From IMG/VR virus record IMGVR_UViG_3300010392_005399, positions 1 through 23,349 of that record: a stretch of 23,349 nucleotides of DNA. One strand, given 5' to 3'. This document shows, piece after piece, positions 1 through 23,349 of the stretch (position 1 is the first letter of the stretch; each line of letters begins with the position of its first letter). The notes under the pieces were generated by a model. The model made no database searches, was not told the DNA's origin, and saw only the letters and a list, made by a program, of their open reading frames with translations. The position numbers and the translations under genes are program-made. The stretch comes from a virus.

Positions 1-198
1 TTAGCCCGCCAGCTTGTCCACGCATTCCTTTAGATCTTCCACCCGCCAGACAGAGCATCCATCCCATTTGATCGGCTTTGGGATCGTGCCAGCTCGGACT
101 TGTTCGTAAAACTTGGTCTTGCCAATCGACAGCATTTCGATGGCGTCAGGAGCACGGACCAACAGCCGCTCATTGGCTGGAATAGCTTTCTTGGGCAT
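1..198 (-). CDS. AlpA/excisionase-like helix-turn-helix protein
   Basis: This 65-residue protein carries a MerR/AlpA-type winged helix-turn-helix. Residues 12-62 read as a recognition fold (LLVRAPDAIEMLSIGKTKFY, then a basic turn and WRVEDLKECV), the pattern of small DNA-binding proteins that act as excisionases or AlpA-type activators. I chose the ATG at 198 because GAGGA lies just upstream and the longer frame would run through the neighbouring gene. It is the last gene of the leftward operon in the window, one base after the stop of the previous gene. In temperate phages this place next to an off-window integrase is typical of xis. The fold assignment is fairly sure; the excisionase role is inference. 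Confidence 0.75.
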   Translation of the reverse strand: MPKKAIPANERLLVRAPDAIEMLSIGKTKFYEQVRAGTIPKPIKWDGCSVWRVEDLKECVDKLAG

Positions 199-199
199 G

Positions 200-583
200 T
201 CAGGATTCCTCCACCAAACGCCGCAACTCATAGGGTAATTGTTCCCAAATCTCTGCTGCCGCTTCGGGGTCACGGCTTGTCCGCTCCAAAACCTCAGACA
301 AGCGGTGCAGCATCGTGGCGCTTCGGTCTTCTGACGCTTCCCGTTGGCCTTGTTGCCAAAGATTATCATCCCAAGGCACAAGGCGGGCGCGGGCATCATG
401 GAAGCCAGAATATTGTCCGGTCGGGCTTCCATTTGAACGATACCGCTGATCGACGCCTTCCAGAACGATCTGGCCGTTTTTGTAGACCTTTTCGACCCTG
501 ACCTCGCGCAAGTGAAGGCGTCTATTCCAACCCCTATGTCCCTGCAAAATGGCTCGGTCGCCGGGCTTTAGGTTAAGGCTCAT
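200..583 (-). CDS. Hypothetical phage protein, 127 aa
   Basis: I do not recognise this protein. The start at 583 is supported by an AGAGGGAAG Shine-Dalgarno and by a TGATG overlap with the stop of the upstream gene. The N-terminal half is basic and beta-rich (LKPGDRAILQGHRGWNRRLH, then a VEKVYKNGQIVLEG segment), which could be a small SH3-like or KOW-like barrel. The C-terminal half is acidic and helical and ends in EIWEQLPYELRRLVEES. No catalytic motif is visible. It is co-transcribed with the genes on both sides. Confidence 0.7.
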   Translation of the reverse strand: MSLNLKPGDRAILQGHRGWNRRLHLREVRVEKVYKNGQIVLEGVDQRYRSNGSPTGQYSGFHDARARLVPWDDNLWQQGQREASEDRSATMLHRLSEVLERTSRDPEAAAEIWEQLPYELRRLVEES

Positions 584-1119
584 CACGCTTCCCTCTTGTC
601 GCTGGCGATGGCGCGCAAAGACGGCATGTCCAGCCGGGACAGGTATCGCCAATCAGGCTTGTCTTTTGCTGTCGCGGGGCGGTTAATTTCAGCCAACAAC
701 ACCCGCGCCGCCTCTGCCGGGGTGACGGGGGACGTGGTGAGGGCGGAGAGGATGCGGGATTCATAGTCGGCTTGGGCTGCGGCTTTGGCGTCGTCTTCTG
801 TGGTGAATTCCGGCTCGCTTTCATCAGGGTAGGGATATTCGCTCCTCGACCACCGCCAGCGTTCGTCACCCACTTCCGTTACGCAATACGTACAGAAGGG
901 TGTATCCGCTGTGTTCCAAAATTCACCACCCCACTCCAGCAGCTTCACCCCCTGCGGCACCGGCTCGGGGGCTTGGTCGATCAGGTCGAGGATGGCATCA
1001 CGACACGCCACCGCCGCGTGCATATCGCCGTCGCTTGGCTCGTAACCAAACGCTAGCACAGCAGCATCCGCCGCCGCTCTCAGTCCCGCCACATATCCGG
1101 CTTGGTATTGGTCAGTCAT
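583..1119 (-). CDS. Hypothetical phage protein, 178 aa
   Basis: Unrecognised soluble protein. A strong AGGAGAAG ribosome site precedes the ATG at 1119. It begins with a helical Ala-rich segment (GYVAGLRAAADAAVLAFGYE). The middle holds the aromatic stretch GGEFWNTADTPFCTYCVTEV, with a CTYC pair, and the C-terminus is a helical, charged tail. Single CXXC and aromatic patches are common in small phage accessory proteins and do not define a function here. It overlaps its upstream neighbour by 8 bases and its downstream neighbour by 1 base, as expected for a compact phage operon. Confidence 0.7.
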   Translation of the reverse strand: MTDQYQAGYVAGLRAAADAAVLAFGYEPSDGDMHAAVACRDAILDLIDQAPEPVPQGVKLLEWGGEFWNTADTPFCTYCVTEVGDERWRWSRSEYPYPDESEPEFTTEDDAKAAAQADYESRILSALTTSPVTPAEAARVLLAEINRPATAKDKPDWRYLSRLDMPSLRAIASDKREA

Positions 1120-1396
1120 GGGGCTTCTCCTGTAGGACGGCGGTGAACTCCTCCGATACTGGTGGGCAAGACATCATCCATGTAGCGTATCGCTGCAATT
1201 CATCCTCCAGCCGCTCCACCCTTGCCACCAGTGCGTCACGTTCTGCGGCAATGGCGCGGAGGGTTTCGGCAATGGTGTGTTCGTCGTCAGGCAAAAGTCC
1301 GGTCATTTCGCATGGCTGAAAGTTCTGATCGCCCGCGTCCTTCTCAAGCAGCAGTGCCAGCGCCTCTACCGCCTCTGTCGTGGTGTCAGTGGTCAT
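1112..1396 (-). CDS. Hypothetical coiled-coil protein, 94 aa
   Basis: Residues about 35-65 (TIAETLRAIAAERDALVARV and the following ERLEDELQRYA) form a clear heptad-like coiled coil, suggesting an oligomer. No other domain is visible. The ATG at 1396 is preceded by AGAAGGAC at good spacing; a longer frame exists but would bury itself in the upstream gene. The start overlaps the end of the upstream gene by 11 bases. The MTTD start resembles that of its upstream neighbour and the DNA around both starts is alike, which hints at local duplication of the start region. Confidence 0.65.
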   Translation of the reverse strand: MTTDTTTEAVEALALLLEKDAGDQNFQPCEMTGLLPDDEHTIAETLRAIAAERDALVARVERLEDELQRYATWMMSCPPVSEEFTAVLQEKPHD

Positions 1397-1883
1397 TGGT
1401 CTGGTCCTTCTGTGCGAGGGCGCGGATAAGATGTGGGTTTGGGTGCTGCCAAATATCGTTTTCAGGCTGACATCCGGACACATAATTAGCCGCATCCTCT
1501 ATCCCCCGCTGGGATCCCCGCGCTTCTGCGGCGGCGATCTGGGATTGCAGGGCGGCTTGGGCGTCTTCGGGGGTACGTGAGCGGATGCACACTTCAACCA
1601 AATAATGTCCAAATTCCGTATCCAAGGCAGCTTTTTGGATGCTATCTGCCGCCCCAGCCAATTCAGCCGCCACCAGTGCGTTGGCGTGGTCGCGGGCCGC
1701 TTCTTCGTGCTTCGCAATGATGCGCTCAATCTGGCGCATGTATTTCCGCCACCAGAAGGCACCGCGCTCTTTCTCGGCGGCGTCATCGAACCAATCGCCA
1801 TCTGCGTTCGGCCCGGCTCCGTGCAGGAAGTCCACGATTACCGCAACCTCGTCGCGCTCCGGCGCTGTCTTGTCAGTGGTCAT
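1386..1883 (-). CDS. Hypothetical phage protein, 165 aa
   Basis: Unrecognised, largely alpha-helical protein. Residues about 36-125 are Ala/Glu/Arg-rich and should form long helices (MRQIERIIAKHEEAARDHAN, then further amphipathic segments). The C-terminus contains RGIEDAANYVSG, a phrase often seen in small phage proteins with no assigned role. The ATG at 1883 overlaps the preceding gene by 11 bases. No metal-binding, membrane or catalytic motif was found. Confidence 0.65.
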   Translation of the reverse strand: MTTDKTAPERDEVAVIVDFLHGAGPNADGDWFDDAAEKERGAFWWRKYMRQIERIIAKHEEAARDHANALVAAELAGAADSIQKAALDTEFGHYLVEVCIRSRTPEDAQAALQSQIAAAEARGSQRGIEDAANYVSGCQPENDIWQHPNPHLIRALAQKDQTNDH

Positions 1884-2043
1884 CCCGGTCCTCCTCTACA
1901 GCAGAGAGGGCGGCGCGGGCGTCATCAACAATCGCTTCCCACGTTGACTGCGGGATAACGACATGCGGTTCGTCATCCACCTCGTCTGGTGGGTAAGATG
2001 CGCGGGGGTTAAGGTCCGCTATGAATTGCAGCAGGTCTTCCAT
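1873..2043 (-). CDS. Small acidic hypothetical protein, 56 aa
   Basis: A short acidic protein starting MEDLLQFIADLNPRASYPPD and ending in a charged helix (STWEAIVDDARAALSAVEED). The start at 2043 is chosen over an upstream ATG because GGAAAGGTGA lies at Shine-Dalgarno distance and the codon forms a TGATG overlap with the upstream gene. High acidity and small size would suit a protein-binding or DNA-mimic role, but nothing in the sequence proves that. Confidence 0.6.
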   Translation of the reverse strand: MEDLLQFIADLNPRASYPPDEVDDEPHVVIPQSTWEAIVDDARAALSAVEEDRDDH

Positions 2044-2240
2044 CACGTCACCTTTCCAAGAACAAAGCCCAGCCCGATTGCTACGCAAAACGCCAGCACC
2101 AGAAGCACCCATTTCAACGCAAACTCCGAGGCGTCCAATTCAAGCGCGGGGCAGTCGTGCGACACAGCCCCGTCAGGGCATCCGCAGTCGGGCCAATTGC
2201 ATCGGCTCCAATCCGTTTCTGTCGAATGGCACTCATTCAT
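2043..2240 (-). CDS. Cys-rich single-pass membrane mini-protein, 65 aa
   Basis: The N-terminal 30 residues hold five cysteines and two histidines (C4, H5, C14, C19, C21, H28, C30), dense enough for a metal-binding knuckle or disulfide-linked fold. One strong transmembrane helix follows at about 43-63 (KWVLLVLAFCVAIGLGFVLG). The protein therefore looks like a small inner-membrane protein with a Cys/His head. It overlaps the genes on both sides (ATGA and TGATG). Function is unknown; membrane mini-proteins in early phage operons can serve in superinfection exclusion, but that is only a possibility. Confidence 0.6.
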   Translation of the reverse strand: MNECHSTETDWSRCNWPDCGCPDGAVSHDCPALELDASEFALKWVLLVLAFCVAIGLGFVLGKVT

Positions 2241-2422
2241 ACCCGCGCCTCTAGGACCTTCGGGTCAGGGTCGCGGGGTTTTGGCGGCGGAAGTGGTTTC
2301 GCCGTGGAAATGTGCAGCGGCCCTGTCTTTTCGCGCTGCATCAATGTCAGCATATGCTTTGCAAGTTGCAGTGCGGCACGGCGGGTGTCAGCTTGGCCTT
2401 CGGGGGTCATACGGAGGGTCAT
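2237..2422 (-). CDS. Small basic hypothetical protein, 61 aa
   Basis: A short basic protein with an N-terminal amphipathic helix (TPEGQADTRRAALQLAKHML) and a Pro/Lys-rich tail (KPLPPPKPRDPDPK). GGGAG stands at Shine-Dalgarno distance from the ATG at 2422; an internal ATG four codons later is the alternative. It starts one base after the stop of the upstream gene and overlaps the next gene by four bases. No function is recognised. Confidence 0.6.
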   Translation of the reverse strand: MTLRMTPEGQADTRRAALQLAKHMLTLMQREKTGPLHISTAKPLPPPKPRDPDPKVLEARV

Positions 2423-2423
2423 T

Positions 2424-2852
2424 TCAAGTCTCCCGATAGCCAGTTTCGATAACGACTTGATAACCGCAGTCTCGAACCCCGATCACGGCGGTATTTCCGC
2501 TATGTCCGTTGTTCGCCACCCAAACAGGGGTGCGGCGAGACATGGTGAATTCGCCGCCTTTGTAACCATAAAAGGATTTGCCGACCGCATCTTTGAGCAT
2601 CGCCACGAATTCAGGCAGGTTCATCACCTCTCCGTGGTCAAAGCCGAACGAAAGCGCCAATTCTGCATACACGCCGCGCCAGCTATCCAATCCGCGCGGG
2701 ATTGCGTATTCGAAGTCAAATACCACATCGGCGTCACCCCCGATGGCCTCGCATTTGTCAATGATTTCACCAAGAGTAAGGCGATCTGATTGAGCCAGCC
2801 GCGCCGCTCTATCTGCGGTAATGGCTGCATCAACCCATTCTTGAATGCTCAT
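2424..2852 (-). CDS. Conserved phage protein of unknown function, 142 aa
   Basis: This looks like a widespread but uncharacterised phage protein family. Two conserved-looking blocks are visible: residues about 43-69 (VVFDFEYAIPRGLDSWRG followed by an aromatic VYAELALSF) and about 91-127 (GKSFYGYKGGEFTM, then TPVWVANNGHSGNTAVIGV). The N-terminal LTLGEIIDKCEAI helix is also typical. I prefer the ATG at 2852 to the one at 2861, because GAGAGG lies nine bases before the former but abuts the latter. Family resemblance is from memory, so the family is moderately sure and the role unknown. Confidence 0.7.
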   Translation of the reverse strand: MSIQEWVDAAITADRAARLAQSDRLTLGEIIDKCEAIGGDADVVFDFEYAIPRGLDSWRGVYAELALSFGFDHGEVMNLPEFVAMLKDAVGKSFYGYKGGEFTMSRRTPVWVANNGHSGNTAVIGVRDCGYQVVIETGYRET

Positions 2853-2865
2853 CCGTCTCATCCTC

Positions 2866-3003
2866 TCAAAACACCCACGCCACCACGGCGCAGGCTAGTG
2901 TTGCGGCCACCAGATAGCGGCGGTTGAATACATCTGCCACGCGGTCACGGCGCATTTGAGCGGCGTTGCGGGCGGTTAGGTAGCGGTGCGCGGCGGGGGT
3001 CAT
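2866..3003 (-). CDS. Small membrane protein, 45 aa
   Basis: A 45-residue open frame (MTPAAHRYLTARNAAQMRRD, then a basic RVADVFNRRY and a hydrophobic end). The last 16 residues form a membrane segment rich in Ala, Val and Leu ending in WVF. Its ATG at 3003 overlaps the stop of the DUF262-type frame in an ATGA, the coupling used throughout this operon. It fills a gap that otherwise has no gene. The positive-inside basic N-terminus predicts a cytoplasmic N-terminus. Confidence 0.6.
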   Translation of the reverse strand: MTPAAHRYLTARNAAQMRRDRVADVFNRRYLVAATLACAVVAWVF

Positions 3004-3158
3004 TGGGTAGCCCTCTGGCTATCCTCGTGAGCCGTGCCGCCGAAGTTCAGAAGGTCGTAATAGTACTTCAAATAGTCTTCGTCGTTCGACCTTGTTTCGT
3101 AATGGTTGAACAAGGTAGCAATTTCGAAAACACGCTGGTCAACATCAGTTACCTCGGA
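3000..3158 (-). pseudogene. In-frame C-terminal remainder of the DUF262-type gene, downstream of a TGA
   Basis: Immediately after the TGA that ends the DUF262-type frame (stop at 3159-3161), the same reading frame stays open for 52 codons, starting SEVTDVDQRVFEIATLFNHY and including the aromatic block DYLKYYYDLLNFGG. It ends in a TGA that forms an ATGA overlap with the next gene's start. Both the protein-like composition and the normal operon junction show that this was the natural C-terminus. No start codon with a ribosome site is visible, so it is made only if the TGA is read through. Confidence 0.65.
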
Positions 3159-3506
3159 TCAGCGATATCCAAAAACCGGATATTCATCCGAAAGGTATCG
3201 CTCTATCGCCCGCATTCGTTGCTGGCCGTCGATCAGGTACCCGTCAAAAGGCGAACCCATACGCATGTTTAGTGTGTATGTGCCTAGCGGGACGCCGCGC
3301 CATGCGCTTTCGATAAAGCTAATGCACTGTCTGTCAGTCCAGACGAAAGGCCGTTGCCACTCGGGCAGGATCATTCCCATTACCGTCCGCAACCCCTTTG
3401 GGTTAGGGAAGCGATCTTCTTTGGTCATCCAGCGCATTGCTGATGACATTGGGCTGTTGAACATGTGGCCCAGTTCAACCCGCTCAGGCATCACTCGAAT
3501 ATCCAT
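3159..3506 (-). CDS. DUF262/ParB-like protein, truncated by an in-frame TGA
   Basis: The N-terminal part shows the DUF262 signature: LPEWQRPFVWTDRQ at about 46-59, followed by GYLIDGQQRMRAIERYL at about 87-103, where DGQQR is the ParB/Srx-like nucleotide-binding motif seen in GmrSD/BrxU-type nucleases and DndB relatives. The frame ends at a TGA after VFGYR, but 52 more sense codons follow in the same frame, so the intact gene would be 3000-3506. The ATG at 3506 overlaps the upstream stop (TGATG). The lost codon was probably TGG, but this is inference. Small phage homologues have no proven role. Confidence 0.65.
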   Translation of the reverse strand: MDIRVMPERVELGHMFNSPMSSAMRWMTKEDRFPNPKGLRTVMGMILPEWQRPFVWTDRQCISFIESAWRGVPLGTYTLNMRMGSPFDGYLIDGQQRMRAIERYLSDEYPVFGYR

Positions 3507-3619
3507 CACCCCACCCCCATCAGGATCGGAAACACCACCTGCACCACGACATGCGCGATGGTCAGGCCAATTGCGCCGCTGTTGAATGTGGCGAGGAATG
3601 TCTTGTGTGCGTGGGTCAT
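3506..3619 (-). CDS. Very small membrane protein, 37 aa
   Basis: A 37-codon frame starting MTHAHKTFLATFNSGAIGLT, followed by a hydrophobic IAHVVVQVVFPILMGVG segment that should span or lie in the membrane. The ATG at 3619 sits in an ATGA overlap with the upstream gene, and the TGA at 3506-3508 forms a TGATG with the DUF262-type gene. Both junctions match the rest of the operon, which is the main argument that the frame is real. Function unknown. Confidence 0.55.
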   Translation of the reverse strand: MTHAHKTFLATFNSGAIGLTIAHVVVQVVFPILMGVG

Positions 3620-4065
3620 TTCAGCTTACCCCGTGCGGTGCGGAAGGCGGTCTTGGCTACATGAAGTTCAGCCCTTGCCAATTGCCAAGCGGACAAAGCC
3701 TTTCCCTTCGGTCCGTGAGCGCCGCCGCGATCCACAGGCAGGTCTTCCCATTTAGATCTAGCGGCAAATTCTACAGTCGCCGCGTCTTCCAACTCATCCG
3801 CCTTTTCCAGCGCATCCAGCGCGTCAAGGTAGGCTTGTTCGATGGCGGGCAATCTGGCTATGCGACGGGCCTCTGCGTGGCGGGCAATGTAATCCTCTCC
3901 GTTCAGATCGGCAGCCAGCGTTGGGGCTTGGACAGGCAAGCACGGGCCGACAACCTTAACCCATCCAGGTGCGGGTTCATCCGTCTTAACGGTCCACTCG
4001 GCCATGCTCATCAGCTTGACCTGCGGCCTTTCCTGGTCCTTCCGAATGTCATCTGCTAGAGTCAT
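3616..4065 (-). CDS. Hypothetical helical protein, 149 aa
   Basis: Unrecognised protein starting MTLADDIRKDQERPQVKLMS. The first 45 residues include a WTVKTDEPAPGWVKVVGPCL segment. The rest is helical (HAEARRIARLPAIEQAYLDA and an ALEKADELEDAA stretch) with a basic end (AFRTARGKLK). I chose the ATG at 4065 because it forms an ATGA overlap with the upstream stop; the longer frame would overlap the upstream gene by about 80 bases. No motif links it to a known function. Confidence 0.65.
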   Translation of the reverse strand: MTLADDIRKDQERPQVKLMSMAEWTVKTDEPAPGWVKVVGPCLPVQAPTLAADLNGEDYIARHAEARRIARLPAIEQAYLDALDALEKADELEDAATVEFAARSKWEDLPVDRGGAHGPKGKALSAWQLARAELHVAKTAFRTARGKLK

Positions 4066-4307
4066 TGCTGGCCCTCCGTGTTCGGATGCTCTGGCCACGG
4101 CTGCCAAGCGACAGGCGGCTTTGCCTTTGAAAACATGCACCAACGCTCTTCCTTGGGTATCCAGTAGGAGCGGGTGACAACTCCGTCGATTGATGCGGCG
4201 ATGATGTATTCGCGCTCATGAAATTCAGCGTCAGACTGTGCCTTGCCGACCTTCCGGGTTACGGTCTTGCCGCGCGGGGCTTCGGTTATATCGAAATTCC
4301 ATGTCAT
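4062..4307 (-). CDS. Hypothetical phage protein, 81 aa
   Basis: A small, probably beta-rich protein. It starts MTWNFDITEAPRGKTVTRKV and contains REYIIAASIDGVVTRSYWIP followed by KEERWCMF, then a Pro/Trp-rich tail (PPVAWQPWPEHPN). This pattern of a small domain with an alternating hydrophobic strand and the phrase 'W-P-K-E-E-R-W' is familiar from short phage accessory proteins of unknown role. Start and stop both overlap neighbours by four bases. Confidence 0.65.
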   Translation of the reverse strand: MTWNFDITEAPRGKTVTRKVGKAQSDAEFHEREYIIAASIDGVVTRSYWIPKEERWCMFSKAKPPVAWQPWPEHPNTEGQQ

Positions 4308-4591
4308 TCCGCTGCAATCCTTTCTTCATGCGCCCGGTCATAGGCAGCGCCCCAAGCCGGGTTTTCTGCAATGGCCGCTTCGGCTGCGATATCCTCGGCC
4401 CGGTCCAGTGCGTCCCTGCCGATCACCAGTTCGATCTGATCCCGTGTCAGGCGCAGCCCGTCGATTTCGACCCGCAGCAATTCGATGTGATCCAGCGACC
4501 CGCACACCCAAGTCGTGCTGTAGACAGCGCGGCCTACGATGTGACCTGCGTCCCCGTGAAATTCGGCGTCTTCTTCGGTGTAGGTGGTCAT
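4304..4591 (-). CDS. Hypothetical acidic protein, 95 aa
   Basis: Unrecognised acidic protein. The first half (EFHGDAGHIVGRAVYSTTWV, then CGSLDHIELLRVEIDGLRL) looks like alternating strands. The second half is helical (ALDRAEDIAAEAAIAENPAW and a charged RAHEERIAAE tail). It is joined by ATGA to the genes on both sides. There is no visible metal site or membrane segment. Confidence 0.65.
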   Translation of the reverse strand: MTTYTEEDAEFHGDAGHIVGRAVYSTTWVCGSLDHIELLRVEIDGLRLTRDQIELVIGRDALDRAEDIAAEAAIAENPAWGAAYDRAHEERIAAE

Positions 4592-4788
4592 CCTTCGTCA
4601 CCATCGCGAAGCCCGTCAGCCAGTGCCTCAAGCATTTCGGCGGCGCAGCCAGACGCACCCAAGCAATCATCGACAACGCCCATCTGCGATGATCTGACGT
4701 TTACGATCCATCCGCCATTTGGTGCGGGAATTAGGGTGATTGGTTCGCCATGCTTGCGCGGCTTGATGTAAGGTTTCTTGCTCATCAT
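4588..4788 (-). CDS. Small hypothetical protein, 66 aa
   Basis: A small protein starting MMSKKPYIKPRKHGEPITLI. A central PNGGWIVNV strand is followed by a helical acidic end (CAAEMLEALADGLRDGDEG). Two ATG codons are adjacent (4788 and 4785) behind an AGGAG. Spacing slightly favours the second, while the first overlaps the upstream stop. The start region is shared, base for base over 21 bases, with the next gene upstream (see the repeat entry). Function unknown. Confidence 0.6.
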   Translation of the reverse strand: MMSKKPYIKPRKHGEPITLIPAPNGGWIVNVRSSQMGVVDDCLGASGCAAEMLEALADGLRDGDEG

Positions 4789-4798
4789 CTTGCTCCTT
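4778..4798. repeat. 21-bp direct repeat copy 1, covering a ribosome site and start
   Basis: This 21-base stretch is identical to 5317-5337. In the direction of the minus-strand genes each copy spans the AGGAGCAAG ribosome site, two tandem ATG codons and the first codons of a protein beginning MMSK. The repeat therefore duplicates a whole translation start. It may reflect a small duplication or template switch that gave the second gene its start. Confidence 0.7.
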
Positions 4799-5327
4799 CT
4801 GCGTATGCATGGGCCTTTTCGTCACCAGCGGCGATGATCATGGCTTCTTCATCTTTGGCCCATTCATCGAAGCAATCTTGGCAGAGCAACTCCATGTCCT
4901 TGCCGCACCCGAGTTCATGCAGGTTATCGAGGCCAGGTATGCGGGTGCAGCGGTCGCAGCAGTTTTCGGTTTCCTGCGCGTCAATATCGTCCATGCAAGA
5001 GAAAAGACTCTTGCCGTCAGCGAACAGCCAATGCGGGTCATTGTCTCCGGTGACTTCCTCGGACTGCGCCTGCCATCCGATGCGGGGGCCTTCGTCCCGG
5101 ATGTGCCACGTCTGATATTTGGTTGTGTAAGTGTACCCGGTGTCTGTCTTGACGGCCTGCATGGCGCGATTGAACGCGGCGGCAGTGGTCTCGGCTACGT
5201 GCGGAGGGCAATCAATATCCACACGCTGCATGATGCTGGCGGCGATGGTGAGGGGGCCGTACTTGGTGTGGGCCTCTGTTGCGCCGTACAGGCTTGCCGT
5301 GAAACTCGCTTGCTGTTTGCTCATCAT
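4785..5327 (-). CDS. Hypothetical protein with C-terminal Cys cluster, 180 aa
   Basis: Residues 1-110 show no known domain, with a basic/aromatic centre (TDTGYTYTTKYQTWHIRDEG). The C-terminal third carries C123-C124-X2-C127, C141 and C149-X2-C152, the spacing of a small zinc-ribbon or treble-clef fold (NCCDRCTRIPGL, then LLCQDCFDEWA). It is therefore a likely zinc-binding protein. The tandem ATG at 5327/5324 follows GGAGCAAG. It is the third gene after the leftward promoter. A regulatory or inhibitory role is possible but unproven. Confidence 0.65.
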   Translation of the reverse strand: MMSKQQASFTASLYGATEAHTKYGPLTIAASIMQRVDIDCPPHVAETTAAAFNRAMQAVKTDTGYTYTTKYQTWHIRDEGPRIGWQAQSEEVTGDNDPHWLFADGKSLFSCMDDIDAQETENCCDRCTRIPGLDNLHELGCGKDMELLCQDCFDEWAKDEEAMIIAAGDEKAHAYAEGAR

Positions 5328-5337
5328 CTTGCTCCTT
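5317..5337. repeat. 21-bp direct repeat copy 2, covering a ribosome site and start
   Basis: Identical to 4778-4798. It covers the translation start of the 180-residue Cys-cluster protein in the same way as copy 1 covers the start of the 66-residue protein downstream. Confidence 0.7.
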
Positions 5338-5344
5338 TGGTGGA

Positions 5345-5362
5345 GCGCCCCCGCAAGGGCGC
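5345..5362. other. Intergenic GC-rich hairpin
   Basis: GCGCCC and GGGCGC form a perfect six-pair stem around a six-base loop in the only real gap (about 40 bases) between the second and third genes of the leftward operon. There is no U-run on either side, so it is not a classic intrinsic terminator. It could tune mRNA stability or pausing. Confidence 0.4.
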
Positions 5363-5367
5363 GGGTG

Positions 5368-5628
5368 TTAGGCTAGGATCGCGGCCATAAGGCGGTAGTG
5401 CCCGGTTAGGTCTACGAACTTCATTGAGTGCTGTTGCGCCTCGTACGGCTTGTCGCGCTCATACGCTTCCGCCATGCCACTAACGCAGGCCTCTGCGTCT
5501 TCACTGGATAGGCCAATATCTCGGGCATGGTCATAACCACGCTGGCGTCGCCATGGGGCTATAGGGTGGCCCATCATATCCATGCCGCCAATTGGCTCCG
5601 GTTTTACGTGGCATATAAATTCAGCCAT
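5368..5628 (-). CDS. Hypothetical phage protein, 86 aa
   Basis: A soluble protein starting MAEFICHVKPEPIGGMDMMG, with a helical middle (GLSSEDAEACVSGMAEAYER) and an end (MKFVDLTGHYRLMAAILA). The ATG at 5628 has a good GAGGGAAGAAG ribosome site; the longer frame lacks one. It is the second gene after the leftward promoter and lies about 70 bases downstream of the AlpA-type regulator. No function is recognised. Confidence 0.65.
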   Translation of the reverse strand: MAEFICHVKPEPIGGMDMMGHPIAPWRRQRGYDHARDIGLSSEDAEACVSGMAEAYERDKPYEAQQHSMKFVDLTGHYRLMAAILA

Positions 5629-5697
5629 CTTCTTCCCTCTCTCAGGTATTGCCATGGGATGGGGCTGCGCTCTGTCAGCCCTCACCGATGGCGGGGG

Positions 5698-5880
5698 TTA
5701 GGCGCTCGGACGGCTTTCCAGCCATTCCGCAATTGCGCTTTCAGGCCATGCGACGACTTTGCCTGTGAGTTTGACCGGGCGAGGAAATTCGCCACGATCC
5801 ATGAGATTGTAGATGGTTGAGCGCCCCAGGCCGGTGATCTCTTCGACCGCTGCGCGGCGTAGGTGCTTCTCAAGTGCCAT
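5698..5880 (-). CDS. AlpA-family transcriptional regulator
   Basis: A typical AlpA-family protein of 60 residues. The helix-turn-helix is unmistakable: LRRAAVEEITGLGRSTIYNL followed by MDRGEFPRPVKLTGKVVAWP and a closing helix ESAIAEWLESR. AlpA proteins bind DNA near prophage excision or activation genes. I prefer the ATG at 5880 to the one at 5889 because AAGGGGA stands nine bases before it but touches the other. It is the first gene of the leftward operon and lies directly under the repressor-controlled promoter, so it should be made early after induction. Role in activating late left genes or excision is inference. Confidence 0.85.
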   Translation of the reverse strand: MALEKHLRRAAVEEITGLGRSTIYNLMDRGEFPRPVKLTGKVVAWPESAIAEWLESRPSA

Positions 5881-5930
5881 GTTCTTCATTCCCCTTTATC
5901 CGCGCCGGGATGGCCTGCGGTATGGGGGTG

Positions 5931-5959
5931 AGTATGTGCTAATTAATTTAGCTGGTCAA
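5931..5959 (-). promoter_or_regulatory. Leftward early promoter (pL-like)
   Basis: Read leftward, TTGACC (5954-5959) and CATACT (5931-5936) are separated by exactly 17 bases, a good sigma-70 promoter. Transcription would start near 5924 and run into the AlpA gene at 5880 and the whole leftward operon. A repressor-type palindrome fills the spacer and a second one touches the -35, so binding there should shut it off. Confidence 0.7.
5938..5952. promoter_or_regulatory. Candidate repressor operator OL1
   Basis: A 15-base near-perfect palindrome, GCTAATT-A-ATTTAGC, with one mismatch. It sits precisely in the spacer of the leftward promoter. It is the same motif as the perfect palindrome at 6616-6630 in front of the Cro-like gene. 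The shared motif at both promoters, and nowhere else noticed in the window, marks it as the likely repressor/Cro target. Confidence 0.7.
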
Positions 5960-5973
5960 CTAAAAAATTTAGC
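5959..5973. promoter_or_regulatory. Candidate repressor operator OL2
   Basis: ACTAAAA-A-ATTTAGC, a weaker copy with one perfect half-site and two mismatches in the other. It begins 21 bases from the start of OL1, that is two helical turns, so dimers on both sites would lie on the same DNA face. A lone TTTTAGC half-site follows at 5980-5986. Confidence 0.6.
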
Positions 5974-6205
5974 AATCCGTTTTAGCGACGCTATGTTGCG
6001 TCACAACCGATTCCGGCTATATGCACGTGCGTTAGCAATATTTGGCGCAAGGCAAGGATAACCGACCGCACATCTTGCGGTTTCACGTTTTGGTCCTTGC
6101 GTGGTAATGATTAGATGCAGGCAAGGGTCGAGACACGGCAACGCACTCCCCGCCAATAAAAAGACGTGAATTATACTGTTAGTAATTACCGGGGAGGTTT
6201 GGCGG
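5974..6205. other. Intergenic region between leftward promoter and repressor gene end
   Basis: About 230 bases without a convincing gene. It holds a TTTTAGC operator half-site (5980-5986), a small hairpin (ACCGCA at 6065-6070 with TGCGGT at 6076-6081) followed by a loose T-rich stretch, a pair of inverted CCTTGC/GCAAGG arms (6095-6100, 6121-6126) and a TATACT (6172-6177) that could be a rightward -10. None of these is strong. A small regulatory RNA cannot be ruled out. Confidence 0.4.
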
Positions 6206-6415
6206 ATGGCTGATTTGCGGCTTGATTTGCTTATCGATGGTGCAAAGCGCACCGGATTTACCATAGATTATTTAGAGGCGCTAACGCGCGATCTGTCCAA
6301 CCAGGCATTGCGCAGGGTCATCGGCAGCGCATCGTCTATGCCTTCATACATGAAGTCCAGCGACAACCCGAACGTCTGGCGTAAGGCCAGCGCGCCGTTA
6401 AGAGACAGTCGGTGA
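6206..6415 (+). CDS. Possible small protein overlapping the repressor gene antisense
   Basis: A 69-codon frame (MADLRLDLLIDGAKRTGFTI, then DYLEALTRDLSNQALRRV) whose ATG is preceded by GGGGAGG eight bases away, one of the best ribosome sites in this part. A TATACT lies 29 bases upstream of the start as a possible -10, without a good -35. Only the first 62 bases are free; the rest is antisense to the 3' end of the repressor gene, so its coding look there may be fortuitous. If real it could link translation or antisense transcription to repressor level. Confidence 0.3.
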   Translation: MADLRLDLLIDGAKRTGFTIDYLEALTRDLSNQALRRVIGSASSMPSYMKSSDNPNVWRKASAPLRDSR

Positions 6416-6555
6416 CTGCCAGCTTCCCACAGTGAATATGCTGAGCGCTTCGTATTGATGCGTTCGGCGTAGTCGGCTTGGGAAAGGCCGATCAGTTCGC
6501 GGTGCCAGCGGAGCCTTTCGGCTATGTCGGCATAGGGTTTGTCTTCGTCAGCCAT
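6268..6555 (-). CDS. Phage repressor, XRE-family helix-turn-helix, 95 aa
   Basis: A Cro/CI-type DNA-binding domain fills most of the protein: RLRWHRELIGLSQADYAERI, then NTKRSAYSLWEAGSHRLSLN and ALALRQTFGLSLDFMYEG, the classic five-helix XRE fold. It lacks the S24/LexA-type C-terminal domain that RecA-stimulated self-cleavage needs, so induction probably works differently. The ATG at 6555 is chosen; an ATG at 6567 is the alternative. It is divergent from the Cro-like gene and flanked by palindromic operators on both sides, the standard immunity layout. Identification as the lysogeny repressor is a confident inference from position and fold. Confidence 0.85.
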   Translation of the reverse strand: MADEDKPYADIAERLRWHRELIGLSQADYAERINTKRSAYSLWEAGSHRLSLNGALALRQTFGLSLDFMYEGIDDALPMTLRNAWLDRSRVSASK

Positions 6556-6606
6556 GCTTCGGAACATGCCTGTTGAAGAAATTTGGCACAACGTCGATCT
6601 GTTGGC

Positions 6607-6635
6607 TTGACTATGGCTAAATAATTTAGCAGACT
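6607..6635 (+). promoter_or_regulatory. Candidate rightward early promoter (pR-like)
   Basis: TTGACT (6607-6612) and a weak CAGACT (6630-6635) are 17 bases apart, with the operator palindrome between them, the same geometry as at the leftward promoter (TTGACC-17-CATACT). The expected start point is about 6642, at or next to the ATG of the Cro-like gene at 6643. The mRNA would therefore be leaderless or nearly so. Confidence 0.5.
6616..6630. promoter_or_regulatory. Candidate repressor operator OR, perfect palindrome
   Basis: GCTAAAT-A-ATTTAGC is a perfect seven-plus-one-plus-seven palindrome in the divergent region between the repressor and the Cro-like gene. It lies inside the spacer of the likely rightward promoter and overlaps the likely -10 of the repressor promoter. 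It is the best copy of the motif also found twice at the leftward promoter. Confidence 0.75.
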
Positions 6636-6650
6636 GCGGGGCATGAACAA
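6623..6650 (-). promoter_or_regulatory. Candidate repressor promoter (pRM-like)
   Basis: Read leftward, TTGTTC (6645-6650) and TAAATT (6623-6628) are 16 bases apart. The -10 lies within the OR palindrome, so the repressor would limit its own synthesis. The call rests on hexamer match and position only. Confidence 0.4.
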
Positions 6651-6882
6651 ACCTGCTGTCTCCAAAATCATCAGTACCATCGGCGAGGACGTCCTTCGCG
6701 CCCGCACGGGATTGTCCGATCACGCGATCCGTCATGCGAAGACAACCGGGGCTTTCGCCGCTGGCTGGTTCGATGAACTTGAACGGATGTGCGTGGAGGC
6801 GGGCGTTCCTTGCCCAAGAAGTGCATTCAACTGGAAATCTCCTTCGTCTGACGCCGCCCCCTCTGATCGGAGGGCTGGCTAA
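6643..6882 (+). CDS. Cro-like DNA-binding protein, 79 aa
   Basis: A compact helix-turn-helix protein opening the rightward operon: MNKPAVSKIISTIGEDVLRA, then RTGLSDHAIRHAKTTGAFAA, GWFDELERMCVEAG and VPCPRSAFNWKS. This shape (a short first helix, 'A-x-G-x-x-x-x-A-I-R-H-A' recognition helix, aromatic 'W-F' turn and a terminal FNWK) recurs in Cro-like proteins of alphaproteobacterial phages. It lies divergent from the repressor behind the OR palindrome. No good ribosome site precedes the ATG (only GCGGGG), consistent with a leaderless message. Its stop overlaps the next start (TAATG). Confidence 0.75.
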   Translation: MNKPAVSKIISTIGEDVLRARTGLSDHAIRHAKTTGAFAAGWFDELERMCVEAGVPCPRSAFNWKSPSSDAAPSDRRAG

Positions 6883-7271
6883 TGCTCGACAAAGGCTTGC
6901 CTCAACAATCACGTGGGCGTGAATTTGCCGACGTTCAAGGTTCACGGGCGGAAAAGATTGTTCCGCCATACACATTTGCCGCCCGCGCATACGCAGCGGC
7001 TATGAACCCTGCCACCCCCCGGCAGGGCAGCCATGATGGTCTATCCTCCTCCCGGATCGTCAGGGCACCTATTCGCAGCGGCGAAAAGCACGGGGGTGCT
7101 TTTGGTTGCCTGACCCACCTAGGCCAGCGGGTGCCCGCTGTGGATGCTGGCCGTTTTCCCCAAACCGCCAAGAACGCGCCTACCTCGGCAGCGTTCCCCG
7201 TTCGGGTGGCGGCAACTGCGGCGGCTGTCTTGCTGGCGGTCGCCGCTTTTTCTTCTGAGGGGGTGCGGTGA
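6882..7271 (+). CDS. Hypothetical protein with C-terminal hydrophobic segment, 129 aa
   Basis: An unusual, unrecognised protein: a long polar, low-complexity body (rich in Ala, Gly, Pro, Ser and Arg) followed near residues 107-123 by a hydrophobic Ala/Val/Leu segment (VAATAAAVLLAVAAFS) that could anchor it in the membrane. A strong GGAGG stands eight bases before the ATG, the start forms a TAATG overlap with the Cro-like stop, and the end forms a TGATG with the next gene, so the frame is placed like a real gene. Composition is less convincing than the junctions. Confidence 0.55.
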   Translation: MLDKGLPQQSRGREFADVQGSRAEKIVPPYTFAARAYAAAMNPATPRQGSHDGLSSSRIVRAPIRSGEKHGGAFGCLTHLGQRVPAVDAGRFPQTAKNAPTSAAFPVRVAATAAAVLLAVAAFSSEGVR

Positions 7272-7450
7272 TGGGGAAAATCGACCTGATCCGTAATCTG
7301 ACCCCCGAGGAATTGGAGGGGTACGAGGCGACCTACCGTCAGTTTCGCGATCCACTTCCGGGTGAAGTTGCCGCGCTTTCTGAGCGCCGCCGCGAATTGA
7401 TCCGAGAAGGCAAGGTCAAACCACCCAAGAAAATCAGGAGAAAGGCATGA
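7271..7450 (+). CDS. Small basic helical protein, 59 aa
   Basis: MGKIDLIRNLTPEELEGYEA continues into a helix with ALSERRRELIREGKVKPPKK and a basic tail. The ATG at 7271 overlaps the upstream TGA (TGATG) behind GAGGGGG; a GTG one codon earlier is unlikely. The basic end may contact nucleic acid. Function unknown. Its end is coupled to the next gene by ATGA. Confidence 0.65.
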   Translation: MGKIDLIRNLTPEELEGYEATYRQFRDPLPGEVAALSERRRELIREGKVKPPKKIRRKA

Positions 7451-7659
7451 AGGTCATGGATGTATTGAAGCGCGTCCGCGCCGGAGAGCGCGTCATGGTG
7501 AGCCTGACCAAGCGCGAAGGCGCGGGTTGCAAATACCACCTGACGGACGGGACCGAGGTTTCGCCTGATCAGTTCAGCACGATCCGAGAATTCCTTGCGC
7601 CGTGCGATGCGGGCTTATTCGATGGCGCTGAGCCTCAAAGCTATGTGTGGGCAGGATAA
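7447..7659 (+). CDS. Small hypothetical protein, 70 aa
   Basis: MKVMDVLKRVRAGERVMVSL is followed by CKYHLTDGTEVSPDQFSTIR and FLAPCDAGLFDGAEPQSY. The 'Y-H-L-T-D-G-T-x-V-S-P' segment resembles a short conserved pattern in small phage and prophage proteins of unknown role, possibly a tiny wing-like DNA-binding unit. It is joined to both neighbours by ATGA and TAATG overlaps. Confidence 0.65.
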   Translation: MKVMDVLKRVRAGERVMVSLTKREGAGCKYHLTDGTEVSPDQFSTIREFLAPCDAGLFDGAEPQSYVWAG

Positions 7660-8006
7660 TGACCCGCATCCTCGCCCTTCTCTTGCTGGCAACTCAAGCC
7701 ACGGCCCAAGACACCCACCAGCTTGAACGCTCCACGACCACCTTAACCGTGTCCGAGCGCAAGGGCGTTGTGGCCGAGGTCCATTTTCTCAACAGCAACA
7801 GCGACAAAAACCACGTCACCGAACAATTTACCCTGTCGCTTGGCGGGCTGACGGTCGCCGTTGATATGACGGTTGGCACCGCAGACCCCGACACAATCAT
7901 CGTTGAAGTCCCTGACGGGCTTATCGCTGTTCCGCGCCGCCTGACCATAGCTGACGGTACGCGCGGCGTGGTGCTGATCATGCCGTTGCAATCGGTGGGG
8001 ATGTGA
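7659..8006 (+). CDS. Secreted periplasmic hypothetical protein, 115 aa
   Basis: A classic signal peptide (MTRILALLLLATQATAQ, likely cut after A16) leads into a beta-rich mature domain (TTLTVSERKGVVAEVHFLNS, then FTLSLGGLTVAVDMTVGTAD and a closing VVLIMPLQSVG). It should be exported by Sec. The start at 7659 forms a TAATG overlap with the upstream stop. A secreted protein inside the early-right operon is unusual and could act on the envelope, for example in exclusion. No lipobox is present. Confidence 0.65.
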   Translation: MTRILALLLLATQATAQDTHQLERSTTTLTVSERKGVVAEVHFLNSNSDKNHVTEQFTLSLGGLTVAVDMTVGTADPDTIIVEVPDGLIAVPRRLTIADGTRGVVLIMPLQSVGM

Positions 8007-8007
8007 C

Positions 8008-8202
8008 ATGACATTCCTGACCCGCCTATTCCGCCCCTCACCTGTAGCGCCTGATCTTGAATCTCTACAGGCAGAGTGCAACGCCGCACAGGACGCCCAC
8101 AACGCCGCTCTAAGCGCTGGCGACACCCGCTTGCAGCACTACACCCGACAACGCCTTACAGCAGCGAAACACGCGCTTCTGGCGGGGGAGTTGGCGGGAT
8201 GA
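8008..8202 (+). CDS. Small helical hypothetical protein, 64 aa
   Basis: MTFLTRLFRPSPVAPDLESL continues into a helical AECNAAQDAHNAALSAGDTR and ends in RLTAAKHALLAGELAG. The N-terminal MTFLTRLFR could lie on the membrane as an amphipathic helix. It starts one base after the upstream stop and overlaps the next gene by four bases. Function unknown. Confidence 0.65.
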   Translation: MTFLTRLFRPSPVAPDLESLQAECNAAQDAHNAALSAGDTRLQHYTRQRLTAAKHALLAGELAG

Positions 8203-8402
8203 GCAACCGAAAGACATACGGCGATGAAATGACGCTTGAATGGGTGCGGCTTCGCTGCGCTGGTGAGACGGCAACCGAGATTGCCGCTCGATACAACACG
8301 ACCTCGCAAGCGGTATCGGTGGCCACCAATCGAGTGCGCCGGGACGACCTGCTGCATTCTGGCGAACGCGCCCGCGACGTTTTGGCGGGGTACTGGACAT
8401 GA
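8199..8402 (+). CDS. GcrA-like helix-turn-helix protein, 67 aa
   Basis: Residues about 10-50 form a homeodomain-like helix-turn-helix: MTLEWVRLRCAGETATEIAA, then RYNTTSQAVSVATNRVRRDD. This resembles the N-terminal domain of GcrA and sigma-70 region 4, where A-x-E-I-A is helix 2 and S-x-x-x-V the recognition helix. The ATG at 8199 overlaps the previous gene and the stop overlaps the next (ATGA). A role in transcription of phage or host cell-cycle genes is inference; DNA binding is likely. Confidence 0.65.
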   Translation: MSNRKTYGDEMTLEWVRLRCAGETATEIAARYNTTSQAVSVATNRVRRDDLLHSGERARDVLAGYWT

Positions 8403-8698
8403 ACGCCCTAAGCAAACAAGCGAGCTTCAAGCCGGACTTTGAGCCGTCCAGGCACTTCAAGGGCATGATGCGAGAAATCATCCTTTTGATGGCGGATGGG
8501 AAGGTTCGCAGCCTCTATGAAATCACCGCCCACGTATACCGCGACGACGAGGATGGCGGGCCGATTACTGCAGAAAACGTGGTCAAGGTCACGCTCTGCC
8601 ATAACCGCAAAAAGCTGCGTCAGCTTGGGTGGGAACTGGATGGGCGGAAGGGGCCGGGGAAATACCGCCTTTACCCGACCAAAGCGGCCCAGAAATGA
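8399..8698 (+). CDS. Winged-helix protein, OmpR/CtrA DNA-binding-domain-like
   Basis: The sequence matches the wing and recognition part of OmpR-family effector domains without any receiver domain: residues about 55-92 read GGPITAENVVKVTLCHNRKK, then LRQLGWELDGRKGPGKYRLY, where the ending G-x-G-x-Y-R-L is the canonical wing. The N-terminal half (MREIILLMADGKVRSLYEIT) supplies the first helices. It is thus an isolated winged helix, which could bind sites of host response regulators such as CtrA or regulate phage genes. Overlaps by ATGA at both ends. Confidence 0.7.
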   Translation: MNALSKQASFKPDFEPSRHFKGMMREIILLMADGKVRSLYEITAHVYRDDEDGGPITAENVVKVTLCHNRKKLRQLGWELDGRKGPGKYRLYPTKAAQK

Positions 8699-8895
8699 CC
8701 CAGACATGGAAACCAATCGGAGCGATAGCCGCGAAGCTTGTCGCCGCAAAGACACAGGAAGGCCAGAGCAATGGGCGATCTGAGTTACATCAACCCGAAC
8801 GGGCAAGCGCCGGAACAGGTGGCGCTGCAGGAAGCCAAGCAGCCGCACAGCATCGAAGCGGAGCAACAGCTTTTGGGGGCGCTTCTGACGAATAA
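8695..8895 (+). CDS. Possible small protein overlapping the DnaB gene
   Basis: An ATG at 8695, in an ATGA overlap with the upstream stop, opens a 66-codon frame (MTQTWKPIGAIAAKLVAAKT, then a polar Ala/Gly-rich end). The first 25 codons lie in otherwise unused DNA and look protein-like, but the last 42 overlap the start of dnaB in another frame. It may be a genuine short gene whose end has run into dnaB, or just a translational coupler that delivers ribosomes to the helicase start. Confidence 0.4.
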   Translation: MTQTWKPIGAIAAKLVAAKTQEGQSNGRSELHQPERASAGTGGAAGSQAAAQHRSGATAFGGASDE

Positions 8896-10204
8896 CGGCA
8901 ACCTGTCGCGGGTGGCTAACATCATCGAACCGTCCGATTTCTACGAACCGACACACCAAGCGATTTACGAAGTCATCATCGGCAAAGTGGACCGCGATGA
9001 ACTGGCCACGCCTGTCACACTCAAGGCGACACTGTCAGCGCATGCTGGCCTGAACGAACTTGGCGCGGGGTATCTCGCGCGTTTGGCCGGGGCGGCGATT
9101 TCCACGAGCGCGGTTGCTGACTACGCCAAAATCATCGCGGACATGTCCCGTAAGCGCCAAGCGTTGGAATTTCTGCAGCAAGCTTCTGACGCACTGGTTC
9201 ATGGTGCAGAGGCAACCGGGGATATTATGGGGCGTCTAGAGGATGCCGTTGTGTCCCTGCGGCCCTCTGACAGCCGCCTTCGGCCCGTGTCGATGCTTTC
9301 GGCGGTCACAGGTGCGGTTGAGCACATCAACGCGGCATATCACGGCGAAAGCGTCCCGGCGATCATCAGCCCCTTCAATGCGCTCTACAACGTCATGCCC
9401 TATGCCCGCGCCGGAGATATGATGGTCTTGGGCGGTCGCCCCTCTATGGGTAAATCAGCTCTAGCCATCAGCTATGCAACTGCAGCGGCCCGCGCGGGGC
9501 ATCCTGTCGTCATGGCGTCCCGTGAAATGCTGGCAGAGGACGTGGCGATGCGCGTCATGTCTGAGGCCACCAGCGAAGCCGGAAACGCTGTAGCATATAC
9601 CAACATGTCATCCGGGGCGCTGGATCAACGGGCGTTTCGGCAGACCGTGGAATCCGCAAAATCGCTGCAGGATATGCCTTTCTACATATTGCCGCCAGAT
9701 TTTCGAACCGTGGGGTCGGTAACAGCGGGCGTAAAGCAAGCCATTCGCACGATGGGCATGGACAACGGTAAAATCCCGTTAATCGTGATCGACTACATCA
9801 GCCTTTTGGATGGAAACGGGCGCGACCTGCGGGAACAGATCACCGATGTATCCAAGAAGGTAAAGCACCTAGCCATGACCACGGGCGGCGTATGCTTAGC
9901 CCTGTCGCAGCTATCGCGGGCCGTAGAACAGCGGCAGGACAAGCGCCCCATGCTTTCCGACCTCCGGGAAACAGGCCAGATCGAACAAGACGCAGACGCC
10001 GTTTTGTTCTGTTACCGCGATGAATACTACATCGAACGCGAAAGACCGGAGGATGGTAAAGAGGCTGCGTTAGAGGACTGGCAGAATCGCCTGGAAAAGT
10101 CGCGCGGCAAGCTTGAACTGATAGTTGCCAAGCAGAGACGCGGGCCAATCGGCACGGCGCATCTGAACTTCGCCGCTGCGTTCAACCGGGTGTGGGAGTA
10201 CTGA
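8771..10204 (+). CDS. dnaB: Replicative DNA helicase DnaB
   Basis: A full-length (477 aa) DnaB-type hexameric helicase that unwinds DNA ahead of the fork. The N-terminal domain (HSIEAEQQLLGALLTNNGNL and the DFYEPTHQAIYEVI block) binds primase. The RecA-like domain shows Walker A GRPSMGKS at 222-229, Walker B LIVIDYISLL with D341, and the DnaB-specific SQLSRAVEQRQDKRPMLSDL followed by RETGQIEQDADAVLF. I start it at ATG 8771, preceded by AGGAAGG. The next gene is the initiator, so the phage brings its own helicase; no separate helicase loader was seen. Confidence 0.95.
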   Translation: MGDLSYINPNGQAPEQVALQEAKQPHSIEAEQQLLGALLTNNGNLSRVANIIEPSDFYEPTHQAIYEVIIGKVDRDELATPVTLKATLSAHAGLNELGAGYLARLAGAAISTSAVADYAKIIADMSRKRQALEFLQQASDALVHGAEATGDIMGRLEDAVVSLRPSDSRLRPVSMLSAVTGAVEHINAAYHGESVPAIISPFNALYNVMPYARAGDMMVLGGRPSMGKSALAISYATAAARAGHPVVMASREMLAEDVAMRVMSEATSEAGNAVAYTNMSSGALDQRAFRQTVESAKSLQDMPFYILPPDFRTVGSVTAGVKQAIRTMGMDNGKIPLIVIDYISLLDGNGRDLREQITDVSKKVKHLAMTTGGVCLALSQLSRAVEQRQDKRPMLSDLRETGQIEQDADAVLFCYRDEYYIERERPEDGKEAALEDWQNRLEKSRGKLELIVAKQRRGPIGTAHLNFAAAFNRVWEY

Positions 10205-10206
10205 CG

Positions 10207-10968
10207 ATGAGTGTTCACGTCATGTCGCATGTCTGGAAACACGGTCCTGCAGATCGGTCCGAACTTCTGATCCTCCTCGCGTTGGCCGATTTTTCGGACG
10301 ATGACGGGTACTGCTGGCCGTCGATGGAAGCGGTCGCCAAGAAGGCCAGAATGGGCGAACGCGGGGCGCAAAAGGTGGTCCGCAGATTGCAAGAAACCGG
10401 GTGGATTTCCGTCCAGACCGGAGGCGGTCGCCACGGGTGCAACAACTACCAAATCAACCTCAAAAAACCCGAACAAGAAACACCGAACCCCGTTCACCCC
10501 GAACCCCGTTCACCCCGAACGGGAGTGCAAAAACCCCGAACCAGAGTGCAAGAAACCCCGAACGGCGGTTCACCCGAACCGTCAGGAACCATCAAAGAAC
10601 CGTCAGAACGCGCGAAGGTGCGTGATGTTCTTTGTGAAGTTGCGGGTGATGAGGCGGTGGCCAGCTTCATGGCATATCGTAGCAAGCAGAAGGGCAAGGC
10701 GATGACCCTGACCGGAGCGAAGCGTCTGGCAAACCACCTTCAAAAGATCAAAGTTTCCGGCGGCGATGCTGATGACGCCTTAGCGCTGGCAGAGGAGCGC
10801 GGCTGGCAATCCGTCGAGCCGGGCTGGTACTTCCGAGAGACAGCCAAATCAGAGCGCCATATTTCGCAGCAATCCGGCAAGACCGTTCCGCGTGACGACT
10901 GGAAAACGGGGTCAACGATGGCACCAGCTGCCCCACCACCACCACCACGGCGAAACCTGCAGAATTGA
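10207..10968 (+). CDS. Phage replication initiator, lambda-O-like, winged-helix
   Basis: A 253-residue initiator. Residues about 1-85 are a winged helix of the HTH_36/replication-O type (MSHVWKHGPADRSELLILLA, then DDDGYCWPSMEAVAKKARMG and VVRRLQETGWISVQTGGGRH). A Pro/Arg-rich linker (about 90-135) follows, whose DNA carries iteron-like repeats. The C-terminal part (ALALAEERGWQSVEPGWYF) is the small helical module found in DnaA/DnaD-like and O-like proteins and probably contacts DnaB. Start ATG 10207 lies two bases after the dnaB stop. Like lambda O, it would bind the origin within its own gene. Confidence 0.75.
   Translation: MSVHVMSHVWKHGPADRSELLILLALADFSDDDGYCWPSMEAVAKKARMGERGAQKVVRRLQETGWISVQTGGGRHGCNNYQINLKKPEQETPNPVHPEPRSPRTGVQKPRTRVQETPNGGSPEPSGTIKEPSERAKVRDVLCEVAGDEAVASFMAYRSKQKGKAMTLTGAKRLANHLQKIKVSGGDADDALALAEERGWQSVEPGWYFRETAKSERHISQQSGKTVPRDDWKTGSTMAPAAPPPPPRRNLQN
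10483..10606 (+). repeat. Iteron-like direct repeats, candidate replication origin
   Basis: CCGAAC occurs six times (10483, 10499, 10515, 10536, 10558, 10574) at spacings of 16, 16, 21, 22 and 16 bases. The first two units, CCGAACCCCGTTCACC, are identical 16-mers. GAACCGTCAG then occurs twice (10576, 10597), 21 bases apart. All lie in the linker of the initiator gene, as lambda's O-binding iterons do. Regular spacing near one or two helix turns supports protein binding. A low-complexity Pro linker could produce weaker repeats by itself. No AT-rich unwinding element is obvious beside them. Confidence 0.6.
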
Positions 10969-10983
10969 GGATTAACCGACCGA

Positions 10984-11001
10984 CGCGGGCTGTCCCCCGC
11001 G
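10984..11001. other. Intergenic GC-rich hairpin
   Basis: CGCGGG and CCCGCG form a perfect six-pair stem around a six-base loop in the 68-base gap between the initiator and the Gp157 gene. No U-run follows, so it is at best a factor-dependent terminator or an RNA-processing signal. The following gene has its own AAAGGAG ribosome site. Confidence 0.45.
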
Positions 11002-11036
11002 CCGATCACATCACCCACGGCTGAAAGGAGCCAAAG

Positions 11037-11546
11037 ATGACAAAGCAAGAGTTTATAGACCACGGGATGAGCCGACAAGCGGTTGCGGCTGCTGAATTGG
11101 TTCGGGCGCTGAATGACGACGACCCAGACCTGATCCACGACACAGTGGAGGGCGAAACAGACTTTTTCGAAGCGGTACAACGGGCGCTGGACGAAATCGC
11201 AGAGTGTGAAATCGTTCAGTCTGGTTGTGCAGACATGAAGCAGCGACTTTCGGATCGCGAGACGCGGGCCAAAAATCGCGCCGATAAGTTGCGCGGGCTG
11301 ATCGACCAAGCTTTTCAGCTTGCCGAAGTCACGTCGCACAAATTCCCCACGGCAACGATCACGACAAAGCGCGTACCGCCCAAGTTGATTGTCACGGACG
11401 AAGCTGCAATCCCAGCCCGCTTCTACGCGCCACAGCCGCCAAAGCTGGACAAGAAGGCGCTGGCTGATGCGCTCAAGTCGGGAGGCCCAATTGAAGGCGC
11501 GGAAATGAGCAACGGCGGCACAACCATTCAAATTCGGAGGGCATGA
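11037..11546 (+). CDS. Siphovirus Gp157-family protein
   Basis: Length (169 aa) and layout fit the Gp157 family: acidic N-terminal helices, a central basic coiled coil (MKQRLSDRETRAKNRADKLR) and a conserved C-terminal domain (KRVPPKLIVTDEAAIPARFY, then PQPPKLDKKALADALKSGGP and VEGAEM-like ending). Gp157 proteins lie next to RecT/Bet annealases in many siphoviruses and are thought to aid recombination or resistance, without a proven mechanism. AAAGGAG precedes the ATG. It stands directly in front of bet. Confidence 0.85.
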   Translation: MTKQEFIDHGMSRQAVAAAELVRALNDDDPDLIHDTVEGETDFFEAVQRALDEIAECEIVQSGCADMKQRLSDRETRAKNRADKLRGLIDQAFQLAEVTSHKFPTATITTKRVPPKLIVTDEAAIPARFYAPQPPKLDKKALADALKSGGPIEGAEMSNGGTTIQIRRA

Positions 11547-11547
11547 T

Positions 11548-12453
11548 ATGGGACTTCCTGACTTCACCCCGGCACAGCTTACGACCATCAAGAACACGGT
11601 CGCGAAGGACACTAATGCGCTTGAGTTCGACCTATTCATGAACGCGGCGCGGTCTTATGGTTTAGACCCGTTCCGTAAGCAGATCAGCGCGATTGTTTTT
11701 AGTAAGAACGATCCGAGGAAACGGCAAATGGCCATCATCGTCGGGCGTGACGGCCTACGGTCAATCGCTGCGCGGTGTGGTGACTATCGGCCTGCATCCG
11801 GCCCCGCTCAGATCGTCTACGACGAAGCGGCCAAGTCCAGCGTTAACCCGAAAGGTATCGTTTCTGTCGGCGTAACCCTGTTTAAGCAGGACAATCGCGG
11901 CGAGTGGCACCCTGTATACGGCGAAGCCTTTTGGGATGAGTTCGCGCCTATTAAGGACGAATGGGCATACGACCAAGAGGCGGGCCAGAGGAAACCAACG
12001 GGCAAGCAAACGGTAGACGGTAATTGGTCAAAGATGCCGATTGTCATGCTGACCAAGTGTGCCGAGGGGCAGGCGCTTCGCGCGGGGTGGCCCGACCAGT
12101 TCGGCAATCTCTACGCCGAAGAGGAAATGCAGGCCCATACGACCAAGGACATCACCCCTAGCGACGAAATTGCACGTGAGGCCGCGCACCGCCGGGAAAA
12201 CGCTATCGGCGGCAAAGGCATCATGATGGTGATGGATCAATCGGGCGTAATGGAGCGGATCAAAATCGGTGAGGTAGCGGACCGATGCGCCGAGTTCATC
12301 AAGAACAACGACCCAGAAGAGGTTTATCGTTGGTCGATCCAGAACCGGGAACCGCTGCGCGAATTTTGGACGGCGGAACCGAATGATGCGCTTGAGGTCA
12401 AGAAAGCCATTGAAGCCAAGACCTCCGCCGTTGGCAAGGATCAGGCGGCATGA
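11548..12453 (+). CDS. bet: Phage recombination protein Bet (RecT/Red-beta type annealase)
   Basis: A single-strand annealing protein that pairs complementary strands during phage recombination. The family signature is plain: LTTIKNTVAKDTNALEFDLF, then YGLDPFRKQISAIVFSK, QMAIIVGRDGLRSIAARCGD and KCAEGQALRAGWPDQFGNLY near 170-190. At 301 residues it is of full length. Start ATG 11548 follows GGAGGG. Its usual partner exonuclease is not found next to it; only Gp157 upstream and NinB downstream are present. Confidence 0.92.
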   Translation: MGLPDFTPAQLTTIKNTVAKDTNALEFDLFMNAARSYGLDPFRKQISAIVFSKNDPRKRQMAIIVGRDGLRSIAARCGDYRPASGPAQIVYDEAAKSSVNPKGIVSVGVTLFKQDNRGEWHPVYGEAFWDEFAPIKDEWAYDQEAGQRKPTGKQTVDGNWSKMPIVMLTKCAEGQALRAGWPDQFGNLYAEEEMQAHTTKDITPSDEIAREAAHRRENAIGGKGIMMVMDQSGVMERIKIGEVADRCAEFIKNNDPEEVYRWSIQNREPLREFWTAEPNDALEVKKAIEAKTSAVGKDQAA

Positions 12454-12623
12454 CTGACGAAGGCCGCAAATTCATTCTGGGGCGTCTATCCGATGCCCCA
12501 GACATTCGGTCGCTACGCAAAGTCTGGGACAGCTTGGGCCACGAATACGCCCGCGACCCGAAAATCGCAGCGCATAAGGACCAGCTCAAGGCGCAGTTTG
12601 AGAAAGAGGGGCAGAGGGTATGA
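12450..12623 (+). CDS. Small hypothetical protein, 57 aa
   Basis: A 57-codon frame linked to bet and ninB by ATGA at both ends: MTDEGRKFILGRLSDAPDIR, then SLRKVWDSLGHEYARDPKIA and a charged HKDQLKAQFEKEGQRV. It is amphipathic and helical. The two overlaps and the absence of any other gene in this gap make it real. Since it sits between two recombination genes it may assist them, but no function is recognised. Confidence 0.7.
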   Translation: MTDEGRKFILGRLSDAPDIRSLRKVWDSLGHEYARDPKIAAHKDQLKAQFEKEGQRV

Positions 12624-13006
12624 CACAGACCGTTATCCTGGCAGGCGACCGCCAGCGTAGACTTGCCCATGCATTGATTGACCGCGCCCCGTGGGATGCA
12701 GTTGTGAAGATCTCCGAAGCCAAGCGGACCGATGATCAGAACGCCAAAATGTGGGCCATGCTGTCGGACGTGTCCCGCGCCAAGCCGCAAGGACGGATGC
12801 ACACCGCAGAAGTTTGGAAGCAGCTTTTCATGCAGGCGTGTGGCCACGAATGCCAGTTTGAAATGGGGCTGGACGGAAAGCCCTTCCCGACCGGGTTTCG
12901 ATCATCGCGGCTTAGCAAGGCTCAGATGGCCGATCTGATAACGTTTATCCTGCAATATGGCGATGCCAACGGGGTCGCGTGGTCGAACGAAATGGAGGCC
13001 GCATGA
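12620..13006 (+). CDS. ninB: Recombination protein NinB
   Basis: This 128-residue protein fits the NinB/Orf family: an N-terminal domain (LAGDRQRRLAHALIDRAPWD) followed by the hallmark SEAKRTDDQNAKMWAMLSDV and the MHTAEVWKQLFMQACGHECQ and YGDANGVAW blocks. Lambda NinB (Orf) binds ssDNA and can replace RecFOR in Red recombination. The close order Gp157, Bet, small gene, NinB makes a recombination unit. ATGA overlaps at both ends. Confidence 0.9.
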   Translation: MTQTVILAGDRQRRLAHALIDRAPWDAVVKISEAKRTDDQNAKMWAMLSDVSRAKPQGRMHTAEVWKQLFMQACGHECQFEMGLDGKPFPTGFRSSRLSKAQMADLITFILQYGDANGVAWSNEMEAA

Positions 13007-13368
13007 CCTTCCAAATCAACACAGGACGCGCCCCATTTCAGAAGGGGTAGAAGGTAGCCAAACTATCGGCGGGTAAAGACCCGGATTACATCAAGGCCAT
13101 CCACGATCTGCCGTGCGCTATCTGTTTTCACTTCGGGATGCATCAGGCCAGCCCTACGCAGGCACACCACACCATTTGCGGGCGCGGCGGAAACCGTAGG
13201 ACGCCAGACCGACAGGCCATTCCGCTTTGCGAAGGCCATCATCAGGGCGACTTTGATACGTCCAAGGTAGCCATTCATCGCGACCGCGCCTTGTGGGTCG
13301 ATTGGTTCGGCCCTGACACCGATTTCATCGCATGGACGCAAGACCAGATTGAAAGGGCGCAGGCATGA
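13003..13368 (+). pseudogene. DUF968-like nuclease gene interrupted by an in-frame TAG
   Basis: The frame opens with MTFQINTGRAPFQKG at an ATGA overlap with ninB, meets a TAG at 13048-13050 and then runs on in frame for 105 codons. The downstream part has zinc and HNH-like residues: LPCAICFHFGMHQ, then TQAHHTICGRGGNRRTPDRQ, IPLCEGHHQGDFDTSK and an ending WTQDQIERAQA. It belongs with DUF968-like and Ref-like phage nucleases, here about 121 residues if whole. No start codon follows the TAG before the C-x2-C pair; an internal ATG at 13138 would make a 76-residue protein without it. One base change (for example CAG or TGG to TAG) would explain it. Confidence 0.7.
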
Positions 13369-13619
13369 CCGACAAACAAGCCCAAGACCTAACCGCAGCG
13401 CAAATGTGCCGCGTGTATGCCGCGTCTGGCATGGCCGTGTCTTTCGCGCCCGACAAGCTTCTGCGCATTGCCGAGGCGATGGATGCATCAAGCAAGATGC
13501 TGGATCAGGCTATTGCGACCAAAGAAAAGGCGCGGAAAGATCTTCGCAATGCGTTTCACTGGTACATCGTTTCACTGGTGAACTTCGTGGCGGTTTTGTT
13601 GCTGGTGGTGCTGGCATGA
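13365..13619 (+). CDS. Small C-tail-anchored membrane protein, 84 aa
   Basis: A helical soluble part (LTAAQMCRVYAASGMAVSFA, then LLRIAEAMDASSKMLDQAIA and KEKARKDLRNAFH) ends in one strong transmembrane helix at about 66-84 (WYIVSLVNFVAVLLLVVLA). It looks like a tail-anchored inner-membrane protein with its body in the cytoplasm. The start overlaps the nuclease frame and the stop overlaps the next gene by ATGA. Function unknown. Confidence 0.65.
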   Translation: MTDKQAQDLTAAQMCRVYAASGMAVSFAPDKLLRIAEAMDASSKMLDQAIATKEKARKDLRNAFHWYIVSLVNFVAVLLLVVLA

Positions 13620-13852
13620 CCACACTACGCCAAATCCGCGCCGAAGCAGCAGAGCGCCACGGGCTGACGGTGGATGAAATCATGAGCCGCAACGCTCCAA
13701 CAGAGCGCCGGATAAACGCAGCGCGACAGGAAGCGTGGAGGCTATCGGAGCGCGCCGGATACACCGTGTCGCAAATCGGGCGGCTATGGGGTCGTGACCA
13801 CAGCACGGTGGCGCACGGGATACGGCAGGCAAAGAAGAGGGCCAGCAAATGA
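13616..13852 (+). CDS. DnaA domain-IV-like DNA-binding protein, 78 aa
   Basis: Nearly the whole protein is a helix-turn-helix of the DnaA C-terminal (domain IV) type: HGLTVDEIMSRNAPTERRIN, then AARQEAWRLSERAGYTVSQI and the signature GRDHSTVAHGIRQAKK, close to DnaA's D-H-[ST]-T-V-x-H-[AG]. No AAA+ domain is present, so it can bind DnaA-box-like DNA but not form initiation filaments. It could compete with host DnaA or help phage replication. ATGA overlaps on both sides. Confidence 0.75.
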   Translation: MTTLRQIRAEAAERHGLTVDEIMSRNAPTERRINAARQEAWRLSERAGYTVSQIGRLWGRDHSTVAHGIRQAKKRASK

Positions 13853-14178
13853 CCAACCGCAAGCAAGCATTGCAAGACCTGTTGGCGAAGGTGGAAGCGG
13901 GGGATTACGTGTCCACTTTCGAATACAAGGATGCCTTGGGTTCTTGGAAAGAGGCGCACAATGCTAACCACGGCTCCCTAGACGCAGCCAAGAAGCTGCA
14001 CGAGGCGTTTTTGCCGGGGTGGCACTTCGACATTGCAACTGAAGCAAATGAAAATGGCTTCTACGCCAACTTCAGTAGTCCTGATTGGGATAGCGCGTTC
14101 ACCTCTTGGGCGGACAACCCCGCCCGCGCATGGCTAATAGCCATCCTCAAAGCCCTTATTTCGGAGGCCAGCGAATGA
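13849..14178 (+). CDS. Phage protein of unknown function, 109 aa
   Basis: Short acidic protein. It has an N-terminal helix (RKQALQDLLAKVEAGDYVST), a central FLPGWHFDIATEANENGFYA, and an end SWADNPARAWLIAILKALIS. The last element, in which 'N-P-A-R-A-x-L-I-A-x-L-K-A-L' follows an aromatic beta domain, is a recurrent pattern in alphaproteobacterial and enterobacterial phages, with no known role. Coupled by ATGA to its neighbours. Confidence 0.65.
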   Translation: MTNRKQALQDLLAKVEAGDYVSTFEYKDALGSWKEAHNANHGSLDAAKKLHEAFLPGWHFDIATEANENGFYANFSSPDWDSAFTSWADNPARAWLIAILKALISEASE

Positions 14179-14585
14179 CTGACACACAAGCCCCAGAGCG
14201 GATTTGGGTGCAGCACGACACCAAGGACCATTGGGCCGAACTTATGGAACTTGCGGTCATCCCGGCTGAGGGGGTCAGGGCGTCAGCTTTCACCGAATAC
14301 GTCCTCCGTTCATCCATTCCCCGCGACCTCCTAGAAGCCCAAGAACACATGCGGGCGCTAGAGGCGCAGATCAAGATTTTGCGCGAAGAGCGGGACGCAT
14401 ACGAGGAGGCTTTTGCGTGGGCATACATCGGGGACGGGCTGGACGATCTAGCCATTGAAATGGAAAGGCTGCGCCACCCATTCGCAGCATCCCACGAAAT
14501 CAACCACGCAACACAGGTGGGTGTCCGCGTCGTCGTCGACAAAATCCGCGCCCGCGCGGCAACCACAGACAAGGAGGGGCGGTGA
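14175..14585 (+). CDS. Hypothetical phage protein with coiled coil, 136 aa
   Basis: It begins MTDTQAPERIWVQHDTKDHW; the A-P-E-R-I-W-V opening followed by a short beta segment and 'Y-V-L-R' is common in small phage proteins. A coiled coil follows at about 50-82 (RDLLEAQEHMRALEAQIKIL and REERDAYEEAFAW), and the C-terminus is basic. The ATG at 14175 sits in an ATGA overlap; a longer frame would lie inside the previous gene. Function unknown. Confidence 0.65.
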   Translation: MTDTQAPERIWVQHDTKDHWAELMELAVIPAEGVRASAFTEYVLRSSIPRDLLEAQEHMRALEAQIKILREERDAYEEAFAWAYIGDGLDDLAIEMERLRHPFAASHEINHATQVGVRVVVDKIRARAATTDKEGR

Positions 14586-14782
14586 TGGACAAACTAGCGC
14601 CATGCCCATTCTGCGGCGGATCAGACCCGAGCGAAGTTTACGCCGACAGGCTGCAAAATGACGGTCGCAGGTGGGCCGTAAGGTGCGATTTCCTCGACTG
14701 CATCGTTGAGGGTCCGCATCGCGCCACGAAGCGTGAAGCCATCGCGGCTTGGAATAGCCGGGCGCAAAAGGAGGCCATGTGA
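14585..14782 (+). CDS. Lar-family (restriction alleviation-like) zinc protein
   Basis: Fits the Lar family: LAPCPFCGGSDPSEVYADRL carries C7-x2-C10, and RRWAVRCDFLDCIVEGP carries C34 and C39, then TKREAIAAWNSRAQ closes the domain with the standard 'E-A-I-x-A-W-N-x-R'. The four cysteines should bind zinc. Rac prophage Lar reduces type I restriction by altering the balance of host modification; many homologues have no tested role. Start ATG 14585 follows AAGGAGGGG and overlaps the upstream TGA (TGATG). Confidence 0.8.
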   Translation: MDKLAPCPFCGGSDPSEVYADRLQNDGRRWAVRCDFLDCIVEGPHRATKREAIAAWNSRAQKEAM

Positions 14783-15024
14783 TGTTCGCATGTCGATTGG
14801 ATCAATGCCCGCCGGGGCTTTTCATTGCTGGTGATTGCTTAGGCTTCAAGTCCGAATACCGAAACGAGAAAGGCACCTGCGAAGCATACGTTGTCGCGTC
14901 CGGTGAATTCTTTTGGGGTGGCGCGAAAACGGCAGAGGATCGGGAAGCCTTAATTGTTACCCCCGTTGAGGTCATGGACGCTTCCGCATTCCGCATCGCC
15001 TCACTAGCAGACCTCGACCAATAA
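14782..15024 (+). CDS. Hypothetical phage protein, 80 aa
   Basis: MFACRLDQCPPGLFIAGDCL leads to EYRNEKGTCEAYVVASGEFF and EDREALIVTPVEVMDA. It is a small domain of alternating strands (a P-P-G-L-F turn, then an acidic E-A-Y-V-V-A-S-G-E-F-F-W strand). The ordering 'P-P-G-L-F', 'F-K-S-E-Y', 'V-x-P' is common in small proteins next to Lar in phages. TGATG overlap at the start with GGAGG in front. Function unknown. Confidence 0.65.
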   Translation: MFACRLDQCPPGLFIAGDCLGFKSEYRNEKGTCEAYVVASGEFFWGGAKTAEDREALIVTPVEVMDASAFRIASLADLDQ

Positions 15025-15048
15025 CAACCACAGGGACAGAGCAGCACC

Positions 15049-15666
15049 ATGGGAAAAGGCGACCGCAGAGGCGGACACAACCGAAAGCAGGGCAAGCGCG
15101 AACCGAATGGCCGCTTGTCCAGAACGGCAGAAGCGGTAGCAGAACGGCAGGAAGACGAACGCCGCTCGTTATTCGAGGAAGGGCCAACGCAAACAGTCCT
15201 GAAAGCAAGGCGGATGCATCGACGCCCGTTCAAAGAGCCACAGAAGCCCGAGAAATGGCGCGAGAAGCACGCTAAGCCCGTTTCCAAGCAAGAGGTGCGG
15301 GAAAAGCGCTTGGACGCTGTAGGGTCCGTCCTAGGGCGTCTCTGGGCTGATAAGCACATCACCGACCAACAGCTTGCAGCGGGACAGGACTATTGCCAGC
15401 GGTATCTGCGGTATTCGTCCCTAAACGGTTTGCCCCGCGTCACGCCCAAGATTGGCAATTACGGCGCAGTCTCAGGCGGAACCAGACCCGACCGGATCAA
15501 GGCGGCAATCGCGGCAAAGGCGGAACACTTCACCGACCAACGCATTCTGCGCAAATGCAGCGCCGGGACGCTCTGGGCCATGAAGCGGGCATGTGTAGCG
15601 GATGAGGCTGCGCCTATCCACCTTATCCGCGAAGGACTTCAAGCCCTAGTGGCGAATGGCCGTTGA
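15049..15666 (+). CDS. Basic protein of unknown function, in late-regulator position
   Basis: A very basic 205-residue protein. The N-terminus (MGKGDRRGGHNRKQGKREPN) looks disordered and RNA- or DNA-binding. The middle holds RRSLFEEGPTQTVLKARRMH and KRLDAVGSVLGRLWADKHIT, and the C-terminal half has QLAAGQDYCQRYLRYSSLNG, probably helical, ending IHLIREGLQALVANG. I know no exact family. It is the last gene before a promoter-like element and a terminator, where lambda has Q, so it may be the late activator or antiterminator. That role rests on place and charge, not homology. Confidence 0.65.
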   Translation: MGKGDRRGGHNRKQGKREPNGRLSRTAEAVAERQEDERRSLFEEGPTQTVLKARRMHRRPFKEPQKPEKWREKHAKPVSKQEVREKRLDAVGSVLGRLWADKHITDQQLAAGQDYCQRYLRYSSLNGLPRVTPKIGNYGAVSGGTRPDRIKAAIAAKAEHFTDQRILRKCSAGTLWAMKRACVADEAAPIHLIREGLQALVANGR

Positions 15667-15696
15667 CAACATACGGGCCGTCAGGCAAAATATAAT
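15663..15696 (+). promoter_or_regulatory. Promoter-like element with perfect hexamers, 22-bp spacer
   Basis: TTGACA (15663-15668, overlapping the end of the preceding gene) and TATAAT (15691-15696) both match sigma-70 consensus exactly but are 22 bases apart rather than 16-18. Such a spacing is poor on its own and would need an activator, if it is used at all. A start near 15703 would feed directly into the terminator just downstream. Confidence 0.4.
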
Positions 15697-15710
15697 CGCA
15701 CGCGATTTTG

Positions 15711-15742
15711 CGCCCCGCCGGATGGTTGGGGCGTTTCTTATT
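15711..15742 (+). terminator. Intrinsic terminator at end of early-right operon
   Basis: CGCCCC (15711-15716) pairs with GGGGCG (15728-15733), with a further CC/GG pair in the loop, and TTTCTTATT follows at once. This is a good rho-independent terminator for rightward transcription. It lies 44 bases after the last early-right gene and would end early transcripts before the head genes. Confidence 0.75.
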
Positions 15743-16028
15743 CAGCGGATCGGCAGGCGTCAGAAATCATCTCTGCATATCGACGCCAAGGCGAAACACC
15801 TAAGCGGCCCATGTCGCGTCGCATCTCATTCAGGGCGTATCTTTGATCGTTAGGCACTTCGTCTGTAACCCGAAGGTCTTTGGCGTTGTCCGCCTCTTGC
15901 TCCAGTGTAACCACTAACGCCCACACGCGGGCCATTTCATCCGCACACTCGAATGGAACGCGGTTCTTGTTCTCTGCCCCGACAGGCAGGCCAGCACATA
16001 GCAGGGTGACAATCAAAGCGTATCGCAT
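15738..16028 (-). CDS. Secreted hypothetical protein on the opposite strand (moron-like)
   Basis: A 96-residue protein with a clear signal peptide (MRYALIVTLLCAGLPVGA, likely cut after A18) and a small mature domain. The latter has two cysteines (FECADE and SDACRSAE) which could form a disulfide in the periplasm, plus a helical centre (RVWALVVTLEQEADNAKDLR). AGAGGA precedes the ATG at 16028; a longer frame adds 15 residues without a ribosome site. It is the only minus-strand gene in the right half, set between the early terminator and the HNH gene. This is the usual setting for a moron expressed in the lysogen. Function unknown. Confidence 0.65.
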   Translation of the reverse strand: MRYALIVTLLCAGLPVGAENKNRVPFECADEMARVWALVVTLEQEADNAKDLRVTDEVPNDQRYALNEMRRDMGRLGVSPWRRYAEMISDACRSAE

Positions 16029-16105
16029 GGGGAATCCTCTATTGGCATTCCTGATACGTAAGCACAGCGACACAACATCGCCAACCCCAAGGGCCAGCGT
16101 AGACA

Positions 16106-16420
16106 GTGACAGGATGGCGTGGGCAGCAAGGCACCAGACAAGAGCGCGGATACGGGGCAGACTGGCAGCGGGCGCGGGCGCAGGCCCTCAAGCGCGACAA
16201 CTACCTTTGCCGACCATGCGTGAAGCAAGGCAGGATCACCGAAGCAAAGGCGGTAGATCACATCAAGCCCAAGTCCCAGGGCGGCACGAATGAGCAGTCA
16301 AACCTGCAATCCATTTGCGATGACTGCCACGCCACCAAGACACAGGCGGAGGCGCTAGAGGCGCGAGGCATCAAGCCGAGGCCGGGTTACGATGCAGGCG
16401 GCAAGCCAGTATGGGACTAA
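16106..16420 (+). CDS. HNH endonuclease (terminase-associated)
   Basis: A compact HNH nuclease of 104 residues: C35-x2-C38 (YLCRPCVK), then the core VDHIKPKSQGGTNEQSNLQS with D51/H52 and N66, and C71-x2-C74-H75 (CDDCHATKT). HNH proteins next to terminases in HK97-type phages (for example HK97 gp74) are needed for cutting at cos and packaging. It starts at a GTG (16106), since the frame is closed just upstream and no ATG is near the domain start; the ribosome site is weak. It heads the packaging and head operon. Confidence 0.88.
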   Translation: MTGWRGQQGTRQERGYGADWQRARAQALKRDNYLCRPCVKQGRITEAKAVDHIKPKSQGGTNEQSNLQSICDDCHATKTQAEALEARGIKPRPGYDAGGKPVWD

Positions 16421-16511
16421 CGGGGGGGTAGGTCAAAGTTGATGACCTATTTGGGCAGAACCGGCGGCTTCCCATTCCTTCGTGCGCTAACACAGAAAAA
16501 CGAGGTCCCAA
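16421..16511. other. Noncoding gap between HNH and small terminase, candidate cos
   Basis: A 91-base gap with no open frame. It begins with seven consecutive G (16422-16428), then the inverted pair AGGTCA (16430-16435) and TGACCT (16443-16448) with a seven-base loop. In HK97-type phages with an HNH gene beside the terminase, the packaging site often lies here. The assignment is positional and unproven. Confidence 0.35.
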
Positions 16512-16970
16512 GTGGCAAAGAAACCCAGAATTGACACAACGGCGGGCGCTATTGAGGTTGCAAGGGCATCTCAAAAGCAGATCGAGCCGCCGTCGAATAT
16601 GCCTCTTACGTTAGAAGACCTGCCATTCTTTTCCAGCGTGATTGATGAGTTCGCGCGGTCGGAGTGGACAGCGCACCAGCTTGAGCTTGCGGCGATGCTG
16701 GCAAAAAAAATGCGGCTTCTGCGGGATGAGTTGGAAACCCTTGAGGAAGAGGGTTTTTCCCTGATCACTGAAAAAGGGTCTCCCTGCCAAAATCCCCGTC
16801 TTGGCGGGGTTCGGATGCTGGATACCTCGATCATGGCCACGCGGCGCACCCTGTCGCTTCACGCGCGCGCGCAAGGCGGTGAGGCGCGAGACGTTGGCAA
16901 GCGGCGGTCGCAGGCGAAAGAGTTTGAGGCCGATCTTGATGGGGATGACCTGTTGGCGAGGCCAAATTGA
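16512..16970 (+). CDS. Terminase small subunit (P27-like)
   Basis: A 152-residue DNA-recognition subunit of the packaging motor, right before the large subunit. Features fit P27-family small terminases: a basic N-terminus (MAKKPRIDTTAG), the helical SVIDEFARSEWTAHQLELAA, the coiled KMRLLRDELETLEEEG and TRRTLSLHARAQGGEARDVG, then an acidic end. It starts with a GTG at 16512 behind GAGG. Identification is strengthened by its place between HNH and the large subunit. Confidence 0.8.
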   Translation: MAKKPRIDTTAGAIEVARASQKQIEPPSNMPLTLEDLPFFSSVIDEFARSEWTAHQLELAAMLAKKMRLLRDELETLEEEGFSLITEKGSPCQNPRLGGVRMLDTSIMATRRTLSLHARAQGGEARDVGKRRSQAKEFEADLDGDDLLARPN

Positions 16971-18538
16971 CCCGAGGCGAGAAGGTTATAGCCTTTATTG
17001 AGCGGTACTGCTTGACGCCGGAAGGCAAGCATGTCGGCAAGCCGCTCAAGTTGTTGGAGTTCCAGAAGCGGTTCATCTGCGATGTTTATGACAACCCCGA
17101 AGGGACGGGGCGGGCATACTTAAGTATCGCCAGAAAGAATGGGAAAAGTGCGATAATTGCCGCAATCGCGCTGGCGCACATCGTCGGGCCGGAGGCGAGG
17201 CAGAACAGCCAGATCATCAGCGGGGCGCGGTCCCGCGAACAAGCATCCTTGGTCTTTAAGCTGATGCAAAAGATGATCGGCCTTTCGCCTGAATTGCGGT
17301 CAAAGAAAATCACGCGGATCACGCCTTCGCAAAAGATGATCACGGGCGTTCAAATGAACGTCGAATACCGGGCTATTTCGGCGGAAGCGGGAACGGCACA
17401 TGGACTTTCCCCAGTGTTGGCGATCTTGGATGAGGTGGGGCAGATCAAAGGCCCGACTGATGATTTCGTCGAGGCGATCACGACTTCGCAGGGCGCTCAC
17501 GACAACCCGCTCTTGATTGCGATTTCTACGCAGGCACCAACGGACAATGACCTGTTTTCGCGCTGGCTGGATGATGCGGAGAGCAGCCAAAGCCCGCGCA
17601 TTGTAAGTCACGTCTACAGCGCACCGGAGGACTGCGACCTACTGGACCGCGAAGCGTGGAAAGCGGCGAACCCAGCAATGGGAGAGTTTCGGTCGGTTTC
17701 CGATCTTGAGGATATGGCGGCAACGGCAGATCGGTTGCCTTCCGAGGAAAATAGCTTCCGCTGGCTGTACTTGAACCAGAGGATTGAGGCGACAGCGCCG
17801 TTTATCAGTAAGAAGCTCTGGGACACATGCGCGGGGCAGCTATTGCCACTTGAAGATGGCGCAACGCTATATGCGGGGCTTGACCTCTCTGAGGTGAACG
17901 ACCTTACCGCCTTTGTGGCGGTGACACCCGTAACAGATGAACTATTAGCCCCGGTCGAAACAGCGTGGCACGTCCACCCGACATTCTGGCTTCCCGGTGT
18001 CGGGCTTCGGGAAAAGGCTAAGGCTGATCGGGTTCCGTATGACCTTTGGCAGAAGCAAGGGTTTCTTGAGGCAACGCCCGGATCGACTGTTGATTATGAA
18101 TTTGTCGCGGCGTTCCTGTTCGAAGCATCGCAGCGATACGACATTCGCAAAATCGCCTTTGACCGTTGGAACTTTCGGCACCTTCGGCCTTGGTTGTTGA
18201 AGGCTGGGTTCACCGAAGAACAGGTTGACGGTGATAGCGCGATATTTGAGCCGATGGGACAGGGCTATCAAAGCATGTCTCCGGCGCTCCGGGATTTGGA
18301 AAGCGCTTTTCTGAATGGGTCGATTGTTCATGGCGATCATCCCGTTTTGGAAAGCTGTGCACGAAACGCAGTGGTTGACCGCGATCCAGCGGGAAACCGT
18401 AAGCTGGCGAAGAACAAGAGCAGGGGCCGTATTGACGGCATGGTTGCGCTGGCAATGGCTATGAGTGTTGCCGGGACGTGGGAAGCTGGCGGCGGCGGTC
18501 CTTCTGTTTACCAAACGCGCGGCGTTCTGACCCTATGA
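16967..18538 (+). CDS. Terminase large subunit
   Basis: The packaging ATPase and nuclease, 523 residues, full length for the HK97-like Terminase_1 family. The ATPase has the modified Walker A SIARKNGKSA (53-62) and Walker B VLAILDEVG with D155-E156. The nuclease domain has the first Asp in YAGLDLSEVNDLT (D306) and late acidic residues in IAFDRWN and GRIDGMVALAMA. It starts with TTG at 16967, overlapping the small-subunit stop (TTGA); the residue after is the typical TRGEKV opening, so this unusual start is likely. Portal follows ten bases later. Confidence 0.95.
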   Translation: MTRGEKVIAFIERYCLTPEGKHVGKPLKLLEFQKRFICDVYDNPEGTGRAYLSIARKNGKSAIIAAIALAHIVGPEARQNSQIISGARSREQASLVFKLMQKMIGLSPELRSKKITRITPSQKMITGVQMNVEYRAISAEAGTAHGLSPVLAILDEVGQIKGPTDDFVEAITTSQGAHDNPLLIAISTQAPTDNDLFSRWLDDAESSQSPRIVSHVYSAPEDCDLLDREAWKAANPAMGEFRSVSDLEDMAATADRLPSEENSFRWLYLNQRIEATAPFISKKLWDTCAGQLLPLEDGATLYAGLDLSEVNDLTAFVAVTPVTDELLAPVETAWHVHPTFWLPGVGLREKAKADRVPYDLWQKQGFLEATPGSTVDYEFVAAFLFEASQRYDIRKIAFDRWNFRHLRPWLLKAGFTEEQVDGDSAIFEPMGQGYQSMSPALRDLESAFLNGSIVHGDHPVLESCARNAVVDRDPAGNRKLAKNKSRGRIDGMVALAMAMSVAGTWEAGGGGPSVYQTRGVLTL

Positions 18539-18548
18539 AGGGGACTAC

Positions 18549-19802
18549 ATGGGAATTTTAGGTTGGCTGCGAGGCCCACGGGCGGCTGTCCAATCTGCGG
18601 GCGGCGGTGACGTAATCACCACGTCTGATGAGTTGGCGACGGCTATTCGCGCGGCGTCTATGGGGTCAGCGTCTGGCATGGTTGTCACGCCTGACACGGC
18701 GATGCGGGTTGCGGCGGTTTATGCGTGTGTCAGGCTTATTTCTGGTGCGGTGGCAAACCTTCCTTTGCACGTAAAGCGCCGTGTGGATGCGGTAACGCGG
18801 GAAGACCTATCGAGCAGCGAAATTTGGTCTGTCCTGCGCCGGAAGCCGAACGGCTGGCAAACGCCGTCGCAGTTCAAGCGGATGATGCAGGCGCACATTC
18901 TGCTTCGCGGTAATGCTTATGCGCAGATTGTCCGGTCGCGCGGTAAGGTTTTGGCTTTGAACCCGCTGAATCCAGACCGGATGGAGGTCACGCAAACCGA
19001 CGCGCTGGAACTGGCCTACGAATACACGCGGCGCGACGGTCGGAAGGTCAAGATGCAGGCGAATGAGGTCATGCACCTTGTTGGGCTGACACTGGATGGC
19101 GTGACGGGCGTTTCTGCGATTACCTACGCCCGTGAGACCATTGGCCTAAGTCTTGCCCAAGAACACCACGGCGCGACAACGTTCAAAAATGGGGCGCGTC
19201 CAAGTTCTGTTCTAAGCCACCCCGGCAAGTTAGGCCCCGAAGGAATGGAAAACTTGCGGGCAAGCCTGAATGCTTACCGCTCTGGTGGGGAAAAAGAAGG
19301 TCAGGCGCTTATCCTTGAGGAAGGAATGAGCGTCGATCAAATGTCGATGACGGCAGAAGACGCGCAATGGATTGAAGGCCGCGAGTTTTCGCGGACTGAC
19401 ATTGCGATGTTCTTTGGCGTTCCGCCGCACATGATCGGGGACACCAAGAAAAGCACAAGCTGGGGTAGCGGGATTGAACAGCAATCCATCGGATTTGTGA
19501 CCTACACGCTGGAAGACCACCTGACGACTTGGGAAGAGACGATCAACCGCGACCTTATCGCAGAAGAAGACGTTTACGCCCGCTTTAACCGTCGCGCCCT
19601 TGTTCGCGGCGACATCAAAACCCGTTGGGAAGCTTATGTGAAGGCGATGCAGTGGGGTGTCTACAGCCCCGATGATGTTCGCGCCTTGGAAGACGAGAAC
19701 CCGCGCCCAGATGGCGGCGGCGGCGTTTACTACGACCCACCGAACACGGCGGGCGGGCAGGAAGGAGAGGCCGATGAGCCTGAAGACACTCCCCAAGATT
19801 AA
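18549..19802 (+). CDS. Phage portal protein, HK97 family
   Basis: The 417-residue protein forms the ring at the capsid vertex through which DNA enters. Family blocks include AVYACVRLISGAVANLPLHV near 57-76, the LRGNAYAQIVRSRGKVLALN block, and FGVPPHMIGDTKKSTSWGSG with the following EQQSIGFVTYTLEDHLTTWE. Start ATG 18549 follows GAAGGGG. Its end overlaps the start of the protease by 29 bases, a common feature. The acidic, Pro/Gly-rich C-terminus is as expected. Confidence 0.95.
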   Translation: MGILGWLRGPRAAVQSAGGGDVITTSDELATAIRAASMGSASGMVVTPDTAMRVAAVYACVRLISGAVANLPLHVKRRVDAVTREDLSSSEIWSVLRRKPNGWQTPSQFKRMMQAHILLRGNAYAQIVRSRGKVLALNPLNPDRMEVTQTDALELAYEYTRRDGRKVKMQANEVMHLVGLTLDGVTGVSAITYARETIGLSLAQEHHGATTFKNGARPSSVLSHPGKLGPEGMENLRASLNAYRSGGEKEGQALILEEGMSVDQMSMTAEDAQWIEGREFSRTDIAMFFGVPPHMIGDTKKSTSWGSGIEQQSIGFVTYTLEDHLTTWEETINRDLIAEEDVYARFNRRALVRGDIKTRWEAYVKAMQWGVYSPDDVRALEDENPRPDGGGGVYYDPPNTAGGQEGEADEPEDTPQD

Positions 19803-20607
19803 GGGCCTACAGGAGCCGCAGGGTTATTCGTGGGACGTTCCGTCTGACGCTTTGGCGCGGTGGTCTGAGACGGTCGCGGCTGCACCCGAAAGAGCCAACA
19901 CGATCACGATTTACGACGCCATTGGCGAAGATCCTTGGGATGGGTCTGGCTTTACAGCAAAGCGGATGAATGCGGCGCTGCGGTCCATTGGCCCGAAAGA
20001 TGTAACGGTGATGATCAACAGCCCCGGCGGATCGGTCTTCGAGGGCTTCGCGATTTACAACGAATTGGCCGCACACCCCGCAAAAGTAACGGTCGAGGTC
20101 ATGGGTATTGCGGCAAGTGCGGCGGCATACATCACGATGGCCGGGGATGAGGTCAAGATGGGCCTAGGGACGTTCATCATGGTCCACAACGCCTGGGGTG
20201 GCGTGATCGGAAATCGCAACGATTTGGCGGAAGCAATCACGGTCTTGGAGCGGATCGACAATGCGCAAATCGACATTTTCGAGGCGCGAACCGGGTTGAA
20301 GCGCGAAGAAATAGAAGCCCTGATGAATGCCGAAACCTTCCTGACGGCCCGTGATGCAGTTGAAAAGGGTTTCGCTGACGATGTGTTCAACGTGCCGGAT
20401 GCGGAGCCGATGGCCAAGGCCCGCCCCGACATTGCGGCTAAAAACAAACTGGATGCGCTACTTGCGCAATCTGGCGTCCCGCGCTCTGAGCGCCGCCGGA
20501 TGCTCAAGGAAGCGACGGGGGGCAAGCAGGACGCTGCCCCAACGGCTAAGCATGACGCTGGCCTTCATGAAGCCCTGAGCGGGCTTATCGCAACTCTGCG
20601 TACATAG
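19774..20607 (+). CDS. Head maturation protease, ClpP-like (HK97 family)
   Basis: This 277-residue serine protease cleaves the scaffold part of the capsid protein during assembly. It has the ClpP/S49-like signatures INSPGGSVFEGFAIYNEL (81-98), the catalytic Ser in GIAASAAAYITMAG (S115) and the His in FIMVHNAWGG (H138), then an Asp-containing helix ERIDNAQIDIFEARTG. A variable charged tail ends the protein. The ATG at 19774 follows GAAGGAGAGG; a longer frame would lie within the portal gene. Sits between portal and capsid as usual. Confidence 0.93.
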   Translation: MSLKTLPKIKGLQEPQGYSWDVPSDALARWSETVAAAPERANTITIYDAIGEDPWDGSGFTAKRMNAALRSIGPKDVTVMINSPGGSVFEGFAIYNELAAHPAKVTVEVMGIAASAAAYITMAGDEVKMGLGTFIMVHNAWGGVIGNRNDLAEAITVLERIDNAQIDIFEARTGLKREEIEALMNAETFLTARDAVEKGFADDVFNVPDAEPMAKARPDIAAKNKLDALLAQSGVPRSERRRMLKEATGGKQDAAPTAKHDAGLHEALSGLIATLRT

Positions 20608-20616
20608 GAGGTCACA

Positions 20617-21894
20617 ATGACCCACGTAGACCACGCCCGCTTTCGCGGGCTTTCTGGCGTTCGCGCCGACGCTTCCGATCCGAAGGCGCTGATCGGTGAA
20701 CTCAACAAGGCTTGGGAAGCGTTCAAAGCCGACCACACCAAGGAAATCTCGGACATCAAGGCCGGACTGGCTGATGTTGTGCAGACCGAAAAGGTTGACC
20801 GTATCAACGCGGACATTACCGAACTCGGCAAGCAACTGGACGAGGCGAACAAGGCCATTTCCGCGCTGAAAGTCGGCGGTTCCGGCGGTGACAATGACCC
20901 GGCGGTTTCGGATCATGCTGCGGCTTTCAATGCATGGTTCCGCAAGGGTGATCGCGCGATTGACGCTGACCTTCGCGACCTTGAAGTGAAAGCGGCTCTG
21001 ACCACGGACAAAGACGATGACGGCGGCTATCTGGTCCCCGAAGAAATGTCCAACACCATCGACCGCGTTGTCGGCACGGTTTCGATTATGCGCGAAATGG
21101 CCACGGTCATGCAGATCGGCACCGACACCTACAAGAAGCTGGTGAACCAAGGCGGCACCGGATCGGGCTGGGTTGGGGAACGCGAGGAGCGCCCCGAAAC
21201 CGCAACGCCGACGCTGCGCGAACTCGTTTTCAACGCTCAAGAGTTGTACGCCAACCCGGCGACGACGCAGCGCGCGCTTGATGATGCGCGTTTGGACATC
21301 GCTTCTTGGCTGGCAAACGAGGTTTCGATTGAGTTTGCGGAGCAAGAGGGTGCGGCCTTCGTTTCGGGTGACGGCGTGAACAAGCCGCGCGGCATCCTTG
21401 GTTACGATACCGTGGCCAATGCTTCGTACACTTGGGGCAAGGTTGGCTTCGCCAAGACTGGTGTTGCCGCTGCGCTGACGGACGGTTCGAACAACGGTTC
21501 GGATGCGATGATCAGCCTGTACTATGCGCTGAAACAGCAGTACCGGAACGGCGCTTCTTTCCTGATGTCCGACGCGACGATGGAAACCGTGCGGAAGTTC
21601 AAGGATGGTGACGGCACTTACCTGTGGTCCCCGGCGACCGCTGGTGGTGAGGTTCCGACCTTCCTTGGCAAGCCTGTTCGAACCGACGACAATATGGACG
21701 CAGTTGCGGCCAACGCTTTCCCGATTGCGTTCGGCAACTTCCAGCGGGCGTATCTGATTGTTGACCGCTTCGGCACCCGCGTTCTGCGCGACCCGTTCAC
21801 CAACAAGCCCTACGTGCACTTCTACACGACCAAGCGCGTAGGTGGCGGAATCCAGAACTTTGAAGCCCTGAAGCTACTCAAGGTTGCAAGCTAA
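20617..21894 (+). CDS. Major capsid protein, HK97 fold
   Basis: A 425-residue HK97-type capsid precursor. The first 125 or so residues are a charged, coiled-coil delta scaffold (FKADHTKEISDIKAGLADVV, then TELGKQLDEANKAISALK), removed by the protease. The mature part begins near VKAALTTDKDDDGGYLVPEE and includes the E-loop, the P-domain with VSIEFAEQEGAAFVSGDGVN and the KPRGILGYDTVA block, and a typical C-terminus (TKRVGGGIQNFEALKLLKVA). Strong GGAGG precedes the ATG. Order after portal and protease is canonical. Confidence 0.95.
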   Translation: MTHVDHARFRGLSGVRADASDPKALIGELNKAWEAFKADHTKEISDIKAGLADVVQTEKVDRINADITELGKQLDEANKAISALKVGGSGGDNDPAVSDHAAAFNAWFRKGDRAIDADLRDLEVKAALTTDKDDDGGYLVPEEMSNTIDRVVGTVSIMREMATVMQIGTDTYKKLVNQGGTGSGWVGEREERPETATPTLRELVFNAQELYANPATTQRALDDARLDIASWLANEVSIEFAEQEGAAFVSGDGVNKPRGILGYDTVANASYTWGKVGFAKTGVAAALTDGSNNGSDAMISLYYALKQQYRNGASFLMSDATMETVRKFKDGDGTYLWSPATAGGEVPTFLGKPVRTDDNMDAVAANAFPIAFGNFQRAYLIVDRFGTRVLRDPFTNKPYVHFYTTKRVGGGIQNFEALKLLKVAS

Positions 21895-21897
21895 TCC

Positions 21898-21922
21898 GGT
21901 GGGGCGGTGAAAGCCGCCCACC
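21898..21922 (+). other. Stem-loop between capsid and next gene
   Basis: GGTGGGGCGG and CCGCCCACC pair over nine bases with one bulged G around a TGAAAG loop, directly after the capsid stop. No U-run follows, so this is not a clear intrinsic terminator. It may stabilise the capsid message and lower transcription of what follows. Confidence 0.55.
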
Positions 21923-21946
21923 ATCACCTTATGAAAGGATGATCCG

Positions 21947-22333
21947 ATGAAGGACATTTATTCTGATCTGGGCATTGTCCAAGACATGGCCCCGGCGGTT
22001 CAATCCGCCACTGTGACTGGCTCTGCAATCGACCTGCAAGGCTTCAATTCGGCGCTTGTCGTGATTAACACGGGCGCGATTGTCAGTTCTGGTGACTTCA
22101 CCACGAAACTGCAAGAAAGCGACACGACGACCTCGGGCGATTTCACGGATGTTGCCGCTGCGGACCTGATCGGTTCGTTCCCGGCAAGTCTTGAAGCCGC
22201 CAGCGCGTACAAGGTTGGCTATCGCGGCACCAAGCGCTATCTACGCACGGTTACGACCAAGAACAGCGGCACTTCGATTGCTGCGGGTATCGTGGTCATC
22301 AAAGGCCACGCGGACGACGCTCCGGTCGCTTAA
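21947..22333 (+). CDS. Conserved small structural protein, 128 aa
   Basis: This matches a common small protein between capsid and head-tail connector genes. Its signature segments are APAVQSATVTGSAIDLQGFN, SALVVINTGAIVSSGDFTTK, LQESDTTTSGDFTDVAAADL and VGYRGTKRYLRTVTTKNSGT. The repeated beta strands suggest a small sandwich or barrel, perhaps a capsid-decoration or connector-associated protein. The role is unproven; position argues for a virion component. An AAAGGATGATCCG stretch gives the ribosome site at good spacing. Confidence 0.75.
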   Translation: MKDIYSDLGIVQDMAPAVQSATVTGSAIDLQGFNSALVVINTGAIVSSGDFTTKLQESDTTTSGDFTDVAAADLIGSFPASLEAASAYKVGYRGTKRYLRTVTTKNSGTSIAAGIVVIKGHADDAPVA

Positions 22334-22334
22334 C

Positions 22335-22910
22335 ATGATGCATCGCCCTGTTCTTTCAGTCGCGCCTGCTGCGGAACCGATCACCCTAGCCGAAGCCAAG
22401 GCCCATCTGCGCGTTGATCACGACGACGAAGACACCTTGATCGCGGCTCTGGTTTCGGCGTCTGTGGCGCATCTGGACGGCTGGACGGGCATTCTAGGGC
22501 GGTGCGTCATTACGCAAACATGGGTTCAGGCGTTCGATGCTTTTTCGTATCGCCTGCGCCTGCCTTTTCCTGACGTTTCCGAAGTCGTCGTGACCTACAC
22601 GGACGACGATGACCAAGAGCAAACGGTAAGTGCAACGGACTACACGCTGCTGGAAGACTATTTCGGATCGTATGTCGAGTTTGACAGCGGCTTTTCCCGC
22701 CCTTCTGTGGGGCCTGACAGCGCGGGTGTGGTTGTCACGCTAACAGCGGGCTACGGCGATGCTGATGCGGTTCCTGCGGCCCTGAAAGCGGCCATGTTGC
22801 TGCACATCGGGACGCTTTACGAATACCGCGAAACGCTTGCGCCAGGTGATGTGAGAACGTCACTGGCATACGAGGCGCTGATTGCGCCATATCGCCGGGT
22901 GGGTGTCTGA
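22335..22910 (+). CDS. Head-tail connector protein (HK97 gp6-like)
   Basis: The 191-residue protein fits the gp6/phiE125 gp8 connector family: ITLAEAKAHLRVDHDDEDTL, then IAALVSASVAHLDGWTGILG, RCVITQTWVQAFDAF and, late, VVVTLTAGYGDADAVPAALK with AMLLHIGTLYEYRET. Gp6-type proteins form the ring under the portal. Two ATG codons (22335, 22338) are close and either could start it; the ribosome site is weak. Ends with a TGATG overlap with the next gene. Confidence 0.88.
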   Translation: MMHRPVLSVAPAAEPITLAEAKAHLRVDHDDEDTLIAALVSASVAHLDGWTGILGRCVITQTWVQAFDAFSYRLRLPFPDVSEVVVTYTDDDDQEQTVSATDYTLLEDYFGSYVEFDSGFSRPSVGPDSAGVVVTLTAGYGDADAVPAALKAAMLLHIGTLYEYRETLAPGDVRTSLAYEALIAPYRRVGV

Positions 22911-23287
22911 TGACATCCGGCAAATTCCGCGAAAAGATCACGTTCCAACGGCGCGGCTCTGACGGTCAAACCACGCCAAGCGACGCGACAGATGAGTTCG
23001 GCAACCCCATTGACGACTACGGCAATTCCGAGGGCGAGTTTGAAGACTTCCTGACGGTCTGGGGTGATGTAATGGAGCGCCTTGGTGGCGAGAAGGTCCG
23101 CGCGGGGCTGGTGCAGTCTGAGCAGCTTGCGACGATCCGGGTGCGGCGTTCTACGGCGACCTTGGGCATCACCGAAGCCGACCGGATTATCGCGCGCGGC
23201 CAGCCGTGGAACATTCGCAGCATTGCGGAAGTCGGGAATGCCAAGAGAACGCTGGATTTCCTGTGTGAAGGCGGGGTTGCGACGTGA
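22910..23287 (+). CDS. Head closure / head-tail adaptor protein
   Basis: A 125-residue protein of the SPP1 gp16 / phage head-tail joining type: KFREKITFQRRGSDGQTTPS, then LTVWGDVMERLGGEKVRAGL, QSEQLATIRVRRSTATLGIT and DRIIARGQPWNIRSIAEVGN. The order 'I-T-F-Q-R', 'W-x-x-V', 'I-R-x-R' and 'N-I-R-S' is the family pattern. It should close the portal channel after packaging. TGATG overlap before and GTGA overlap after. Confidence 0.88.
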   Translation: MTSGKFREKITFQRRGSDGQTTPSDATDEFGNPIDDYGNSEGEFEDFLTVWGDVMERLGGEKVRAGLVQSEQLATIRVRRSTATLGITEADRIIARGQPWNIRSIAEVGNAKRTLDFLCEGGVAT

Positions 23288-23349
23288 AGAAAACTGGCTT
23301 CGACAAGACCCGCAACATGCTGAACAAGATAACGCCGGAAATCGAGGCG
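23284..23349 (+). CDS. Start of an HK97-gp10-like tail completion protein, cut by window end
   Basis: Twenty-two codons from a GTG at 23284, which overlaps the upstream stop (GTGA): VKKTGFDKTRNMLNKITPEI, opening like HK97 gp10-family proteins with a short basic segment then a helix. In this phage order the tail completion protein follows the head closure protein. The remainder lies beyond the window, so identity is tentative. Confidence 0.55.
   Translation, partial: MKKTGFDKTRNMLNKITPEIEA

Follow-up and report, generated by a model that had tools for sequence, protein, structure and literature searches.

The DNA analysed here, called the window below, is the whole of the viral record IMGVR_UViG_3300010392_005399 (23,349 bases, positions 1 to 23,349). 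A short repressor gene lies in it between promoters that carry the same palindrome. The locus raises the question whether these palindromes are the shared operators of a lambda-like switch and, since the repressor has no self-cleavage domain, what could induce such a switch.

An earlier note had placed three copies of GCTAAAT-N-ATTTAGC at the leftward and rightward promoters, and sequence matching confirmed the coordinates. The query GCTAAATNATTTAGC matched without mismatch at 6616-6630, with one mismatch at 5938-5952 and with two at 5959-5973. These were the sole matches with two or fewer mismatches in the entire record. When three mismatches were allowed, three matches were found in the whole window against 0.56 expected, and at least three were obtained in 2 of 100 shuffles. 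Judged from the window alone the count is mildly unusual; it is the relatives that make the case decisive. The features of the locus are listed in Table 1.

Table 1. Features of the immunity region (positions in the window) and the evidence for each
Feature	Position	Strand	Evidence
AlpA/excisionase-like HTH gene, first gene past PL	5698..5889	-	domain searches
PL, TTGACC-17-CATACT	5931..5959	-	read from sequence
OL proximal operator, in PL spacer	5938..5952		homologous site in PL spacer of relatives
OL distal operator, 1-base overlap with PL -35	5959..5973		palindrome match and relatives
Convergent small ORF, 69 aa, candidate antirepressor	6206..6415	+	codon-position entropies; LexA boxes in relatives
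XRE repressor, 95 aa, HTH_3, without peptidase domain	6268..6555	-	domain search; 434 repressor among PDB relatives
PRM, predicted repressor promoter, TTGTGC-17-CATGTT, 7 bases before ATG	6563..6591	-	sequence and alignment of relatives
OR2, degenerate operator, GCCAAATTTCTTCAA on - strand, in spacer of repressor promoter	6573..6587		full palindromes of relatives
OR-mid, half-site GCCAACA just upstream of PR -35	6600..6606	-	same offset in 30 loci
PR, TTGACT-17-CAGACT	6607..6635	+	read from sequence; 30-region alignment
OR1, perfect palindrome GCTAAAT-A-ATTTAGC, in PR spacer	6616..6630		kept 74-78 bp upstream of repressor start in 30 relatives
Cro-like HTH protein, 79 aa	6643..6882	+	AlphaFold2 pLDDT 86; fold match; helix-operator covariation

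PR consists of TTGACT (6607-6612), a 17-bp spacer and CAGACT (6630-6635), followed by 7 bases and the ATG at 6643; on the other strand PL consists of TTGACC (5959-5954), a spacer of the same length and CATACT (5936-5931). The palindromes were located between the -35 and -10 elements of both promoters as described before, except that the PR palindrome and the -10 element share one base, the last of the former and the first of the latter. The position of the outer copy near PL was likewise correct, but this copy overlaps the -35 element by one base instead of lying inside the spacer. The operator set assigned to the XRE repressor proved coherent and larger than the three copies of the earlier note: with the degenerate fourth site and the additional half-site it comprises at least four sites. 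Read as a 15-bp site, OR-mid would have its centre about 44 bases upstream of the repressor start. In the window one half-site of OR2 is intact and the other is degraded, while most relatives retain the full palindrome; autorepression may be relaxed in this phage. The two OL sites are 30-31 bp apart in relatives and 21 bp apart in the window, one helical turn less, and both spacings approximate whole helical turns.

Domain search found only an HTH domain in the repressor and no S24 self-cleavage/oligomerisation domain at its C-terminus; the relatives are of similar length. The structure of the Cro-like protein was predicted with confidence, and its best fold match in the PDB was a prophage Cro (3bd1), although the match was weak (E 0.3). 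Used as a search query, this protein found no relatives by itself, and its counterparts in other loci were gathered by position. By position, weak fold match and the covariation described below, it appears to be a Cro.

Relatives of the repressor were collected by scanning viral and genome contigs as well as whole genomes. Identities to the queries were mostly 56-76%, and the named relatives belonged nearly all to the Rhodobacteraceae (Paracoccus, Pseudooceanicola and Falsirhodobacter among them). In a sample of 395 genomes, all from one family, the repressor was present in 8. At E values of at most 1e-30, 35 distinct repressors were counted. According to the earlier note, the proposal would fail if immunity regions of relatives that share the repressor had no such motif; there it was found at a fixed place. 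For 30 of the 35 repressors, from Rhodobacterales prophages (L008 added by hand, the window included in both counts), a clear palindrome began 74-78 bp before the repressor start codon, within the spacer of the promoter of the divergent cro-like gene. No clear site was found at the expected place in the other five (L014, L045, L046, L047 and L050). Most relatives had a second site at about -32, in the repressor's own promoter and 42-44 bp from OR1, and most of the loci examined had the pair of sites beyond the repressor. The half-site between OR1 and OR2, at about -51, was conserved with a constant offset in 30 loci and tracked each locus's own operator class (79 of 90 matches versus 59 by permutation, p ~5e-5). 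The predicted right operator region is tripartite, as in lambda, with a weak middle site.

Two peculiarities were seen in a few of these loci. L004, L009 and L019 contain a further operator-like palindrome at about -303 from the repressor start, on the cro-like side. In L009, L015 and L031 the repressor and OL are separated by additional genes on the repressor strand (about 1.5 kb, coding for example for proteins of 267 and 243 aa), a position like that of rexAB cargo.

When 30 PR regions were aligned, TTG occupied the -35 place in all 30 and TTGAC in 19, with the operator within the spacer. The cro-like ATG usually followed about 18-19 bases past the operator centre, which makes the predicted PR transcription start coincide with the cro-like start codon. 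In the window transcription from PR would likely begin at or adjoining the ATG at 6643 and yield a leaderless cro-like mRNA. The repressor promoter of the relatives has the same geometry with OR2 filling the spacer, and the repressor mRNA is likely to be leaderless, too. With the predicted starts at the start codons of both genes, leaderless translation of both is likely.

The assignment of the operators to the short XRE repressor was supported by the covariation of the site bases with the recognition helix of the repressor and with the helix of the Cro-like protein. In the repressor the residues immediately preceding the conserved Trp varied with the operator: SLW occurred with GCT, SNW with GCC, NNW mostly with GAC and ANW (L043) with GTC. 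The residue preceding the Trp corresponded to operator base 3 (all 9 loci with Leu had T, all 18 with Asn had C), and the residue two before the Trp corresponded to base 2 (A:C 5:1 with Asn versus 1:21 with Ser). L049, which combines an NNW helix with a GCC operator, is an exception to this simple code. The Fisher values of these associations disregard relatedness, and for base 3 one supported independent pair was found (three on the whole tree); the statistical independence of the covariation is modest. When the helix was masked for tree building, L016 and L030 (SNW, GCC) were nested with good support in a mostly SLW/GCT clade, indicating that helix and operator changed jointly and independently there. 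In a pairwise alignment the two covarying positions fell on residues 32 and 33 of the 434 repressor, which was also, independently of this alignment, among the PDB profile matches. Residue 33 of the 434 repressor is a known base-contact position.

These observations suggest that the XRE repressor and the Cro-like protein very probably form a switch with shared operators, and an immunity region of a temperate phage is the best explanation of the region. For the binding and the directions of regulation we infer the following scheme. The repressor would bind the palindromes, presumably as a dimer. At OR1 it would turn off PR and the Cro-like gene, at the OL pair PL and the AlpA-like operon, and at OR2, inside its own promoter, it would cause autorepression at a higher level. 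The Cro-like protein would read the same sites and compete, tipping the switch to lytic growth.

Whether repression is the whole story is evenly balanced in our judgement. The circuit could be one of autorepression only, in which all promoters are repressed and PRM is not activated as it is in lambda. The location of OR2 in the PRM spacer of nearly all loci agrees with such a circuit. However, OR-mid would have its centre at about -44 relative to the predicted PRM start, near the activator position of OR2 in lambda, and activation may therefore occur.

It is very unlikely that the palindromes serve the Cro-like protein only and that the function of the short XRE protein lies elsewhere. The Cro-like helix does track the operator class as well, with His accompanying GCT and Arg accompanying GCC (11:4 versus 0:9), and the covariation includes GCCATA with RLARER; cro and repressor genes are linked, and the covariation that they share could reflect joint inheritance. 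Yet bases 2 and 3 of the operator change with the XRE recognition helix even where the rest of the protein is similar (L030, L016), and OR2 is inside the XRE gene's own promoter. Host-factor sites or chance AT-rich promoter spacers, for which the mildly unusual count in the window alone would leave room, were rejected on the covariation and are hardly conceivable given the fixed positions, the helix-dependent base changes and the multiple copies across 30 relatives.

The predicted shared-operator switch is lambda-like in its logic. As in lambda, 434 and P22, divergent repressor and Cro-like genes have operators between them, the same palindromes are common to PR, PRM and PL, the repressor is of the HTH_3 type and its mRNA is likely leaderless. 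What did not hold of the lambda-like label is membership in the lambda family, of which a self-cleaving repressor is one defining feature: the 95-aa protein ends without the S24 domain. Unlike in those phages, the operators are placed within the 17-bp spacers of the promoters, the right operator region has just a half-site in its middle and a convergent small gene overlaps the repressor gene. Because the repressor has no self-cleavage domain, induction would need another input.

Most novel in this locus is the small gene that converges on the repressor. The ORF was previously unannotated, and its end is antisense to the second half of the repressor gene. The same convergent ORF was found in 26 loci, its start usually behind a purine-rich ribosome site. 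In 25 aligned sequences the mean entropies at the three codon positions were 0.81, 0.52 and 1.62 (23 codons, nearly all outside the repressor gene). This bias towards the third position indicates that the ORF is translated over the codons examined, and as judged on its non-overlapping start the gene is real and protein-coding. Synonymous variation of the repressor gene was 0.69 in the part overlapped by the ORF versus 0.84 in the rest (p 0.24), so that the overlapping half of the small protein is putative. The small protein occurs in two states, IDFLEALTQ with an early repressor stop (TGA) and IDYLEALTS/R with a stop six codons later, the pattern to be expected of two genes that have to fit together. 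Neither Pfam nor PHROG had a family for it, and the fold search gave no usable match.

In 13 of the 26 loci the 170 bp upstream of the small gene contained an exact direct repeat, GAAC-N7-GAAC or GTTC-N7-GTTC. Shuffling gave an expectation of 0.1 (largest value 2 in 500 rounds) and the rest of the loci predicted 0.28, and repeats with other spacers from 3 to 13 had zero matches in the same upstream regions. GTTC-N7-GTTC is the LexA motif of alphaproteobacteria (PMC8565304; PMC3323433). Seven of the boxes adjoin the start codon and could have a common origin; the remaining six are in the opposite orientation at several different places, and at least a few of them probably arose separately. No box was found upstream of the window's own copy of the gene, which is therefore either under another control or no longer under that of the SOS response. 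A single exact GAAC-N7-GAAC occurs in the window (10586-10600), inside the ORF 10192-10968, which codes for an HTH_36/DnaD-like protein, and near-matches in the window were at chance level in total.

In members with a LexA box, the convergent gene would be an SOS-controlled antirepressor that leads to induction. The precedent is the Gifsy family (PMC3121763), in which the repressors cannot be cleaved; small antirepressors under LexA control, whose genes lie outside the immunity region, inactivate them. The present repressor, judged by its missing domain, resembles Gifsy GfoR and GftR in having no self-cleavage (186 Tum and N15 AntC belong to the same comparison; PMC3121763), and many of its relatives have a small gene with a LexA-type box whose product could inactivate it. 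In contrast to Gifsy, the candidate lies inside the immunity region, antisense over the repressor gene, and the copy in the window has no box; antirepression is a prediction from sequence here. In the TF-smORF prophage induction modules, too, a small protein is proposed to inactivate a master repressor, but these modules use dedicated transcription factors independently of DNA damage, whereas LexA is predicted here (PMC10432266). No report on this family of repressors and small genes was found in the literature searched.

There is nearly an even chance that the small gene is SOS-induced with another job, such as lysis or host take-over, or acts as antisense RNA only. A protein without known domain or fold match and the antisense overlap with the repressor gene are compatible with this. 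A role as antisense RNA only is disfavoured by the protein-level selection: over the first ~25 codons, most of which lie outside the repressor gene, the variation is at third codon positions. Against another job, the constant place of the gene in the immunity region and the non-cleavable repressor favour antirepression by analogy with Gifsy (PMC3121763). We infer that the convergent gene is the best candidate in the family for the induction input. The full proposal is that Rhodobacterales phages carry a LexA-controlled antirepressor gene inside the immunity region, antisense across the end of the very repressor gene whose product it defeats; we hold it tentatively, as somewhat less than an even bet. 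If it is true, SOS induction would both make the antirepressor and transcribe against the repressor gene.

For this group of phages the analysis provides a predictive repressor/operator code covering about 30 Rhodobacterales prophages, from which immunity groups could be read from the sequence. The unannotated coding gene with its LexA-type boxes is the likely link to induction by DNA damage where the repressor is without a self-cleavage domain.

Follow-up and report, generated by a model that had tools for sequence, protein, structure and literature searches.

The stretch of DNA analysed here (the window) is a viral record of 23,349 bases, and positions 10466-10605 within it are highly likely to be a phage replication origin lying inside the linker codons of the initiator gene, where the initiator's winged helix would bind an array of dyads and AACCRTCA copies would open the strands or load DnaB. 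Sequence comparisons provide the array itself, its conservation at the DNA level, the joint change of recognition helix and box among relatives, and a second element with a fixed place beside the dyads. Because recognition helix and box change together, the boxes are tied to the initiator protein; judging from these patterns, it is very probable that this protein, like lambda O, binds within its own gene. Additionally, the adjoining DnaB gene suggests an origin, as does the predicted layout of winged helix, flexible linker and separate C-terminal domain (Table 1).

Table 1. Features of the initiator region and its neighbouring genes, in window coordinates
Feature	Position	Strand	Basis
Phage DnaB-like helicase gene, directly upstream of initiator	8738..10204	+	DnaB_C E 1.7e-60; DnaB N domain E 2.1e-25
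HTH_36 O-like replication initiator gene, 253 aa	10207..10968	+	Pfam HTH_36 E 1.1e-11; phrog_391 'replication initiation O-like' E 1.1e-20
N-terminal winged helix (predicted), codons 1-86	10207..10464	+	AF2 block pLDDT 91-98 (residues 1-80), 79 (81-90); winged-helix matches, residues 2-86
Recognition helix ERGAQKVVRRLQET (predicted), codons 51-64; position 6 = Q55, position 7 = K56	10357..10398	+	Predicted helix 51-64; of the domain columns, that of K56 tells most about the half-site
Flexible linker (predicted), codons 87-132; encodes array and most of second element	10465..10602	+	Block pLDDT 56-69, residues 91-130
Iteron array, CCCCGAAC-N3/N5-GTTC (or GTGC) units	10466..10585	+	Box positions, repeat search, synonymous null, alignment with relatives
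Dyad 1, GAAC-CCC-GTTC, arms perfect	10485..10495	.	
Dyad 2, GAAC-CCC-GTTC, arms perfect	10501..10511	.	
Dyad GAAC-N5-GTTC	10560..10572	.	
Second element: AACCGTCA 10577-10584, AACCATCA 10587-10594, AACCGTCA 10598-10605; spacing 10 and 11 bp	10577..10605	+	Motif copies; family statistics
Helical C-terminal domain (predicted), codons 133-222	10603..10872	+	Five helices, block pLDDT 86-98
Sipho_Gp157 gene, downstream of initiator	11037..11546	+	Pfam scan
RecT gene, downstream of initiator	11548..12453	+	Pfam scan

Initiator gene and the array in its linker codons

Two bases separate the end of the DnaB-like gene from the initiator gene, whose product carries an N-terminal PF13730 domain (44.8 bits against a cut-off of 25 in the Pfam scan) and matches two PHROGs of O-like initiators, phrog_391 and phrog_678 (E 1.1e-20 and 2.9e-20, respectively). 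PF04492 (Phage_rep_O), which lambda O matches at 5.7e-36, was absent from the Pfam scan of the window protein, which returned only HTH_36 and a DnaD_N match below its own cut-off (21.6 bits vs 27). There was no Rep_3 domain (PF01051) among its Pfam matches at E 1e-3. Searches by sequence gave no solved-structure relative with E below 0.04, and the best Foldseek match of the predicted structure was a DnaD model (E 3.1e-3), the others being winged helices, with rows spanning residues 2-86. Near the C-terminus, a run of CCA triplets at 10933-10948 encodes a proline tract. As for the downstream genes, three other loci (L029, L030 and L031) have close Gp157-RecT pairs (RecT identity 78-83%), and no O-like ORF was found upstream of these pairs in the DNA examined.

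An earlier note on this DNA had claimed six CCGAAC boxes between 10483 and 10606, the first three at exact 16-base spacing. Both statements hold: the boxes lie at 10483, 10499, 10515, 10536, 10558 and 10574, and a seventh is found at 10469, just outside those limits. Their placement in the linker codons of an O-like gene also agrees with the predicted structure, in which the linker is the low-confidence region between two predicted domains (residues ~87-132). Each box is, in addition, half of a dyad with GTTC, which the earlier note did not mention. GAAC starts at 10471, 10485, 10501, 10517, 10538, 10560 and 10576 (spacings 14, 16, 16, 21, 22 and 16), and GTTC, at 10492, 10508 and 10569, is paired with the CCGAAC boxes; the unit is therefore the dyad CCCCGAAC-N3-GTTC. 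The units at 10517 and 10538 are degenerate, with GTGC in place of GTTC. Full N3 dyads number two (p 11/300), and this degeneracy of the array counts against the origin reading. Repeats are nonetheless denser here than anywhere else in the 23-kb window, and the top two Tandem Repeats Finder scores fall on the array; an Rfam search gave no match.

From 10469 to 10574, the seven boxes are in frames 1, 0, 1, 2, 2, 0 and 1, and since all three frames are used they are not a protein repeat. When the protein was kept and codons were drawn from phage usage, seven CCGAAC were reached in 0/20,000 trials (mean 1.06), the observed repeated 12-mers or 16-mers in 0/20,000, and four GAAC/GTTC dyads in 9/20,000. 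Thus the DNA identity does exceed what a Pro-rich linker would need, as had been proposed. Permuting the linker's own codons gave seven CCGAAC in 45/20,000 trials and repeated 16-mers in 63/20,000.

Base composition was also considered. GC content is 0.517 at 10580-10639, lower values occur elsewhere in the window, and the cumulative GC skew has its minimum near 4-5 kb with no turn at the array. When an AT-rich unwinding tract was looked for, the array proved not to be the weakest stretch in its surroundings; like the GC skew, this weighs against the origin reading.

Conservation among relatives and the second element

Relatives were collected both by box pattern and by protein similarity. In IMG/VR, the exact pattern GAACNNNGTTCACCCCGAAC found 18 stretches, of which 11 are O-like genes; the others are four copies of one gene for an unrelated repeat-rich protein that carries GAACNNNGTTCACCCCGAAC by chance (L038, L039, L046 and L048) and three further unrelated stretches (L033, L036 and L045). 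A second pattern found three stretches in bacterial genomes, two of them O-like genes (L050 from Polynucleobacter and L051 from Dyella, not L052). Four of the relatives found by box pattern (L041, L044, L047 and L037), in each of which at least one box was selected while the other boxes and the gene context were not, were aligned with the window. The GAAC and GTTC arms and the flanking C runs are kept over several units, N3 varies, and indels shift the reading frame. Boxes are thus kept while residues and frame change, the outcome that the earlier note had proposed to look for in relatives with altered linkers.

Thirteen further genes taken without box selection have GAAC-N3-GTTC dyads; among them is L053, which has 53% identity in its best segment and carries five. 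The pattern CCCCGAACN{3,5}GTTC is present in 10 of 12 viral records, in each case confined to a single cluster in the initiator region, and its reversed-pattern control gave 0 over the whole viral records; the two records without it (L008 and L022) have other repeats in the linker. Of 86 dereplicated O-like genes, 13 of which come from box-scan loci, 78 show more linker repeats than the synonymous null allows at 1%, and similar arrays were seen in 28/32 and 39/57 genes of the two hold-out sets described below. Among 73 genes chosen by protein similarity alone, 25 have at least three identical 4-bp-arm dyads at gap 3 and 26 have them at gap 5 (expected 0.25 and 0.1), whereas any other gap gives repeated dyads of this type in 0-5 genes. 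Since gaps 3 and 5 can share one centre, the dyad frame is the same from phage to phage and the half-sites placed on it differ.

The two GAACCGTCAG boxes described previously, 21 bases apart, were found again at 10576 and 10597. They are, however, not part of the iteron array as had been supposed, but the outer copies of a separate three-copy AACCRTCA element, the middle copy of which has one change (GAACCATCA) and lies at 10586. In 66 protein-selected genes dereplicated at 80%, AACCRTCA occurs in the linker of 42 (expected 4.9, maximum 9 in 50 synonymous simulations), and two or more copies occur in 31 (0.3 expected). The spacing between copies is 10 or 11 bp in 35/45 cases, only one gene of the set has the motif on the reverse strand, and linkers contain 4.04 copies per kb, compared with 0.05 per kb over the remaining 241 kb. 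Copies are spread over the reading frames (55, 21 and 11) and are therefore not only an EPS peptide motif. Relative to the dyads in 64 clear-dyad genes, AACCRTCA is 3' of all dyads in 35, mixed in 8 and absent in 21, with 5 nt between it and the last dyad in 25/43 and 6 nt in 5 more.

A scan for AACCRTCA triplets gave, among the matches listed, at least 119 loci, at least 85 of them within an O-like ORF in its coding orientation and 0 in the opposite orientation. At least 34 of the loci among these matches had no O-like match; about ten of them appear by eye to be O-like genes that are broken or cut by a contig end, and the remainder are simple repeats or other proteins. L167 (7161-7200) and L241 (11992-12040; both on the reading strand) have four AACCATCA at 11-bp spacing, in ORFs that fall outside the O-like profile and encode NHQATIKQPSSNHQ; these are perhaps another initiator family with the same element.

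Mean GC across the family dips at AACCRTCA to 0.167 below gene GC, partly because the motif set the alignment. A hairpin with a stem of at least 6 bp follows AACCRTCA in 35/117 genes, compared with 7% under the synonymous null and 6% in other windows. In several loci (L127, L095, L058, L103, L102, L085, L131 and others) the hairpin lies within 45 nt past the last AACCRTCA, is of unrelated sequence and often has a TGAC, TAAC or TGGC loop. No such hairpin is claimed for the window itself, where the stem is only 4 bp and 22/60 null draws were as good.

Co-variation of recognition helix and box

The recognition helix was numbered x1-E2-R3-x4-x5-Q6-x7, corresponding in the window to G50, E51, R52, G53, A54, Q55 and K56, and its pairing with the box was assessed in 54 genes with a clear N3 dyad that were not box-selected. 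K at position 7 occurs with GAAC (11/11 genes), N, G or Q with GCAx (14/14), R with GxCA (9/11), and A or T with GAAG (5/9). No other aligned domain column is as informative as position 7 (z 6.3, 6.3 and 3.5 at 75, 65 and 55% clustering, with 34, 21 and 13 clusters). At position 6, Q occurs with a pyrimidine at -6 in 46/46 genes (36 not box-selected, 10 box-selected), and R with G at -6 in 7/10. The window array misses the cut used for a clear dyad, yet it fits the pairing of K7 with GAAC.

Some close relatives differ in helix and box together. For instance, L091 and L130 are 88% identical outside the helix, and both helix (LTTRAVQKT to MAGRSVQRI) and boxes (TGAAC-N3-GTTCA to TGACA-N3-TGTCA, in the same places) are swapped. 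With the viral contigs L067, L083, L105, L070, L078, L092 and their kin, they have nearly the same initiator in three helix/box versions (GAAC, GACA and GCAT), and by sequence comparison the L067/L091/L130 group represents natural specificity swaps. The second element behaves differently: AACCRTCA is found alongside GAAC, GAAG, GCAx and GxCA dyads alike, and its variant in the swap clade (ATACATCA, AACCACCA) is nearly constant while the dyads change. Therefore, the recognition helix is seemingly not its reader.

On its fitting data the helix rule was correct for 54/58 genes, compared with 42/58 for the nearest neighbour outside the helix. The rule was then fixed before two hold-out sets were scored. 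The near set (78 loci and 81 ORFs, from which 26 near-identical to the first set were dropped and the rest dereplicated to 34) contained 15 clear dyads, of which 12 were predicted correctly, 0 wrongly, and 3 had no rule. The distant set consisted of prophage genes from overlapping draws of 197, 274 and 398 genomes (79 loci and 73 O-like ORFs, 9 near-identical to the first set dropped, 63 after dereplication); of its nine clear dyads, 2 were right, 6 wrong and 1 without a rule. A universal helix code by position 7 was ruled out by this distant set, and the code is therefore claimed for the near subfamily only; on the sequences compared, the link between helix and box holds near the window. The position 6 pairing fitted 2/2 R and 2/2 Q in the distant set, and 13/13 Q but not the single R in the near set. 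AACCRTCA is present in 23/34 near and 11/63 distant hold-out genes.

Comparison with known origins and proposed mechanism

An origin inside the initiator gene is known for lambda and its kin (PMC7466680; PMC6022878), so the window's would be of a known kind, in an initiator family and architecture that differ from lambda's. According to PMC7466680, the iterons of lambda and Stx phages and their AT-rich tract are located centrally in O, mutants with synonymous changes in these iterons lose replication, and O binds the AT-rich DNA in single-stranded form. Lambda and the Stx phages P27 and 933W share with the window iterons inside the linker coding region, with an N-terminal DNA-binding domain 5' of them, and lambda also shares dyad iterons in all three frames and a further origin element beside the iterons. 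As a control, the four annotated iterons in lambda O were located inside the gene in frames 0, 2, 2 and 1, the first being CCCTC-N5-GAGGG. The parallel with lambda drawn in the earlier note, in which O binds iterons in its own gene, is thus supported by the conservation, the family-wide arrays and the helix co-change, but it does not extend to the protein family, which is HTH_36 (PF13730) and not PF04492. Further, the iterons of lambda, four in number, are AT-containing and are accompanied by an AT-rich tract (PMC7466680), in contrast to the GC-rich dyads and phased AACCRTCA of the window. Lambda uses P and host DnaB, whereas the window has a phage DnaB gene upstream and not a P-like loader downstream. 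No AACCRTCA copy was found in the stretch of lambda O read. Iterons and O N-termini also co-vary among lambdoid phages.

Closer in family are EBPR podovirus 2 gp8 and Pseudomonas phage PP9W2 (by Pfam HTH_36) and Sphingopyxis phage VSN-002 (by tblastn), all of which share the N-terminal family, linker repeats and the AACCRTCA element; they differ in half-sites (GGCAC in PP9W2) and C-terminal parts, and are annotated as hypothetical, primosomal or HTH proteins with no origin annotated. In Rep_3-type iteron plasmids a winged-helix initiator likewise has repeated sites next to a less stable element, as proposed for the window, but there the sites are in a separate origin region rather than inside the gene.

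The same evidence for binding would also fit an autoregulatory operator, with the winged-helix protein repressing transcription or counting copies while replication starts elsewhere, and winged-helix folds do resemble transcription regulators. This is improbable, since multi-copy arrays with a phased second element lie inside a gene adjoining DnaB, the matching PHROGs are named as replication initiators, and the same layout in lambda is an origin (PMC7466680); copy control could, moreover, coexist with use as an origin. Still less probable is that the array serves another factor, such as a host protein or a defence or satellite system: dyad binding by the initiator is deduced from sequence, and prophages do have gene-embedded sites that serve other ends (one is the aba element of bstA), but in near relatives the half-site of the dyads changes with the recognition helix of the initiator itself. 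The argument for another factor continues to apply to AACCRTCA, which does not follow the helix. Least probable is that the repeats have no DNA function and arose from a Pro-rich disordered linker or through recent slippage, for although the linker is low in complexity and predicted to be flexible, and slippage can enlarge tandem arrays, this explanation is already contradicted by boxes in three frames, the synonymous null, arms kept without N3 between relatives with shifted frames, dyad gaps of 3 and 5, and co-change with the recognition helix.

For the preferred reading, an origin within the initiator gene, we infer binding, dimer binding, origin activity, strand opening and DnaB loading from the sequence patterns. 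The N-terminal winged helix would bind the GAAC-N3/N5-GTTC dyads as a dimer or as paired monomers, and Q55 and K56 in the recognition helix would determine which sequence is bound. Bound at several places along the array (spacings 16, 16, 21, 22 and 16), copies of the initiator could wrap it in an O-some-like complex. The adjoining AACCRTCA copies, spaced at 10/11 bp, would be a putative unwinding or helicase-loading element, that is, an orientation-specific site of strand opening or loading of the phage DnaB encoded next door, which would serve as the helicase. We lean towards a more general form for HTH_36 in-gene origins, in which a swappable dyad array read by helix positions 6 and 7 is joined to an unswapped AACCRTCA module, phased at 10.5 bp, nearly always in coding-strand orientation, usually placed 5-6 nt past the last dyad and read by something else. 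As AACCRTCA is common to initiators with different dyads, that reader could be DnaB, a factor of the host, a conserved surface on the initiator or the opened strand. Among the matches listed from open-licence PMC text, no paper was found on a helix-to-iteron code in HTH_36 phage initiators or on an AACCRTCA origin element.

Overall, the probable origin of an uncultured phage is narrowed to about 140 bp, and the lambda layout is extended to a large and different initiator family. With the sites of each protein present in its own gene, public genomes amount to self-labelled data on winged-helix DNA reading, and natural swaps such as L091/L130 make the proposed helix reading directly testable. 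The phased AACCRTCA is a defined candidate for the least understood step at such origins, strand opening or helicase loading. If the two-module arrangement is true, each gene would contain a written record of its own DNA specificity, legible for near relatives.
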